Source of the DNA: a virus
Direction: 5' to 3' (one strand)
IMG/VR virus record: IMGVR_UViG_3300006927_000001
Span: 17,874 to 81,873 of that record
DNA: 64,000 nucleotides
Shown here in pieces: positions 1-64,000 of this stretch (its first letter is position 1; each line of letters opens with the position of its first letter). The notes under the pieces were generated by a model. That model worked only from the letters and a program-made list of their open reading frames with translations, was not told the origin of the DNA and did not search any database. The translations under genes and the position numbers were made by a program.

Positions 1-277
1 CCGTGTCTCCTAATAACAGTCCATCACTTTTGGATACAGGATCAACACCTTTGTTTGTTTCACCGAGTATAAGTCCCTCTGTAAGTGATACATGGTAGGT
101 GGCTTTTGAAGATATAGAATCGCCAAGAGTTATGCCTTCCGCTAAAGATACTGCAAAAGCTGTAATTTGATAAGTTACAGCATCACCTAAGACAAAACCT
201 TCACCCGAGTCAGAAGGAAGTCCAAGTCCTCCTGATCCAGCACCTCCTATTCGATGTCTACAACGAGCATCAACCAT
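1..277 (-). CDS. repeat-containing phage structural protein, 3' part beyond left edge
   Basis: A leftward reading frame opens with ATG at 277, overlaps the end of the preceding gene by 8 bases and stays open to the window edge. After a short Gly/Ser-rich N-terminus it shows degenerate repeats of about 20 residues with the core EG(F/I/L)xLG(D/E), seen four to five times. Such repeats are typical of beta-rich tail or fibre proteins of tailed phages, so a virion role is inferred. The C-terminus is missing, so length and exact function cannot be judged. Confidence 0.65.
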   Translation of the reverse strand, partial: MVDARCRHRIGGAGSGGLGLPSDSGEGFVLGDAVTYQITAFAVSLAEGITLGDSISSKATYHVSLTEGLILGETNKGVDPVSKSDGLLLGDT

Positions 278-851
278 TCTGTTTACCTAGGGCATCAATA
301 ATTCTTCCACTGATTCGATCAACAACATCTGGATCTTCAATTTCACAACTGATAGATTCAATTACCTCACTTGCAAAAGCCAAACCTGCTGTTCGATCCA
401 TCATTGATCCAGCACCCTTTTCAAGACGTTCAGCAGTTCTGACAAGTTTTTCACAAGAACTAACAAGTTGTTGAATTCTAGCAGACCACATTAATAATTG
501 TTGTGTGTCTTCACATTGATTCAAAATCTGTTCAATCATCAATCTTGTGACACCAATTTCACCACGAAGACTTTTTGCTTGCTCACTTTCAGCAAACTCA
601 TCCATACGTTCTTGCCAAATGCTCAAACGATAATCATGAGTTCTTTCTTTTCGTACAGTTGTTGCTTTCTTTTCACCTCCGTGCCTTGCACATGTATGTG
701 AATTTATATAATCCGTAGGATTTGCAACTTCCAATAGATGACGTTCTACACAAGCAGCCATTGAGAGATAAGGACATTGACCATGTTTCCCACCAGATTG
801 ACATCGACCAGGATCAGCGTCATGTTCTATCCGATGTAACTTTTTATCCAT
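270..851 (-). CDS. Cys-rich N-terminus plus helical domain, unknown function
   Basis: The N-terminal part has Cys/His spacing (GRCQ..GQCPYL..AACVERHL..HTCARHGG) suggesting one zinc site; the remainder is charged and alpha-helical. ATG at 851 is preceded by GAGG at 5 bases. A TTG at 923 with AAGGA upstream would extend it by 24 residues, but that extension lies over three hairpins, so 851 is preferred. The layout resembles small phage proteins found near packaging genes, which would fit a packaging role, but nothing seen here proves it. Confidence 0.7.
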   Translation of the reverse strand: MDKKLHRIEHDADPGRCQSGGKHGQCPYLSMAACVERHLLEVANPTDYINSHTCARHGGEKKATTVRKERTHDYRLSIWQERMDEFAESEQAKSLRGEIGVTRLMIEQILNQCEDTQQLLMWSARIQQLVSSCEKLVRTAERLEKGAGSMMDRTAGLAFASEVIESISCEIEDPDVVDRISGRIIDALGKQNG

Positions 852-854
852 AAA

Positions 855-921
855 ATCCTCGGGGTCTTGACCCGCATCGCAACCCCAAGGATCGAGACCC
901 GAAGGTCCACGCCCAAAGGGC
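855..921 (-). promoter_or_regulatory. three consecutive RNA hairpins upstream of the 851 start
   Basis: On the leftward transcript three stem-loops follow each other: GCCC-TTT-GGGC (911-921), GACC-TTCG-GGTC with a cUUCGg tetraloop (896-907), and a 12-bp stem ATCCTTGGGGTT/GACCCCGAGGAT (855-866 with 881-892). They lie between the stop at 927 and the ATG at 851. They could attenuate transcription, be a processing site, or control translation of the next gene. Confidence 0.45.
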
Positions 922-926
922 AAAAA

Positions 927-1181
927 TTAATTTCCTTGAAGTTCATCCAGAAATTCTTGGATATCTTCAACATCAGCTGCAGCCATTTCTTTCATGGCTA
1001 AATCCAACTTCTTACGAAGTTTCTTTCCTTTGTGACCATCTTTACGTAAAGTTTTACGTAAACGTGCACGTGCAATATTTGGATGTGACTTCATTACAGC
1101 AGCACGTTCAGCATTGTTGTTTTCCTGACATTTTTCAAAAAGTGTTGTCAGTAAGGGCACGAGTAAAGTAAACCAGTTCAT
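927..1181 (-). CDS. small basic protein with hydrophobic N-terminus
   Basis: 84 residues. The first 15 (MNWFTLLVPLLTTLF) form a hydrophobic segment; the rest is strongly basic and helical with an acidic C-terminus. An excellent AAAGGAGGT site sits just before the ATG, inside the end of the upstream gene, and start and stop overlap by 4 bases (ATGA), so it is translationally coupled to the papain-fold gene. Function unknown; a membrane-anchored accessory protein is possible. Confidence 0.75.
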   Translation of the reverse strand: MNWFTLLVPLLTTLFEKCQENNNAERAAVMKSHPNIARARLRKTLRKDGHKGKKLRKKLDLAMKEMAAADVEDIQEFLDELQGN

Positions 1182-1978
1182 AAAGTACCTCCTTTAGGAC
1201 CTGCGGGTTGACTGGGATCATCAGGTGCTAAAGTCTCGGCACAACACCAAGCTCCCCCTGTTGACCAATTAGATTCCGAATCATAAAGACGCCCATTGTC
1301 GCCTCTAGACTTAGAGTACGAATCACAATAACGGACAAGAAAGCGGCGACCATCATGTAAGAGGTCTTCACCGCAAATAGAATGCCCTTTACGTCCATAA
1401 CAGATCGGCATGTCATGAAGTAAAGCAGAAGCAAATTCTTCCTTTGAGCCAATAGAAAACCACCCATTTTTAGCAACACGCAAATGACGGGCTGTGTCCC
1501 TCCACCCTTGTGGCATATTTCGACTAAAGGGTGTATTCTCCTGGTAAGTATGCTTAAAATTAGCATGTTTGTCGCTAAAAAGAATACCTACTTCTGTGAG
1601 ATGTTCCATTGCACCCCAGCACGTTGATCCTGAATTACGGCTTCTGGCTACTTGATTATAGCCAGACATAGGAGAAGGAATGAACATGTATTTTTTGCCG
1701 TATTGAACAGCATACCGAATCGCATAGCAGCGACATGCGGCATTATACACGCAACTTGATTCAGGATTCTGGTTATAAACGTAATCAAAAAAGTTTTGAA
1801 GAGCATAGTTCTTTGATTTACGATCATCAATACGATCTTTCCACTCATTTCGCGGAATGACAAAAGAAGACGGAAAAGATACTCCAAAAGATTCTTCAGA
1901 GTGAATTAACCCACCCAGTTCCTGTCCTGGTTTCCATTCATCTCTAACAATATCAATTAATGCGGGATTTATGTTCAT
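1178..1978 (-). CDS. papain-fold (C1A-like) cysteine peptidase homologue
   Basis: 266 residues. The order of motifs fits the papain fold: SSCVYNAACR (candidate nucleophile Cys near residue 75), GSTCWGAMEHLTEVGI, a segment resembling the 'sveelk.Al..gp' strand (GSKEEFASALLHDMPI), KGHSICGEDL (candidate His) and YCDSYSKSRGDNGRLY in place of the usual NSWG..WG.nG. The Asn of the catalytic triad is not obvious, so it may be inactive or diverged. It sits between an exported protein and a small membrane protein, compatible with a virion-associated or cell-surface role. No other clear lysin is visible nearby. Confidence 0.6.
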   Translation of the reverse strand: MNINPALIDIVRDEWKPGQELGGLIHSEESFGVSFPSSFVIPRNEWKDRIDDRKSKNYALQNFFDYVYNQNPESSCVYNAACRCYAIRYAVQYGKKYMFIPSPMSGYNQVARSRNSGSTCWGAMEHLTEVGILFSDKHANFKHTYQENTPFSRNMPQGWRDTARHLRVAKNGWFSIGSKEEFASALLHDMPICYGRKGHSICGEDLLHDGRRFLVRYCDSYSKSRGDNGRLYDSESNWSTGGAWCCAETLAPDDPSQPAGPKGGTL

Positions 1979-2595
1979 TTAGTAATTGCCTCAACTAATG
2001 CTTCAGTTGTTTCAGGTAAAGGCATGATTTTCAGAACAGTATTATCATTTAACAAAACGAGAATTCGAGAATAGCCAACTCCAGATGCGGCGTCGAGGGC
2101 TGGCTTTAGGTCTAAAGGGACTGTACCTGTTCCTGTTTTTGGAGTTGAATCAGTTATTCTAAGTTCAATTGACCCGATTTCAGATCGTGCTGCAGGAACA
2201 TGTGGTGAAACAGGACTATCAGCAATCACAACAGCTTTGGTTACTTTAAATTCAGGTGGAGGAGGTCTTGCTCCGAGAACCGTTAAATTATAATATTTCT
2301 TTTCTTTTCTGCCTTCATCTCCCATTTTAAATATTAACAGCATCTGAACTTCGTATTCTCCTGGTGCTGCCCAGATAGCGAATGTATTTCCATTATCATA
2401 TTCACGTCCACGTGCTCTCGGTCCCTGTGAAATGTTAATAATTTGCCAATCAATCATGAACAACGTGAATCCGTCAGGTTCTTCATATTGTACAGTAAAT
2501 TCAATTGGTTCATGTTGTTCAAACGTGAAAATTTGTGGAGTTTCTGCTTTCACTGTATCTAAGAAAATAAGCGTCAAAAATAACAAAGTAGACAT
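1975..2595 (-). CDS. exported protein with PKD/Ig-like domain
   Basis: 206 residues. A signal peptide is clear (MSTLLFLTLIFLDTVKA, likely cleaved before ETP). Residues about 20-110 look like a beta-sandwich: FTVQYEEPDGFTLF, NTFAIWAAPGEYEVQMLLIF and YNLTVLG match the pattern of PKD/Ig-like domains. The C-terminal part is a second, unassigned domain. It is first in the leftward operon 2595 to 1 and has a promoter-like box about 110 bases upstream. Function unknown; probably exported by the host Sec system. Confidence 0.75.
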   Translation of the reverse strand: MSTLLFLTLIFLDTVKAETPQIFTFEQHEPIEFTVQYEEPDGFTLFMIDWQIINISQGPRARGREYDNGNTFAIWAAPGEYEVQMLLIFKMGDEGRKEKKYYNLTVLGARPPPPEFKVTKAVVIADSPVSPHVPAARSEIGSIELRITDSTPKTGTGTVPLDLKPALDAASGVGYSRILVLLNDNTVLKIMPLPETTEALVEAITK

Positions 2596-2658
2596 AATTT
2601 TTTCCTGTGCGGGTTGTTTGAGCGTGTCAATGATTCAAGATCGTTGAATTTTAAATCC

Positions 2659-2687
2659 TTGCAGCGATCTTGTCGAGATCGCTGCAA
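2659..2687. repeat. palindrome copy 1 (TTGCAGCGATCT family)
   Basis: 29-bp inverted repeat with arms TTGCAGCGATCT.. / ..AGATCGCTGCAA and one mismatch next to the centre. It is one of four copies at 2659, 2735, 6795 and 7051, all outside genes. Could be protein-binding sites, bidirectional terminators or recombination sites. Confidence 0.85.
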
Positions 2688-2701
2688 ACTGAGAATTATC
2701 C

Positions 2702-2714
2702 CGTATATTATACG
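2702..2714 (-). promoter_or_regulatory. promoter-like box CGTATAATATACG
   Basis: On the minus strand this reads CGTATAATATACG and shares the 11-mer CGTATAATATA with both arms of the divergent promoter at 46451-46513. It lies between palindromes 1 and 2 and about 110 bases upstream of the start at 2595, so it could drive the leftward operon. It is nearly self-complementary, so direction is not certain. Confidence 0.45.
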
Positions 2715-2734
2715 TGATTCGACCCAAAATAATT

Positions 2735-2767
2735 CCTTGCAGCGATCTCGACAAGATCGCTGCAAGG
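2735..2767. repeat. palindrome copy 2
   Basis: 33-bp inverted repeat CCTTGCAGCGATCT..AGATCGCTGCAAGG with one mismatched pair beside the centre; identical in sequence to copy 4 at 7051-7083. Confidence 0.85.
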
Positions 2768-2903
2768 ATGCTGATTTAGGTAATTTCAGACTTCAAATCA
2801 AACCCAGCAACCCAGAATGAAGTTTTAAAGTTGAGAAAGTCTACGAAAACAGCCCACTTCTCATTTGAGGAGTGGGACTTGTTGAAAGATTCAAGATCAA
2901 AGG

Positions 2904-3063
2904 TTCATGGGCGGTAGTTTGATAAGAATGTAATTGAAATAAGGATCATGGGCGGTGGGTTGATTTAAATGTAATTGAAATAAGAATCATGGGCGGTGGT
3001 TTGATAAGAATGTAATTAAAATAATAAATAAGAATCATGGGCGGTGGTTTGATTTAAATGTAC
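2904..3063. repeat. four 41-48 bp direct repeats (iteron-like)
   Basis: Four units begin with TCATGGGCGGT at about 2905, 2946, 2987 and 3035, followed by G(T/G)TTGAT and (AAG or TTTA)AATGTAATTGAAATAAG. Spacing is 41, 41 and 48 bases; the fourth is cut short. A fifth core, inverted, is at 6618-6628. Regular spacing of about four helical turns suggests cooperative protein binding, as in replication-initiator iterons or partition sites. Confidence 0.8.
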
Positions 3064-3113
3064 AGCCTTAGAAAAAATTGACCGTATCAGACCCTACAGA
3101 GCGACAGGGGTAC

Positions 3114-3218
3114 CCTAGTTTACCTATTCGCCCTATTTTACCTATTTGACCCACCCCGCCTAGGTAGCCTGGCCCACCTATCTTGACCAGACTACCTAGC
3201 TTGCCTAGCTTACTTACT
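3114..3218. repeat. 9-bp periodic CCTA-rich tract
   Basis: CCTA or close variants recur every 9 bases (3114, 3123, 3132, 3141, 3159, 3177, 3195, 3204), for example ACCTAGCTTGCCTAGCTTAC. A weaker 9-base rhythm continues, shifted by one base, inside the adjacent gene 3214-3717, and three more units occur at 5393, 5402 and 5411. Confidence 0.7.
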
Positions 3219-3717
3219 TCTCCCAGACAGCCAGCGTTGCCCAAACTATGTCCTTTACCACGGCGTACTCAACTTGCCCAAACTGACTAGCCACCTCAGA
3301 CAGCGTAGCTTCTAGATTCTCCGGAGTTAACCTACTTGGCCCAACTACCGTAGCTTGCCTAGTCCACGCAGGTTCCCCATCTTCTGTAACCAACTCAGCT
3401 TGCTCAGCTTGCTCAGCTAATGCAGCCTTCGCAAATACCTCATTGTCTTCAAGCTGTGCATTCAACCTATATACCGCACATTCCCAAAGTTCCCTAGCTT
3501 GCTTAACCCTATAAAACATCCCATACCCCTCAGCAAACCTAGCCATCCTATTTTGCAATTCTTGCTTATAGAACTCAGCTTCCCTAGCCAGCCTAGTCGT
3601 CACATCTAACCTATTCATTGTAAACCTCCTATTGTACGTGATTACCGGATACTGTGGAGACTTCGCAGCCAATCTAGATACCGCATCCTGCACATCTTGC
3701 CAGCATACTTCAGTCAT
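3214..3717 (-). CDS. unknown protein, 9-bp-periodic coding sequence
   Basis: About 167 residues, mainly charged helix, with a short AEQAEQAEL repeat. No family recognised. ATG at 3717 is preceded by GGGAG at 6 bases; the ATG immediately upstream (3720) is too close to that site. Its coding sequence is rich in CTAGG/CCTAG words spaced at multiples of 9 bases, in continuity with the tract beyond its stop codon, so it may have grown by repeat expansion. It lies just downstream of the terminator at 3743-3780, so it probably has its own promoter. Confidence 0.6.
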   Translation of the reverse strand: MTEVCWQDVQDAVSRLAAKSPQYPVITYNRRFTMNRLDVTTRLAREAEFYKQELQNRMARFAEGYGMFYRVKQARELWECAVYRLNAQLEDNEVFAKAALAEQAEQAELVTEDGEPAWTRQATVVGPSRLTPENLEATLSEVASQFGQVEYAVVKDIVWATLAVWEK

Positions 3718-3742
3718 CATAAACTCCCTATCTTACCAAACG

Positions 3743-3780
3743 AAAAACCCCCCTGGCCAGGGGACACCTGACCAGGGGGG
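3743..3780 (-). terminator. strong intrinsic terminator
   Basis: On the minus strand a 13-bp stem (CCCCCCTGGTCAG/CTGGCCAGGGGGG, one G-U pair) is followed at once by TTTTTCG. It begins about 16 bases after the stop codon of the gene ending at 3796. Confidence 0.85.
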
Positions 3781-3795
3781 GGTACGTAGACACCC

Positions 3796-5052
3796 CTACT
3801 TGGAGGGGGCTTCTTCCGCGACTCCATCAGTCGAGGGGGTAAAACTGAGAGGGGTTTTGTGCCCCAGTTCGTTGAAGAAGGCGAAATCGTTGGCGATAAT
3901 TGCCGTAAGGCAATCACCCAAAGAGACTTGCACATCCCCCAAAAGGAGGGTCCAGTTCTCCATGTTCTTCCGATCGATAACGGGCGGCTTGTAGCCCGAA
4001 ATCAGGTTTTTGATGACAGCTTCCACCTGATCGGGGGATGCCGGTTTATCTTGCTTCTCCCCCAAAATGGGAACGTATCGTGCTGGAACTTTGCCGTCTT
4101 TTGTCCGACCAAGTAGAACTTGAGCAGTTTCCTTGTCCAGCTTACCGGCAGGAATCCCCCCGTTTGGGGAATACAACATTTTTCCGCCGTCATCAGTGGC
4201 CACCTTGATCTTGATGCGATCAAAAATCTTGAGTCCCCCATTGGCGGGGATACTCGCGACCATCGCCCAACGGTGATACTTTTGGCGATTGCCACGATTG
4301 GCCTGCGTCATCTTGCCGGAAATCGGATCGAAGCGATCAGATAGACCCAATTGTCTACCTAGGTCAAGTTCGGTGATTCCCGGTTGTTCAGCCAAAAAGA
4401 TGATGGCGTTGCGAAGTAACCCGCAAGGCGAGTAACCCGCTTTGCTGTTTTGGGCGTTTTCGTCCGCCAACATCTTGTGAGTGACAGCAATTGACGTGAA
4501 TTCACGCCTTGTGGCATAGAATTCATACTCGCGAGGGGCGTCAATGTGCCCCCTCAATTGGGCTAGCACGACCGTTCCGGGTGCGGCATAATTCCGACGT
4601 TGCCCGCACAAGGCGAAGTCCGTGGGCTTGATCCCTTTGACCGATTCCAGCGAATCCGCCAATTGATCGTAAGTAATGGTTTCCGAATCCCCCGATTCCC
4701 CTTTTGGGAAATTCAAGGTTTTCTCACCCAATTCGCGAAATTCCGCAATCCGTTCTTCACGTTGCAGCATTGCAACCGCGACCGGATCTTCAGCAATTGC
4801 CGCGAACAGATCACAGGGGTTCTCCTCGTTCAAAGCCGCAAACAGCTTCGAGATTTCGTTAACGGTGTACGTTATGATCGTTCCTTTGCTCATATCGTAC
4901 CCATTGGCCATGTCAGGCGGGATTTGACCCAACGGACTTGACCAGGAATCCGAATCGTCGCGTCCAGGATTGTATGCCGGGGATTTAGTCTCGACATTCC
5001 AAAACGCCCACAATTGACCGATTGATACGGTCTGCACTTTCATTTTTGACAT
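3796..5052 (-). CDS. unknown 418-residue protein, G+C-richer than neighbours
   Basis: Start chosen at ATG 5052 (AAGTAGAATCATGTC context); an open extension upstream to 5181 looks like non-coding leader. The protein is a mixed alpha/beta sequence with no motif I recognise. Segments such as GVRGHIDAPREYEFYA-like text, LGRQLGLSDRF and QKYHRWAMVASIP look like ordered globular domains. Codon and base composition are clearly richer in G+C than the phage background. It ends in a strong terminator, so with the small gene at 5115 it forms a separate transcription unit. Candidates include an initiator or DNA-binding protein acting on nearby repeats, but that is speculation. Confidence 0.7.
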   Translation of the reverse strand: MSKMKVQTVSIGQLWAFWNVETKSPAYNPGRDDSDSWSSPLGQIPPDMANGYDMSKGTIITYTVNEISKLFAALNEENPCDLFAAIAEDPVAVAMLQREERIAEFRELGEKTLNFPKGESGDSETITYDQLADSLESVKGIKPTDFALCGQRRNYAAPGTVVLAQLRGHIDAPREYEFYATRREFTSIAVTHKMLADENAQNSKAGYSPCGLLRNAIIFLAEQPGITELDLGRQLGLSDRFDPISGKMTQANRGNRQKYHRWAMVASIPANGGLKIFDRIKIKVATDDGGKMLYSPNGGIPAGKLDKETAQVLLGRTKDGKVPARYVPILGEKQDKPASPDQVEAVIKNLISGYKPPVIDRKNMENWTLLLGDVQVSLGDCLTAIIANDFAFFNELGHKTPLSFTPSTDGVAEEAPSK

Positions 5053-5084
5053 GATTCTACTTTCATTAGTGAGGTTTGAACTGT

Positions 5085-5421
5085 GCCAGCATAGGCAAGA
5101 TAGGCCGATTTGAGTCATTCTGTGCATACACAACCAAATGCACCAAGTTTGCGATTTTTTGGTTGCGTACACTTCGGACAATATTTGATTCTATCTTCAG
5201 CGTGTATTCCATCATTCAAGTATCGTAGCAAGTCTATTCCGACTGTACCGAATTGTTTTTTTGCGTGTTCGTCAGTGGTCAAACTTTCCACGATTCCAAA
5301 CAAAAACGCAGAATTAAATTCATTGAGATTCTGTATCCTCTGTTTGAATGCTGCTAGTTGGGTTAGTGTTTCCTGTCTTGACATGATTCTTTCCTATCTA
5401 GCCTATCTTGCCTATGCTGGC
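5085..5421. repeat. 21-bp perfect inverted repeats flanking a small gene (cassette D)
   Basis: GCCAGCATAGGCAAGATAGG at 5085-5105 and its exact reverse complement at 5401-5421 (21 bases each) enclose the gene 5115-5384. The arms are built from the same 9-base units (CCTATCTTG, CCTATGCTGG) as the tract at 3114. This could be a small mobile cassette or a recombination or regulatory structure. Confidence 0.75.
5115..5384 (-). CDS. small protein with C-terminal zinc-binding Cys cluster
   Basis: 89 residues. Helical N-terminus; the C-terminus has KYCPKCTQPKNRK..FGCVCTE, a CxxC plus CxC arrangement typical of a zinc ribbon or knuckle. The start context (AAAGAATCATGTCAA) resembles that of the next gene at 5052, so both leaders may share regulation. 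It is enclosed by 21-bp inverted repeats. Function unknown. Confidence 0.65.
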   Translation of the reverse strand: MSRQETLTQLAAFKQRIQNLNEFNSAFLFGIVESLTTDEHAKKQFGTVGIDLLRYLNDGIHAEDRIKYCPKCTQPKNRKLGAFGCVCTE

Positions 5422-5445
5422 GTACCCCCCCACATAGGGGGGTAC
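5422..5445. repeat. G/C-run hairpin
   Basis: GTACCCCCC-cacata-GGGGGGTAC, a perfect 9-bp stem abutting the right arm of cassette D. No T-tract on either side, so a simple terminator is unlikely. Confidence 0.6.
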
Positions 5446-5456
5446 ACTGGTTGCAG

Positions 5457-5613
5457 GAACCAAGCAACCATGGCTAGATTTAGACGCCCACGTGAATACC
5501 GCCCTAGACTGGTTTAACGTCGCCCGATAAGCCTCAAGAGTGACTAGTATACTCAATCGGTTTGAATTCAAAGGCCGTTTAACGAGTCTATGCTAGCCAT
5601 GGCTGCTTGGTTC
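5457..5613. repeat. 22-bp inverted repeat pair (cassette A)
   Basis: GGAACCAAGCAACCATGGCT (5457-5478) and its reverse complement with one mismatch (5592-5613) enclose about 113 bases without a convincing gene. Both arms contain CCATGG, so each strand has an ATG in its own arm: rightward a 15-codon Arg-rich frame, leftward a 10-codon frame. Function unknown. Confidence 0.7.
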
Positions 5614-5619
5614 CCTATT

Positions 5620-5795
5620 CTGAGTCCCTCAGTCGTCGTTTGCCAGTGTTGAAGTCTAGTTGGTTAGAAATCTACTGTGTAGCGTGAAAACGTGCTATAC
5701 GGCCAGTGTGAGGACGTATAACAGCAAGATTGCCATTGCTGCGAGTAGTTTCATGTTTCACCTATCTTTCCGCAAACGACGACTGAGGGACTCAG
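5620..5795. repeat. 24-bp perfect inverted repeat pair (cassette B)
   Basis: CTGAGTCCCTCAGTCGTCGT.. at 5620-5643 pairs perfectly over 24 bases with 5772-5795. On the minus strand the enclosed RNA contains a short hydrophobic reading frame with a Shine-Dalgarno next to the stem (5695-5754) and a second hairpin at 5677-5700 (10 bp with wobbles, loop AAAA on the plus strand). A transcript would fold back on itself end to end. Confidence 0.75.
5695..5754 (-). CDS. putative 19-residue hydrophobic peptide (type I toxin-like)
   Basis: ATG at 5754 opens MKLLAAMAILLLYVLTLAV and stops at TAG. Upstream is GATAGGTGAAACATG, an acceptable ribosome site six bases from the start. Length, one membrane span and position inside a fold-back RNA (24-bp arms 5620-5643/5772-5795) recall short type I toxins such as Ibs or Hok-like peptides. 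Such short hydrophobic frames also arise by chance, so this is tentative. Confidence 0.35.
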   Translation of the reverse strand: MKLLAAMAILLLYVLTLAV

Positions 5796-6250
5796 AAGAT
5801 AGTACGCTATCAGCGGGTACAGTTTTTATACAGTCTCGGTACGATTGACGACTGCCAGCACGTATGCCGGACTTTAAGTTGTGAGTCTGTTTTGCATTAG
5901 CCTTGCGATTCCTAGTTGGTGATTGTTGCGTCCCTCTACCTATACAGAAATGAGGAAAGGAATAGGGGGACTGCAAAAATCGTCGTAAGTCGTTGCTATC
6001 AAAGGACTTAGGTGCCAGGCGTAAATAAGCATTTTAGTGTACAACTGTTCAGAACACAAAATTTTCATTTTGTTGCAAATATCGACGCAAAGTCTTTGAC
6101 TGTAAGGCTTTAAAATTACTTTTTTTCCTGCAGGCTGTACCATACTTTCAAGGGAGCAGCAATTCCGCACATCCCTCCTGCTAGGTAGTTATAAGGACGA
6201 TATTCGTGAATCAAACGTCCCCACCCGGTCGAGGGGTGCCAGGTTTCCCG
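5796..6250. other. gene-free stretch with small hairpins
   Basis: No frame with good start signals on either strand. Visible elements: GATAG-TACG-CTATC (about 5799-5812) and ACAAAAT-TTTC-ATTTTGT (about 6056-6073), which may be a terminator. Otherwise nothing recognised; an untranslated RNA is possible. Confidence 0.5.
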
Positions 6251-6326
6251 CAATTACTTGTATTTGCTACAATTACTTGTATTTGCTACAATTACTTGTA
6301 TTTGCTACAATTACTTGTATTTGCGA
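6251..6326. repeat. four tandem 19-bp repeats
   Basis: CAATTACTTGTATTTGCTA repeated four times head to tail, differing only in the last two bases of the fourth unit. A-T rich; may be a duplex-unwinding element, a protein-binding array or a slipped-strand expansion. Confidence 0.9.
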
Positions 6327-6338
6327 GAGATTCACTTT

Positions 6339-6365
6339 GATATGCCAGCGACCAGGTGGCATATC
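6339..6365. ncRNA. hairpin 1 with conserved loop AGCGACCAGGT
   Basis: Stem GATATGCC/GGCATATC (8 bp) around the 11-base loop AGCGACCAGGT. The same loop with a different but still paired stem is found 64 bases downstream, so stem pairing is kept while sequence changed. May act as RNA or as cruciform DNA. Confidence 0.6.
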
Positions 6366-6403
6366 ATTTTGAATCAAGCAGCTACCCACCCGAATAGGGG
6401 GGT

Positions 6404-6428
6404 AATTACCAGCGACCAGGTGGCAATT
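6404..6428. ncRNA. hairpin 2 with the same loop AGCGACCAGGT
   Basis: Stem AATTACC/GGCAATT (7 bp; one pair is G-U if read on the minus strand) around a loop identical to hairpin 1. The G-U compatibility suggests the functional RNA, if any, is leftward. Confidence 0.6.
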
Positions 6429-6794
6429 CAAAAAACTTTTTATACATTAACAGTAAACTTGATAATCCTCAAGCTGAACCAAGCTCAAACAGCCATGATT
6501 CTAGATCCACAGGTGTTTTGGCCATGAAACAGGGTCGGTGGGTTGGTAGAAATAAACATTCAGATTCAAACTCACTTGACCACTTTGTGATTTGATCTCG
6601 GCCGTCCTATAAAACCCCCGCCCATGATCCTGAATTATTATGTATTTGACCAAGTGAAAATATACAGATCCTAATAACTAGGTAAATCACAAACCTTGCA
6701 GCACAGAAACATGATTTAGGATACTTATCATCCCAGATCACACAGATCATGGTTGATAGGTTTGAATTAGTTCAACAGATCACCTAAAACACAA

Positions 6795-6829
6795 TCCTTG
6801 CAGCGATCTCGTCGAGATCGCTGCAAGGA
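6795..6829. repeat. palindrome copy 3, perfect
   Basis: 35-bp perfect inverted repeat TCCTTGCAGCGATCTCG-T-CGAGATCGCTGCAAGGA, the most complete of the four copies. No T-tract follows on either strand. Confidence 0.9.
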
Positions 6830-7050
6830 ACTTTTCTACCTACAAAAGACACCTATATGCTTTAATATATGTCTGTTTTCACCTTTTTATTTTTTCTGAT
6901 AAACAGTTTACCTCCCAAAAGTAAGTTAGAAAGTTAGTCTTTTATTTTCATATCTCACTTTTTTAAGAAGTTTGCAGCATGAAACCACGATCCATGAACC
7001 ATATTCACGAATATAAGTTGAAAAAGTAACCGTTTCAGCCTTAAAAAATT

Positions 7051-7083
7051 CCTTGCAGCGATCTCGACAAGATCGCTGCAAGG
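7051..7083. repeat. palindrome copy 4
   Basis: 33-bp copy identical to copy 2 (2735-2767), with one mismatched pair by the centre. Confidence 0.9.
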
Positions 7084-7208
7084 TTCCAGAATAACGTGAT
7101 TTAGCATCCAAGACCAATGGATTCTAACCAAATGGCCTATTATAAAATGGCCTATGAACAAAATCCATCTTATTCATAGACCAAGCAAAAACATAAATGG
7201 ATCTTGAA

Positions 7209-7670
7209 TCACTCTTTATATGTTGTTTGCACACCAGCACCAGGCATAGAAGCACCTGCACCCTTTTCAACTGCACCTACCACCTTGTCTGTAGTAGCCT
7301 TGTCAGCAGCCTTGTCAGCAGCTGCTTTTGTCAGCTGCTGCTTTTTGTCAGCTGCTGCTTTGACTGCAAGTTTGGATTCCACCGTCTGGCCTGGAGCAGG
7401 AGTCGCATTTTCTGCAGCAGCCTTAGAAGGCGATCGACGTTTCAGCCATGATGCCAAATCCTCACCATCAGCCATGAACTCGGTTGCTTCAACATCTCCG
7501 GTGGTTTTTGTTAAAACTTCACCACCCTTACCAAGGAACGTGGACCTTTCCATTGAGTACGTGCCAAACGTACCATCAAGAAACCGAAACACCAAGCCAG
7601 CTAATGCATCTCCACTTAAATTACCAGCCAATGAACGAATTTTTTCCAAAACTTCTTCAGGTTGCGTCAT
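7209..7670 (-). CDS. unknown protein with Ala/Lys-rich helical tail
   Basis: 153 residues; ATG at 7670 follows AAAGGAAATTTCAC. Residues 1-80 look globular (LVFRFLDGTFGTYSMERSTF); residues 85-150 are a low-complexity Ala/Lys tail with repeated KAAADK units that should form a long soluble helix or flexible arm. No family recognised. It is the last gene before the gene-free block. Confidence 0.75.
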   Translation of the reverse strand: MTQPEEVLEKIRSLAGNLSGDALAGLVFRFLDGTFGTYSMERSTFLGKGGEVLTKTTGDVEATEFMADGEDLASWLKRRSPSKAAAENATPAPGQTVESKLAVKAAADKKQQLTKAAADKAADKATTDKVVGAVEKGAGASMPGAGVQTTYKE

Positions 7671-7723
7671 GTGAAATTTCCTTTATGTTAACTAAAAACA
7701 AACATCCATTACATTCAGTCCAT

Positions 7724-7828
7724 TCATCCTCCAATCTTAATAATTACCACAAACAAAACATTTAGCTTTGAATCTTTTTGACCAAATCTAAATAACTCTA
7801 ACTGAGCCATCATTGATCTCCACATCAT
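7724..7828 (-). CDS. possible 34-residue small protein
   Basis: ATG at 7828 overlaps the stop of the zinc-ribbon gene by 4 bases. The peptide has a charged middle and a hydrophobic C-terminus (LNVLFVVIIKIGG). Coupled overlap is the rule in this genome, but no ribosome site of its own is visible. Confidence 0.4.
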   Translation of the reverse strand: MMWRSMMAQLELFRFGQKDSKLNVLFVVIIKIGG

Positions 7829-8130
7829 GTATGCCATTTTGTCAGATCAGCAACTATCTTTTTTCGCCAAACATGTCCACATGACGGACATTGCCATTCA
7901 CGAAAATCCTTCGTATCACGTGAACTACAAAATCCCGAATCCTTACACTTGGGACACGTTCGTTTGCGATGTGCTAATTTGTCCATTTCAACGACCAATG
8001 ACTTGTATTTATCTGCTCCCCAAACCAACACCCTTGATTCAGGATCAGTGTCTGTTGCTAACAATTGTTCGCCAAATTTTCTTAGAGTCGAGTGTGTTCG
8101 TTCAAGAGGCTTCCCAAAAACAAAGAGCAT
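7825..8130 (-). CDS. zinc-ribbon protein
   Basis: About 101 residues from ATG 8130 (GAGGAGCAGGAGT upstream). The C-terminal half has two CxxC pairs, RTCPKCKDSG..WQCPSCGHVW, a standard zinc ribbon. It overlaps the 3' end of the methyltransferase gene by 29 bases in another frame; the N-terminal 45 residues may therefore be only partly used, with an inner ATG near 7986 as alternative. Function unknown. Confidence 0.65.
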   Translation of the reverse strand: MLFVFGKPLERTHSTLRKFGEQLLATDTDPESRVLVWGADKYKSLVVEMDKLAHRKRTCPKCKDSGFCSSRDTKDFREWQCPSCGHVWRKKIVADLTKWHT

Positions 8131-8596
8131 ACTCCTGCTCCTCATGCTTCCATTCAATAACTTTTTGACATCCCAAACGTGAAAATATGTCTTTTACATC
8201 CACAAATACTTGTAAATGAGCCACGTATTCATGTTGAATTGGTATAGATGCCCAAATTCGCCCTTTGATTGCGTCCAAAATCCCCAAAGGATCTTCCAAA
8301 TGTTCAATGACATCCCATAGAAACCAGTCCGTAATGTTCTCAGTATCCAAAACTTCTTGTATTATAGAGTACATGAATCCACAGAGCGGATAACGTGAAC
8401 GTGCAACATTGATTCGTACAACTGAGTAATCGATACCAATAGTATGCATTCCACGTTCATTCATATAGTTAACAAACCAGCCGGTCCCGCAACCAAGATC
8501 AACACCTTTACCACCAAATTCAAACTCCAGCAACCCGAGAATAGTTTCAACCGTCGATTCACACATAGGTGAATAATATTCAACATTATGCGGCAT
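8102..8596 (-). CDS. class I SAM-dependent methyltransferase
   Basis: About 164 residues from ATG 8596, just after the stop of the sulfotransferase-like gene. SAM-binding motif I is KGVDLGCGTGWF, followed by the acidic strand end TIGIDYS and a post-I/IV region WDVIEHLEDP, all typical of Methyltransf_11/23 enzymes. Substrate unknown; its position among sulfotransferase and glycosyltransferase genes suggests a sugar or small-molecule acceptor rather than DNA. Confidence 0.8.
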   Translation of the reverse strand: MPHNVEYYSPMCESTVETILGLLEFEFGGKGVDLGCGTGWFVNYMNERGMHTIGIDYSVVRINVARSRYPLCGFMYSIIQEVLDTENITDWFLWDVIEHLEDPLGILDAIKGRIWASIPIQHEYVAHLQVFVDVKDIFSRLGCQKVIEWKHEEQEYALCFWEAS

Positions 8597-8606
8597 CAAT
8601 TTTTTC

Positions 8607-9200
8607 TCAGCTTCTGGGAGCATCATACCCATATTCCTTTGCAATGAAACAAAATTCAGCCCAACGAGTACAACTAGACCAATTTACGGTGGGACGTTCA
8701 CGACTATTGTACGTCTTAGATACGGAATCAAATGCTGGCCTACAATGGCCCGCCCTTATACCTAATCCAAACAGAAAATTAACAAGGAAACCATATGACA
8801 AATCCTCAACATGCCATTCTAACAAACATTCTTCCGTACAACGTGCTGTCCATTGTATCCAAAATTCAAGCACTTGATCACGCTTATCTACTAAAGAATC
8901 CAAAGTACAATGATTATGTAAAAATGCCCCATACACACTCAAATCGTTACCAAACGCTCCAGGAACCGCAAACATTGAATCTACAACTAAGAATGGATTC
9001 CGTATCAAATGTACTTTCACAGCTTCAGGAAATTGTCCCAAAGAAGGTACTGCCATCCAAGATGAATCCGCATCCATACCTGACTTAACACCATAAGGTG
9101 TGAACACAGATTCATGTCCGCATGGTAATCCTAAAGCTGTAATAGCTTTAGCTACGTAACCCGTCCCACAACGTCCTGTTCCTGTCACAATTAATTTCAT
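8607..9200 (-). CDS. sulfotransferase-like P-loop protein
   Basis: 197 residues; AAGGAACAAAGGG precedes the ATG. The N-terminus TGTGRCGTGYVAKAI is the 5'-phosphosulfate loop of PAPS-dependent sulfotransferases, and VHLIRNPFLVVDS corresponds to the 3'-phosphate-binding strand (R-x-P). It is shorter than cellular enzymes but similar in length to other phage versions. One of three such genes in the window (also 10426 and 21467). It may sulfate host or phage glycans; the acceptor is unknown. Confidence 0.75.
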   Translation of the reverse strand: MKLIVTGTGRCGTGYVAKAITALGLPCGHESVFTPYGVKSGMDADSSWMAVPSLGQFPEAVKVHLIRNPFLVVDSMFAVPGAFGNDLSVYGAFLHNHCTLDSLVDKRDQVLEFWIQWTARCTEECLLEWHVEDLSYGFLVNFLFGLGIRAGHCRPAFDSVSKTYNSRERPTVNWSSCTRWAEFCFIAKEYGYDAPRS

Positions 9201-9266
9201 CCCTTTGTTCCTTGTGTTACATTAAAGAAAAAAACAAATCATTATCGAAGGTTGCACGTTTTGCCA

Positions 9267-9548
9267 TTACATCTCCAATGTTACACGAGTTAAGTGACGG
9301 TTTTCTGCTGACATTTTACGCCATTTGATCCAACAGCCAAGAACAAGTGATTCAGAAAATGGAAATTCCCATTCCTCAGTCTTTGCATGTACACTCCATT
9401 CTGTGATAATGCGTGCAATTAATTTTGCACACATTACCTTATTTGTGATCCAATGATCAGACCCAGGATTTTCAGTATTTCCATATGTACGAATAATCGC
9501 ACGAGCTAACGACTTTGGTTCACAAATATTTGTAATGGTTCCTAGCAT
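9267..9548 (-). CDS. unknown small protein
   Basis: 93 residues with several Trp residues (SDHWITNK, ITEWSVH, LGCWIKWRKM). No family recognised. It overlaps the stop of the upstream gene by 7 bases. Tryptophan-rich, basic C-terminus; likely a soluble regulator, but unassigned. Confidence 0.65.
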   Translation of the reverse strand: MLGTITNICEPKSLARAIIRTYGNTENPGSDHWITNKVMCAKLIARIITEWSVHAKTEEWEFPFSESLVLGCWIKWRKMSAENRHLTRVTLEM

Positions 9549-9739
9549 CCTGGTTTCTCCTCTTTGTTTCGAGTTGCAATTTGACGCAATCGTCCTATTG
9601 CAAAATCATGTAATTCTCGTGACCAAGTAAGAGCATACACAACATCTTGTATCAAACTCACATGTTCTTCTGTCAATTCAGTTTCCTTCATTATGTGCTT
9701 GGAAACTGCTTTAGCTACTTTGGCCCGGTGTGCGGACAT
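9542..9739 (-). CDS. unknown small helical protein
   Basis: 65 residues, helical, with ATG at 9739 preceded by GAGGTAAAAAA. A 25-codon frame overlapping its start from 9792 (coupled to the gene above) could be a leader peptide. No family recognised. Confidence 0.65.
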   Translation of the reverse strand: MSAHRAKVAKAVSKHIMKETELTEEHVSLIQDVVYALTWSRELHDFAIGRLRQIATRNKEEKPGC

Positions 9740-9785
9740 TTTTTTACCTCATTCAATCTAAGTGTTGGACCATCAGGCAAGTGTG

Positions 9786-10061
9786 TTACCATAGAATTAC
9801 TCCCCAATAAAAACCATGCCAACCATCATAATAGTACGCATCAGGTGCAACATACAGATAGTTACGTTGATGCATGATCCTGGTATCATTGTTGTATGAC
9901 TGAATTTGACGTTCAACTTCCAGCCAAGGATTAACAGGCTTGTATGCACGCTTTGCCAAACGTGCAGCATAACGTGTTTCCTGTTTCGCTTTCCAGGATA
10001 CACGATCACCGAAACAAGCACCCGTTAATAGTAACCAAACAACCAAGATTCTAAGTATCAT
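9786..10061 (-). CDS. small exported protein
   Basis: 91 residues. MILRILVVWLLLTGACFG is a signal peptide; the Cys falls close to a lipobox position but the -3 residue does not fit well, so Sec signal peptidase I cleavage is as likely. The mature part is basic then Tyr/Trp-rich (YYYDGWHGFYWG). Probably periplasmic or surface located. Unknown function. Confidence 0.7.
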   Translation of the reverse strand: MILRILVVWLLLTGACFGDRVSWKAKQETRYAARLAKRAYKPVNPWLEVERQIQSYNNDTRIMHQRNYLYVAPDAYYYDGWHGFYWGVILW

Positions 10062-10076
10062 CGAACCTACTCCCTT

Positions 10077-10197
10077 TTAAAGTATCAAAAGTTTGTCAAT
10101 TCCTGTTTCATCTTTAGCAGGTACAACTTCCCAATATGGATCTTTCAAATCCACTTCTGTAGGTTTCGGCCATTTAAAATCATAATAACAAAATAAA
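10077..10197 (-). other. out-of-frame continuation of the 10198-10422 gene
   Basis: A +1 shift at GTAGAAAGATGTC (about 10212-10224) joins the frame ending at 10198 to an open frame reading DVWENSDDLFCYYDF..EVDLKDPYWEVVPAKDE and stopping at 10077. The continuation reads like ordinary protein and has no start of its own, so this is a frameshift mutation, a base-call error in the AAA run, or programmed frameshifting. Confidence 0.5.
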
Positions 10198-10422
10198 TCA
10201 TCTGAATTCTCCCAGACATCTTTCTACACCAAAAACCTTGGTCCCCATTTCATGTTCAAGTACAAAGTCTTGAGGATGATGAATCTGTAAGCCACATGCA
10301 ACACGTATTGCCATAATTTCAATTTTTGCACGCGAACCTGGCCTTGCATTTGTTTTTTTACTTGGACCAAAAGGTATAAAATCTTCTGAATCCAACCCAG
10401 CTTCAATTGAATTATTGTACAT
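10198..10422 (-). CDS. unknown protein, possibly frameshifted
   Basis: 74 residues as read. RAKIEIMAIRVACGLQIHHPQD is a compact segment of a kind seen in small phage proteins, but I cannot name the family. The frame ends abruptly after VFGVERCLGEFR; a +1 shift would give a protein of about 114 residues ending at 10077. Starts four bases after the stop of the second sulfotransferase-like gene. Confidence 0.65.
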   Translation of the reverse strand: MYNNSIEAGLDSEDFIPFGPSKKTNARPGSRAKIEIMAIRVACGLQIHHPQDFVLEHEMGTKVFGVERCLGEFR

Positions 10423-10425
10423 TTG

Positions 10426-10935
10426 TCACTCCTTGTAATTGTACAACTCAAAATCCTCGGCACCCCACCGACGAACTTGCTCCTTTATGCATCCATCTAC
10501 ATACCAATCTTGATCATCAACATCACCAATATTCAAATGTGGAATGTTAATAGGTAAACCAGCATTCACCAAACATGTTTCTATATTTTCTACTTGCCAA
10601 TAATCACACGGAGGTTCAAAACCACGCATCATTTCAGAAATTGTAATGTTGAAAAGACCACTACGTAAATGTTCAAAGACAAAAACGTCCCAAGTACATC
10701 CATTATGATATTTGACCCAATGAGCAAATAAAGAACGAGCACGATCATAGGGATTTCGAACAGTTACACAAAAATTACCTTTAAATCCAAAAGGAATGGA
10801 TGTAGTATGTTTGTCAATTTGACCATCTAACTGTGGACCCAATACTAAAACACCTGGCGGACATAAATGACGATGCAAGGACGTCGTATATGTCTTTGGT
10901 GGACCAATGATACAATGATTTCGGATCAATATCAT
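10426..10935 (-). CDS. sulfotransferase-like protein, copy 2
   Basis: 169 residues. Clear paralogue of the gene at 21467: both share LHRHLCPPGxxxLGPQL and (V)RNPYxRAxSL followed by HW. The first P-loop is degenerate here (GPPKTYTTSLH against TPCKTGSSSLH in the paralogue), while VRNPYDRARSLF keeps the 3'-phosphate site of the sulfotransferase fold. PAPS binding is therefore plausible but the 5' loop is less certain. Lies in the modification cluster. Confidence 0.7.
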   Translation of the reverse strand: MILIRNHCIIGPPKTYTTSLHRHLCPPGVLVLGPQLDGQIDKHTTSIPFGFKGNFCVTVRNPYDRARSLFAHWVKYHNGCTWDVFVFEHLRSGLFNITISEMMRGFEPPCDYWQVENIETCLVNAGLPINIPHLNIGDVDDQDWYVDGCIKEQVRRWGAEDFELYNYKE

Positions 10936-10938
10936 AAT

Positions 10939-11154
10939 TTACTCTTTTGGCATTATTATAAATCTAAATTTGTAAATTTCAGAGAGTGATTGAAGTAATT
11001 CAATCGTTGGATTCCCTTTATCATTTTCAATGTACCATAAATGTTGTCGACCAATACCAGCCCTCTGTGCAGCTTCATGTCGGGACAGTTTCGCTTTTGC
11101 CCGTGCAGCTTTTAATTGATTTCCGATCATCCGTTTCTCCCTTTCATTTACCAC
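10939..11154 (-). CDS. XRE-type helix-turn-helix regulator
   Basis: 71 residues, almost only an HTH domain: GNQLKAARAKAKLSRHEAAQRAGIGRQ..WYIENDKGNPTIELLQSLSEIYKF shows the five-helix Cro/CI pattern with the Q-x-A..G..W recognition region. Probably a DNA-binding repressor or regulator of the local operon; no phage lysogeny module is visible around it. It sits between a sulfotransferase-like and a methyltransferase-like gene. Confidence 0.85.
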   Translation of the reverse strand: MVNEREKRMIGNQLKAARAKAKLSRHEAAQRAGIGRQHLWYIENDKGNPTIELLQSLSEIYKFRFIIMPKE

Positions 11155-11160
11155 AGATCA

Positions 11161-11835
11161 TCATTCAACAATTCCTGACCAGTAATTCATACATTCAGTA
11201 AGTTCTTTAAATGTGGGACGTGTATCTAGCACACGGTTTAATGTACAAAAATCCATACATTCTATGACACGAAAAACAATTGTAGTTCCTACACGTACAA
11301 TTGGTTTGATATTTTGTCGTAATCTGTAATACCACAAAATACAAAATTCGTATATTCCTTGTTGCATTCCCCACATGAAATCTTGATCCAAAATCAACCC
11401 ACCATGATTCATGTACATAAACCAGTTTTTGATAACATGAGAAGCTGTAGCTTTACATTTAAAAGCATCGATGAACATCAAACGTATGCCACAACCATTC
11501 CACTTGTATTTTTGAATGTCTCCTTCTTGAACATGTAAGCGTACACATTCTTCAGTATTTTTGAGGAATAATTCACGAAAAGATTCACCAACGGTGCCAC
11601 CTTTCATCCATTCTTCCCAAATGAAACGATCATAACAAAAATGATTCTCATTTCTTCGTAAATGTTGATTTAACAAGTCTGTTGAAAGACCTAAATATGT
11701 GCCAAATTCAATTATTTCACCATGTGTGTCACCAAGATCACGTGGAAGACCTTTTCTTAAATAACTAATTTCTGTAGGTGACAATGCCCCTTTAATATCA
11801 GAGAACTCTCGTTGTTTCCAGAAAAGTATGGCCAC
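11161..11835 (-). CDS. class I methyltransferase-like protein (Methyltransf_24 type)
   Basis: 224 residues. GEIIEFGTYLGLSTDLL fits SAM motif I with the E-F-G-x-x-x-G-x-S/T pattern of Methyltransf_24/TylF-like enzymes; LMFIDAFKC and GGLILDQDFMWG fit the later strands with their D residues. Several Met/Trp/Phe near the C-terminus. Acceptor unknown; modification-cluster context suggests a sugar or similar metabolite. Confidence 0.7.
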   Translation of the reverse strand: MAILFWKQREFSDIKGALSPTEISYLRKGLPRDLGDTHGEIIEFGTYLGLSTDLLNQHLRRNENHFCYDRFIWEEWMKGGTVGESFRELFLKNTEECVRLHVQEGDIQKYKWNGCGIRLMFIDAFKCKATASHVIKNWFMYMNHGGLILDQDFMWGMQQGIYEFCILWYYRLRQNIKPIVRVGTTIVFRVIECMDFCTLNRVLDTRPTFKELTECMNYWSGIVE

Positions 11836-12022
11836 AATTTTTGCACTCCCATTTTACCAATTCTAATAGACCCACTAACCCTGATTCACATTCAGGGCAT
11901 GAAGGAATCTTCAATGTCGTCAATGTCTTCAAATCCTTCAGGAGGTTTGCTGGCTCTTGTACGACCTGCTGCGGAAACATGCAAGTATTGTTCCAACGCG
12001 TATTCAAGGTTTCTTCGCTCAT
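11798..12022 (-). CDS. zinc-ribbon small protein
   Basis: 74 residues. C-terminal SCPECESGLVG..KWECKNCGHTFL is a two-CxxC zinc ribbon. The frame overlaps the preceding gene by 131 bases and the next by 38 bases; a later non-ATG start near the CPEC motif is possible, so the N-terminus is uncertain. Function unknown. Confidence 0.55.
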   Translation of the reverse strand: MSEETLNTRWNNTCMFPQQVVQEPANLLKDLKTLTTLKIPSCPECESGLVGLLELVKWECKNCGHTFLETTRVL

Positions 12023-12224
12023 GTTTCACTCCTTCTTTGTCCACTACCAATTTATTGGTCTGAATTTCCACGCTATTTTCTTGCCAATCCTCTCCTGCAA
12101 GTTTAGTTTCATGAGTTTGTGTGATCCCATTCCCAGATGTTGCGATCCAAGAAGCAATGATATGGGAAATGTTTGCACAATGTCCTTCATAGTTAGGAAC
12201 TTGTGGATTCAAAATCACTTTCAT
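11892..12224 (-). CDS. unknown protein
   Basis: 110 residues, starting in a 4-base ATGA overlap with the upstream stop. N-terminal half hydrophobic and polar mixed (YEGHCANISHIIASWIATSG), C-terminal half charged and ending in an acidic tail (EGFEDIDDIEDSF). No family recognised. The overlap with the zinc-ribbon frame covers its C-terminal third. Confidence 0.6.
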   Translation of the reverse strand: MKVILNPQVPNYEGHCANISHIIASWIATSGNGITQTHETKLAGEDWQENSVEIQTNKLVVDKEGVKHERRNLEYALEQYLHVSAAGRTRASKPPEGFEDIDDIEDSFMP

Positions 12225-12418
12225 TGATAGACTCTTTCATAATAGTAAATATTAGTGTTAGGTACCCGTCTGTATACATGCACAGGGATAGAACTTGTAG
12301 GTTTTTCAATAAAATCAACAGGTACAGGTACCCTACATTGATACAAAAAAGTGTTGCGATAGTTGCAAACTTTTATTTGCATACCATCTGCAGGTCCGCG
12401 TTTTAGTACAATGATCAT
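12221..12418 (-). CDS. unknown small protein
   Basis: 65 residues, beta-rich and basic, with a Tyr-rich end (NTNIYYYERVYQ). Coupled by 4-base overlap to the next gene. No motif recognised. Confidence 0.6.
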   Translation of the reverse strand: MIIVLKRGPADGMQIKVCNYRNTFLYQCRVPVPVDFIEKPTSSIPVHVYRRVPNTNIYYYERVYQ

Positions 12419-12422
12419 TAGC

Positions 12423-12860
12423 TCACTCCAATTGTTGTATGGCCCTTCTCATCATGTTAATTGTTACTCGACCATCACCTTGGGCGGCTATTTCTTTTGC
12501 TTTTTCCATGATTCGGAAACGTCGTTCGTCTTGCTGTTTTCTTAACCATTCAAAAGTTTCTGGCTCGTAAGTGATTTTTATTTCTGGTTGAGTCAATCTT
12601 CGTGTATGTGCTTCTACTATTTCTCTGATTTCTTCAAGTAAACGTTTATTATCCGCACGTTCCCGTTCAAGATTTTTGAAATGAGGAAAGTAATCCACCA
12701 CTCTTGATTCAGTTATCGAAATACAACCCAAGGCATCAAATGTAGATTTCTCCCAAGGAATACTTGAATCATGTTCAACTGCAATACTAATAGCAGATGT
12801 AATATCAGGAGCAATAACTGTCATACTGTGACCTTTATGGTCAAGCTTATACAAATTCAT
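12423..12860 (-). CDS. unknown protein with coiled-coil middle
   Basis: About 145 residues from ATG 12860, which follows the upstream stop directly. N-terminal alpha/beta segment, then a charged helix (LERERADNKRLLEEIREIVEAH) likely forming a coiled coil, then a basic C-terminus. An extension to 12959 would overlap the glycosyltransferase gene out of frame and is rejected. Function unknown. Confidence 0.65.
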   Translation of the reverse strand: MNLYKLDHKGHSMTVIAPDITSAISIAVEHDSSIPWEKSTFDALGCISITESRVVDYFPHFKNLERERADNKRLLEEIREIVEAHTRRLTQPEIKITYEPETFEWLRKQQDERRFRIMEKAKEIAAQGDGRVTINMMRRAIQQLE

Positions 12861-12861
12861 A

Positions 12862-13458
12862 CTACCATCCCCATTCTTGACGATTTGACATGTAACCCAG
12901 CGTCGAACACCCATCACCCAAATGTTTGACAAGTGTAGGACTGTGACAAAATAACGCAATATTCAACTTTTCCAAAGCTAAACTTAAATAACCATCTATG
13001 TGTTTGTTTTCTGGTACACATGTCGGCATAACTTCAAATAATTGTTTGGCTACATCAACATGCATACAAAAGAACAAAGCACCACACAAACCAAAACCAG
13101 CTTCTACCTGAAACCAACCTTGAATTTCTGATCTATGATGTACAGTAGACAAATATGGACTGTACACATGATCAGGATACAAATTAGAAAGGACATTACG
13201 TAAAACAGGTTTTACAATGAGATCATCTTGAACAATTCCAAACCAATCTGTACAATTGTCACAAGCATACGATAATGCTCGCCTCCAATTAGTGTATGCA
13301 CCTAAAGTTGTTTGATTCTGAATCACTTGACAATCAGGTTCAACAGAATCAGGTTCACAAAAAACTGTAATATTTGTAAAATCCGCAGTTTTCAAACTTG
13401 ATACAGTATTATGTATTACCACCTTTGATCTAGGTGCAGTTGTCATCATCAATTGCAT
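12862..13458 (-). CDS. GT-A fold glycosyltransferase-like protein
   Basis: 198 residues. WFGIVQDDLIVKP carries a DxD-like metal/sugar-nucleotide motif, followed by GLCGALFFCMHVD and HSPTLVKHLGD. The same arrangement (MMCEDDIEF..CGACCLLFPRE..HSPTLVDHKG) occurs in the gene at 43743, so the two are distant paralogues. Likely transfers a sugar to a phage or host acceptor in the cytoplasm. Confidence 0.65.
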   Translation of the reverse strand: MQLMMTTAPRSKVVIHNTVSSLKTADFTNITVFCEPDSVEPDCQVIQNQTTLGAYTNWRRALSYACDNCTDWFGIVQDDLIVKPVLRNVLSNLYPDHVYSPYLSTVHHRSEIQGWFQVEAGFGLCGALFFCMHVDVAKQLFEVMPTCVPENKHIDGYLSLALEKLNIALFCHSPTLVKHLGDGCSTLGYMSNRQEWGW

Positions 13459-14297
13459 AACATTTCATCCATTTCAATTGAAAGAACAGGTTTTTGTGAC
13501 ACTTGATGAATCTTTATTGCCTGTAAATGACAACTTTCTACAAATAATACAGCAGTTGATTGTGCGTATACTTGACCTTTCCATTTACCATACGGTCCTG
13601 CAGTTTTTCTACGTTCAGCTGCAATTTTTGCTGGGTACATTTGTATAGAAGTTGCACGTATGTTATGATTCTGTAACCATGCTTCCGTGATTGGACGAAA
13701 ACGTTCCAGACGATGAGTACAAATACTTTGAAAAGATCTTGGACAAAATAAAGGTCTGAGACGACGAATTTCCTCTATGTATGCTTCTTGATCATCATCA
13801 AAGATTGATGGATCTTCACAAATAACACCATCCATGTCTATCATCATACTCGTTGTCAACCAAGATTGATGCCAATTCCAAGCAAAGATCCTTGGATTTG
13901 GGATCACTCGCTCATAAAGTAAAGGTCTATTCAGTATCGAAGCATACAAACATGCAGGCAAGATCGTGTGACCATTAAAATTTTTAAATTTCACATTTGC
14001 ACGACCTTGTGTCAATGTATTAAGTGTTAAAAGAGACTGAACACTGTCATCTAATAGTAATAGTGTAGCTCCTTTTGGTATTTCACTGTCGATCCTACTA
14101 CCGCCGGATTCAAAACCCGCATTAGTGTAATGACTTATGGTGGTAAAAGGTACATTCAAGTGTGTAGCAAGATGAGCAGCAGGAATCACACCACTACGAG
14201 GAATACCTATGACTCCATCAATTTTGGGCAGCTTGCTCGCAAAGGATACTACATCCTTATGCATTTGGGCCCAAGATACATAATTTATTCTTTCCAT
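13449..14297 (-). CDS. phosphoribosyltransferase-HAD fusion protein
   Basis: 282 residues with two domains. Residues 1-135: type I phosphoribosyltransferase-like, with DGVIGIPRSGVIPAA and the PRPP loop ATLLLLDDSVQS. Residues 148-270: HAD-like, with motif I MMIDMDGVICEDP and later KPVLSIEMDE. The PRPP loop has DDS in place of the classical DD(T/V)xxTG and may have altered specificity. Neighbouring transferases suggest that it makes or trims a phosphorylated sugar precursor; the substrate is not evident. Confidence 0.75.
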   Translation of the reverse strand: MERINYVSWAQMHKDVVSFASKLPKIDGVIGIPRSGVIPAAHLATHLNVPFTTISHYTNAGFESGGSRIDSEIPKGATLLLLDDSVQSLLTLNTLTQGRANVKFKNFNGHTILPACLYASILNRPLLYERVIPNPRIFAWNWHQSWLTTSMMIDMDGVICEDPSIFDDDQEAYIEEIRRLRPLFCPRSFQSICTHRLERFRPITEAWLQNHNIRATSIQMYPAKIAAERRKTAGPYGKWKGQVYAQSTAVLFVESCHLQAIKIHQVSQKPVLSIEMDEMLCN

Positions 14298-14821
14298 GCC
14301 GCAACTCCTAAATTAACAGGTCCATGATCTATGCCTCGTGGCTTGAAAATACTTATTGGTTCTTTGAAACCTACATCCTGTAACAATTTAACCAAAGATT
14401 GGAAAGTGAAACAAGACTTGTGAAAATTTAGACCAGTACCTTCTGTCTCATAAGCAAATAAACGACCATTGATCCATGTCATGAAATCATCATGAGGATT
14501 CATACGTCGCCAATCATCAGGTATTTCTTCCTGAATAAATGCCGAAGTCACAACACGAAAATTCACGGTCCATACTTCAAATGATCCACCAGGTTTTAGA
14601 ATCCTATATACCTCTTTCAAAGCAGCATGTACCCTATACCAAGGAACGTGTTCAATGACATGACTTGCATACACAAGATCATATGTTTCATCTTCAATGG
14701 GAAGAAGATCGTTACCCCAGAAACAATGATACGTGGCTGGTTGATTCAGGTCCGCTGTTAAACTGTCAAAGCCAGCAACAGGATATTCTCCGGGACCGAT
14801 CTCAAGACTTTTCATGTTCAT
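14285..14821 (-). CDS. class I SAM-dependent methyltransferase
   Basis: 178 residues. KSLEIGPGEYPVAGFDSL is motif I of Methyltransf_11-like enzymes; YDLVYASHVIEHVPW and LKPGGSFEVW complete the fold. Similar enzymes methylate sugars, quinones or small metabolites. Starts inside the stop of the tiny gene at 14818 and is coupled to the PRTase-HAD gene downstream. Confidence 0.85.
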   Translation of the reverse strand: MNMKSLEIGPGEYPVAGFDSLTADLNQPATYHCFWGNDLLPIEDETYDLVYASHVIEHVPWYRVHAALKEVYRILKPGGSFEVWTVNFRVVTSAFIQEEIPDDWRRMNPHDDFMTWINGRLFAYETEGTGLNFHKSCFTFQSLVKLLQDVGFKEPISIFKPRGIDHGPVNLGVAAWKE

Positions 14822-14967
14822 ACTCCGAGTGAATTAATGTAATCAATAAAATCAGATACATAGTTTTCATGGAAAATATGACCGAAAGGAAATTTTTCCA
14901 ACCAAGCATCCACGGATTGTGATGTAAATAAAATTATCAATTTTTCACGAACTATCGCCTTATTCAT
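14818..14967 (-). CDS. unknown 49-residue protein
   Basis: ATG at 14967 lies behind AAGGAACTTGAGGT and the stop overlaps the methyltransferase start by 4 bases, so this is a genuine small gene. Sequence is hydrophobic/aromatic with balanced charges (FTSQSVDAWLEKFPFGHIF). No family recognised. Confidence 0.65.
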   Translation of the reverse strand: MNKAIVREKLIILFTSQSVDAWLEKFPFGHIFHENYVSDFIDYINSLGV

Positions 14968-14970
14968 ACC

Positions 14971-15237
14971 TCAAGTTCCTTCAAGTGGGTAATCACAATC
15001 TTGTATCCATGTATCAAATGAATAACACCAAGATCGCCCAGTGTGTCCTAACACACATTTGTAGCTTTTAAATTTAATACAAATTTCGTGGGTAGATCGT
15101 TCAAAACCTGGGATATGTCCTTTCGCATCTACATGAAATGTGTTAATCATTGCAGTCTTATTGGCTGCGTCACATGCTTTGTCAAAGTTGGTGTTTGTGC
15201 GATATATTCGAATTTCGATTTTTTCGTTCAATTTCAT
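14971..15237 (-). CDS. unknown small protein
   Basis: 88 residues; starts in a 4-base overlap with the thymidylate synthase stop. Beta-rich, with Cys-Tyr-Trp segments near the C-terminus (GRSWCYSFDTWIQDCDY). No family recognised. It is co-transcribed with thyA. Confidence 0.65.
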   Translation of the reverse strand: MKLNEKIEIRIYRTNTNFDKACDAANKTAMINTFHVDAKGHIPGFERSTHEICIKFKSYKCVLGHTGRSWCYSFDTWIQDCDYPLEGT

Positions 15238-16067
15238 ACTTCCAGTTCTCCAAAATCAATTGCGGGATGATACTTATACAGAGACAAGTACGCTGTCCAG
15301 GATTCAAAATCCTGATCATCTTTAAACTCTACGTGAACCATTGGTAACTTGTGAGGTGAACGTGAGAGTTGTGTAACAATACCCTCATGTTGGTTCTCAT
15401 AAATGTGAGCATCAGCAAAATTAGCAGACAATCCACCGACACTCAATCCTGACCACTTAGCCAAGAGATGCGTTAACAAAGCATATGATGCAATGTTCGT
15501 TGGAACACCAACAGGAAAGTCACATGAACGTTGATGCCAATGCATATGGATTTTACCACCATATACAACCACGTTCCATAAGACGTGACAAGGTGGTAAT
15601 GCCATACGCTCATGCTCATCTGGTCGCCAGGCTGATACAACCATACGACGATCATCGCCACCCCTTTTCAAAGCAGACAATACGTGATCAAGTTGCCCAT
15701 GAGCATTCCATTGAGCACCGTAGACTGGTCCAAGATCACCTTTTCGGTAGATTTGTTTGGCTTCAGGATCAAAGATTCCGCGATCATTGAGATTGTTTGC
15801 CCATTCTTTCCAAAATGTACAACCATTTTCCTCAAACTCAGCTTGAGTCATCCTCCCTTCAATAAATGAACGAAGTTCACCAGCCATCCCTTTCCACCAC
15901 ATTTGTCGTGTGGTAATGAACGGGAATCCATCAGCCAGGTCATGATCAAACCTGAGATGCGGAAGACCAATCGTTTTGTTCTTTGTTTGACCAGATTCTA
16001 TACGTGTTGGACGTTTTTCCACACCACGTGTATAAATACGACCCAAAAGATCTAAGTAAGCTTTCAT
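15234..16067 (-). CDS. thyA: thymidylate synthase (ThyA type)
   Basis: 277 residues, close to the normal 264 of bacterial ThyA. Converts dUMP to dTMP with methylene-tetrahydrofolate. The catalytic Cys is in ALPPCHVLW near residue 157; QRSCDFPVGVPTNIASYALL and FADAHIYENQ are the usual dUMP/folate-site signatures. Works with the dCTP deaminase at 52471 and the ribonucleotide reductase at 32079 in dTTP supply. Start and stop overlap neighbours by 4 bases. Confidence 0.97.
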   Translation of the reverse strand: MKAYLDLLGRIYTRGVEKRPTRIESGQTKNKTIGLPHLRFDHDLADGFPFITTRQMWWKGMAGELRSFIEGRMTQAEFEENGCTFWKEWANNLNDRGIFDPEAKQIYRKGDLGPVYGAQWNAHGQLDHVLSALKRGGDDRRMVVSAWRPDEHERMALPPCHVLWNVVVYGGKIHMHWHQRSCDFPVGVPTNIASYALLTHLLAKWSGLSVGGLSANFADAHIYENQHEGIVTQLSRSPHKLPMVHVEFKDDQDFESWTAYLSLYKYHPAIDFGELEV

Positions 16068-16561
16068 TTTAGTACCTCATTGACCCAAGCAGGTGAACGA
16101 CAAATCTTGTGAGCCAATTCATCGATTGTCATTTGTGGATTACGAGACAATATCTTTACTAAATGTTTCTTGTATTCTTCAGGTTTCGTTTCAATACGTG
16201 GTTGACTTGGAATTAGAACTATCGATTCAGTATCATCTAATTTTACGATATGAATTACAATAGTTTTCCAACCCAGCAACTTTGCCACATGTACCCGAGC
16301 CAAACCATCAATTAAGACGGCATTTGGACCCTGAGCACGACACAAGATTGGATTTTGCTGTCCAACTGACTCCATATTATCTTTCAGTTCTTTTGAACCA
16401 TATTGACAAGATCGAATACTCTCATAAACGATCTTGTCAATTGAAATCGTTTGAAGACCAGGTTTTAATTCACTATCATCTTCCGGGGGTGGAAGTTTGC
16501 TGACAGGTGCAATTAAGCAAATGCCACATGTCTGCAGAAATGATCTGCGTTCAACTTTCAT
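16064..16561 (-). CDS. short ParB-like protein with twin-arginine signal
   Basis: 165 residues from ATG 16561 (GGAA upstream). Residues 1-30 (VERRSFLQTCGICLIAPVSK) look exactly like a Tat signal: RRxFL followed by a moderately hydrophobic stretch. Residues 40-165 match the ParB/sulfiredoxin-like N-domain (NPILCRAQ..VLIDGLARVHVAKLLGW) and end just after KILSRNPQMTIDELAHKICRSPAWV, the same HTH segment as in the larger ParB at 45347. It is thus a shortened paralogue joined to a Tat-type leader. The leader could also be a plain internal helix if the start lies further upstream. Confidence 0.7.
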   Translation of the reverse strand: MKVERRSFLQTCGICLIAPVSKLPPPEDDSELKPGLQTISIDKIVYESIRSCQYGSKELKDNMESVGQQNPILCRAQGPNAVLIDGLARVHVAKLLGWKTIVIHIVKLDDTESIVLIPSQPRIETKPEEYKKHLVKILSRNPQMTIDELAHKICRSPAWVNEVLK

Positions 16562-16769
16562 AATATTTCCATGTTCGCCACGCATCCAAGGATGCTTGAT
16601 TCCAAAAAATTCTTGCACGTTCAAGTGAGGATGTACCAGCACATTCCCATAAATTCAATCCACCACATATTCCTACAAATTCACGGAAAAAACGTTTTCG
16701 TATTTCGCGATATTTTTGGTTGGTTCGTTTTGTCTGTTTGTTTGGGGTATCCCCTCCTGTCCAAGCAAC
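16551..16769 (-). CDS. possible small basic Cys-containing protein
   Basis: 72 residues from ATG 16769, preceded by GAGG within the acidic gene. Basic N-terminus, then FREFVGICGGLNLWECAGTSSLERAR. It fills the gap between the acidic gene and the ParB-like gene and overlaps both, which fits local gene packing, but the 89-base overlap with the acidic gene makes it less certain. Confidence 0.45.
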   Translation of the reverse strand, partial: VAWTGGDTPNKQTKRTNQKYREIRKRFFREFVGICGGLNLWECAGTSSLERARIFWNQASLDAWRTWKYYES

Positions 16770-16908
16770 TTTCATCCTCAACCTCCTCTTTAGATTCAGA
16801 ATCTTCTTCGTCCCAATCATCCTCAAATTCCTCAAATTCTTCGTCGCCAGCTTCATCTTCATCCTCTTCATCTTCGATCCAGCCATCGTCTTCAAGTTCT
16901 TCACTCAT
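16681..16908 (-). CDS. highly acidic small protein
   Basis: 75 residues; the first 45 are mostly Asp/Glu (WIEDEEDEDEAGDEEFEEF), the rest polar/basic. ATG at 16908 follows GGTGGTTAC and overlaps the stop of the zinc-TM gene by 8 bases. Such acidic proteins can mimic DNA or bind basic proteins, but no family can be named; the C-terminal 30 residues share DNA with another frame. Confidence 0.5.
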   Translation of the reverse strand: MSEELEDDGWIEDEEDEDEAGDEEFEEFEDDWDEEDSESKEEVEDESCLDRRGYPKQTDKTNQPKISRNTKTFFP

Positions 16909-17065
16909 GTAACCACCATTGTAAAAGGATTATTCCAACAAGCATACAAGACAAAACACAAAAAATCCAAAAAAGAAGTACATTGAATTTACGTTTGATC
17001 CAACAAGTTGTACAAGTATCTTCCTCTATCAAAAGAGTTTCTTGATCACATTTTGGACATTTCAT
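16901..17065 (-). CDS. small membrane protein with zinc knuckle
   Basis: 54 residues. MKCPKCDQET..DTCTTCWIKRK is a two-CxxC zinc ribbon, followed by one transmembrane helix (FNVLLFWIFCVLSCMLVGII). GGGAG lies 9 bases before the ATG, and start and stop both overlap neighbours. It is an inner-membrane protein with a cytoplasmic zinc domain, two genes away from the TatA-containing membrane-protein run. Confidence 0.75.
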   Translation of the reverse strand: MKCPKCDQETLLIEEDTCTTCWIKRKFNVLLFWIFCVLSCMLVGIILLQWWLHE

Positions 17066-17151
17066 TTTACTATTCTCCCTGTAACATTCGATCCGCTTCT
17101 TCCATCTTCCACAATTACACGAAACTTAACACCTTTTTGTTCAACATTCAT
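17062..17151 (-). CDS. unknown 29-residue protein
   Basis: ATG at 17151 and TGA at 17062 overlap both neighbours by 4 bases. The peptide (FRVIVEDGRSGSNVTGRIVK at its end) is polar and beta-like. Too small for family assignment; support is gene packing. Confidence 0.5.
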   Translation of the reverse strand: MNVEQKGVKFRVIVEDGRSGSNVTGRIVK

Positions 17152-17393
17152 TTGAATTCCTCCCAAACAAGTTCAAATGCACGAAACGCAGCAGGACGAA
17201 ATGCTGTATTCCCGCGAGCAAAATTGTTCACCAATTTAACAGTCCCTTGTTGATGCTCTTCTTCATACTCAGGATCAAGAACTTCAATTGCCCAAGTATT
17301 GATGGCATCAAGTTCTTGTCCAAGTTTTTTCATTTCAGCTTTGATTGTTTCAACCCGGCGAGCTTTGCGATAGGCAGCAGTCTTAATGTCCAT
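17148..17393 (-). CDS. unknown helical protein
   Basis: 81 residues from ATG 17393, which has GGAGG at 8 bases; the ATG at 17408 lies before that site and is not used. Helical N-terminus (ETIKAEMKKLGQELDAINTWAI) likely coiled coil, basic C-terminus. No family recognised. Confidence 0.7.
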   Translation of the reverse strand: MDIKTAAYRKARRVETIKAEMKKLGQELDAINTWAIEVLDPEYEEEHQQGTVKLVNNFARGNTAFRPAAFRAFELVWEEFK

Positions 17394-17397
17394 TTTG

Positions 17398-17508
17398 TCA
17401 TCCTCCATATACGATGTAAATACCAGCGATCACAGTAAATGATACCAAAATCGCTATAAAACTAACCACACCTGTAAGCATGAAACTATCCAAAGTTTCA
17501 GCTTTCAT
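17398..17508 (-). CDS. single-span membrane peptide
   Basis: 36 residues: short polar N-terminus, then one membrane helix (GVVSFIAILVSFTVIAGIYI). Start and stop overlap neighbouring genes by 4 and a few bases. It lies two genes downstream of tatA, so it belongs to a run of tiny membrane proteins. Confidence 0.6.
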   Translation of the reverse strand: MKAETLDSFMLTGVVSFIAILVSFTVIAGIYIVYGG

Positions 17509-17600
17509 CTTAGCTGGCCAAGGTTGATAAGGGCACCTTCATCACTGATAAATGTATTGTCTTGATCACGTACTAGTCGAATAACGATTTCACTTTTCAT
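17505..17600 (-). CDS. unknown 31-residue protein
   Basis: Begins inside the 3' end of the TatA gene (11-base overlap) and ends in a 4-base overlap with the next. Polar, beta-like (SEIVIRLVRDQDNTFISDEG). No family; support comes from packing and protein-like composition. Confidence 0.5.
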   Translation of the reverse strand: MKSEIVIRLVRDQDNTFISDEGALINLGQLR

Positions 17601-17766
17601 CGTCCAAGCTCTCCTCAATACATTCACGTGCTTCTTCAGCACCTTTACGAAGTTCCGAAAAACTACGACCGATGTTCTTTGCAACGCTCGGCAAGCGATT
17701 TCCAAAAAACAACAAAGCAATCCCAGCAATAATGAACAATTCAACGTGGCCCGGCATACCGATCAT
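17590..17766 (-). CDS. tatA: TatA/TatE-like twin-arginine translocase subunit
   Basis: 58 residues with the complete TatA plan: short N-terminus with a polar residue (Glu9), one membrane helix (LFIIAGIALLFFG), the FFGNRLPSVAKNIGRSF signature with the FG hinge and Leu-Pro, an amphipathic helix to about residue 42 and an acidic tail. Cellular TatA is usually 65-90 residues, so the tail is short. TatA subunits oligomerise around TatBC to move folded RR-signal proteins across the inner membrane. Overlaps both neighbours (ATGA upstream). No TatC is seen, so it would rely on the host's. Confidence 0.85.
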   Translation of the reverse strand: MIGMPGHVELFIIAGIALLFFGNRLPSVAKNIGRSFSELRKGAEEARECIEESLDDEK

Positions 17767-17909
17767 TTGTTAAGCCTTTCAATTTCTTTGTTAGCACATT
17801 TCTCATAAAAGTAACCCATTAAAGCATTATAAGTGTTGAATACTTTATGAGTTGCACATTCTTTACAAATTTCACATGTGCGTCCCATCTTTGTTTTGTA
17901 CGCTGGCAT
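17763..17909 (-). CDS. small Cys-rich (zinc) protein
   Basis: 48 residues from ATG 17909, with GAGG six bases upstream; an earlier ATG at 17960 has no site. RTCEICKECATHKVF..GYFYEKCANKEI gives CxxCxxC plus a later Cys, a plausible zinc knuckle. Stop overlaps the tatA start by 4 bases, so the two are coupled. Confidence 0.65.
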   Translation of the reverse strand: MPAYKTKMGRTCEICKECATHKVFNTYNALMGYFYEKCANKEIERLNK

Positions 17910-17946
17910 GTTCGACCTCTGAATTTGTACATGATCGTCACTTGAA

Positions 17947-18192
17947 TCAAACATGTTCAATCCTCACCCAACAGGCTAAAAAGGCTTGTTTGCAACCACC
18001 ACTGACATCTTTACTGAAATGTAATTTACGATCCCACCGATCAGCGGCAGCCATACGTATCAATTGATCCTCGATCGATCGCCTAAACTCATGGAATCCT
18101 TCTTCAGAACGTGCAATCTGGATTGCGGCGGCAATGTCTTTCAATGTAAGGGCTTGTGTACCCTCAACATCGATCTCATCCTTGGTCTTCAT
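17947..18192 (-). CDS. unknown small protein
   Basis: 81 residues, charged helical (LKDIAAAIQIARSEEGFHEF..IEDQLIRMAAADRWDRK). No family recognised. Begins the run of tiny genes leading to tatA. Confidence 0.65.
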   Translation of the reverse strand: MKTKDEIDVEGTQALTLKDIAAAIQIARSEEGFHEFRRSIEDQLIRMAAADRWDRKLHFSKDVSGGCKQAFLACWVRIEHV

Positions 18193-18212
18193 GCTTTAAC
18201 CTTTGGTATATT

Positions 18213-18284
18213 CTAAGTAAATTGATGATATTGACACGTAATTGATTCCAATCCAATCACCGGTGCATCAGGTCCAGCAATCAT
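18213..18284 (-). CDS. possible 23-residue peptide
   Basis: ATG at 18284 overlaps the upstream stop by 4 bases; the frame stops at 18213. Short, without motif; supported only by the coupled start and by filling an otherwise empty gap. Confidence 0.35.
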   Translation of the reverse strand: MIAGPDAPVIGLESITCQYHQFT

Positions 18285-18640
18285 CGCCAATCTTTTCTTT
18301 GCTTAATATTGCGACGAATAGTTTCTTTTTCTGCTACTGTACCAAAAGTACTGTCAAAGTTTTCTTTGTAAGCAAGCATCCAAGCGTCCAACAACCCTCG
18401 CCCCATCAACATTTTTCCTTTCTTGCTTTTAATACTAGACAAATCGATACCTAATTTAATAGCAGTATCACAAACAAAACGACGTGATTCTAGTTTCAGT
18501 TTATGTGGTCTAATTTTGGGACCACGTATCCTTGCCAATTCTTCACAAAGACGTATTATTAGTAAAACGTCCTGTTTATTTGGCATCCTTTTTGGTTCTA
18601 ATTTCTCATTCATCAAAAAATTAGCCCATTTATCAATCAT
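18281..18640 (-). CDS. unknown basic helical protein
   Basis: 119 residues, basic and helical, with KQDVLLIIRLCEELARIRGPK and a Lys/Arg-rich C-terminus ending in NIKQRKDWR. Coupled by 4-base overlap to the nuclease gene upstream. May bind nucleic acid; not assigned to a family. Confidence 0.7.
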   Translation of the reverse strand: MIDKWANFLMNEKLEPKRMPNKQDVLLIIRLCEELARIRGPKIRPHKLKLESRRFVCDTAIKLGIDLSSIKSKKGKMLMGRGLLDAWMLAYKENFDSTFGTVAEKETIRRNIKQRKDWR

Positions 18641-19569
18641 ACTCCCCTTCCGGTCATTTTACGCAGATACTTTGCTTTAGGTGAATCACCTTCAAAGATA
18701 GCTGCTTGTGCAGATAAAGTTTCACAACGCTCATCTGATTTTTCACGTGTCATCTGACGGAAGATATGTCCACTTTGAATAATATCCCAAAGAGCCTTAT
18801 ATTCGTTGAACACACTTATTTGAAAGTCTGGAGTGATCTCACATCGATGCTGAGCTACACGTGGCTTATCACCCCATGCAATCTGATCAATAGAAGTCAT
18901 CATTTTTCCACCAACTGGAACACCAGTGATCCAACCGTAGGTTGCTAATTGAACAGCCCAAGTATGTTGTTTGACTTCAAGATTTGGAATCGAATTGTAT
19001 GCAAAGTCACCTTCAAACATGACATATGCATCTTTATGAGGACCATTTACACGTCCAGTAATTGCACGTATGTCAATGTATCCACCAACAGGTGAAGCTT
19101 TAGAGCAATACCCATTGACTTTCCAATCATGTGTTACAGGAAATTGTGGGAGTACATAAGACAAATCAGGTTTTCCAAGCAAAGGAACACCATTGATGTC
19201 TTGTTGAGCAGTAAATTCCATTCGTATGTCTTTGGCTTTACTAAGTGTTGACATCAATGAACGAAGTGCACCACTTGACGTGTACATTTCCATGACTTCA
19301 CGACCAGCTTTCCAAGCAAAATCAAGATTTTGAGATTCCACTTGTGTCGTCATGAGACTATCAAGATCAAATTGTTCATTTCCTTTTCCAAAGATAGCAT
19401 CATGAATATAACACTTGACATAGGCATCAAATGCAGAACCCACCGACATTGGTTCAGTTTGCGGATAACGTGGAGGACGATTATCTGCTAGATACTGAAG
19501 AAAGTATTTCTCAGTGTTAACACGCCAAACACCAAGAGCAGACGGACTCAAATATTCAGGGATTCTCAT
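18637..19569 (-). CDS. PD-(D/E)XK nuclease (RecB/Cas4-like)
   Basis: 310 residues from ATG 19569. LSPSALGVW..EKYFLQYL at the N-terminus and SVGSAFDAYVK resemble PDDEXK_1 proteins; the core is GVPLLGKPDLSYVLP..THDWKVNGY, giving the D..DxK metal site, and a helix with QLATYGW follows. Such enzymes process DNA ends in phage recombination. An in-frame extension to a TTG at 19650 would add a CEPKVCTRC element, possibly a zinc or iron-sulfur ligand set, so the true N-terminus is open. Confidence 0.8.
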   Translation of the reverse strand: MRIPEYLSPSALGVWRVNTEKYFLQYLADNRPPRYPQTEPMSVGSAFDAYVKCYIHDAIFGKGNEQFDLDSLMTTQVESQNLDFAWKAGREVMEMYTSSGALRSLMSTLSKAKDIRMEFTAQQDINGVPLLGKPDLSYVLPQFPVTHDWKVNGYCSKASPVGGYIDIRAITGRVNGPHKDAYVMFEGDFAYNSIPNLEVKQHTWAVQLATYGWITGVPVGGKMMTSIDQIAWGDKPRVAQHRCEITPDFQISVFNEYKALWDIIQSGHIFRQMTREKSDERCETLSAQAAIFEGDSPKAKYLRKMTGRGV

Positions 19570-19692
19570 TTTTTTCCACGCCTTACAACGGGTACAAACT
19601 TTTGGTTCACAAACTTCACCTTGTTGGTAGTCATGTACAATGAGACACAACCCATGATCCCTGATCCAATCATACTGTCGTAGGGAAAAAGA

Positions 19693-19842
19693 TCAATGAG
19701 CATTTTTGTATCTTTCACATAAAGATCGATCGGCTGGACCATATACAACTTTCTTACCGTCCCAGACACACCAAACCGGTGACCTATAGACACCGGATCT
19801 GTATCTTGGTTGCGGGTTTCTAGCTCTGACAATCACGAGCAT
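19693..19842 (-). CDS. unknown 49-residue protein
   Basis: ATG at 19842 with AAAGGTAAAGCT upstream. SPVWCVWDGKKVVYGPADRSLCERY reads as a compact beta-strand domain with two Cys. Another longer frame covers the same DNA but lacks a ribosome site and protein-like composition. In the same frame as the nuclease extension beyond its TGA, which is noteworthy but probably chance. Confidence 0.65.
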   Translation of the reverse strand: MLVIVRARNPQPRYRSGVYRSPVWCVWDGKKVVYGPADRSLCERYKNAH

Positions 19843-19898
19843 AGCTTTACCTTTCTGTCGTCTGTCATTTCAACAAGTCCTTTGTCAATTAAATCGAT

Positions 19899-20078
19899 CT
19901 AATAATCATTCTTCTGCCTTTGATCTTCAAATTGGATAAAAGGAGATACAACACGTAAAACAGCTACACCGTCAATACAAACCCAGAGCTTATGACCTAA
20001 TGTTCCAATTTGAACACCCACAACTTTAGAAGCAGTGTAATCTTGTAAAATGATCTCTTTCCCATTCTTATCCAACAT
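19899..20078 (-). CDS. unknown 59-residue protein
   Basis: ATG at 20078 with AAGGAG about 12 bases upstream. Beta-rich (VVGVQIGTLGHKLWVCIDGVAVLRVVSP), resembling small domain proteins that carry a substrate-like surface, with polar tail. Not in a recognised family. Confidence 0.65.
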   Translation of the reverse strand: MLDKNGKEIILQDYTASKVVGVQIGTLGHKLWVCIDGVAVLRVVSPFIQFEDQRQKNDY

Positions 20079-20139
20079 TATTCAGACTCCTTACGAACAC
20101 GGATCGGTCACAACCACATCGTTCACATACTTCACTCAT
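20068..20139 (-). CDS. possible 23-residue Cys-rich peptide
   Basis: Overlaps the DNA ligase stop by 4 bases and the next start by 11. SEVCERCGCDRSVFVR has CxxCxC, a possible metal knuckle. Small but well embedded. Confidence 0.4.
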   Translation of the reverse strand: MSEVCERCGCDRSVFVRSLNNVG

Positions 20140-21152
20140 GAGCGTGCATACCTCGCATCACGTGGAACACCATCATCCGTGAGCCCCTTATAAGCAAACC
20201 TGATCTGCGATCCAATGGGAAAACGTGGATTGTGGCATGAAATTACAATTTCCTCAGGATGCATTCGACCTTCATGGAAAGCATCATCATAACTTTCACC
20301 ACTATGCATCGCACGTTCAGAATCAGTAAAACCACTGATTCCAAATCTTTCACCCTGGAATTCAACAAGAACTGTCCCCATGAGTCCACAAAGTTTACCT
20401 TCACGTCCCCATGTATAGCCAACCACTTGTCCAACATCAAGCTTGAGCTTGGTCACTTTGAGAAGATGCTTAGATCGAACTGTACCATAAAAGGAATCGG
20501 GACTACGAAGCATGAGTCCTTCACCTTCTTTAGAAGTTTCTTGATACAACATCTCATTTAGAACATTTCGAGCCACAGTTTCATTGTCTGGAAGTCGACT
20601 TTGCGAACCACGCATTGGGAGATCACGAATCATGTATTGAAATTGTTGGACAGCAGAATTGACTTTATTTTGAAGAAAAGTCAAACAATCATCAAGAATA
20701 ATGATCTTTTCAAAATTTGGATTATTGATTCGTCCATTTTGAAACAACATCAATGGTGAAGGTTGTTCAAATGTGACAAATTGGATTTTACTCCAACCTG
20801 GACCAGGTAGGAGTGTTGAAACAATTTTTCTTGTTTGTTGAAAGTTTCCACGACCAGACCATAATTCACCATCCAAAAGCATTCCAGTTGGTAAACCATC
20901 TAAAAACCAATCGGGTGCATGGATCACATTACCGTAACGTGACCATAGACCTGTTGCAATTGGACGTTCGAGATAACGCTCATCTTTTTTATTGTTGGCC
21001 CAAGGAACTTCAATCTTTGGAATACCACGAGAAGCTCCGCCATCCCATATGCAGCGTTGGCCATCATACTTTGTTGATACAAACCAGCCACCAATTTTGT
21101 GCTTGCTTGGATTATAAACTTGGGCCAACATAACGAATTCACGGTTGATCAT
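20136..21152 (-). CDS. ATP-dependent DNA ligase
   Basis: 338 residues. Motif I is STKYDGQR with the adenylated Lys28; LLDGELWSGRG is motif III, EGEGLMLRSP motif IV and LLKVTKLK motif V, followed by an OB-fold-like C-terminal part. Seals nicks with ATP through a ligase-AMP intermediate. Typical size for phage ligases (about 300-480). Last step partner for the DNA polymerase and exonuclease genes here. Confidence 0.93.
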   Translation of the reverse strand: MINREFVMLAQVYNPSKHKIGGWFVSTKYDGQRCIWDGGASRGIPKIEVPWANNKKDERYLERPIATGLWSRYGNVIHAPDWFLDGLPTGMLLDGELWSGRGNFQQTRKIVSTLLPGPGWSKIQFVTFEQPSPLMLFQNGRINNPNFEKIIILDDCLTFLQNKVNSAVQQFQYMIRDLPMRGSQSRLPDNETVARNVLNEMLYQETSKEGEGLMLRSPDSFYGTVRSKHLLKVTKLKLDVGQVVGYTWGREGKLCGLMGTVLVEFQGERFGISGFTDSERAMHSGESYDDAFHEGRMHPEEIVISCHNPRFPIGSQIRFAYKGLTDDGVPRDARYARS

Positions 21153-21213
21153 TTAATAATACTCCCTACTCAACGCCAGTAATTTTCACGTGTAACGTAA
21201 AAATAGAAAGAAA

Positions 21214-21276
21214 TTACGTCAGTTTGATACAAGCAGGTATCAAACCCAACAATCCTAGGAATCCACGTCTTTGCAT
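21214..21276 (-). CDS. 20-residue Tat/lipoprotein-signal-like peptide
   Basis: ATG at 21276 has a strong AAGGAGAG site 8 bases upstream. The whole peptide is a signal sequence: QRRGFLGLLGLIPAC, with twin Arg, hydrophobic core and a Cys in a near-lipobox context (LIPAC), then only four residues before TAA. Either a genuine mini-lipoprotein or decoy routed to the Tat system, or the remnant of a longer exported protein. Ribosome site and spacing argue against chance. Confidence 0.6.
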   Translation of the reverse strand: MQRRGFLGLLGLIPACIKLT

Positions 21277-21278
21277 GG

Positions 21279-21470
21279 TTATCTCTCCTTGAAGATTTTC
21301 AGAATATCGGATTCAGTATCAACGATCACGGGTTTTCCTTTAGGTGAATCCATGAAAGTTCTAACATTTGCTCCTGAACCAAGTTCAATGAGTTCGTTAA
21401 TACACTCATTACATGTATGATCACACATAATATTGTCACAAGAATTTCTACTACATTGTAGCATACTCAT
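21279..21470 (-). CDS. small Cys-rich protein
   Basis: 63 residues. The N-terminal CSRNSCDNIMCDHTCNECI has five to six Cys and a His, likely binding one or two zinc ions. The C-terminus is polar. Start overlaps the stop of the third sulfotransferase-like gene. Function unknown. Confidence 0.7.
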   Translation of the reverse strand: MSMLQCSRNSCDNIMCDHTCNECINELIELGSGANVRTFMDSPKGKPVIVDTESDILKIFKER

Positions 21471-21991
21471 GAGGGCACCTCCAATGAATAATCAAATTGT
21501 TTGAAATCTCTATAAGCCCACCGACAAACAGCCCCAACATTTGCAAGATCACCATAGTAATCTTCATTAAAAGGTTTTGACACATTCAAGTGTTCCATGT
21601 TCATAGGTAGATCAGCATCCTTCAAACATGATTCTATGTACTCAAGTTTCCAATACTGATAAGGGTGTTTGAATTTCTCCATCATTGTACTGATAGAAGA
21701 ATTCCAAGGATTCTGTATCAAAGATGTTTGAACAAAATCCTTCCACATGATATCTTCGTAGTTAGCCAACCAATGCAAGTACAAAGAAATCGCACGTGTA
21801 TAAGGATTACGAACCACAACAAAGTATGGTCCTGTTTCTCCGTATGGTAAATGTATACCGTGTTTCTCAATCGTACCATTTAATTGTGGACCTAAGATCA
21901 CTTGTCCCGGCGGACAAAGGTGACGATGAAGAGACGATGAACCCGTTTTACAGGGTGTCAGTATAATTCTACCATCTGGTAATCGAATCAC
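21467..21991 (-). CDS. sulfotransferase-like protein, copy 3
   Basis: 174 residues. The clearest of the three: LTPCKTGSSSLHRHLC is a proper 5'-phosphosulfate-binding loop and VVVRNPYTRAISLYLHW the 3'-phosphate site. LHRHLCPPGQVILGPQL is shared with the gene at 10426, so these are paralogues separated by about 11 kb. Predicted PAPS-dependent; acceptor unknown. Confidence 0.75.
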   Translation of the reverse strand: MIRLPDGRIILTPCKTGSSSLHRHLCPPGQVILGPQLNGTIEKHGIHLPYGETGPYFVVVRNPYTRAISLYLHWLANYEDIMWKDFVQTSLIQNPWNSSISTMMEKFKHPYQYWKLEYIESCLKDADLPMNMEHLNVSKPFNEDYYGDLANVGAVCRWAYRDFKQFDYSLEVPS

Positions 21992-22206
21992 GGCTCTACT
22001 GCTCCTGAAAGTTTTTTATTGACTTCCTGAACAATAGGAAGAAAATTTTTGGTAAATGCTTTACCATACTTGCCCGTTTGCTTATATAGCAAATGCCGTG
22101 TGGCTTTTTGATCGTCTTCTGATAAGAGATCATATTGACGAACTAGATCTGAAATCCCCATCAAAGCAATTTTCAATTTGGCGGCAACATCTATCACTTG
22201 TGGCAT
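21988..22206 (-). CDS. unknown small helical protein
   Basis: 72 residues, all-helical and basic (LLSEDDQKATRHLLYKQTGKYGKAF). Sits between the sigma-like factor and the sulfotransferase; coupled to the latter by a 4-base overlap. No family recognised. Confidence 0.65.
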   Translation of the reverse strand: MPQVIDVAAKLKIALMGISDLVRQYDLLSEDDQKATRHLLYKQTGKYGKAFTKNFLPIVQEVNKKLSGAVEP

Positions 22207-22209
22207 GTT

Positions 22210-22830
22210 TTATTCCTCATAAAAAGTGCCAATTTTAGCCAAAATCTTGTTACGACGAACACTTGTAAAACGTTCTGAAACTTTAAGTTCAGCTGCAGTT
22301 TCTTTATTCGTGTAACCAAGTAACAAAAAATGAAGAATTCTTTTTTCAACCTCATCCTCAACAGAAAGATCACAAATCTCTCTTACTTCAAGAGGTAAAT
22401 TTGGAACTTTTAAATCTGTTACATCATGTTTCCACCTTTCTGACGCTAGATCAGTAAAACAAACTTCACGATGTTGATCCATGGTTTTTCCTTTAACAGG
22501 ATTTCCACCGACCAATTCTGTACGCATTGCCCAATTTAATCTTACACGAATGTATGCAGTTAAATTGTTATCCCTCGCAATTGAAGGAAATCGAATAACA
22601 GCATCCACAAGTGTTATAAAACCAACTTCAACAAAATCGTCTTCTTTTCTTGGGCAAAATCCCGTAAACAGAGATGCAGTTGAGACTGAAAGACTCATAT
22701 GTCCAAGAATCAAACGATCTCTTTGTGTTTCATCTCCTTCTAAATAAGCATCAACGGATTCAAGATATGTGTTTTCATCTAGCCGCGGCGGAATTGTAAA
22801 AGGAAGTTTGATCGAGTATCCTCTAGCCAT
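22210..22830 (-). CDS. sigma-70-family RNA polymerase sigma factor
   Basis: 206 residues from ATG 22830 (GGAG five bases upstream). Region 2-like: QRDRLILGHMSLSVSTASLF..FVEVGFITLVDAVIRF..NLTAYIRVRLNWAMRTEL. Region 4-like HTH: EVEKRILHFLLLGYTNKETAAELKVSER. Region 3 is short and the rest absent, as in small alternative or phage sigma factors. It would direct host polymerase to phage promoters, for example the CGTATAATATA boxes. Adjacent csrA is translated just before it. Confidence 0.8.
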   Translation of the reverse strand: MARGYSIKLPFTIPPRLDENTYLESVDAYLEGDETQRDRLILGHMSLSVSTASLFTGFCPRKEDDFVEVGFITLVDAVIRFPSIARDNNLTAYIRVRLNWAMRTELVGGNPVKGKTMDQHREVCFTDLASERWKHDVTDLKVPNLPLEVREICDLSVEDEVEKRILHFLLLGYTNKETAAELKVSERFTSVRRNKILAKIGTFYEE

Positions 22831-22832
22831 TG

Positions 22833-23003
22833 TCACTCCATTGATTTAGGTTCCTTTTTAATTAACTCAGATCGTAATATTTTAACGTTAGAGGGAGCTT
22901 CAATACCTAAACGAATTTTATCACCAGCGATTCTGACTACAGTGATTACAATATTACCATCAATCACAATAGTTTCTTGTTCCTTGCGTGACAATACTAA
23001 CAT
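22833..23003 (-). CDS. csrA: CsrA/RsmA carbon storage regulator
   Basis: 56 residues matching the whole CsrA fold: MLVLSRKEQETIVI, ITVVRIAGDKIRLGIEAP and VKILRSEL, with the RNA-contacting Leu4 and Arg44 both present. CsrA dimers bind GGA-containing hairpins near ribosome sites and block or alter translation of host mRNAs. It overlaps the upstream stop (TAATG) and precedes the sigma gene by 2 bases. A phage copy could retune host metabolism or regulate phage genes. Confidence 0.92.
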   Translation of the reverse strand: MLVLSRKEQETIVIDGNIVITVVRIAGDKIRLGIEAPSNVKILRSELIKKEPKSME

Positions 23004-23254
23004 TATTTACAATCCTTGTAAAAGATTTTTTCTTCAACTGTGAAATGTTTTTCTGGATTCAATACTTGTTCAACTTTTGCAAGGGCATCCAAACACCCTT
23101 TAATCGATCTGAAACCTTTTGGTCGACCCATGGCCAATGTCTTACGATTTGAATGCTTCAAGAACCATTGATAGTGTGAAGGTATCTTGTATCCTTCAAC
23201 TTGTTCATCGTATTGTTCCTCAATAAAATGGATCTCGAATCGTGGATTCTTCAT
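23003..23254 (-). CDS. unknown protein
   Basis: 83 residues, mixed alpha/beta (RFEIHFIEEQYDEQVEGY..KGFRSIKGCLDALAKVEQVL). Ends in the csrA start. No family recognised. Confidence 0.7.
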   Translation of the reverse strand: MKNPRFEIHFIEEQYDEQVEGYKIPSHYQWFLKHSNRKTLAMGRPKGFRSIKGCLDALAKVEQVLNPEKHFTVEEKIFYKDCK

Positions 23255-23595
23255 TCTAATGCCTTCATACGTGTGAGTTCGGGATAATTTACATACGGAA
23301 TCTGACCCAACAATCCTTCATCATCATACAAGGCATATGCACGATCAATCACATCCTTGTCAGAATAGACACTGATAATTTCTGACATCAAACGTGCATA
23401 TTTAGGATATTTTTTCTCCCAAGGTTCACGATTAGTTAAATGTGTACCAATTGTCGTTTTAGGTAGTTGTGTATGACATTGAACACAACAAAATGCCCAT
23501 GAACTTCCACGACAAGGACGATCCCACACATCTTTCAAGTCTTCTCTACCACACAGATCACAGTCTGGTAAAGGATCTCGCACAATAGTTTTCAT
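23251..23595 (-). CDS. zinc-finger protein
   Basis: About 114 residues. DCDLCGREDLKDVW and SSWAFCCVQCHTQL give two CxxC pairs for a zinc site near the N-terminus; the rest is helical. ATG at 23595 has GGGAG at six bases; the ATG two codons earlier is too close. Function unknown. Confidence 0.7.
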   Translation of the reverse strand: MKTIVRDPLPDCDLCGREDLKDVWDRPCRGSSWAFCCVQCHTQLPKTTIGTHLTNREPWEKKYPKYARLMSEIISVYSDKDVIDRAYALYDDEGLLGQIPYVNYPELTRMKALE

Positions 23596-23858
23596 TCCCA
23601 TCTCCCATCCCTGTGGATATCAGAGTATGATCTAGCGTCTTCTGCTTCAATTTCATCTTCTTGTTCGTCTTGAAAACCCCATCTTTCGTAATCATCATCC
23701 CCATTACGCAAACAACTTACACAAAGTGATGATCTAGAATTAATAGAAACAGTTGCACCACAAATGCATTTCATATTAAGTTGTTGTCCAGATTCATCAA
23801 AATCAGGACAAAGACCTCTTTCGTGACCACAACAAGGCCAATCTTCACATTGTTTCAT
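23592..23858 (-). CDS. Cys-rich zinc-binding protein
   Basis: 88 residues with four Cys pairs: QCEDWPCCGHERGLC, MKCICGATV and SSLCVSCLRNG, then a very acidic tail (DEQEDEIEAEDARS). Probably two zinc sites. Coupled to the genes on both sides. Confidence 0.7.
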   Translation of the reverse strand: MKQCEDWPCCGHERGLCPDFDESGQQLNMKCICGATVSINSRSSLCVSCLRNGDDDYERWGFQDEQEDEIEAEDARSYSDIHRDGRWE

Positions 23859-23937
23859 CGTTCTTCTCCTTATAAAAGTACAGACTCCAGACGGCTACGA
23901 CACCGACTAGATTGATCGTGATGATGAAAGCTTCCAT
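23845..23937 (-). CDS. single-span membrane peptide
   Basis: 30 residues: one membrane helix (AFIITINLVGVVAVWSLYF) and a charged end. ATG at 23937; its frame overlaps the next gene's start. Typical of the tiny membrane proteins in this genome. Confidence 0.5.
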   Translation of the reverse strand: MEAFIITINLVGVVAVWSLYFYKEKNDETM

Positions 23938-23980
23938 GTTTTAGACTCCTTAGTCGGACACGATAACTTGGATTCCGAGG

Positions 23981-24508
23981 TTACTCCTCGATCAGAAAGA
24001 CGGATGCAGCTTCAATCGCTCCTTGGGCATCCGTCAACAATGCAGGACCGACTCGGAGAAAGTTTTCGCCGTCGAGACGAGCCCAGCCAGTTCCGCTGAC
24101 GATGTTTCGGCAGACCGAAAGCGGAGATCGGTTCTCGCCAATGACCGCCACAATCACCAGTTCGGCACCGGCATCGGCTGCAGCCTGGGCTTTTGTGAAT
24201 TCCTCGGTATCGTTCTTGACGTCGTTGTCGGCGAGATAGTCTGCCATAGTGTAGCAAAGCAGACTCTGTTTGGCATATTCGGCGTTGTTGTTCTCAACCA
24301 AGGCGTGGGCAGTAGCCCGGCTGACGGTCGGGATGAAGGCATCGCGGTGATGCTTCATCACCGCTGCAAACGTCAGGTTAGTTTCGATCACCTTGACCTG
24401 TCGCGGTGGAAACATGCTAGGCGGAATCGGGGTGGCACCGGGGGCAGCGAGTGCCGCAAGTTCGTTGGTGATTTCGACGCGACAAACGTTGGAGATATGT
24501 GGTTTCAT
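23981..24508 (-). CDS. unknown protein, G+C-richer than neighbours
   Basis: 175 residues from ATG 24508 (GAGG five bases upstream). An upstream extension from a GTG at 24610 has background composition and no ribosome site, while the sequence becomes G+C-rich right at this ATG. The C-terminal region AAADAGAELVIVAVIGENRSPL..FLRVGPALLTDAQGAIEAA is alpha/beta. No family recognised; the composition suggests separate origin or strong expression. Confidence 0.7.
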   Translation of the reverse strand: MKPHISNVCRVEITNELAALAAPGATPIPPSMFPPRQVKVIETNLTFAAVMKHHRDAFIPTVSRATAHALVENNNAEYAKQSLLCYTMADYLADNDVKNDTEEFTKAQAAADAGAELVIVAVIGENRSPLSVCRNIVSGTGWARLDGENFLRVGPALLTDAQGAIEAASVFLIEE

Positions 24509-24602
24509 GTGGGCCTCGTGGGATTGGTTCGTTCTACTGAGAGTGTCTAAAGTTCTCTTCATTTCAAGAGCATAACTAAGTAAACGTAAACGAAGAATAA
24601 TT

Positions 24603-24857
24603 TTATCCACTCTCCATGATCATCATACATCTTTCAAAATCATCGGCTGTAGCATCTTGGCCAGACTCACGAAGATCTGGAATCAAACACTTTTCCAAAT
24701 AATCGATCATCAATTGTCTACACTCTTGCCAATTTTGCCATTGCCATGTTTCATTACATTGAGGACAAGTAATCTTATCAGAAGGTCCAGGTGTTTGACC
24801 ATCTTCTAATTCAGGTTCCTCAATACCTTGACCACATCCTGGACAATTATTCGACAT
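24603..24857 (-). CDS. zinc-ribbon protein
   Basis: 84 residues from ATG 24857. NNCPGCGQGIEE..KITCPQCNETWQW is a two-CxxC zinc ribbon, followed by a helical acidic tail. The start has GGAG 10 bases upstream and overlaps the previous gene by 11 bases. Function unknown. Confidence 0.7.
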   Translation of the reverse strand: MSNNCPGCGQGIEEPELEDGQTPGPSDKITCPQCNETWQWQNWQECRQLMIDYLEKCLIPDLRESGQDATADDFERCMMIMESG

Positions 24858-25104
24858 GGTGACGTGTCTCCAGTGTTTGAAGTCCTCGACGGCTATTTTC
24901 CCAAAGAACACGTATCATTGTTACTTCATGTAACTTGTTACAAACGGCTTCGATGTCCATGTCTTCCAGCCCTGCTTTTCGCATTACTGAACAAAGATCA
25001 TGAACTAAATCACGATTTTCTTCAACTTCCATACGGATCGTAATAACACCATCTTGTTCTTTAACAAAATTTGCAACAAATGAAAAGTCACGTTCAGTTT
25101 TCAT
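24847..25104 (-). CDS. unknown protein
   Basis: About 85 residues; ATG at 25104 has AAAGGA seven bases upstream inside the preceding tiny gene. Alpha/beta, with VITIRMEVEENRDLVHDLCSV. No family recognised. Confidence 0.65.
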   Translation of the reverse strand: MKTERDFSFVANFVKEQDGVITIRMEVEENRDLVHDLCSVMRKAGLEDMDIEAVCNKLHEVTMIRVLWENSRRGLQTLETRHHVE

Positions 25105-25186
25105 CTTCATATCCTTTGGCTGCTGTTTCAAAAGCCCGGCGAGCTTGATCAACATTTTCACATTTTTCAATAAACCACATGTCCAT
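25094..25186 (-). CDS. unknown 30-residue peptide
   Basis: ATG at 25186 opens a protein-like helical peptide (WFIEKCENVDQARRAFETAA) that ends 11 bases inside the next gene, whose ribosome site it contains. Likely translationally coupled. Confidence 0.5.
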   Translation of the reverse strand: MDMWFIEKCENVDQARRAFETAAKGYEDEN

Positions 25187-25191
25187 ACTAC

Positions 25192-25440
25192 TTAGCCATA
25201 AAGATTTCGTTTCGGGAATACTTTTACACAATCTTCCCTAGCTGTCTTTCTGTCAATGTGTTTCCAATAATCAACTCCCATGTGTCGTTGTTCAAGATAC
25301 GGGATCATATGTTCAGCAAGATCGATGTCAACCCACTTCCAACCCAGAATTGACACAATTGTGACTGCTAAAGGTTGATCAATCTTTGCTTCCAATTTCA
25401 GAAGAAGCTGTTTCACTTCTGCCAGTTCTTCTTTTAACAT
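25192..25440 (-). CDS. unknown protein
   Basis: 82 residues from ATG 25440, with AAAGGAGACTTG upstream. N-terminal helix (KEELAEVKQLLLKLEAKIDQ) likely coiled coil, then a Trp-containing segment. Overlaps the 3' end of the upstream gene by 62 bases in another frame. Confidence 0.65.
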   Translation of the reverse strand: MLKEELAEVKQLLLKLEAKIDQPLAVTIVSILGWKWVDIDLAEHMIPYLEQRHMGVDYWKHIDRKTAREDCVKVFPKRNLYG

Positions 25441-25669
25441 CAAGTCTCCTTTGCCAATCTGCACGTGTATCAATAACACGTAAAGGTTTCCAACTGAATA
25501 ATTCACTTAAACGAAAATCATTTTGATGTGGTAAACTATGTGATGGATTCCACATCGTGACTACTCCGACATCAAGTCGAAAATTTGTAAAAATGCACGT
25601 GTGTTCAACGTCACCAGAATAACGTTTAATTTCACAAAGAACCCAATCAGTATCCTTGAATTCAATCAT
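25379..25669 (-). CDS. unknown protein
   Basis: 96 residues. Beta-rich N-terminus (DTDWVLCEIKRYSGDVEHTCIF), basic/polar C-terminus sharing DNA with the next gene. Coupled to the upstream gene by a 4-base overlap. No family recognised. Confidence 0.6.
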   Translation of the reverse strand: MIEFKDTDWVLCEIKRYSGDVEHTCIFTNFRLDVGVVTMWNPSHSLPHQNDFRLSELFSWKPLRVIDTRADWQRRLDVKRRTGRSETASSEIGSKD

Positions 25670-26124
25670 ACTTCAACTTCTTCCATAGGTTCAATCACAA
25701 CACTAGAAGGTACATAATTTTCACGTACTTTATCTTCCACAATCAAAGGTGCAACATATTTGATAGGTGCTAAGATTTTATCTATCATTTTCTTTTCAGC
25801 AGATGAAGCAAAATGACGTATATTTTCCAAAACTCTGCACCAATGATCAGTGATCTTGGAATCAACTTCTCGTTCACGTACCATAGTACACAAGCCAGGC
25901 CATTTTAAGTCCCAAACTTTGTGACTAATCTGTTCAACCCAAATAGACCAAGTTTCACCATTTGGATGTTCGATCACAAATTGTGTAGCATTACGTTCTT
26001 GAATGAAACCACGTTTTCGTTCTTTGTGGTGATCCTTGAACTCAACCATCTCACCAATTGTGTATTTGTCTGCCATACGCATACGACGACGTTTCTTTTC
26101 GGCTGTTGTTTCTTTCTTACTCAT
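25666..26124 (-). CDS. unknown basic protein
   Basis: 152 residues: Lys/Arg-rich start (AEKKRRRMRMADKY), then a beta-like segment (RGFIQERNATQFVIEHPNGETWSIWV) that resembles small nucleic-acid-binding folds, then helix. Not assigned to a family. Confidence 0.65.
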   Translation of the reverse strand: MSKKETTAEKKRRRMRMADKYTIGEMVEFKDHHKERKRGFIQERNATQFVIEHPNGETWSIWVEQISHKVWDLKWPGLCTMVREREVDSKITDHWCRVLENIRHFASSAEKKMIDKILAPIKYVAPLIVEDKVRENYVPSSVVIEPMEEVEV

Positions 26125-26501
26125 ATTCTATCCAATACATGTGAAGAAATATCCATATATCTACCAGTATGTACATTGACATACCATGTACGACCATCAA
26201 TATAGCAGCACAAAACTGTCATACCAGTACCACGTACAGTGAAATAAGTTCCCCAATCATCATTGTCCCAATCATCGTACCAATCATCGTACCAATCATC
26301 GTACCAATCGTTTTCTTCCCATTCTTGAGTTTGACTGTATTCTAATTGGTCTTCCCAATCATCTTCCCAATCATCTTCCAAAGGTTCAACGATCATGGGT
26401 TCAACGATCATGGGTTGATAATACTCATCAATTGCTTGATTGTGATACTTTTCTAACAAAACACTCACACGAGTATGTGCATTTTTTGATCCACTAGCCA
26501 T
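26121..26501 (-). CDS. acidic Trp/Asp/Tyr repeat protein
   Basis: 126 residues. The middle is made of short tandem repeats: PMIVEPMIVEP (15-base DNA repeat), EDDWEDDWED and DWYDDWYDDWYDDW (12-base DNA repeats around 26268-26310). The C-terminal part is beta-like with Cys-Cys. Highly acidic and aromatic; may bind a basic protein or be structural. The DNA repeats show recent slippage expansion. Confidence 0.65.
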   Translation of the reverse strand: MASGSKNAHTRVSVLLEKYHNQAIDEYYQPMIVEPMIVEPLEDDWEDDWEDQLEYSQTQEWEENDWYDDWYDDWYDDWDNDDWGTYFTVRGTGMTVLCCYIDGRTWYVNVHTGRYMDISSHVLDRI

Positions 26502-26565
26502 TCTTATGTTCCTTCAAAGGATCGATTTCACATCTGTGTAAAACACAACTAACATGACCAAACTC

Positions 26566-26808
26566 CTATAACTGGCATAACATTTCCGCCTCTTTAAGAC
26601 TAATGACTTCTTGATGACTGAAACAAGCTTTTATTGCCTCAGATCGTCTTGACCATTTACGAGCAGATTCCAGATCATGTGATACATTCGACTTTTTACA
26701 TTTGAACCAACGAACACCACAATGCACCCACGTAATGACATACAGTTGTTGACTCACATGTCGATGGTGCTTGGGTTTCATACTACGTTCATCTTTACGA
26801 CGGATCAT
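26566..26808 (-). CDS. unknown basic protein
   Basis: 80 residues, basic, His-rich start (KPKHHRHVSQQLYVITWVHCGVRW), helical end. Start overlaps the previous stop (ATGA). No family recognised. Confidence 0.6.
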   Translation of the reverse strand: MIRRKDERSMKPKHHRHVSQQLYVITWVHCGVRWFKCKKSNVSHDLESARKWSRRSEAIKACFSHQEVISLKEAEMLCQL

Positions 26809-27137
26809 TTTAATACCCTCGCTCGAATTTCTTCTTCGGTGGGTAATACTTCCTCAGATGGAAATGTAATATCTCCAGCATAGGGAACAAGAAGACCTTT
26901 TTCCGTTAAGTAACTCATGACCCTTGATGCCAGATCCTTGTCACATCGTTCATGATTTTCACGAACAGTGTGCTCGATCATCCTTGAAATTGGCGACCTC
27001 CATCCCGGTGGAATAGAAGATGGATTTTCCTTCCGATCTTCTTCATGTTGTTTGCGATAATGTTCAAGTTTCTTGACTACTTGGCGATACGTTTTCTTAC
27101 TTAGAAGCAATGTTTCGCTTGCTTGATAATCAATCAT
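26805..27137 (-). CDS. unknown helical protein with ERCDKDLA motif
   Basis: 110 residues, helical and charged. NHERCDKDLASRVMSYLTEKG is echoed by SNERCDKDLAKWMSNLANRLAA in the gene at 28140, so the two share a module of about 20 residues. Function unknown. Confidence 0.65.
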   Translation of the reverse strand: MIDYQASETLLLSKKTYRQVVKKLEHYRKQHEEDRKENPSSIPPGWRSPISRMIEHTVRENHERCDKDLASRVMSYLTEKGLLVPYAGDITFPSEEVLPTEEEIRARVLK

Positions 27138-27361
27138 GTCAACCCTTTCAATCGAACGAAATCCTCATGAGTATGATAATCAACGATCTTCACATCTTCC
27201 AGGGGTTTAGCAATAATAAAAACACGTAGATGATCCAGCGGCAATGGATCTTCATTTCTAATATGAAATCCAGTATCTCTTGTTTTGGATACAGCACCAT
27301 CTTTGTATTCTGTAATTTCAAAGAGTTTTTGATACTCTACAACAGCTTTGTGAGCTTCCAT
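27134..27361 (-). CDS. unknown protein
   Basis: 75 residues from ATG 27361 (AAAGGAGAGATTTG upstream). Contains HLRVFIIAKPLEDVKIVDYH, an alpha/beta segment. Start at 27406 has no ribosome site and is rejected. Confidence 0.65.
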   Translation of the reverse strand: MEAHKAVVEYQKLFEITEYKDGAVSKTRDTGFHIRNEDPLPLDHLRVFIIAKPLEDVKIVDYHTHEDFVRLKGLT

Positions 27362-27374
27362 CAAATCTCTCCTT

Positions 27375-27758
27375 TCAATACGTCCAGTATGTTGTGAAAT
27401 CTTCATTCTTTTTGTTCTCTGCCCACGTAGGACAACTCAAAGATGCTTGACGATGATTGGATTCTCGTTCAACAAAACCTCTTTTTTGTGCCATCAAATC
27501 CATATGGCTAATTGGAACATCACTATTGGGCTGATAACCACGATCCAAGGTATAAAAATCCTTAGAAGGTTCATGTACAATGAGTACATATACGTCAGCC
27601 ATTGAATGTACATAAAGTAAACGATCTGCCATCCATTGACCATCTTCAAAGTGATAGCCACGATCGCAATATGGACAATCCACGTACATTTGATTTTTAC
27701 ATGTACGCTTTACAACAGCATGGAATCTTTCAATATGTTTGTCACACCTGGCTATCAT
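27375..27758 (-). CDS. zinc-finger-containing protein
   Basis: 127 residues. HIERFHAVVKRTCKNQ..VDCPYCDRGYHF includes a CxxC and nearby Cys/His; the middle (ADVYVLIVHEPSKDFYTLD) is alpha/beta. No family recognised. Confidence 0.65.
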   Translation of the reverse strand: MIARCDKHIERFHAVVKRTCKNQMYVDCPYCDRGYHFEDGQWMADRLLYVHSMADVYVLIVHEPSKDFYTLDRGYQPNSDVPISHMDLMAQKRGFVERESNHRQASLSCPTWAENKKNEDFTTYWTY

Positions 27759-28158
27759 CTGATACTCCTTGTACAGCGGCTTTGAGACATGCCCCTATAA
27801 TACATTTGTCAACTATAGGGTGATGTATGCTTTCACTATTTTCAGGAAACACGAAAGCACTCCATTTACCCTCAACCCAGTTAACACGGAGAACGTAACC
27901 ATGTTCTTTCAACCAAGGAACCAAGATCATTTCAACTTGTTGCCAAGTTCCGACATTTGGAACTTCACCTAATGGGGGCATTTCAAATGTATGCGGTGAA
28001 CCACAGGCTTCCCATACTTTCATCATACCTTCCATAGCCTTTCGTGGAAATCCAGCATAATTAATTTTTACTGCACGTAACCAATCAATAAAGTCACGTT
28101 GATCTTGCATCGACGACAACATAGCAAATTCCTTTCGATCTAAGGTTCGTTTGAGCAT
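27742..28158 (-). CDS. unknown protein with ABA-sandwich-like end
   Basis: 138 residues. The segment VLRVNWVEGKWSAFVF..HHPIVDKCIIGACLKAAV resembles the phage ABA sandwich domain, which usually ends in a P-L-A-I-C-x-A-A-L helix. Function of that domain is not known. Confidence 0.6.
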   Translation of the reverse strand: MLKRTLDRKEFAMLSSMQDQRDFIDWLRAVKINYAGFPRKAMEGMMKVWEACGSPHTFEMPPLGEVPNVGTWQQVEMILVPWLKEHGYVLRVNWVEGKWSAFVFPENSESIHHPIVDKCIIGACLKAAVQGVSDDSQV

Positions 28159-28904
28159 GATTCACCATCCACATCTGCAACGAAACCTTTCAAGAACGTC
28201 TGACGAAAACTAATACGTTTAGTGACAGACATCGTAGACAACTGAGCATAACGACTTTCACCACCAAGAAACGTTTTTGTATCCATACGAATACGATTCA
28301 TTTTGGCAGCTAATCTGTTAGCCAAGTTTGACATCCATTTTGCCAGATCCTTGTCACATCGTTCATTTGATCTTTCAGGAATATGCTCAGTCATACAGCG
28401 TAACTGACCAATTACACCGTTAATTGCATCGGCGGCATTGGACAACTGATGCATGGCGTAGGCTTCTTGAGTTGTCACTTCACCTTCATCCGTCGGTGAG
28501 CCACAAGCTTTCCATATATCAAATGTCCAATGAATATTGTGTTCAAGACCTATTTCTTTTGATCTTGCCCATGCAAAGAAACGATTTTCAACTTCCATGT
28601 CTCTGAGATCATTGTCCGTGAGTTCGGTGTCATCGTCAACGAAATCAGTGTCTTCAAAGATAGCCTCAGCTTGTTCTTCGTTGGGTTCCCTTAAAATTTT
28701 AGTTATGTCGAACATAACTATCCCATCCATGGCAATCTGTTCAATCAATAGAAGTGTATCTTCTCCTGATTCAAGATCAAACTTTTGACCATTACACTCA
28801 ACAATTGGATTAGTATGAATGTACCCTCTAGCAAGTACCATTATTTGGTCTAATGGTTTATTAGGCCATTCACATTCTTCTAGTCCTTTGTAAAGTAACA
28901 TCAC
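28140..28904 (-). CDS. unknown protein, paralogue of the next gene upstream
   Basis: 254 residues. The first 75 (CEWPNKPLDQIMVLARGY..GQKFDLESGEDTLLLIEQIA) closely match the start of the gene at 28901, showing a tandem duplication. The middle is acidic; the later part has the ERCDKDLA motif shared with 26805. Function unknown. Confidence 0.7.
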   Translation of the reverse strand: MMLLYKGLEECEWPNKPLDQIMVLARGYIHTNPIVECNGQKFDLESGEDTLLLIEQIAMDGIVMFDITKILREPNEEQAEAIFEDTDFVDDDTELTDNDLRDMEVENRFFAWARSKEIGLEHNIHWTFDIWKACGSPTDEGEVTTQEAYAMHQLSNAADAINGVIGQLRCMTEHIPERSNERCDKDLAKWMSNLANRLAAKMNRIRMDTKTFLGGESRYAQLSTMSVTKRISFRQTFLKGFVADVDGESCSNEP

Positions 28905-29323
28905 TCACCATCCTTTCGGAGTTCGTTCCTGAATGCTTGATGAAGCCAGTCGAGAGCTGGTTCAAGATCCTTCAATTCGGTGAGTGTAGTGTCCACGTCA
29001 TCAGGAAGTGAACCTTCATAACCATCTGCAAATTCATCAAGCACACGATGAGCCAGGTTCAATGAACGTGACACAGATGCCCAATGTCGAAGTCTCTTTA
29101 CGTAAGGACATTCAGAGATGTCAATGATCACTGAATCTTTGATACTAATGGCAATTTGCTCAATAGCTAAGAGAGTTTCTTCATCAGATTCAAGATCAAA
29201 TACTTGACCCTGAATATGAATAACATTATCTTCTGTTGAATAACCACGAGCCAACAATGTAATTTGTTGAACAGGATCATCAGACCATTCACAAGTTTCT
29301 TCTCCGTTGAACATTAACATCAT
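28901..29323 (-). CDS. unknown protein, paralogue of 28140-28904
   Basis: 140 residues. N-terminus CEWSDDPVQQITLLARGY..GQVFDLESDEETLLAIEQIA parallels the downstream gene; the C-terminal helix region differs. The two genes are coupled by a 4-base overlap, as expected after local duplication and divergence. Confidence 0.7.
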   Translation of the reverse strand: MMLMFNGEETCEWSDDPVQQITLLARGYSTEDNVIHIQGQVFDLESDEETLLAIEQIAISIKDSVIIDISECPYVKRLRHWASVSRSLNLAHRVLDEFADGYEGSLPDDVDTTLTELKDLEPALDWLHQAFRNELRKDGE

Positions 29324-29586
29324 GATACTGAATCCTTCCGGGAAAGTGGGGGAACATCTGCACAGCTAGTGCAGGCATAGAAGGTGCCGCGATACTCACG
29401 TATCGTTTCGAGCACACATAATACCCATCCGCGTCGCAACTCCCAGGTTGCACGACGCATGTCTTGTGGACGAGCATGTCTCAATTGTTGTTTTATCGAT
29501 GTCATGCAATGGATATTTCCAAGCCGTTGCCGCACCATACCTCTGTTAGAACCAGATAGCCTTGTAACTGGTCTCACGATCTTCAT
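29320..29586 (-). CDS. unknown basic protein
   Basis: 88 residues, Arg-rich, with WVLCVLETIREYRGTFYACTSC. Starts in a TAATG overlap with the upstream gene. Two nearby Cys pairs could bind metal. No family recognised. Confidence 0.6.
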   Translation of the reverse strand: MKIVRPVTRLSGSNRGMVRQRLGNIHCMTSIKQQLRHARPQDMRRATWELRRGWVLCVLETIREYRGTFYACTSCADVPPLSRKDSVS

Positions 29587-29780
29587 TAGACTCTCCTTTT
29601 GATCTCCAGTTCACATTGACGAGCTATACTTTTAGCTTCTTCTTCAACTTCATCATCCACAGCAACAACCTTGCTTCTTGTCTGCAGGATTTTCAATAAC
29701 AGTTCCAAGGTTTTTGTGTCAATGGTCGTGTAGTGGTAGGCAGGGAGGGGTAAGACTCCAAGCCAGAAAATACTCAGCAT
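29586..29780 (-). CDS. unknown small protein
   Basis: 64 residues: hydrophobic start (MLSIFWLGVLPLPAYHY) then charged helix (DDEVEEEAKSIARQCELEIK). The start overlaps the upstream gene by 62 bases, and a later start is possible. The hydrophobic start may be only the shared overlap. Confidence 0.5.
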   Translation of the reverse strand: MLSIFWLGVLPLPAYHYTTIDTKTLELLLKILQTRSKVVAVDDEVEEEAKSIARQCELEIKRRV

Positions 29781-29958
29781 CCTCAGCTCTAGCTACTTCC
29801 TCTCTCCAGAAGGGTATAAACCCTCCTACTCCATTCACCTGGGGAGTACTCCAGGGGCCATGCCATGGCCTAGGCCACCAGCAACTCATGGTAACTTTCT
29901 TCTCGGCCTTGATCTGAGCAGTCAGCTTCTTGAAACGTCGTTTCTTTGTAGCAATCAT
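29719..29958 (-). CDS. unknown basic Trp/Pro-rich protein
   Basis: 79 residues from ATG 29958 with AAAGGAGAAAGAAGC upstream. Basic start (TKKRRFKKLTAQIKAEKK), then CWWPRPWHGPW and a Pro-rich end. No family recognised. Confidence 0.6.
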   Translation of the reverse strand: MIATKKRRFKKLTAQIKAEKKVTMSCWWPRPWHGPWSTPQVNGVGGFIPFWREEVARAEDAEYFLAWSLTPPCLPLHDH

Positions 29959-30029
29959 GCTTCTTTCTCCTTTGTAATAAAAGGTGACCCGCCCGTAGAC
30001 GGGCACCCACAACTCATTCTCCCACCTGC

Positions 30030-30176
30030 CTAGATAGAATCACGCTTTCTCCTTCTTATTCTTTCTTTGTCTTGGCATATATCGCATCGATACTTCCATT
30101 GATTCCTTGGTTGTCCGCAATGCATACAGTTTCCATTTTTGAGTTGCTTTGCTTGCCAATCAGTTTGTTTCGACAT
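30030..30176 (-). CDS. small zinc-ribbon protein
   Basis: 48 residues from ATG 30176 (GAGGAAATAA upstream). NGNCMHCGQPRNQWKYRCDICQDKERIRRRK is a classic CxxC..CxxC zinc element of the kind seen in small phage proteins, with a basic tail. Another longer frame over the same DNA is not protein-like. Confidence 0.7.
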   Translation of the reverse strand: MSKQTDWQAKQLKNGNCMHCGQPRNQWKYRCDICQDKERIRRRKRDSI

Positions 30177-30239
30177 TTATTTCCTCGGCGGCTGGATATC
30201 GAATCCTTCCCTCTGTGAATCTGAACCAAAGAATTGTGA

Positions 30240-39225: not shown

Positions 39226-39848
39226 GGATTACTCCTGCAGAATGCTTCTGCAAATGCTGGGGGTGTAATAGAACGATTTGCTTGACTACGAATATTTTCA
39301 GACATTTTGGAACCATCAAAAGCAGGTATAAATTTTTCTTCAGGGATTTCAAATCTTCCCCAAAGAAGAGTTTGTTTAGTATAAGGATCACCAAACCAGT
39401 TAGGTTGAAACTTGTAAGTAGGTTCACCTAACCAACGTTGCATTTTACCAATTGGATTCTCCAATGCCCACCATTTAGGTTTTAATACATACACTAAACG
39501 TATGCAAGCATCCATGACCGAGATAGCTTGTTTCATATCTTTGTCAGTTCGTCCAATCCTTGCTCCAGCCGCACTGAAGCATGTACAAGGTGGAGCGGCG
39601 AGTACTCCATGTATATGACCCACAAACTTACGAATATCACCAAAATCATTTGGCAATCGTCCCATGTTAGAAGGAGCAGATGGCCAAAGACAAATATCGT
39701 AATCAGGTAAAGTAACTCGAAGAACTCTGTAGTTTCGATCAACATATGGTTGACTCCATGAACCAGAACCGGCACATAGATCCAAAATCGTTGGACCATA
39801 TGTACCAATTGCTTTTGGACCTTCTATAAGTATGTCAAGATCATCCAT
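39222..39848 (-). CDS. C5-cytosine methyltransferase-like protein
   Basis: 208 residues. ILDLCAGSGSWSQPY is motif I, GVLAAPPCTCFSAAG contains the catalytic Pro-Cys (motif IV), WWALENPIGKM is the ENV-like motif VI, and TKQTLLWGRF follows. There is no clear target-recognition domain, as usual in small phage versions. May methylate phage DNA against restriction, or modify a different base. AAAGG seven bases before the ATG lies in the tRNA-like element upstream. Confidence 0.8.
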   Translation of the reverse strand: MDDLDILIEGPKAIGTYGPTILDLCAGSGSWSQPYVDRNYRVLRVTLPDYDICLWPSAPSNMGRLPNDFGDIRKFVGHIHGVLAAPPCTCFSAAGARIGRTDKDMKQAISVMDACIRLVYVLKPKWWALENPIGKMQRWLGEPTYKFQPNWFGDPYTKQTLLWGRFEIPEEKFIPAFDGSKMSENIRSQANRSITPPAFAEAFCRSNP

Positions 39849-39853
39849 TTAAA

Positions 39854-39927
39854 TGCCTTTGGCCGGATTCGAACCGACACTTCAAGAAGTAACCAGAAAT
39901 CATGTCTTGACACAAATTCACAAAGGC
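39854..39927 (-). ncRNA. tRNA-like element (non-canonical)
   Basis: 74 bases fitting the outer shape of a tRNA: 7-bp acceptor GCCTTTG/CAAAGGC, T-arm GTCGG-TTCGAAT-CCGGC and a discriminator A. Between them a D-arm and a 5/7/5 anticodon arm cannot be drawn; instead TCAAGA/TCTTGA forms a 6-bp stem with a 17-base loop. It may be a decayed tRNA, a tRNA mimic or an integration-site relic. It fills the gap between two genes exactly. Confidence 0.4.
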
Positions 39928-39932
39928 TACCA

Positions 39933-40256
39933 TTATCGCCAGGATTTCACACGAAAATTACCTGCTTGTGCATCACCTGTGAGTGTCATTCTTCCCCTAG
40001 GAACACAAGTAGCACAACCAGGACCACCCCAACCAACTCCTTCATAATGGCCAATCAATCCCCAAATATGCCCACGAATACCATGAGCATTCATGTATGC
40101 AGCTTCAAGTTCACATTTTCTTTGATCACTACAGTTGTAATACTCTGCCGGTGGAGAACTAACTCTTCTTTGTCTCCATCGTCTTCTGCCAAAAGCATCA
40201 GCATCTGAACAAAGCAATGAACCAAGCAGAAAAACAACAATCAGTAACTTCTTCAT
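39933..40256 (-). CDS. exported small protein, EGVG-containing
   Basis: 107 residues from ATG 40256 (GGAGAAAATT upstream). Signal peptide KKLLIVVFLLGSLLCSDADA, then a basic Arg-rich segment and KCELEAAYMNAHGIRGHIWG..HYEGVGWGGPGC. The EGVG arrangement after a helix recalls CAP-like exported proteins frequent in Planctomycetota; that is memory of style, not a search result. Predicted periplasmic. Confidence 0.65.
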   Translation of the reverse strand: MKKLLIVVFLLGSLLCSDADAFGRRRWRQRRVSSPPAEYYNCSDQRKCELEAAYMNAHGIRGHIWGLIGHYEGVGWGGPGCATCVPRGRMTLTGDAQAGNFRVKSWR

Positions 40257-40269
40257 AATTTTCTCCATG

Positions 40270-41100
40270 TTACAATAAAACATCACTTTTGAAACCAGCA
40301 GCCTTGGCATGTCCTCCACCGTCATGCATTTTTGCAATTGCACTCACATCTATTTCCCCTCGGGATCTGAGTGAATAAACGTAGTAACCGTCTCCATGAA
40401 CAAAGTAAGTTCCACCTACACCTGTCTCTTCAGCCAATTGTCCAGCAAGATCTGAGATCACGTCTCGCATAGTACAATTGACTACGGGAACTGGAACATC
40501 ACAATGTGGAATATTGATCATGACTGCATTTTCTTTAGCACCTTCAACAATGAGTTCCAAGTAACGTGAAAGAATGATACCTGCTTCAAATACATCATCT
40601 GAATACAATTCATTCCAAATTTTGAAATCAAATGGGTATGTACGTAGACCATCATTGACCTCACGACTGCCTGGTAACTCCCACTTCCAAAGATCACGAT
40701 CCTCTGTATAAAGAACTTGCCATGGTGGGACAGCTTCATTTTGAAAATGTTCCCAGGTCAAACGAGCACCGCTCTTGGTCATGTCAAAAACCAAAGTAAG
40801 ATTGTCAAAAGACGTTCTTTCTTGTCCTGTTTCAATATTTTCAAGTTCAGCCTCGGCTGTTTTGTGGTGATCAAGACAAATAACTTGTCTTGCACGATCG
40901 CAGATCCTGTGCATTGTTTCCTTGTTGTACGAAAAATCAAGAATATAGACGACTGCATCCTCTAAATCCAATGGAACTGGTTGACTATATTGAACAGGGA
41001 TAAATTGAATGTCGTCACCAGTAAGATGATTCCATGCAACCCAAGCAGCACAGAAACCATCAAAACAAGACGCATGATACAGAACTCTGATCTTACTCAT
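40270..41100 (-). CDS. DHH-family phosphoesterase
   Basis: 276 residues. Motifs HASCFDGFCAAW, YILDFSYNKE, ICLDHHKTAEAE (the DHH metal site) and DHHA1 signature KMHDGGGHAKAAGF are all there. DHH/DHHA1 enzymes hydrolyse short oligonucleotides (NrnA type), cyclic dinucleotide products or inorganic pyrophosphate-like bonds. Here the context favours recycling of short oligonucleotides during replication, or removal of second messengers used in host defence. Confidence 0.88.
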   Translation of the reverse strand: MSKIRVLYHASCFDGFCAAWVAWNHLTGDDIQFIPVQYSQPVPLDLEDAVVYILDFSYNKETMHRICDRARQVICLDHHKTAEAELENIETGQERTSFDNLTLVFDMTKSGARLTWEHFQNEAVPPWQVLYTEDRDLWKWELPGSREVNDGLRTYPFDFKIWNELYSDDVFEAGIILSRYLELIVEGAKENAVMINIPHCDVPVPVVNCTMRDVISDLAGQLAEETGVGGTYFVHGDGYYVYSLRSRGEIDVSAIAKMHDGGGHAKAAGFKSDVLL

Positions 41101-41180
41101 ACTACAAATACCTTTTTATCATATTCATCGGGACGAATCAAACGAACAAACACATGCCCTTGTATCTCTGGAACATCCAT
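41097..41180 (-). CDS. possible 27-residue peptide
   Basis: Overlaps the helicase stop (TAATG) and the DHH gene start (ATGA). DVPEIQGHVFVRLIRPDEYD is protein-like and beta-prone. Supported by packing only. Confidence 0.5.
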   Translation of the reverse strand: MDVPEIQGHVFVRLIRPDEYDKKVFVV

Positions 41181-43303
41181 TAGGCCGCGACTCCATACAT
41201 CTGTTTCAAAGCCCCAAGAGCCATAAGTTCCAAACGACGTGAATTCATCAAGGAATCATATACACGTTTATCAGAAGGCAGATGAAAACAGTCATAAATC
41301 CAACCACCACGCACCATGTCCATCCCAATGCGATGCCCGCGATCAACAGCTTGCGTTCTGTTCTCGGGATTGAAGTCATTACTAAAAAAGAATGTCCCAG
41401 GAGAAGCAGTAAGAGTAATACCCATCCCAGCAGACCCTGGGTTGCCAACGAAGCAAACATATGGAAACCTTTCACGTTGTTGATCGTAAATCATTAATAA
41501 GTCAGCTTTTGAACCTTGGATCACATCACCCTTAGGTGTTTCCATGAACCAACCACGTCCATCACATTTGAACGATGTCCAACCCTGTTGATGACAAATC
41601 TTACATATACGATCAATTGAACCTTGAAAACCTGCATATACATTAAAGCGACCAATCTCTTGGTGCATTTCAAGCAAGTCTGTAAGAACCTTATCTTTAG
41701 GACAAGGAACTTCATCCATTGTTCGATGCATTTCTTGTACAAGTTTTTGTCCTGCACAATTAAAGCATTCAATTTCACGTGTTCCAAGATTGATAGATTC
41801 TTCACCTACGATTTCAGGTATAAATTCCAAAGGATCTTCATCTTCTGGAAGTTTTTCCCAAAGATACCTCACACCTTTCTGAATTTCATCTGGTAATAAA
41901 AAATGATCAGGATCATTTGTGTCGAAATATTCAAGTTGAAAACCTTTTGCTTCACAACCAGGACAATCAATTTTCTTTCCAGTTGGTGTATCTTTGTAGA
42001 TAAAACCATCGCTCAAAGTTCGTAACTTACTAAGAGCATCAACAGTCCTAACTTCGTTTGCAACGATTAATTTAGCGGCACGAAGAATTTCTTCTGTAGG
42101 TTCAACTTCAAAGATTTTGTATCGTTTTTCAGGAAGGTCTAAACAGTCCTTCTTAAATTTAACAAGGACTAATCCTTCTGTTCGATCATTCAACTTTTCA
42201 ATTTCATTGACACCTTTAACATACTTGTGAAGTTTTTCCAAATTGGCAAGATTAACAAAATTCAATGTAGAATCATGAATAGGATTATCTTCTAACTTTC
42301 CACATAATTTACATTTTTCTTCATCATCTCGCCACACTTCTAATTTCTTGTATTTACCTCCAGCGGCACCTTCGTATTCCGCAAGTATACCTAATCGCTC
42401 GCGAAAAAGATACCAATTTGCTTCTGACAAGAAACCTGGTGCTACAATTTCACATTGTTTCCAAATATCTGCTGGTGTTTTTGGTGAAGGTGAACCTGAT
42501 AATTCTGCTATGATACACTCAGTTCCCCAATGCTTACGCATTGCATCCGCAATCATTTGAGCAGCAATTGATCTTTGTGTTTCTGGTGTTTTACAACGTG
42601 AAGATTCATCCAGAACCAAAATACGTGGTGGCGGTCTATTCGGGTCCCAAGTATTAACAACCTTAACTAAACCTTGATAACTATGAAGTTGTGGAGCAAT
42701 AGGTGTATTCCATTTCATGAAATCTACTTGAGCCGCAGCAATAGCTGATAAAGGTGCAGCCCAAACTATATCTGTCCACTTAAAATCCCAAATCTTCTGT
42801 AGCATTTCAACCATGATAATGGCAGCAAGAGTTTTGCCTGTACCCATTTCACATGCCCAAAGAAAATGACGTACAGAAAAACCATGTTGAATCATGTCAA
42901 TTTGATGATCATAAGGTTCAAGAGTTTTGAATACTCTGTTAGCACAATATTCCTTTATTTCTTCTGGTAAAATCAAATTCCTTTCCCATTGTGTATAAGG
43001 AGAAGGTCCAAATTTCCCCATAAAAGCTTCAAGTTGAAAGATATTTCTTTGAGTTATAGGTGCAGACCATACCTTTGTTGGCTCTGTGTATGGAGCCATA
43101 TTATCAGGAAAACCATGATACCTTCGTTTTTCAAACGATGATTTTATATCATCTATCAATTCACGCACGTAACCGAAATGAAAAGCCATTCGATCACCTT
43201 CAATTCTTTTAATACGTACAGGTGTATATTGTCCACCTGCAAGAAAATGCGTATCAAAATGATCTTGTTCTAATAATTCTAGTGTTGACTTCGCAGCGAC
43301 CAT
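41180..43303 (-). CDS. SNF2-type SF2 helicase/ATPase
   Basis: About 707 residues from ATG 43303. Walker A ACEMGTGKTLAA (about residue 157), motif II ILVLDESSRCKTP (DEx), motif III ELSGSPSPK and motif VI NRTQAVDRGHRIGMD match SNF2/DEAD-like helicases. Two CxxC pairs in the linker (CKLCGK, DCPGCEAKG, ECFNCAGQ, CKICHQQ) point to zinc modules inserted between the RecA domains. Likely remodels DNA or acts in replication/recombination. Confidence 0.88.
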   Translation of the reverse strand: MVAAKSTLELLEQDHFDTHFLAGGQYTPVRIKRIEGDRMAFHFGYVRELIDDIKSSFEKRRYHGFPDNMAPYTEPTKVWSAPITQRNIFQLEAFMGKFGPSPYTQWERNLILPEEIKEYCANRVFKTLEPYDHQIDMIQHGFSVRHFLWACEMGTGKTLAAIIMVEMLQKIWDFKWTDIVWAAPLSAIAAAQVDFMKWNTPIAPQLHSYQGLVKVVNTWDPNRPPPRILVLDESSRCKTPETQRSIAAQMIADAMRKHWGTECIIAELSGSPSPKTPADIWKQCEIVAPGFLSEANWYLFRERLGILAEYEGAAGGKYKKLEVWRDDEEKCKLCGKLEDNPIHDSTLNFVNLANLEKLHKYVKGVNEIEKLNDRTEGLVLVKFKKDCLDLPEKRYKIFEVEPTEEILRAAKLIVANEVRTVDALSKLRTLSDGFIYKDTPTGKKIDCPGCEAKGFQLEYFDTNDPDHFLLPDEIQKGVRYLWEKLPEDEDPLEFIPEIVGEESINLGTREIECFNCAGQKLVQEMHRTMDEVPCPKDKVLTDLLEMHQEIGRFNVYAGFQGSIDRICKICHQQGWTSFKCDGRGWFMETPKGDVIQGSKADLLMIYDQQRERFPYVCFVGNPGSAGMGITLTASPGTFFFSNDFNPENRTQAVDRGHRIGMDMVRGGWIYDCFHLPSDKRVYDSLMNSRRLELMALGALKQMYGVAA

Positions 43304-43746
43304 GTGCCATCTTTCTCTGATATTTTGGACCATCCTTTGAATACTGTGATAAATCCAGCATGTTCAAGATGATTTTGAATCTGATTGGATATATGACGCA
43401 TTTCTATTTCTTCAAAAAACATTTTACAGAAATACGACCACGTAAAAACAGAACCTGTTGCAAGAGTTACAAACATATTCTTATGCTTTTTCGCTTCCTG
43501 TACAGTAAATTTTACTCCAGGAGTAAATGTAAATAAGTGATGTAAATCTTCCCAAGGACACAGAATAATGAATCCTAAATTAAAATGACTCAATATATTA
43601 TCATCAAACATACCTAGACAAACAAATGCTTCACTTGCATCTTTTTCTTGTGTAGAAAGATTGATACCTGATGCTGCATCTACAACTTGACGTAAAGTTG
43701 AAAGATCAAATTCACATTGACTCAAACCAAATACATTTTGTTTCAT
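43279..43746 (-). CDS. unknown protein
   Basis: 155 residues, mixed alpha/beta, aromatic-rich (SHFNLGFIILCPWEDLHHLFTF). Coupled to the glycosyltransferase upstream by a 4-base overlap. No family recognised. Confidence 0.65.
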   Translation of the reverse strand: MKQNVFGLSQCEFDLSTLRQVVDAASGINLSTQEKDASEAFVCLGMFDDNILSHFNLGFIILCPWEDLHHLFTFTPGVKFTVQEAKKHKNMFVTLATGSVFTWSYFCKMFFEEIEMRHISNQIQNHLEHAGFITVFKGWSKISEKDGTWSLRSQH

Positions 43747-44438
43747 TGAAAAAACTCCGGTGTCCGTGCATCCCCAAGAATTTGACCTTCCTGGTTATTC
43801 ACTTCAGTTGTACTTATTTCACCTTTATGATCTACAAGTGTTGGTGAATGTGTTAAAAGTTTCTTTCCACAAAAAGTTAATACATGACCTATAGCACAGT
43901 CTAAATGTACAGCTGAAGAATGTGGTCCTTGTGCAGCGAGTTTGAAATTTGCTTCATGAACATTTACAATTAAATTGAGATGTTCACGTGGAAATAACAA
44001 ACAACACGCACCACACCAAGACATATCACCAGGCATTTGGGGTTTGTGCCAATTACCTTTTTCAAACATAGCTGAATTGTGCTTAGAACAATAAGGTGAA
44101 ATGAAACCAGGAAGATCATCTTCAAGATCGAGGATCAACTTCCTAGTTTCACGTGAACATCCTTGCATGAATTCAATATCATCCTCACACATCATGATCC
44201 ATGGACTAGCATTTACCTCTAATATTCTTTTGGCCGCATACAACCAATTATGAACAATACCAAGTTGATTAGGACTTTCATAATAGAGAACACGATCTTT
44301 ATACAAGAACGGTGGAGTCTGTGGTTCTGCGAAGACAAATGGGACAATATCCCATTCAGTTAAGAAAGACCTCAACATAGACGTGATGTAATTCACGTTA
44401 TCGGGTCTTGGAGAAGTTATGATCCCGGCGGCGATCAT
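43743..44438 (-). CDS. GT-A fold glycosyltransferase-like protein
   Basis: 231 residues. IAAGIITSPRPDNVNYITSML is an alpha/beta start, WIMMCEDDIEFMQG carries the DxD-like acids, then SWCGACCLLFPREHL and HSPTLVDHKGE. Distant paralogue of the gene at 12862. Could glycosylate phage DNA, virion or host surface. Not near other glycan genes, but transcribed with the helicase block. Confidence 0.65.
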   Translation of the reverse strand: MIAAGIITSPRPDNVNYITSMLRSFLTEWDIVPFVFAEPQTPPFLYKDRVLYYESPNQLGIVHNWLYAAKRILEVNASPWIMMCEDDIEFMQGCSRETRKLILDLEDDLPGFISPYCSKHNSAMFEKGNWHKPQMPGDMSWCGACCLLFPREHLNLIVNVHEANFKLAAQGPHSSAVHLDCAIGHVLTFCGKKLLTHSPTLVDHKGEISTTEVNNQEGQILGDARTPEFFQ

Positions 44439-44459
44439 ACATCAGTCCTTTCAAATAAA

Positions 44460-44486
44460 CTCCGGGAGAGAAATTCTCTCCCGGAG
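44460..44486 (-). terminator. hairpin terminator after the 44503 gene
   Basis: Perfect 13-bp stem CTCCGGGAGAGAA/TTCTCTCCCGGAG with a one-base centre; on the minus strand it is followed by TTTATTTG. It sits 17 bases after the stop of the gene ending at 44503 and upstream of the glycosyltransferase start. May be partial read-through. Confidence 0.7.
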
Positions 44487-44502
44487 TCCACCACCATCAT
44501 CC

Positions 44503-45234
44503 CTATCGACGTGACTCACCTTCTGCTGCTGTTTCCACAGCCCCTTCCGGTGCATTCTCATCCTTTTCCGGTTCTATCTTGGCTGGAGGATTATTGAACT
44601 TGTTAACTTCCTCCACCAATTGTGCTTTTTCAGGCATGTCAATCACAAGATCGTAAAAGGCTGTCCGTGGACCATGCCAAATGTTTGTACCTTTCTCAAT
44701 CAAATGTGCCGTTTGTGTAGCAAACCATTTTTTGCTATCCACAATCGCCACCAAGTTAGGTGCTTCATTTCGACCAGTTGCATTGCCCATGAAATACCCT
44801 GCAAAACACTTTTGCTCAGGCAACCAAACCAAAAATTCGACTCCATGTCCAAAACCACCTTTGATATTTTTGTCCTCAGCTTTGGTAAGACAATCTTGAA
44901 ATTCTTCGGATTCAGGATCAAAGAACGAAGTTGGAGGTGGACCAAAAACCATGGCCTTCGGTCGCCATGCAAAGAATCCTGCGGCAAATTCTTCACTGAG
45001 GTCTGTCACATTGCGTCCACGAACCAAACCAAAATGACCAATGGGAAATTCCCCCTTTTTTACTGGTTTGGATTCACCACCCATCAACTGGATATACGGG
45101 AGCCAGTCACCAACTTTTGTTGCGGCTGCAAGAGCTTTGTCTGTACTATACCTGCTAGGCTCAGTGCCTGCAAGTAAATTGTCGTCTGGTACTGCTAAAG
45201 TATTTTCTTCCGTTGTAGCGATTTCATTACTCAT
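44503..45234 (-). CDS. unknown conserved-looking phage protein, possible ssDNA-binding or recombination accessory
   Basis: 243 residues. DWLPYIQLMGGESKPVKKGEFPIGHFGLVRG and EFAAGFFAWRPKAMVFG are typical of an early phage protein found beside primases and recombinases. The acidic C-terminal tail (KIEPEKDENAPEGAVETA) resembles SSB tails that recruit partners, but the fold is not identified. Terminator follows immediately. Confidence 0.75.
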   Translation of the reverse strand: MSNEIATTEENTLAVPDDNLLAGTEPSRYSTDKALAAATKVGDWLPYIQLMGGESKPVKKGEFPIGHFGLVRGRNVTDLSEEFAAGFFAWRPKAMVFGPPPTSFFDPESEEFQDCLTKAEDKNIKGGFGHGVEFLVWLPEQKCFAGYFMGNATGRNEAPNLVAIVDSKKWFATQTAHLIEKGTNIWHGPRTAFYDLVIDMPEKAQLVEEVNKFNNPPAKIEPEKDENAPEGAVETAAEGESRR

Positions 45235-45346
45235 TTTTTTCTCGTTTCAAAATCAAAGATCAAAGATCAAAGAACAAATAAAAATAGATGGCAGCCCGCC
45301 CTTACATGACGGACCACCACCGCACTTGCCGCCGGGCAATGTTTCA

Positions 45347-46384
45347 CTACATGTTCACAATGTTGGCAGCATCTTTCGCAGCAGCATCTTGCTTGGCATC
45401 TTCTCGCTCTTTCTTCTTGCGTTCAACCTCGTCCTTTTTCTTCTGTTTACGGACGATATCCGCCTCACGTTGAGCTTGCTGCGAAGCCTCATCGAAATTG
45501 AGAGTCCAAGCTAATGCCAAAGATACGATATCACTCGGACTTGTGAGTCCACCATCTGTGACCAAAGCCAAGATGGCACCGCTACCTTCAGCCACAGCTT
45601 CAAACTCTTCCTTCAACACCGTAATCTTGCGAAGATGCATTGCGGGCTGAAATTCAGCCGGTGCTGCATCTTTGCCAGCTTTCTTTGCGTCTCGAATTTC
45701 CTTGACGCGTGCCTTCATACGTGGCACAAACGTTTGAGGCTGTTCCGTTTGAGCAGCATCCACGTGCTCTGCCTGTTCTTCTTCGGGAAGCTTGGATAGA
45801 GCATAAGCGTTGGTAAGATGGATCTTGCCAGCATCGACAAGTTCTTGAATTCCATCCTGCAACTTGTTGAGTGAAAGTCTTTGTTCCACCCACGTCTTGG
45901 ATTGACACACTTTCTGTGCCAATTGTGTCACAGTCATGAAAGGATTCCGCGAAAGAATGCGGAGAAGGTGGCGACTGTACTCGGCGGGTCGTGTAACAAC
46001 ACGTGTTGCATTGGTGATGATCTGAGCTTCAAGCAACTCACCATCATCCATTGAAACGACGAATGCAGGAATTTCAAATCGACCTGCATCCGTTGATGCC
46101 GTGAATCGTTGCAAACCATCAATCAGTCCATACTTGGTAACACCAAGGCTATCGAGTTCACGAACCAAGATCGGTTGCAAAACACCACGTTCTCGAATGG
46201 AATTGACCAACAACTGATACTCCTCACGTTGACGATCAACGTCACGTAAAGAGATCTCAGATTTCTCGATCAATCCCAAAGGAATGATCTTCGTTACCGT
46301 TCCGGCCTTTTCCTGTGCAGCTGCGATCTCTTCTTTTTCGATCGCATCCACGGACCGTTCTACAGTAGCAGCATCAGTTGACAT
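45347..46384 (-). CDS. ParB-like protein, large copy
   Basis: 345 residues. LINRE-type core: IIPLGLIEKSEISLRDVDRQREEY, GVLQPILVREL and YGLIDGLQRFTAS form the ParB N-domain; YSRHLLRILSRNPFMTVTQLAQKVCQSKTWVEQRL is an HTH, matched by the short Tat-signal paralogue at 16064. C-terminal region is a long basic/acidic coiled coil (RKQKKKDEVERKKKERED). First gene left of the divergent promoter, so probably expressed early and abundantly. G+C-rich. Confidence 0.85.
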   Translation of the reverse strand: MSTDAATVERSVDAIEKEEIAAAQEKAGTVTKIIPLGLIEKSEISLRDVDRQREEYQLLVNSIRERGVLQPILVRELDSLGVTKYGLIDGLQRFTASTDAGRFEIPAFVVSMDDGELLEAQIITNATRVVTRPAEYSRHLLRILSRNPFMTVTQLAQKVCQSKTWVEQRLSLNKLQDGIQELVDAGKIHLTNAYALSKLPEEEQAEHVDAAQTEQPQTFVPRMKARVKEIRDAKKAGKDAAPAEFQPAMHLRKITVLKEEFEAVAEGSGAILALVTDGGLTSPSDIVSLALAWTLNFDEASQQAQREADIVRKQKKKDEVERKKKEREDAKQDAAAKDAANIVNM

Positions 46385-46450
46385 AGTGCTTCTCTTTCAT
46401 CAATAAGGATTTGAAATCATCAGCCGACTACGATTCTTGATCGGCCAAAA

Positions 46451-46466
46451 TACACTATATTATACG
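46451..46466 (-). promoter_or_regulatory. leftward promoter box CGTATAATATAGTGTA
   Basis: Left arm of a 16-bp perfect inverted repeat. On the minus strand it reads CGTATAATATAGTGTA, with a TATAAT-type -10 box. Located 67 bases upstream of the ParB start at 46384. Confidence 0.6.
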
Positions 46467-46497
46467 AGTTTTAGCTGTAATAATTACGCAAAATAAA

Positions 46498-46513
46498 CGT
46501 ATAATATAGTGTA
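46498..46513 (+). promoter_or_regulatory. rightward promoter box CGTATAATATAGTGTA
   Basis: Right arm of the same inverted repeat, pointing towards the primase-helicase gene at 46656. The 31 bases between the arms would hold both -35 regions. Same CGTATAATATA core as at 2702. Confidence 0.6.
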
Positions 46514-46655
46514 AGTTTGTAAATTGATTTGATTTAGAATTTACAAACTAACTTACTTATGAGGGTTAGATTATTGATCAGAAAAAATATAACTACCCTA
46601 TAAAGTGAGCTATTAGACTTGCCCCCTATTTGTAAGTAATTTTGTAGGAACAAAA

Positions 46656-49352
46656 ATGACCGTATCAAGAATCGCATCTATTTTAAGGATGTTAAATCAA
46701 AACACCCACAACGATCTAGCATCTCTTTATAATAGTGGAATGGAATGTCAGGTCAACGTTGCACAAGATCTTGGTGAAGCTATTCAAGGTAAATTTGAAG
46801 GCAAATCCTGGACAGGATATACAGACGGTGATCAAACTTGGAAACCATTTCGCATCCCTTATAATGCGAATTCAACGCCCGAGTATGATGTTACAACACC
46901 TATGAATTTTGATCTTGCTGAACATGCTGAAGCTATCGGGATGACGGGTTGGGACTGGCAAAATTGTGTTAGCCGTTGGGTCGCTTTTGATTTCGATGCA
47001 ATTGTAGGTCACTCAGATAAGCATAGTTCTAAACTAAGTGTTGAGGATCTTGTACGAGTGAAACAAGCAGCCTGTGATATACCGTGGGTGACTGTGCGTC
47101 ATTCAACAGGTGGACGTGGGTTACACCTGTATGTGTTTCTTGATCCTGTATCTACAGCCAACCATACAGAACACCAAGCTTTGGCACGTTCTATTTTGTC
47201 CCTGATGTCAGGAATTGCACGTTATGATTTCGCATCCAAGGTTGACATTTGTGGTGGCAATATGTGGATTTGGCATCGTAAGATGCAAAAAAGTCCACAA
47301 GCTTTAGACCTCATCAAACAAGGTAAAATACTTAAAGAAATACCTGCAAATTGGCGTGACCATATAGCTGTTATGAAGGGTAATAGAAAGAAGATCAAAC
47401 AACGAATACCAGCATCAGAAGAATTACCAGAATTACATGAAAAATTTGATCAAACAGCTGGTCAACAAAATTTAATTGCTTTGGATCTTATACACAAAAA
47501 GTTAATTGATTATCTTCATCAAAATTGTTCAAGACAATGGTGGTGGGATTCTGATCATCATATGCTTGTCACACATACGTTGGATCTGAAATCAGCACAT
47601 GAGGCTCTTGCCTTCAAAGGTATTTACGAAACAAGTTCACCTGGTAATGATGCTGAACAAAACTGTTTCGCTTTTCCAATGCGACAAGGTGCTTGGTCAA
47701 TCAGACGTTATTCATTAGGTGCAAGTGAACATGCATCATGGGAACAAGATGGTCGTGGTTGGACTAAGTGTTACTTGAATTATGAACCCAATCTTAAGAT
47801 TGCTGCTCTTGCTCATGAAGGACTTGAAAGACCTTCAGGTGGATATGCTTTCAATTCACTTGCTGACGCAAAAGAAGCTGGATTAGCCGTCGGTTCTGAA
47901 ATCAAAACACCAGCAGGCATGGACGGTCGTACTGCGACCATCAAAATGCATAAAGATCGATCTCGAATCATTGTTGAAATTCCAGCAGAACATCATGATC
48001 AACCAGGAGACATGCTCAGTTGGTTACGTGAAAAGAATAAGTGGGTAAGGATCTTGAATGCAAATCTCAGTAACGAAGGTGAAGTTGAAACAGAAAGTGT
48101 TGATGATTTCTGCCGACATATTGTTACACGTGACGGCGGAGATGCAGGTTGGATGATTCGAGGTGATGAATGGTGGAGACAAGAACCTTTGACACATGTT
48201 AAACTGGCTCTCAAGACACACGGATACAATGCACCAGAAGTTGATAAAATTGTTGGTGGAAATGTTTGTAAACCATGGCTCTTGACCGTTGCACCCTTTC
48301 AATCAGAATATCCAGGCGATAGACAATGGAACAAGAACGCTCCACAACTAAAACATGTGCCTAGCAATAATGATACCCTCTCTTTTCCTCATTGGCAAAT
48401 GATCTTAGATCATGTAGGCAAGGGTTTAGACGTTGCTGTAATAGAGTCAAATTGGTGCACAAGCAATAATATAGTCTCAGGTTCAGACTATCTTAAATGT
48501 TGGGTTGCTTCTTTGTTCCAATATCCACTTCAACCTCTTCCGTATCTATTTATCTTCTCTGATAAACAGAATACAGGAAAATCCATCCTTCATGAGTCTT
48601 TGAATTTGCTTTTCAGTCCCGGATACAGGCGAGCAGACCATTCGCTTGGTGGTTCAATTTTCAATGGTGAACTTGAAGGTGCAATTCTTTGTGTAATAGA
48701 AGAAACCAATCTTGCTACAAATAAAACAGCTAATGCAAAGATAAAAGATTGGGTAACTTCACCTATGTTACCTATACACAAAAAAATGTTGACACCTTAT
48801 GAGGTTATAAATACAACTCATTGGATACATTGTTCTAATTTCAAAACAGACTGTCCTATATGGCCAGGTGATACACGTATCACAATGATAAATGTACCAG
48901 AACTTCCTGTTAATCCAATACCAAAACCAGTCTTTATGGAAGTTTTGGCCAAAGAAGCACCAGATTTTCTAGCTGCATTGCTATCACTAGAAATACCAGC
49001 TTCAAACGATAGGTTAAGATTACCTGTTCTCAATACACAACAAAAACTTGAAGCAGCTAAGATCAATGAAAATTTAGTTGAAATTTTCTTACGTGAAGCC
49101 TGTCATGAAGCACCAGGTTACATGATCTCGTTGGCAAAATTTGCAGAAGCATACATTGCATGGTTAGACCCCAGCGAACGTATTGGTTTGACAAAACGTA
49201 AAATTAGTTCATCTATGCCTGATAGAATTCCTAAAGGACGAAACCCTTATAATGCAGCATGGTCCTGGGGTAACATATCTTTCAAAGTTCCTGATGAAAC
49301 TCGATCACCGTTAATTTGTTTTGAAGAAAAACTCGTAAGCAAGGAAATGTAA
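46656..49352 (+). CDS. primase-helicase (AEP-like primase plus SF3-type helicase)
   Basis: 898 residues; AGGAACAAAA precedes the ATG. N-terminal part: WVAFDFDAIVGHSD and VRHSTGGRGLHLYVFLD resemble the archaeo-eukaryotic primase metal and nucleotide sites. C-terminal part: FIFSDKQNTGKSILHESL is a Walker A of the D5/SF3 helicase type (DUF5906-like), and CVIEETNLATNKTANAKI Walker B. Unwinds and primes phage DNA. Opens the only rightward operon. Confidence 0.88.
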   Translation: MTVSRIASILRMLNQNTHNDLASLYNSGMECQVNVAQDLGEAIQGKFEGKSWTGYTDGDQTWKPFRIPYNANSTPEYDVTTPMNFDLAEHAEAIGMTGWDWQNCVSRWVAFDFDAIVGHSDKHSSKLSVEDLVRVKQAACDIPWVTVRHSTGGRGLHLYVFLDPVSTANHTEHQALARSILSLMSGIARYDFASKVDICGGNMWIWHRKMQKSPQALDLIKQGKILKEIPANWRDHIAVMKGNRKKIKQRIPASEELPELHEKFDQTAGQQNLIALDLIHKKLIDYLHQNCSRQWWWDSDHHMLVTHTLDLKSAHEALAFKGIYETSSPGNDAEQNCFAFPMRQGAWSIRRYSLGASEHASWEQDGRGWTKCYLNYEPNLKIAALAHEGLERPSGGYAFNSLADAKEAGLAVGSEIKTPAGMDGRTATIKMHKDRSRIIVEIPAEHHDQPGDMLSWLREKNKWVRILNANLSNEGEVETESVDDFCRHIVTRDGGDAGWMIRGDEWWRQEPLTHVKLALKTHGYNAPEVDKIVGGNVCKPWLLTVAPFQSEYPGDRQWNKNAPQLKHVPSNNDTLSFPHWQMILDHVGKGLDVAVIESNWCTSNNIVSGSDYLKCWVASLFQYPLQPLPYLFIFSDKQNTGKSILHESLNLLFSPGYRRADHSLGGSIFNGELEGAILCVIEETNLATNKTANAKIKDWVTSPMLPIHKKMLTPYEVINTTHWIHCSNFKTDCPIWPGDTRITMINVPELPVNPIPKPVFMEVLAKEAPDFLAALLSLEIPASNDRLRLPVLNTQQKLEAAKINENLVEIFLREACHEAPGYMISLAKFAEAYIAWLDPSERIGLTKRKISSSMPDRIPKGRNPYNAAWSWGNISFKVPDETRSPLICFEEKLVSKEM

Positions 49353-49543
49353 TGAAATTTATTACACGTTGGAATGGATCATTGTTTCAGGGTGTAGGTT
49401 ACTGCAAAGAACCAGGTTGGTTTAATGTATGGTGTGGACCTTTTGATCTTGATTGTTTTAATTTTGAAACATACAGAAGTGTAAATCTTAGGATCTTCTG
49501 GTGGTGTTTTTACTTGAAAAAGGATAAGAAAACATGGAAATAA
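49352..49543 (+). CDS. unknown small aromatic protein
   Basis: 63 residues, Trp/Phe/Cys-rich (EPGWFNVWCGPFDLDCFNF) with a basic tail. TAATG overlap with the primase-helicase. No family recognised. Confidence 0.6.
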   Translation: MKFITRWNGSLFQGVGYCKEPGWFNVWCGPFDLDCFNFETYRSVNLRIFWWCFYLKKDKKTWK

Positions 49544-50091
49544 TTTACGTAATGGGTGTTACATGTGTAGGTAAGTCTACTTTCATGCAACGTTCAGTCG
49601 ACATCATGGGTAACAAGATCGGACTCGTGGAAGTCGGCAAGGAAATGCGTAAGCGTTATCCTCCAGAACGATTTCGTGGTCAAGCAGCAATGGCTGACAC
49701 AGAAGATGAAATTTTTGAAATTTACACCAAACAATTAAAATCTCAGTTGGATAAAGAAATTATCTTAGTTGACGGTCAACCTCGTTTTGAATCTCAAGTC
49801 CCAAGGATCTGGAATCAACATCCTGAAATTTCGAAAAGTTGTCTTTGGTTGCATATTTCTGATTGTGTGATACAGGGACGAATACGTGAACGGTTCTCTA
49901 TTGAAGATCCAACTGACTGTTTTGAAAAAGGTACACAAGCAGCAAAACGTGATCTCGCACAACAACGTGTGACCAATGACAAGATTCAACTGTTTCCTGT
50001 TCTTTGGTTACTCATAAGTCGTGGTGTCAAGATAACACCACTTGAACATCTTTCCGATTTCAATCATCGACTTTTCTGGAAAGGATACTGA
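49534..50091 (+). CDS. P-loop nucleotide kinase-like protein
   Basis: 185 residues. Walker A YVMGVTCVGKSTFM at the N-terminus; ILVDGQPRFESQV and the lid-like Arg region RIRERFSIEDPTD fit nucleoside/nucleotide kinases of the AAA_33/adenylate kinase type. Perhaps phosphorylates a dNMP in the dNTP pathway or a polynucleotide end. Overlaps the small gene by 10 bases. Confidence 0.75.
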   Translation: MEIIYVMGVTCVGKSTFMQRSVDIMGNKIGLVEVGKEMRKRYPPERFRGQAAMADTEDEIFEIYTKQLKSQLDKEIILVDGQPRFESQVPRIWNQHPEISKSCLWLHISDCVIQGRIRERFSIEDPTDCFEKGTQAAKRDLAQQRVTNDKIQLFPVLWLLISRGVKITPLEHLSDFNHRLFWKGY

Positions 50092-50234
50092 TGATAAGAA
50101 AACCTGATGAAGTCACATGGGCCAACATAGGCAAATCATGTTTGTTGGGTTGGGACAAACAAGAATTTTTTGTTAACCGAATTACTTTGTCCATTTTCCT
50201 TGGTTCTTTGGTTTTAAGGTGGCACTTTGCCTGA
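50091..50234 (+). CDS. unknown 47-residue protein
   Basis: Overlaps the kinase stop (TGATG). Basic N-terminus then NRITLSIFLGSLVLRWHF, a possible membrane segment near the end. Composition is protein-like. No family recognised. Confidence 0.6.
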   Translation: MIRKPDEVTWANIGKSCLLGWDKQEFFVNRITLSIFLGSLVLRWHFA

Positions 50235-50274
50235 ATGGTGTAAGAACAACTCAACCAATCAACGGAGAATACAA

Positions 50275-50580
50275 ATGTTGGAATTCACCTACGCAAATGT
50301 TCCACCACCCGCTGCAAGAGCACCCGGAAAACTCAACACCAACCGTATCCGGCTCTGGTGGGACAACGATGTGCTCAAGTATGATCGCCGCTACGTGAGC
50401 AAAGATGGTAGCGTGAGCGATAACCCTATCGAACACACTTTCACCGGAACGTCAGTGCTCCACGTCGCCAAAAATATCCACTGGGGCTGCTGTGGCTGGT
50501 CCGCTGGTGGGCACCAACTCACCCAACTGCAAGACCTTATCAGGGAAACCGTCGAACCGGATGCAAATGGAACTCACTGA
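50275..50580 (+). CDS. unknown protein, G+C-richer than neighbours
   Basis: 101 residues from ATG 50275 (GGAGAATACAA upstream). Beta-rich with HWGCCGWSAGGHQL. Its G+C-rich codons contrast with both neighbours. After it a short frame (50567-50623) and about 70 non-coding bases precede the methyltransferase gene. No family recognised. Confidence 0.7.
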   Translation: MLEFTYANVPPPAARAPGKLNTNRIRLWWDNDVLKYDRRYVSKDGSVSDNPIEHTFTGTSVLHVAKNIHWGCCGWSAGGHQLTQLQDLIRETVEPDANGTH

Positions 50581-50648
50581 ATTTGAAGAAATTTGTATGC
50601 TGAAAATCGTGCAGTACCGATGATTAAAATAACAGTGGAAGGAACAAA

Positions 50649-51545
50649 ATGTCCGATGATTTTCTGAATGATTTATTTGATCTTGGATCAGATAACGATC
50701 TCAAAGACACAACACGTAAGTTTCAAAAGGCTCCATTTGGTTGGGTTGGTGGAAAAGCCAAGAGCCTCCCAACCTTGATTCCAATCTTAAAAAGCCATTT
50801 ATGTAACAAATGGATTGATGTCTTTGGAGGATCTGGTATCGTTTCTTTGAACATGCCCGATTGTCCTTTAATGGTATTCAATGATGCATATTCAGGGATC
50901 GTAGATTTTTATCGTTGCTTACAATTGGGAAGTATGACACAGGATCTTATACATCAACTTGGTAATTTACGACACCCATTATCTCGTGAAGAATGGGAGC
51001 GATGTCGTGCAACTTGGTGTGAAACAGATGATCCTGTTGAACGTGCAGCTAAATGGTATTATATGATCCGTTGCTCGGTCATTGCAAAAGGTCAATGCTT
51101 TGGACGTGCAACGAATGGTATACCACCTTTTAAGATTCCCAAATCACTTGAAGTATTTGAATCTATTCACTGGAACATTCGTCGCTTCCAACTTGAAAAT
51201 TTAGATTTCAAATTGATTCTTCGTGACTATGATAGTGAAGATGCTTTGTTCTATCTTGATCCACCATACGTAGGTACTGATCCTGGAATCTACAAAATAA
51301 AATTCAAGGAAAGTGATCTGCGGGAAATGTTGTCAATAATTGGCACAATGAAAGGCACAGTCATTTTAAGTGGGTATGATAGTCCACTTATTCATTCAAT
51401 GCACTATTGGACAGATCATACTAAATGGTCAGCAAGTGTATATGCTGAACCTCAAGCATACCATGAAGAAAATTACAAAGCTGACAAACAAAATGTCCAA
51501 ACTATTGGTATATCAGAAGAACACCTTTGGATAAAGGAAGCATAA
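50649..51545 (+). CDS. N6-adenine DNA methyltransferase (Dam type)
   Basis: 298 residues. KAPFGWVGGKAKSL is the SAM-binding motif of the alpha-group (PF-x-W-x-G-x-K), WIDVFGGSGIVSLNM follows and ALFYLDPPYVGTD is the catalytic DPPY. Methylates adenines, target unknown; likely protects phage DNA or controls replication timing. AAGGAACAAA precedes the ATG. Confidence 0.9.
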   Translation: MSDDFLNDLFDLGSDNDLKDTTRKFQKAPFGWVGGKAKSLPTLIPILKSHLCNKWIDVFGGSGIVSLNMPDCPLMVFNDAYSGIVDFYRCLQLGSMTQDLIHQLGNLRHPLSREEWERCRATWCETDDPVERAAKWYYMIRCSVIAKGQCFGRATNGIPPFKIPKSLEVFESIHWNIRRFQLENLDFKLILRDYDSEDALFYLDPPYVGTDPGIYKIKFKESDLREMLSIIGTMKGTVILSGYDSPLIHSMHYWTDHTKWSASVYAEPQAYHEENYKADKQNVQTIGISEEHLWIKEA

Positions 51546-52177
51546 TGGCTGAATCAATGCAACATCTTAACCAGCATCTTCTGTGTTCAATTGATACAGA
51601 ATTAACTGGTTTACGTCCAGGCTATCATGAAATTGTGCAAATATCTATTTGCCCTCTTAATGCAAAACTTGAACCTTCAACAGTTTATCCTGTTTTTGAT
51701 ATTTATCTCAAACCAAACTATCCTGAGCGTATCGACTCCGAAGCTCGTCGTAAATCAGGAGATGTTATTCAAAAAGCTCTTGATACTGGAATGGATCGTA
51801 TGGCTGCTGCGGATCTTTTAGAAAATTGGAATACAGAACTTCATCTTCCTGAAAAGAAACGAATTGTTCCACTTGGTTTCAACTATGCAGCTTTTGATAA
51901 ACCCCACATCCAGGAATGGATTGGTTGGGAACACTATAATGCAATGTTTGACTCCAGGATTCGAGATTTATTTGTCATAGCTTGTATGATGAATGATTTT
52001 GCAGATTTTAATGCAATGGAAATACCATTTCCTAGGTTAATGACACTGACAACCGTGGCTCGTCGTCTTGGTGTTGATGTTGATGATCTCAGAACACATG
52101 ACTCATTATACGACTGTGACATAACACGTCGTGGTTATGTAAAAACTTTAACAACTTTTTTTAATCCGGTGGTATGA
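51545..52177 (+). CDS. DEDDh-type 3'-5' exonuclease (DnaQ-like)
   Basis: 210 residues from ATG 51545 (AAAGGAAGCATA, TAATG overlap). CSIDTELTGLRPGYHEIVQI is Exo I (DTE), PLGFNYAAFDKPHI Exo II and THDSLYDCDIT Exo III (HD..D). A second exonuclease besides that of the polymerase; possibly proofreading or RNA/DNA trimming. Confidence 0.85.
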   Translation: MAESMQHLNQHLLCSIDTELTGLRPGYHEIVQISICPLNAKLEPSTVYPVFDIYLKPNYPERIDSEARRKSGDVIQKALDTGMDRMAAADLLENWNTELHLPEKKRIVPLGFNYAAFDKPHIQEWIGWEHYNAMFDSRIRDLFVIACMMNDFADFNAMEIPFPRLMTLTTVARRLGVDVDDLRTHDSLYDCDITRRGYVKTLTTFFNPVV

Positions 52178-52356
52178 TGGAACATGAAAAACCTTGGTGG
52201 GCACCAAAAATGAAGTCTATAGTGAGAGCTATACTGGCAATCATGCTCACTGGTGCAGCAATTGTGTCAACTTTTTATTCTAGCTTAGCTTCTGAAGCTT
52301 TGTACGGATTAGCTGGATCTGCGATCACATTCTATTTTACTGAAAACGGAGACTGA
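52174..52356 (+). CDS. small two-span membrane protein, holin-like
   Basis: 60 residues. Polar start, then two hydrophobic helices (IVRAILAIMLTGAAIVSTFY and LYGLAGSAITFYF) separated by a short turn. This pattern matches small phage holins, but no lysin is next to it, so the role is open. ATGA overlap with the exonuclease. Confidence 0.55.
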   Translation: MMEHEKPWWAPKMKSIVRAILAIMLTGAAIVSTFYSSLASEALYGLAGSAITFYFTENGD

Positions 52357-52358
52357 GC

Positions 52359-52460
52359 ATGAAATACATCTTCCACAGTCCTGTTAACTTCGGTGGCGGG
52401 GAGTCACTTGAAATCACCTATGATGGAAGTGGTGATCCTATGTACTTTGGTGACAAATAG
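52359..52460 (+). CDS. unknown 33-residue protein
   Basis: KYIFHSPVNFGGGESLEITY..DPMYFGDK: beta-like peptide. ATG at 52359 three bases after the previous stop. No family recognised. Confidence 0.5.
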   Translation: MKYIFHSPVNFGGGESLEITYDGSGDPMYFGDK

Positions 52461-52470
52461 AAAGAGCAAA

Positions 52471-53007
52471 ATGAGCATCTTAACAGGTCGCGAGATCATG
52501 CTACATGTGCAGACAGGTGCAATAGGAATTGATCCCTACAAAGAAGAAAACATTGGTCCAAATAGTTACAACTTAACACTCTCACCTGTATTGAAAGTAT
52601 ATGAAGAAGTTGTACTTGATTGCAAACACGATAACCGAATTCGTAGAATTGAAATTCCTACAGAAGGTTATATTCTGCAACCAGGAACCCTGTATCTAGG
52701 AAAGACACAAGAATTCACACGTACAGACAAACACGTCCCCATGATAGAAGGACGTTCATCCTTCGCCCGTTTGGGTATGGCCATACATGTGACTGGTGGG
52801 TTCGGAGACCTTGGATTTCAAGGTAATTGGACTTTAGAAATTATCGTGATACATCCCTTACGTGTCTATCCATACATGAAAGTATGTCAGATATTTTACC
52901 ATGAACCAATAGGTCCAACAGACATTACCTATGACGGTAAATATCAAGGTGATCGAGATGTAAGATCAAGTCAGATACATACTGAACTTAATCCTCAGGA
53001 AGAATAG
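52471..53007 (+). CDS. dcd: dCTP deaminase / dUTPase-family protein
   Basis: 178 residues from ATG 52471. MIEGRSSFARLGMAIHVTGGFGDLGFQGNWTLEI is the core signature of the dCTP deaminase-dUTPase superfamily; NSYNLTLSP at the start and HEPIGPTD near the end also fit. Converts dCTP to dUTP or dUMP, feeding thymidylate synthase. Its end overlaps the convergent gene by 20 bases, so the two operons converge here without a spacer. Confidence 0.88.
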   Translation: MSILTGREIMLHVQTGAIGIDPYKEENIGPNSYNLTLSPVLKVYEEVVLDCKHDNRIRRIEIPTEGYILQPGTLYLGKTQEFTRTDKHVPMIEGRSSFARLGMAIHVTGGFGDLGFQGNWTLEIIVIHPLRVYPYMKVCQIFYHEPIGPTDITYDGKYQGDRDVRSSQIHTELNPQEE

Positions 53008-53245
53008 GAATATTAAGTTTACCTTCAATTCGAGATAAAGATTTCCGAATCGATGCAAGCTCATTCTCTAATTGTTGCACTCTTCGTTCACCTGATGTAG
53101 CATACATACTTTTTTCACGACTAGCATCTGAAAAAGACTGAGATGCTATTTTTGCAATATGTTCATCTGATATTCGAAAAGCCAAAGCTGTTCCTAGGTT
53201 ACTGATAGCTAATGCTGTCAGTAATGTCGTAATCCATTTCCACAT
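52988..53245 (-). CDS. membrane-anchored coiled-coil protein
   Basis: 85 residues from ATG 53245 (AAGGAGTTAGTT upstream). One membrane helix or signal (WITTLLTALAISNLGTALAF), then a charged helix ending in VQQLENELASIRKSLSRIEGKL, a coiled coil. Topology recalls inner-membrane spanins or tail-chaperone-like membrane proteins. Ends convergent with dcd. Confidence 0.6.
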   Translation of the reverse strand: MWKWITTLLTALAISNLGTALAFRISDEHIAKIASQSFSDASREKSMYATSGERRVQQLENELASIRKSLSRIEGKLNIPILPED

Positions 53246-53308
53246 AACTAACTCCTTATTTGAATCTTTATTGGTTGACATAAATATCCTTTTCTTTAAT
53301 TTTGAATT

Positions 53309-53530
53309 TTAAAATAATCCTTTTGGACATTCACGTTTTGCCCTAAAAAGAATTCGAATGTGATCTTCAAAGTCACATCCAATTACTTTACAACTTTTGC
53401 CTGTAAATTTCTCACAAGTTTTACAATACTTAAAACGATCTTGTATCTCAGGATATGTTAAATCTGCTGTTACAGGATTATTCCTATTAAAAGCTGTAAG
53501 CATTCGTTGTGCATAGACACCATTATCCAT
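53309..53530 (-). CDS. small zinc-binding protein
   Basis: 73 residues. FKYCKTCEKFTGKSCKVIGCDFEDHIRI..CPKGLF has six Cys in a phage-typical C-x2-C..C-x4-C..C pattern (DUF6171-like). Function unknown. Coupled to the next gene by an 8-base overlap. Confidence 0.65.
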   Translation of the reverse strand: MDNGVYAQRMLTAFNRNNPVTADLTYPEIQDRFKYCKTCEKFTGKSCKVIGCDFEDHIRILFRAKRECPKGLF

Positions 53531-53828
53531 ATTGCCTGAGTCTTTTCATATGAAACCAAGATCGACCACTAGGAAGAGTCACAGGTACAGACTCATCAGT
53601 AGCAACAGGGAATACACGTATTCTAAGAATATCACCTTTTTCAACAGCTAGTACCATACTACCTGTAAGAGTGATAACAGATGCTAAATCTTCAGCATCT
53701 GAATATTCCAAGTCACGTTTCTTCACACCGTTTACTTGGAACTCTATTCTAGCACCACTTGTAGCACCAGCAGATAAACCACAAAAAACTTGTGTGCTTG
53801 GTTTGCCTCGTGTTGTTAACGGCATCAC
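53523..53828 (-). CDS. small structural-type protein
   Basis: 101 residues, beta-rich with ARIEFQVNGVKKRDL and ILRIRVFPV. Lies between the glycosyltransferase and the zinc protein. Resembles small virion or tail accessory proteins; unconfirmed. Confidence 0.55.
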   Translation of the reverse strand: MMPLTTRGKPSTQVFCGLSAGATSGARIEFQVNGVKKRDLEYSDAEDLASVITLTGSMVLAVEKGDILRIRVFPVATDESVPVTLPSGRSWFHMKRLRQYG

Positions 53829-55030
53829 ATTCCCTCTACAGTTTTGAGTTTTGCAAAACTGTTAAGTTTAGGTACAGCTTGCTTAATTGGAAGAATTTTT
53901 CCTATTCTTTGTGCTTTGTACCATTTATCAACACATTGAGAAAGAAAAGCTTCCCATTTAGCAGATGCAGCTGGAAGTGTAAATTCAGACCAAGTTACCA
54001 TTTGAGCACGATGCTGCATCGCCAGATTCTCATCTGTGGGTTCAACTGCTTGTACTAAAGCATCTGCTAAAACTTTAGGCTCAGGTCGTTGAGGAACAAT
54101 TGTGGCCAGTTGTCCAAATTGTTTTGTTAATTCGTCCATGACTGGTATGGCTGTTGTGACAACAGGACAACCAGCTAACCAAGCTTCACAAACAGCTAAT
54201 GGATGACCTTCAAAGTCTGTTGGTAAACAAAATACATCTGCCATTGCTAACAAATCACCAACATGGAATTGTGGTTTAAGAAAAGCAACACGTCCTGCTG
54301 CAAGATTAGAACAACTTTTACTAAAATTTTCCTCTAAGTACCCTGATCCAACAACTAAAAGTTTCCATTCATCTGGAAGATGTTGTAAAGCACCAAGAAG
54401 AATTTCAGGATTCTTTTCTTCAACAAGACGACCCATATAAAGAATTATTTTATCATCTTCAGTGTATCCCCAAAGTTTTCTAATTGTTGGTCCACCAAAT
54501 TTCGGAGTTACACGTCCTGGATCAACTGCATTATAAATAACAGCATTGACACTGTTTGGATGATTAAAAACTTGTCTTGCAGCGTGTGAACATGCAACTG
54601 TAAAGTCTACAGTATCAAAATTTGTGTTACAAGTCTCACGTGCATAAGTATCAGTATTTTGAGCTAATTCCACAAGTGGACGTTCAAAAGACCATAAATA
54701 CTGTGCAACATCTTTAACACACCAAGTGATTATAATGTCTGCATCAAAACAAGCAGCACGAACAGCAGATGCAAAATCACCGTGATAATGCATTCCTTCC
54801 ACACAACCTTGATTATAATCTTCCTGATGAATTGGAACCAAAGGTCCACCCATCATTTTCAAAGCCCAATCATAATTTTGGTATATATGTTGATTTCGTA
54901 CTGCAATTCCTGTGAATTCGAGATCATGAGCATAACGGCAAAGTCCTAGCATAAGAGCATCAGCACCACCGACACCAATACAAGGACAAATCCAACCAAC
55001 TTTTAGTCTTTTGATGCTGCGGGACATCAC
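53825..55030 (-). CDS. GT4-family glycosyltransferase (GT-B)
   Basis: 401 residues. VGWICPCIGVGGADALML is the N-domain start; YMGRLVEEKNPEILLGAL, FLKPQFHVGDLLAMADVF and TDFEGHPLAVCEAWLAGCPVV are GT4 C-domain signatures with the E..E donor site. Transfers a nucleotide-sugar unit to an unknown acceptor, perhaps a tail or head protein since it sits inside the structural module. Confidence 0.88.
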   Translation of the reverse strand: MMSRSIKRLKVGWICPCIGVGGADALMLGLCRYAHDLEFTGIAVRNQHIYQNYDWALKMMGGPLVPIHQEDYNQGCVEGMHYHGDFASAVRAACFDADIIITWCVKDVAQYLWSFERPLVELAQNTDTYARETCNTNFDTVDFTVACSHAARQVFNHPNSVNAVIYNAVDPGRVTPKFGGPTIRKLWGYTEDDKIILYMGRLVEEKNPEILLGALQHLPDEWKLLVVGSGYLEENFSKSCSNLAAGRVAFLKPQFHVGDLLAMADVFCLPTDFEGHPLAVCEAWLAGCPVVTTAIPVMDELTKQFGQLATIVPQRPEPKVLADALVQAVEPTDENLAMQHRAQMVTWSEFTLPAASAKWEAFLSQCVDKWYKAQRIGKILPIKQAVPKLNSFAKLKTVEGM

Positions 55031-56502
55031 ATCTCCTTTGGGTTACCTAAACCTTGAGACAAACTTGCACAAGTAGAAAGTGTACATTTAATTCTGGGAT
55101 CAGGATCTTCAAGTTGACCACATGGATCAAAGGGATCAGGATCTTTCCAACAACAATATGTGACGCCAGGTCTTGTAGGATTTTTATCAAATTGTGATCC
55201 TGATCCAATGAATAAACCATTTTGAAATTCTAAAGTGTAACAAGCATGAACAGGTTCTGGACAATACTGAACTTCTTCACCTGGAACGTATGTGTAACAA
55301 TAGTCATAATGATCAATGTCACAACTAAGAACTTTAAATGATCCTGTTTTTCCAGGTCTTCTCCAACCTAATTGAACACATTCACCAAAAACAGCTTGTG
55401 CATATAAGAATCCTGAAAAACTTTGAATGGTACTTACAGTCTCAGGATCTGAACCACAAGGTGGACCAGATGGAAATTTCAATTTTAAACGGCCACCAAA
55501 ACCACCTTTTGACAACCAAACATGTTCCTGTTCTGAACCAATCTTGACCCATCCCTGATGGACTTGTGTACCAATTTGGATACTATTACCAATTTTTGGT
55601 TCATCTGTCCAATAAGGCCATACATTTGGATCTTTTACTCCAACTGATAATTCGGGATACTGTTGATTCAGAATCGTGTCTTCTTTTTCACTGTACAAAG
55701 ATATATTCGCTGTACAGTCTTCTGGATCATATTGTAACCTAAATCCATTCTGTTCGTTGAACCAAATCTTTGGTGACTTGATCCATTTAGCTGCTCTTGT
55801 TGCATCCTCTAATTCTTGAAAACGCCAACAACCTGTCTGTGTATAGATAGCTGAAATAGTTTCAGCAGGATCATCTGTTGTACCAAGAGTAACACCCCAA
55901 TCTACTTCTATTAAAAATTCACCTTCTCCTGTAATTTCAACTGATCCATCCATCTTGGAGGTAAAATCTTTTCTTTCCTGTTTTTCTAAAAATAAATCAT
56001 CAACTGGCCCTTCTGTGTTAATAAAATTATAATCAACATTGAAAGGTACGGTACTGTGAATAGTTCCAAATGCTGTTAAATCCAAGAAACTTAACTCTTT
56101 GGGACGAGTACTCCCAATAATTATGTATTCACCTTGAATTGTTCCTCGTTCAATGGTTACAGGATTTCCAATCTCTAAAACCTGCCGATCAACAACTTCT
56201 GTTGTGAATGCCTGAACAACTTCACCGTCCTGCTTAAGAACATTGTAACGCCTTGGCCAAACGTCAAATTTATCAACAACTTCTATAACAACACCTGACC
56301 AAGAATCCCGTTCCACGGGTTCAGGATTTTCTATCCCTAAATCTGGAATAAAATCATCTTTGGATCTTGTTTGAAAAGATTTAGGATCAGCTAGTGGACT
56401 TGGATCATAATCGATTTCATTGAAACCTGCTAACGGATCACCAGGAGCTTGGTCATCACCGTCACCAGGGAATTGATCCCCAAAATCATTATTTCTAGGC
56501 AT
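55027..56502 (-). CDS. phage structural protein, beta-rich
   Basis: 491 residues; overlaps the glycosyltransferase start. Acidic, Cys-rich and beta-rich with many Trp (GCWRFQELEDA, YWTDEPKIG, CVQLGWRRPG). The terminal Cys clusters resemble virion proteins held by disulphides or metal. Lies in the tail gene order, probably distal tail or baseplate. Confidence 0.65.
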   Translation of the reverse strand: MPRNNDFGDQFPGDGDDQAPGDPLAGFNEIDYDPSPLADPKSFQTRSKDDFIPDLGIENPEPVERDSWSGVVIEVVDKFDVWPRRYNVLKQDGEVVQAFTTEVVDRQVLEIGNPVTIERGTIQGEYIIIGSTRPKELSFLDLTAFGTIHSTVPFNVDYNFINTEGPVDDLFLEKQERKDFTSKMDGSVEITGEGEFLIEVDWGVTLGTTDDPAETISAIYTQTGCWRFQELEDATRAAKWIKSPKIWFNEQNGFRLQYDPEDCTANISLYSEKEDTILNQQYPELSVGVKDPNVWPYWTDEPKIGNSIQIGTQVHQGWVKIGSEQEHVWLSKGGFGGRLKLKFPSGPPCGSDPETVSTIQSFSGFLYAQAVFGECVQLGWRRPGKTGSFKVLSCDIDHYDYCYTYVPGEEVQYCPEPVHACYTLEFQNGLFIGSGSQFDKNPTRPGVTYCCWKDPDPFDPCGQLEDPDPRIKCTLSTCASLSQGLGNPKEM

Positions 56503-56504
56503 AA

Positions 56505-59500
56505 TTAACTTTCAGGACAATCACCAATTGTACCAGTAACAACTGATCCTGGTCCAAAACCACCAGCATTACCTTCTGTGATCTCAGCAGCTGTTGGAAA
56601 TTCATCACTTCCAAGTGCTGGCCAAAAGAATTTGTATTGATCCATCTCTCCTGCACGAATACCTGTATGTAACACGAATTCAACTAGATTAGATACTGAA
56701 TCAAAAACAGCTTCTTCTACAACACATTTCACATCTGCATTAGACACAAAAGTTGAACTAAGTTGTAGTAAAACAGTATCCAAAGTATCAACATTCAAAC
56801 GTGAATGGAAAACAGATACATGAACTTTTTTCCACGTATTTGAATATCGGATCAACCAAAAGGTTGCAGACTTTAAAACCAATTCTCTGTCTGTATAAAT
56901 ATGAAAAAATTCTTCACTTTGATGTGCACCATATTTTTTCACGTTATGACGTAAAATAACTTTGGGATCTTCTTCTCCTTGTTCTAATTCAAGATAATCA
57001 ATCTTGTATGTCGATGTAAGAACTGTTACCAGTTCTTCTGTTCTTGTGTATGCAATTTTCAAAGAGTCTAATTCAAAATCTCCTTCATCTAATGTTGTAT
57101 CTTGTGAAGGTTCCTCAGATAAGTATTTAAGGAACATTTCATCATTTATTAACAAAACACCTAAACGTGCTTCCCAAGCTGTACGACGTATTTCTTCTAG
57201 TGCATCTGGTCGTTCAAAAGTACAAAAATCCACAGGATAAAGTTCTTCTCCGCCATTTTGTAACTTTGCTTTGATCGCTGCAAAATTAGAAGCATTAACC
57301 GTTTTGTCAGTATAGGTCTCAACAATATATTGAATGTAATCAACAACACTTGGACCAACAGGTGAAATCAATGAAACATAGACAACTTCTTCCCAATTTT
57401 CACCAGGAATCAAAACTAACGAAGTTGGAAATGTTAAAGATGTTACATCAATTGAACCTAAGTTTGCACTTTCATTTTTGATATAATATCTTGAAGGTAC
57501 AGGTGCCAAAAATCGAAGACCATCTTCATTTGTTCGATAAGCACTCACAGACTTAACTGTGGATGGGAGAATATTTGCAATATAAATGTCACAATCTGGA
57601 CCGTCTTCTTCGATTCTAGATCCAGAATCAGCTTTCCAGAACATACTTTCAGGTAATTCCTCATAAGGAATACTATATCGAGTTAACCAATTTTCAGGGA
57701 TGAGACCAGAAACTTCAACAACTTCTCCAACATCTGAACCTATTATTGTATAAATATCACGAAGTCCGGGTGCTACAGCAAAAACTGTATCTCCCAGAAT
57801 ATCATTTGGAAGCAAATAGACCAATTTTGTTAAAGTTGTCAATTCATCTTTACTGACAGGACCAGTTGCTCGTAAAATTGACAAAAGCATTTCTGCTTCA
57901 GGTCTATTCCAGATATTTGGGTCATAGTCACCAGTGAAGAAACCTTCAGGGTACCAATAACCAAATGGCCCAGGATACAATGGTGTATCAACAATTTCCC
58001 GTACAATGTTAGCCAAATTCATTCCACGTGGGAAACCACCTGAACCACCTTTGTCCCATTCAACCAGTTCAAAATAAATTTTCAAACCAACTTGTTTTGT
58101 GACTTTCAGTATGTGACGATCTTTTGATCCATCTGAGTCATCAGTACCACGTTTCTTTACCAAGATCCATGTGTCTTCTAGCTGAGGAATAGATTCAGGA
58201 TCACCATTAACATCAATAGTTGCTTCTAACCAAAATAGGTTAGCACCATCGATGTCCTCAATACCTGAACAAGGATCATCATCTGGTTTCCAAGCATCTA
58301 CTGCAATGTCTTTATCATAAGCTAATGGTCCTGCTACATAACACATTACATCATCTGTATCAAATTGAACACGAAATCTAACCTTGTGTATTATGACATC
58401 AACATCTGCACCTGCACCAAAGATTTCTGCTCCATCTTTAGTTTTGACACATGTTTTCAACAACTGAGATTGTCTACAAATTTCTTTCCACACAGCTAAG
58501 TAATCTGCATGAATTTCACGCATTTTATTATACGTGTTAATTTGATTCTGAGCTGCTCTTTTCTTTTGCTCATATTCAAATTCAGCCAAACGACACATTT
58601 CTTGAAGAACTTTTTTACGTATAAAAATTGCATTTGCAGCAGCTGCCATAATTTGCAAAGCATTTTGTATTTGACGAATTTGTGTACGAATACCACGTGC
58701 TACTGCACCCGCATTCGCAAATCGTTGTGCTACTCTACGAACACGTGTTAAAAGTGCAAGTAAAGCTAAAACTGTTGGACGTATTCTATCTTCATTTATG
58801 ATTGCTTTAACATACTCATTCAAGATCCAAGACACATCAGGTGCAATTGCATTAGCACCACGCATAACGAGTATCCAAAAATGAAGCATGAAACTTTCAC
58901 GTCCATAATCAGCTTCTAAGTCTCTTAGACGTTGATACAATGTAATGTCAACACGTCCAAAAGCTTCAAGAAGAAATGCAACTTTTTTCTGTGAAACTTT
59001 CTTTGCAGGTACATGTTTCACACGTCCAATAGCTAATGGCCAAGATTGACCTTCCAAATCAGATGCAACAAAATCAAGTTGACCTTCTTCAGGTGAAAAA
59101 CCTATTTGATAAGATTCAACTTGAGATAAAATAGTGAAATCAATCGAACGAGCTTTTTCTTTCCATTCAAAAGGTGTACTAATTTGACCTTTGAACACAA
59201 CAAACTTGTCAGCATCTACTAGACCGCCATACCATTGGTAGACAGTGGCAAGTTTCTTATGTATGTCTGTTTGATCCAGTATCCTTTTAATCTCACCACT
59301 TGTATCATCAAGTGATATAGGAACTTGGGCTGTTTGTGCTTTCTGAATTGTTAAAGCAGACTCAAGATTACCAACACTAAGAATTTTACCATCAATTCCT
59401 AGAATCGCTTTATCCGCATACTGCGATACACTTCCCGCAACCCATTCTATTTCAACAATAGTAACAGGTTCAGTTGCGTACTGTTTTGCAATCTCTGTTA

Positions 59501-59525
59501 ATGCATTAGTTGTTAATGTTTTCAT
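56505..59525 (-). CDS. large tail protein (baseplate hub or tail-tip-like)
   Basis: 1006 residues. Beta-rich N-terminus (residues 1-200), a helical middle (about 215-370) likely forming a long coiled coil, and beta-rich remainder. Size and position two genes downstream of the repeat protein fit a central tail-tip or baseplate component of a tailed phage. No enzymatic motif recognised. Confidence 0.7.
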   Translation of the reverse strand: MKTLTTNALTEIAKQYATEPVTIVEIEWVAGSVSQYADKAILGIDGKILSVGNLESALTIQKAQTAQVPISLDDTSGEIKRILDQTDIHKKLATVYQWYGGLVDADKFVVFKGQISTPFEWKEKARSIDFTILSQVESYQIGFSPEEGQLDFVASDLEGQSWPLAIGRVKHVPAKKVSQKKVAFLLEAFGRVDITLYQRLRDLEADYGRESFMLHFWILVMRGANAIAPDVSWILNEYVKAIINEDRIRPTVLALLALLTRVRRVAQRFANAGAVARGIRTQIRQIQNALQIMAAAANAIFIRKKVLQEMCRLAEFEYEQKKRAAQNQINTYNKMREIHADYLAVWKEICRQSQLLKTCVKTKDGAEIFGAGADVDVIIHKVRFRVQFDTDDVMCYVAGPLAYDKDIAVDAWKPDDDPCSGIEDIDGANLFWLEATIDVNGDPESIPQLEDTWILVKKRGTDDSDGSKDRHILKVTKQVGLKIYFELVEWDKGGSGGFPRGMNLANIVREIVDTPLYPGPFGYWYPEGFFTGDYDPNIWNRPEAEMLLSILRATGPVSKDELTTLTKLVYLLPNDILGDTVFAVAPGLRDIYTIIGSDVGEVVEVSGLIPENWLTRYSIPYEELPESMFWKADSGSRIEEDGPDCDIYIANILPSTVKSVSAYRTNEDGLRFLAPVPSRYYIKNESANLGSIDVTSLTFPTSLVLIPGENWEEVVYVSLISPVGPSVVDYIQYIVETYTDKTVNASNFAAIKAKLQNGGEELYPVDFCTFERPDALEEIRRTAWEARLGVLLINDEMFLKYLSEEPSQDTTLDEGDFELDSLKIAYTRTEELVTVLTSTYKIDYLELEQGEEDPKVILRHNVKKYGAHQSEEFFHIYTDRELVLKSATFWLIRYSNTWKKVHVSVFHSRLNVDTLDTVLLQLSSTFVSNADVKCVVEEAVFDSVSNLVEFVLHTGIRAGEMDQYKFFWPALGSDEFPTAAEITEGNAGGFGPGSVVTGTIGDCPES

Positions 59526-59914
59526 TCAATGATTTCAAATTCAACTAAGAGATTAACCTTTTCACGACTATCAGAAATCTGACTAATTTTATCCATACTA
59601 AGAGTCAAGGGATTTGGTTTAACATACCCTATCCAAGAATCACTACTTGATTGTTCTTCAACTTTCCAAAGATCAGCTGCATGAAGTTGAAAAAAAGCTT
59701 TGTACTCCAATGCTTTCATACGTGTAACTTGAAAATTCCAACTATGTACAGCTTTAGCTGAGTGTGAATTTTTATGTGTACGTAAATCTCCATTAAAAGC
59801 ACGTAATACTTGTAATTGAGATTGTGCCATACGTGTATCACTAAAATCAAACATAGGCAAAATAATTGCCGCAGTTGATGTAGGATACGGAGCGTATATA
59901 ACTATGAATTTCAT
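59522..59914 (-). CDS. tail-associated protein
   Basis: 130 residues, alpha/beta (TSTAAIILPMFDFSDTRMAQSQLQVLR..KVNLLVEFEIIE). Small adaptor by position between the membrane protein and the 1006-residue tail gene. Overlaps both by 4 bases. Family not named. Confidence 0.6.
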   Translation of the reverse strand: MKFIVIYAPYPTSTAAIILPMFDFSDTRMAQSQLQVLRAFNGDLRTHKNSHSAKAVHSWNFQVTRMKALEYKAFFQLHAADLWKVEEQSSSDSWIGYVKPNPLTLSMDKISQISDSREKVNLLVEFEIIE

Positions 59915-60114
59915 TTATTTTCACGCTTATTTGTCCAATTAGCTATTTGTCGCTCGATAAATTTTGAACCACATAATGCAATAGCCATCCCCCCAATAAC
60001 TTTCAATTCAGTTGCATCAAATTCAGATGCATTATAATACAATAAACCCCATAAAAATAATAAAATCATACCCAAACGTACTAAATCATAAATAGGATGA
60101 TTAACATTTGACAT
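59911..60114 (-). CDS. two-span membrane protein
   Basis: 67 residues: LVRLGMILLFLWGLLYY and VIGGMAIALCGSKFIE are hydrophobic, with charged end (NWTNKRENK). A small membrane protein in the tail module may be a holin or a tail-membrane component. A second, differently built holin candidate is at 52174. Confidence 0.6.
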   Translation of the reverse strand: MSNVNHPIYDLVRLGMILLFLWGLLYYNASEFDATELKVIGGMAIALCGSKFIERQIANWTNKRENK

Positions 60115-60118
60115 GAAA

Positions 60119-62002
60119 TTATACCTCCGCTACAGGTTGAAACCAAAACTGTGCAGAATGTCCACATTCATTGAAAACTTCTGCAAATTCTCCATTCGGA
60201 TTCACTATCAAACCGTCCCAAGTTCTATTTTCATGATCGCGTACCCTAACTAGATCACCAAGAGATAAATCAATCAAATTTAAAAGTGCGTCTTTTTGGG
60301 CATCTGACAATGTTTGGAAAGAAAATTGCCTAATTTCAAAAGTTGGCCATTGTGTTGCTTTGTAACTTATAGCATCCCCTCCACGAGATTTTCTTTGAAT
60401 ACGTGTAACAGTTAATTCTTCAATATCCCCCATTACAGGAGCAGGCAATGTAACAGTTGCTGTTGGACTGGTAGTTGGATAATCGATCTTGAAATCATAT
60501 AACAAGGTAATTGCTGGTTTTGTAGGTGTATCACCTTGTGGTTGATACTCATAAATTCCAGTACCACAAACAACAGTTGTACTAGGACCACCACCTGACC
60601 AAAGAATACCTAAAATAGTTTGTTCAAATGTAATTGTATCCTCAAGATCAAAATGCAAACAAAAATTCAAATCAATTGTCTGTGTGATCTCTAACGTGTG
60701 CACAATTTGATGTGCTTCACCACCAACAAGTTCCACACCAATTTCTTGAATAAGCCATAAATGATCAGTGATACTTTGTTCAAACTGCATCACTAAATGT
60801 GAAAGTTGATCAATGAATAAAGAATGTTCTATTGACTCACTATGACATTTAACAACAGTTATAGTTTGAACCCAAGTCAATTCATGTTGAATCTCTTTAT
60901 ACAAACCTACATCAGCTAATACAAATTGAGTAATACCTAGTGTATGTGTAACTGATTTTCCATACGAACCTAAAGTTGCAAATTCTTGTTCCAATACCAA
61001 AACATGTTCAACAGTTGCATCAAGAATAAAGGTTCCTGATACATCTTGATCAATAAGAAGAACACTTGTAATTGATTTGTTAAAAACACGTTGAACAGTA
61101 AACTCTTGCAAAATAACAAGTTCATGTGTAGGACATTCAGAAATAGTTATCTCATCCCATTCATGAATTATAATAAGATCGTGGATCACCTGTTCATCAT
61201 ACGTATCAGGTGCAGGCATATCCGTAGTGTATTCAACAACTAACAACGGAGATGTTGAATGTTCACTACTATTATTTTCTGCATTCCAAGACCAAGATCG
61301 AAAATGCCATTCACGTGTCATTTGACGTGTAACAGAAAAAAGATCAACATCCAATAAAAATGTTAAATGATCTCCAGGAGACCATGTACCATTTGGATGA
61401 ATATTTTCTGCATTTACCGTCATATCAAATAATTCTTGCGAGAAATCTGGTGTTGTTACTACCCCAACATTTGTACCAAATTCACAACAAGTGGCATTAT
61501 CATCCCAATCAATAGTTCGCCCATTCGTACCTGCAAAATTCCATATATTGTTTCCATGCGGAGATGAAGCCGGAATAGGAGCTTGTTGAAAATTAACGTG
61601 CCAATTTGGAACAATACGTATTCTGGGAAAACCTGGATGACCTCTGTTCACATTAGCATCTCTATCTGGATGTCCTAATGGGACAGCTAGATTAGGATTC
61701 CAATGAAAAACAAAAAAGGCACGTACAAAACGAATAAAAGGTTCTTGAGTAATTGAAGGAAAAGGTAAATTAAATCGCAACCAACTGATAGATGTTGCTG
61801 TCATGGCACCACCGAAAGGTGGCATAATATTAATGAAACCTGGACGAAGATCGTGAATCGTCCAATAAACAGATTCATTCTGCCAAGCAGCCGCGGGTGC
61901 AAGACCTGTGAGAAACCGCCCATCTCGGGAACCGTCATCATCGGTTCCAGGCGAGCCATCAGGTTTTAAGATTAGTTGTTGATTCAATGAAACAGTTGGC
62001 AT
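60119..62002 (-). CDS. tail fibre/spike-like protein with HxLxIxQ repeats
   Basis: 627 residues. Residues about 280-460 consist of roughly nine degenerate 20-24-residue repeats with the core HxLxIxQ (IIHEWDEITI, VILQEFTVQR, LVLEQEFATL, LGITQFVLADV, LFIDQLSHL, LWLIQEIGV, LEITQTIDL). The C-terminal domain (from about 500) begins with the EYQPQG segment. Architecture fits a fibre or spike with a repetitive shaft, probably receptor binding. Confidence 0.7.
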   Translation of the reverse strand: MPTVSLNQQLILKPDGSPGTDDDGSRDGRFLTGLAPAAAWQNESVYWTIHDLRPGFINIMPPFGGAMTATSISWLRFNLPFPSITQEPFIRFVRAFFVFHWNPNLAVPLGHPDRDANVNRGHPGFPRIRIVPNWHVNFQQAPIPASSPHGNNIWNFAGTNGRTIDWDDNATCCEFGTNVGVVTTPDFSQELFDMTVNAENIHPNGTWSPGDHLTFLLDVDLFSVTRQMTREWHFRSWSWNAENNSSEHSTSPLLVVEYTTDMPAPDTYDEQVIHDLIIIHEWDEITISECPTHELVILQEFTVQRVFNKSITSVLLIDQDVSGTFILDATVEHVLVLEQEFATLGSYGKSVTHTLGITQFVLADVGLYKEIQHELTWVQTITVVKCHSESIEHSLFIDQLSHLVMQFEQSITDHLWLIQEIGVELVGGEAHQIVHTLEITQTIDLNFCLHFDLEDTITFEQTILGILWSGGGPSTTVVCGTGIYEYQPQGDTPTKPAITLLYDFKIDYPTTSPTATVTLPAPVMGDIEELTVTRIQRKSRGGDAISYKATQWPTFEIRQFSFQTLSDAQKDALLNLIDLSLGDLVRVRDHENRTWDGLIVNPNGEFAEVFNECGHSAQFWFQPVAEV

Positions 62003-62004
62003 TC

Positions 62005-62619
62005 TTAAGTCCGTATACCGTAAGTGATTTTCAATTCATCTGTATTAACAACATTCAAAGAAGAATCAAATGAACCACTTGCCCAAAGAATACCAGCAGT
62101 AGTCGTTGCAAGACTATCAATAAAAATACCATGAATCTCTGCTGTAGTATCAATAACAAAGGTTGAAACAGTATTCGTACCTTTGACCTTGGAAGCAGAA
62201 TTGGTATCATCCCATTCTTTACGATTACCTGCGTAATCAGTATTTTCCGCCCAACCCGCATGAGATGCTGATGTGTCATTTTCACTGGTTGTAGGTGTTG
62301 GTGATTGGTCAATTAGACCAACATACCATGGATCAATTTGAGTAACTGGAGTAGAATTGCCAAATACCACATCCAACAAATGATTTTTCCCAACAATGGT
62401 GATCTCATTGTAACCTTGTGTCGAAAAAACCATCTTACGTTCAGGTACCCAAATACCATTGATCTTTACATGATCAACGATACGCATGACCTTGGCTGTA
62501 AATCGATTTCGAAAAGTGATTGTGTCTTTAAAAGGCACAATACCTCTTTTAGGCTGTATAACTTCACCAGCCCGTACAAGTTGATTTCCGATCATTTGTC
62601 GGAGACTAATTCCGTGCAT
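62005..62619 (-). CDS. tail-module structural protein
   Basis: 204 residues. N-terminal FRNRFTAKVMRIVDHVKINGIWVPERK, then WYVGLIDQSPTPTT, typical of phage proteins that describe small ordered beta folds in tail completion or capsid-associated roles. Overlaps the tape-measure-like gene by one base. Not assigned. Confidence 0.65.
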   Translation of the reverse strand: MHGISLRQMIGNQLVRAGEVIQPKRGIVPFKDTITFRNRFTAKVMRIVDHVKINGIWVPERKMVFSTQGYNEITIVGKNHLLDVVFGNSTPVTQIDPWYVGLIDQSPTPTTSENDTSASHAGWAENTDYAGNRKEWDDTNSASKVKGTNTVSTFVIDTTAEIHGIFIDSLATTTAGILWASGSFDSSLNVVNTDELKITYGIRT

Positions 62620-64000
62620 TATATTCTTCTCCCTAAACCAAGTCGTAAACGACGTTCGAGACCGTTCGCGATCTCCGTAATTTGTTGCTCTGTTGTTCCA
62701 GCAGCGGCAGTTATGTGTGTATCCCCAAATGTGACATTGGTTCCACGTGCACCTGCAATATCTCGTGCACCATTGAAGTTGCGAATGTTCGGTGCTGCTT
62801 GATTGGAAGGAAGAATGTGTGGATTGCCCGAAAACACTGGACCTCCCCCTCCTCCTCCACCTCCCCCACCTCCCCCACCTCCCCCACCTCTGTCTCTCAA
62901 ATTTATATTTTGAACAGTTACTTGAAGTTGTGCATATGCTGCTTCAAGAGCTTGCACACCTTTTATCATTTCATCTGTCACATTAACAGATGTGTGTTTC
63001 AAATTTTCAAGAGTTGTTTCAAGATTGGTAGTTGTTTCATTCATTGCTGCCAAACTATCAGTCATAGTAGCAACAGCAAGATTTGCATCTTCAGTTTCTA
63101 TAACAGTTTTTTGATATTTTTTAAATGCTTCATTCATATCATTCAATAAACTAATTGCTTTACGTCCCTGTTCATCTCCACTCGATAAAACCAAACTTCC
63201 ATCACGTGCTTCAACAGGACCTCTATCTGTAAAATTCAGTAGGCCTTCCGGTTTAACACGTAAATTCAGTTTAGCTATTTCTTTTTGAGTAGCTAGAACT
63301 TTTTCCCACGCTTTAGTAACTCTTTGAAGACGTTCTTCTGTGAAATCATCAGCTTGTACTTCACGGTCTAAAGCACGTAATTGTGTTCTTAAACTGAGTA
63401 TCTGTACTTCAGCGTTTCGTACTTTTTCACGTGCTAAAAAATCTTCCTTACTCGGGGCGAAATTTCCTATTCGCCCAGGTATACTTTTATTTGTTGGATC
63501 CAATTGTGTTGTAAAATCAAGTAAAGCTTTTACGCGTTCTTCAGACACATCTAAGAACTGTAATAAGGCTTGTTGTCGTTTAGCCTGACTATCAGTTCTT
63601 AAATCATTAAGTCGTTCTAATGCAACTTTTTCAGCTTCAACACCTTTACGTACATTTTCAAGCCTTAAACGTAAAGCATCTGCTTGTTCTTTCCGTTGCA
63701 ACAATACTTCAGCCGCACGAGCTTCGCGTAACAATTCAAATGCAGCCCTTGGATCTAATCCCGCAGTCTTTGCTTCTTCTCCAGCTTTTTTAATCAAGCC
63801 TGCTAATTTAGCACTACCTGATTCAGGATCAAAAGTATCAATTGCCGTGACAGTTTCTTTTAATTTTTTAAGAGCATCTGTACGTTTCTTAAGAATTGCT
63901 TCCTCTTTAGCAGCTTCAGCTTCCTTGAATTTAGCATGTTCTCTTTCCATACGAATCTTAAATTCAAGAATATCTACCCGTGCTTGTTCCAATCTCTTAA
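62619..64000 (-). CDS. coiled-coil tape-measure-like protein, 5' part beyond right edge
   Basis: The frame is open at the right edge, so the N-terminus is missing; an internal TTG at 63992 is not needed. Most of the 457 visible residues form long charged coiled coils (FKEAEAAKEEAILKKRTDALKKL), then a run of 16 Gly, then an ordered C-terminus (GTTEQQITEIANGLERRLRL). This matches the end of a tail tape-measure protein or a long tail fibre core. Confidence 0.6.
   Translation of the reverse strand, partial: KRLEQARVDILEFKIRMEREHAKFKEAEAAKEEAILKKRTDALKKLKETVTAIDTFDPESGSAKLAGLIKKAGEEAKTAGLDPRAAFELLREARAAEVLLQRKEQADALRLRLENVRKGVEAEKVALERLNDLRTDSQAKRQQALLQFLDVSEERVKALLDFTTQLDPTNKSIPGRIGNFAPSKEDFLAREKVRNAEVQILSLRTQLRALDREVQADDFTEERLQRVTKAWEKVLATQKEIAKLNLRVKPEGLLNFTDRGPVEARDGSLVLSSGDEQGRKAISLLNDMNEAFKKYQKTVIETEDANLAVATMTDSLAAMNETTTNLETTLENLKHTSVNVTDEMIKGVQALEAAYAQLQVTVQNINLRDRGGGGGGGGGGGGGGGGPVFSGNPHILPSNQAAPNIRNFNGARDIAGARGTNVTFGDTHITAAAGTTEQQITEIANGLERRLRLGLGRRI

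What the first reader, a model, noticed from the sequence alone, without database searches (positions are those of the whole stretch)
46451..46513. Mirror-image divergent promoters sharing a box with 2702-2714
Seen: the same 16-mer CGTATAATATAGTGTA on both strands, 31 bases apart, firing left to ParB and right to the primase-helicase. The 11-mer CGTATAATATA recurs upstream of the exported-protein operon at 2702. Inference: a dedicated phage promoter class, maybe read by the sigma at 22210, with shared control of both operons.
Basis: partly seen in the sequence, partly recalled or inferred. Interest (0 to 1): 0.6.

Follow-up and report, generated by a model that had tools for sequence, protein, structure and literature searches.

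The report
Phage sigma promoters, two mirrored
The mirror-image sequence is two back-to-back copies of a phage's own promoter, a third copy starts its packaging and capsid operon, and related phages keep the three positions while changing the promoter's letters in step with their own sigma factor.

Summary
In detail: CGTATAATATAGTGTA lies on both strands at 46451-46466 (-) and 46498-46513 (+), inside a 63-bp imperfect palindrome between ParB and the primase-helicase. Most relatives (all uncultivated phages; three hits in Planctomycetota MAGs) have a long palindrome in that gap, with other letters. It is two outward-facing copies of a directional unit of about 35-40 bp. A single, non-palindromic third copy heads the packaging/capsid operon. 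G019, where ParB and primase are no longer divergent, has no palindrome but exactly three single copies, before ParB, primase and the packaging-operon gene. The unit has sigma-promoter geometry: fairly constant -35-like GGAAA/GTAAA, variable -10. The protein at 22210-22836 is a sigma-70-family factor present in nearly all long relatives. Across 16 genomes, box letters track sigma divergence beyond primase and ParB divergence (partial Mantel r 0.49, p 0.0001), through sigma region 2 (reads -10), not region 4. Closest precedent: sigma-dependent promoters of phages phiEco32 and 7-11.

The parts
46451..46466 (-). ParB-ward promoter box CGTATAATATAGTGTA (-10 region TATAAT 46464-46459), heading the leftward replication operon
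   Evidence: sequence; exact pair; paired arm in relatives
46498..46513 (+). primase-ward promoter box CGTATAATATAGTGTA (-10 region TATAAT 46500-46505), heading the rightward operon
   Evidence: sequence; exact pair
46477..46487 (.). central palindrome GTAATAATTAC, holding the -35-like element of both promoters (GTAATA plus strand, GTAATT minus strand)
   Evidence: sequence; position matches the -35-like GGAAA/GTAAA element of relatives
46451..46513 (.). whole 63-bp imperfect palindrome = two outward promoter units back to back
2699..2733 (-). third, single copy of the unit: GAATTA -35-like, CGTATAATATA at 2714-2704; heads the exported-protein/packaging operon
   Evidence: exact 11-mer; best non-self match of the two-arm matrix in the record; orthologous position
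2734..2768 (-). terminator-like hairpin that would end the leftward ParB operon just before the third box
   Evidence: 16-bp stem followed by ATTATTTT
45347..46384 (-). ParB-like protein (ParB_N + HTH_ParB), first gene of the leftward unit
46656..49352 (+). primase-helicase (DUF5906, phrog_1156), first gene of the rightward unit
22210..22836 (-). sigma-70-family factor (regions 2 and 4), candidate reader of the boxes; lies in the leftward unit
   Evidence: profile hits solved sigma factors, best E 4e-24; homologs in relatives; model and fold matches; covariation
1975..2595 (-). exported protein, first gene after the third box
   Evidence: ORF; N-terminus reads as a signal peptide (by eye)
270..923 (-). 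Cys-rich protein family (terminase-small-subunit-like by position), fourth gene of the unit; in the Planctomycete-phage clade it is the first gene after the third box
   Evidence: orthogroup 19; terminase large subunit, portal, scaffold and major head protein lie downstream on the same strand in L072

Best explanation
The sequence is a pair of back-to-back promoters of one phage-specific class. Each is a directional unit of about 35-40 bp: a -35-like element (GTAAT here, GGAAA/GTAAA in relatives), a 16-18 nt spacer, a -10 element (CGTATAAT here) and a start near the AG of TATAG. Three copies head what look like the three main transcription units: the ParB-led leftward unit (pol A, helicase, RNR, sigma), the primase-led rightward unit, and the leftward packaging/structural unit at 2704-2714. 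The phage sigma factor (22210-22836), carried by the host RNA polymerase core, is the likely reader. Because it is encoded in the ParB-led unit, it would amplify its own expression and switch on all three units together. The palindrome follows from two identical promoters facing outwards. Shown: positions, directionality, conserved trio, sigma-family membership, covariation. Inferred: transcription starts, sigma binding, timing.
For: The ParB-primase gap holds an inverted repeat above all 60 shuffles and all control windows in 44 of 49 loci, near-duplicates included; two of the five failures were over-called ParB ORFs. The letters differ between genomes, but within a genome the two arms match (0.86 against 0.57 between genomes). 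A single directional third copy with the same inner spacing stands before the Cys-rich gene, or the operon holding it, in G028, G021, G020, G016, G026, G015, G017, G011, G022 and the window. G019, without the palindrome, has exactly three single copies before the same three genes. The 22210 family is sigma-70 and near-universal in long relatives. Partial Mantel for box versus sigma given primase and ParB: r 0.49, p 0.0001; region 2 0.49, region 4 -0.02. Sigma ranks first of 17 families.
Against: No RNA data. The window's own third site is weak by itself: 9.1 against a reversed-genome maximum of 9.9, although it is the best non-self match with the directional matrix. G017 has the boxes, but no sigma was found in its 61 kb. 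G013 has the sigma but no recognised box trio. Genomes with 94% identical boxes can have sigma region 2 only about 66% identical, so sigma divergence is not all specificity change. Partial Mantel tests are liberal with phylogenetic structure.
Confidence: 0.8

Rival explanations
1. The units are operators of a DNA-binding regulator (ParB-like or another phage protein) that represses or activates the three operons together; host sigma provides the promoter.
For: ParB-like proteins can bind palindromes and autoregulate; the box lies next to the ParB gene; two ParB-like genes are present.
Against: L068 has an identical ParB HTH region while its intergenic letters differ. ParB distance does not explain box distance (partial r -0.26; ParB2 -0.11). 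The unit is an asymmetric two-part element with sigma spacing, and single copies are not palindromic.
Confidence: 0.1
2. The palindrome is a replication origin or DNA hairpin (single-strand initiation site) for the primase-helicase, and symmetry itself is selected.
For: Long nested inverted repeats beside a primase-helicase gene, the top inverted repeat of several genomes, with arms changing together.
Against: The same sequence recurs as a single non-palindromic copy before a distant operon. G019 keeps three single copies and no palindrome. In G018 the palindrome is separated from the primase gene.
Confidence: 0.04
3. The boxes are promoters of a phage-encoded single-subunit RNA polymerase of T7 type (letters specific to each phage, ending TATAGG).
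For: Phage-specific letters and a conserved AGG at the presumed start.
Against: No PF00940 match in 24 genomes, though the tool's controls did not ring either, so a divergent enzyme is not excluded. A sigma-70 factor is present and covaries with the boxes. A conserved -35-like element is present.
Confidence: 0.03
4. Ordinary host sigma-70 promoters that happen to be similar.
For: TATAAT is present in both window boxes.
Against: No TTGACA-type -35 at the right-hand box; site counts equal shuffles. Relatives' -10 letters are far from TATAAT, although all are presumed to infect Planctomycetota. Letters track the phage sigma.
Confidence: 0.03

Closest known systems
Salmonella phage 7-11, late promoters GTAAtg-(16)-aCTA read by its sigma gp47 (PMC8948821)
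   Same: A phage-encoded sigma-70-family factor on host core RNA polymerase, and a two-part promoter with a GTAA-type -35 and a spacer of about 16 nt, in few copies at the heads of operons
   Different: Unrelated uncultivated phages (Planctomycetota-linked); three copies in total, two in a mirrored pair; the -10 here is CGTATAAT in the window and varies by genome; nothing shown experimentally here
phiEco32 middle/late promoters read by gp36 (PMC8948821, PMC4331800)
   Same: Compared with 7-11, promoter positions are similar while the sequences differ with the sigma factor; replication and structural genes form separate clusters
   Different: There two phages with independently acquired sigma genes; here one orthologous sigma family diverging across many genomes, with covariation traced to region 2
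T4 late promoters / gp55
   Same: Phage sigma-family protein redirecting host RNA polymerase (own knowledge)
   Different: T4 uses a -10-only TATAAATA and DNA-loaded clamp activators; here a -35-like element is present
ECF sigma promoters (GGAAC, 16-17 nt, CGTC)
   Same: Fairly constant GGAA-type -35 and variable -10 (own knowledge)
   Different: The sigma here is closest by profile to SigF/SigA-type solved structures, not clearly ECF

Membership tests
Phage-encoded sigma factor with dedicated phage promoters (phiEco32 / 7-11 type) | phage encodes a sigma-70-family protein with regions 2 and 4 | tested here: met
   profile of 13 homologs matches solved sigma factors over positions 19-215, best E 4e-24; Sigma70_r4 in 4 and Sigma70_r2 in 1 of 13 members
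Phage-encoded sigma factor with dedicated phage promoters (phiEco32 / 7-11 type) | few copies of one two-part directional motif at operon heads | tested here: met
Phage-encoded sigma factor with dedicated phage promoters (phiEco32 / 7-11 type) | motif letters depend on the phage's own sigma | tested here: met
   partial Mantel and ranking of 17 families; correlational only
Phage-encoded sigma factor with dedicated phage promoters (phiEco32 / 7-11 type) | sigma holoenzyme starts transcription at the motif | not testable with these tools
   needs 5'-end mapping or in vitro transcription
T7-type single-subunit RNA polymerase promoters | phage encodes a PF00940 RNA polymerase | tested here: inconclusive
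   0 of 24 genomes match, but no control genome matched either
parS / ParB centromere or ParB operator | site letters follow the ParB DNA-binding domain | tested here: not met
   ParB distance does not explain box distance; HTH identical in L068 despite different letters
Hairpin origin / cruciform element | palindromic symmetry required wherever the element occurs | tested here: not met
   single copies before the packaging operon and in G019

The most novel reading that the evidence does not exclude
In this phage lineage the whole genome is run from three copies of one promoter whose -10 letters and sigma region 2 have diversified together, repeatedly, while the promoter positions stayed fixed, giving a natural series of some 15-20 mutually exclusive sigma/promoter pairs, possibly kept diverging by competition between co-infecting phages.
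Probability: 0.35. Interest if true: 0.72.

Novelty: new variant of a known kind. Interest (0 to 1): 0.58.

Why it matters
Phage sigma factors and their promoters are known from a handful of phages, and promoter letters usually cannot be predicted from the sigma sequence. Here one orthologous sigma family and its promoter trio are visible in many genomes, so specificity change in sigma region 2 can be read directly against the -10 letters and tested in vitro with matched and swapped pairs. It also gives a simple recipe for finding operon heads and timing in uncultivated Planctomycetota phages: look for the mirrored pair between ParB and primase, then for its single copy before the packaging genes. 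It supports a first-stage guess made from raw sequence.

Tried and rejected
Counting loose copies of the 11-mer in the window gives chance numbers, so a box-count argument alone fails. The hairpin/origin idea was attractive when only palindromes were seen and was dropped after single copies and G019. The T7-type polymerase idea came from the TATAGG ending; no PF00940 match (control caveat). ParB as reader: not supported. No relative of the primase in isolate phages or plasmids, so no annotated relative could be used. Paper searches for Planctomycete phages with these promoters found nothing relevant. The large unknown orthogroup 3 (window 56505-59525) had no family match and was not pursued.

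Full report
Observation. The 16-mer CGTATAATATAGTGTA is exactly present at 46498-46513 (+) and 46451-46466 (-). The whole 46451-46513 stretch is an imperfect palindrome with centre 46482 and an inner GTAATAATTAC. The exact 11-mer occurs a third time at 2704-2714 (-) and nowhere else in the 81,873-base virus record. Loose matches are at chance level.

Neighbours. Left of it is a ParB-like gene (45347-46384, minus), right of it a primase-helicase (46656-49352, plus). Relatives of the primase were found in 66 viral contigs and three Planctomycetota MAGs, and in no isolate phage or plasmid.

Layout in relatives. The divergent ParB/primase order is kept almost everywhere. The gap contains a strong inverted repeat in 44 of 49 loci (near-duplicates included), above 60 shuffles and all control windows. 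Two of the five failures came from over-called ParB ORFs and do carry the palindrome. In G001, G008, G011, G017, G021, G024 and G028 it is the best inverted repeat of the record. The letters differ from genome to genome. In L068, whose ParB is 88% identical, they differ although the ParB leader beside them stays largely identical.

The unit is directional. Searching each genome with its own two arms found a single further copy above a reversed-genome null in G028, G021, G020, G016, G026, G015 and G017 (G015 narrowly, 12.4 against 11.1). In each it lies 14-60 nt before one homologous Cys-rich gene of about 185 aa. In G011 and in the window the third copy is weaker and lies before an exported-protein gene, but the same Cys-rich gene is the fourth gene of that operon in both. 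A matrix including the -35 part makes the third site the best non-self match in all ten genomes tested, the window's record included. In the window, terminase large subunit, portal, scaffold and major head protein follow on the same strand, so this is the packaging/structural unit. A terminator-like hairpin stands just before the third box.

The test case G019. Here ParB and primase are not divergent and there is no palindrome, yet exactly three copies of GCCTATAGTATG with a shared upstream GTAAAA exist in 106 kb: before ParB, before primase and before the Cys-rich gene. The palindrome is therefore a consequence of two promoters back to back, not the functional element.

Promoter geometry. In 44 aligned units the conserved parts are GGAAA-type letters at -31 to -26, TTT at -16 to -14, and AGG at 0 to +2. 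The genome-specific letters lie at -13 to -5. This is the geometry of a sigma promoter with a fairly constant -35, a spacer of about 16 nt and a variable -10, starting near AGG. In the window the matching parts are GTAATT/GTAATA, CGTATAAT and AG. The assignment of -35, -10 and +1 is an inference.

The 22210-22836 protein belongs to a family found in nearly all long relatives, whose profile matches solved sigma factors over both regions 2 and 4. The predicted model matches sigma chains, with low global TM because of the low-confidence linker. Among 17 conserved families in 9 genomes, sigma distance best explains box distance after removing core-genome distance (partial r 0.63, next 0.44). In 16 genomes the partial Mantel given primase and ParB is 0.49 (p 0.0001). 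Primase given sigma is 0.10 and ParB -0.26. The signal is in region 2, which reads the -10, and not in region 4. These tests are correlational and liberal under shared ancestry.

Known kinds. Phage 7-11 late promoters, GTAAtg-(16)-aCTA, are read by a phage sigma factor, and its promoter positions resemble those of phiEco32 while the sequences do not (PMC8948821; see also PMC4331800). The present case works the same way and, on features tested here, belongs to that broad kind. New are the mirrored pair, the three-operon set conserved across a large uncultivated lineage, and the covariation with sigma region 2.

Limits. No transcript or binding data. Early expression of the sigma itself must come from something else, or from leakage. 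G013 and G017 are exceptions not explained.

Noticed in passing
window 2655-2687, 2737-2769, 6798-6826, 7053-7081: A hairpin TTGCAGCGATCTNGTCGAGATCGCTGCAA occurs four times; two copies flank the third promoter box as mutual inverted repeats, one in the position of a terminator and one in the 5' leader of the packaging operon.
   Followed up: partly
window 46511-46552: A 15-bp inverted repeat with GATTTGATT in its loop lies in the primase leader; AATCAAATC/GATTTGATT words recur in ParB and primase leaders of the closer relatives L003-L009 and L065.
   Followed up: no
window 38257-39225 and 16064-16642: A second ParB-like gene (ParB_N + HTH_ParB) and a shorter ORF of the same orthogroup.
   Followed up: no
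window 2900-3072: Four tandem copies of a 41-48 bp repeat (AAGGATCATGGGCGGTGG...) between the leftward unit and the third box.
   Followed up: no
L069 and L184 (G035 contig 1, 444 kb, Planctomycetota MAG): The MAG contig carries ParB, primase and the sigma within about 20 kb and perfect 19-bp arms TACAGTAAAGCGACAAATC / GATTTGTCGCTTTACTGTA, suggesting a provirus (or misbinned phage) and a Planctomycetota host.
   Followed up: partly
L185 (G033:28908-29555): The sigma homolog has one in-frame TGA, although the palindrome is intact in the same record.
   Followed up: no
G017 (L108-L111): Boxes occur four times, with an extra copy before the primase, yet no sigma homolog was found in its 61 kb.
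   Followed up: partly
window 56505-59525: A 1006-aa protein conserved in 21 of 23 genomes compared has no Pfam or PHROGs match.
   Followed up: no
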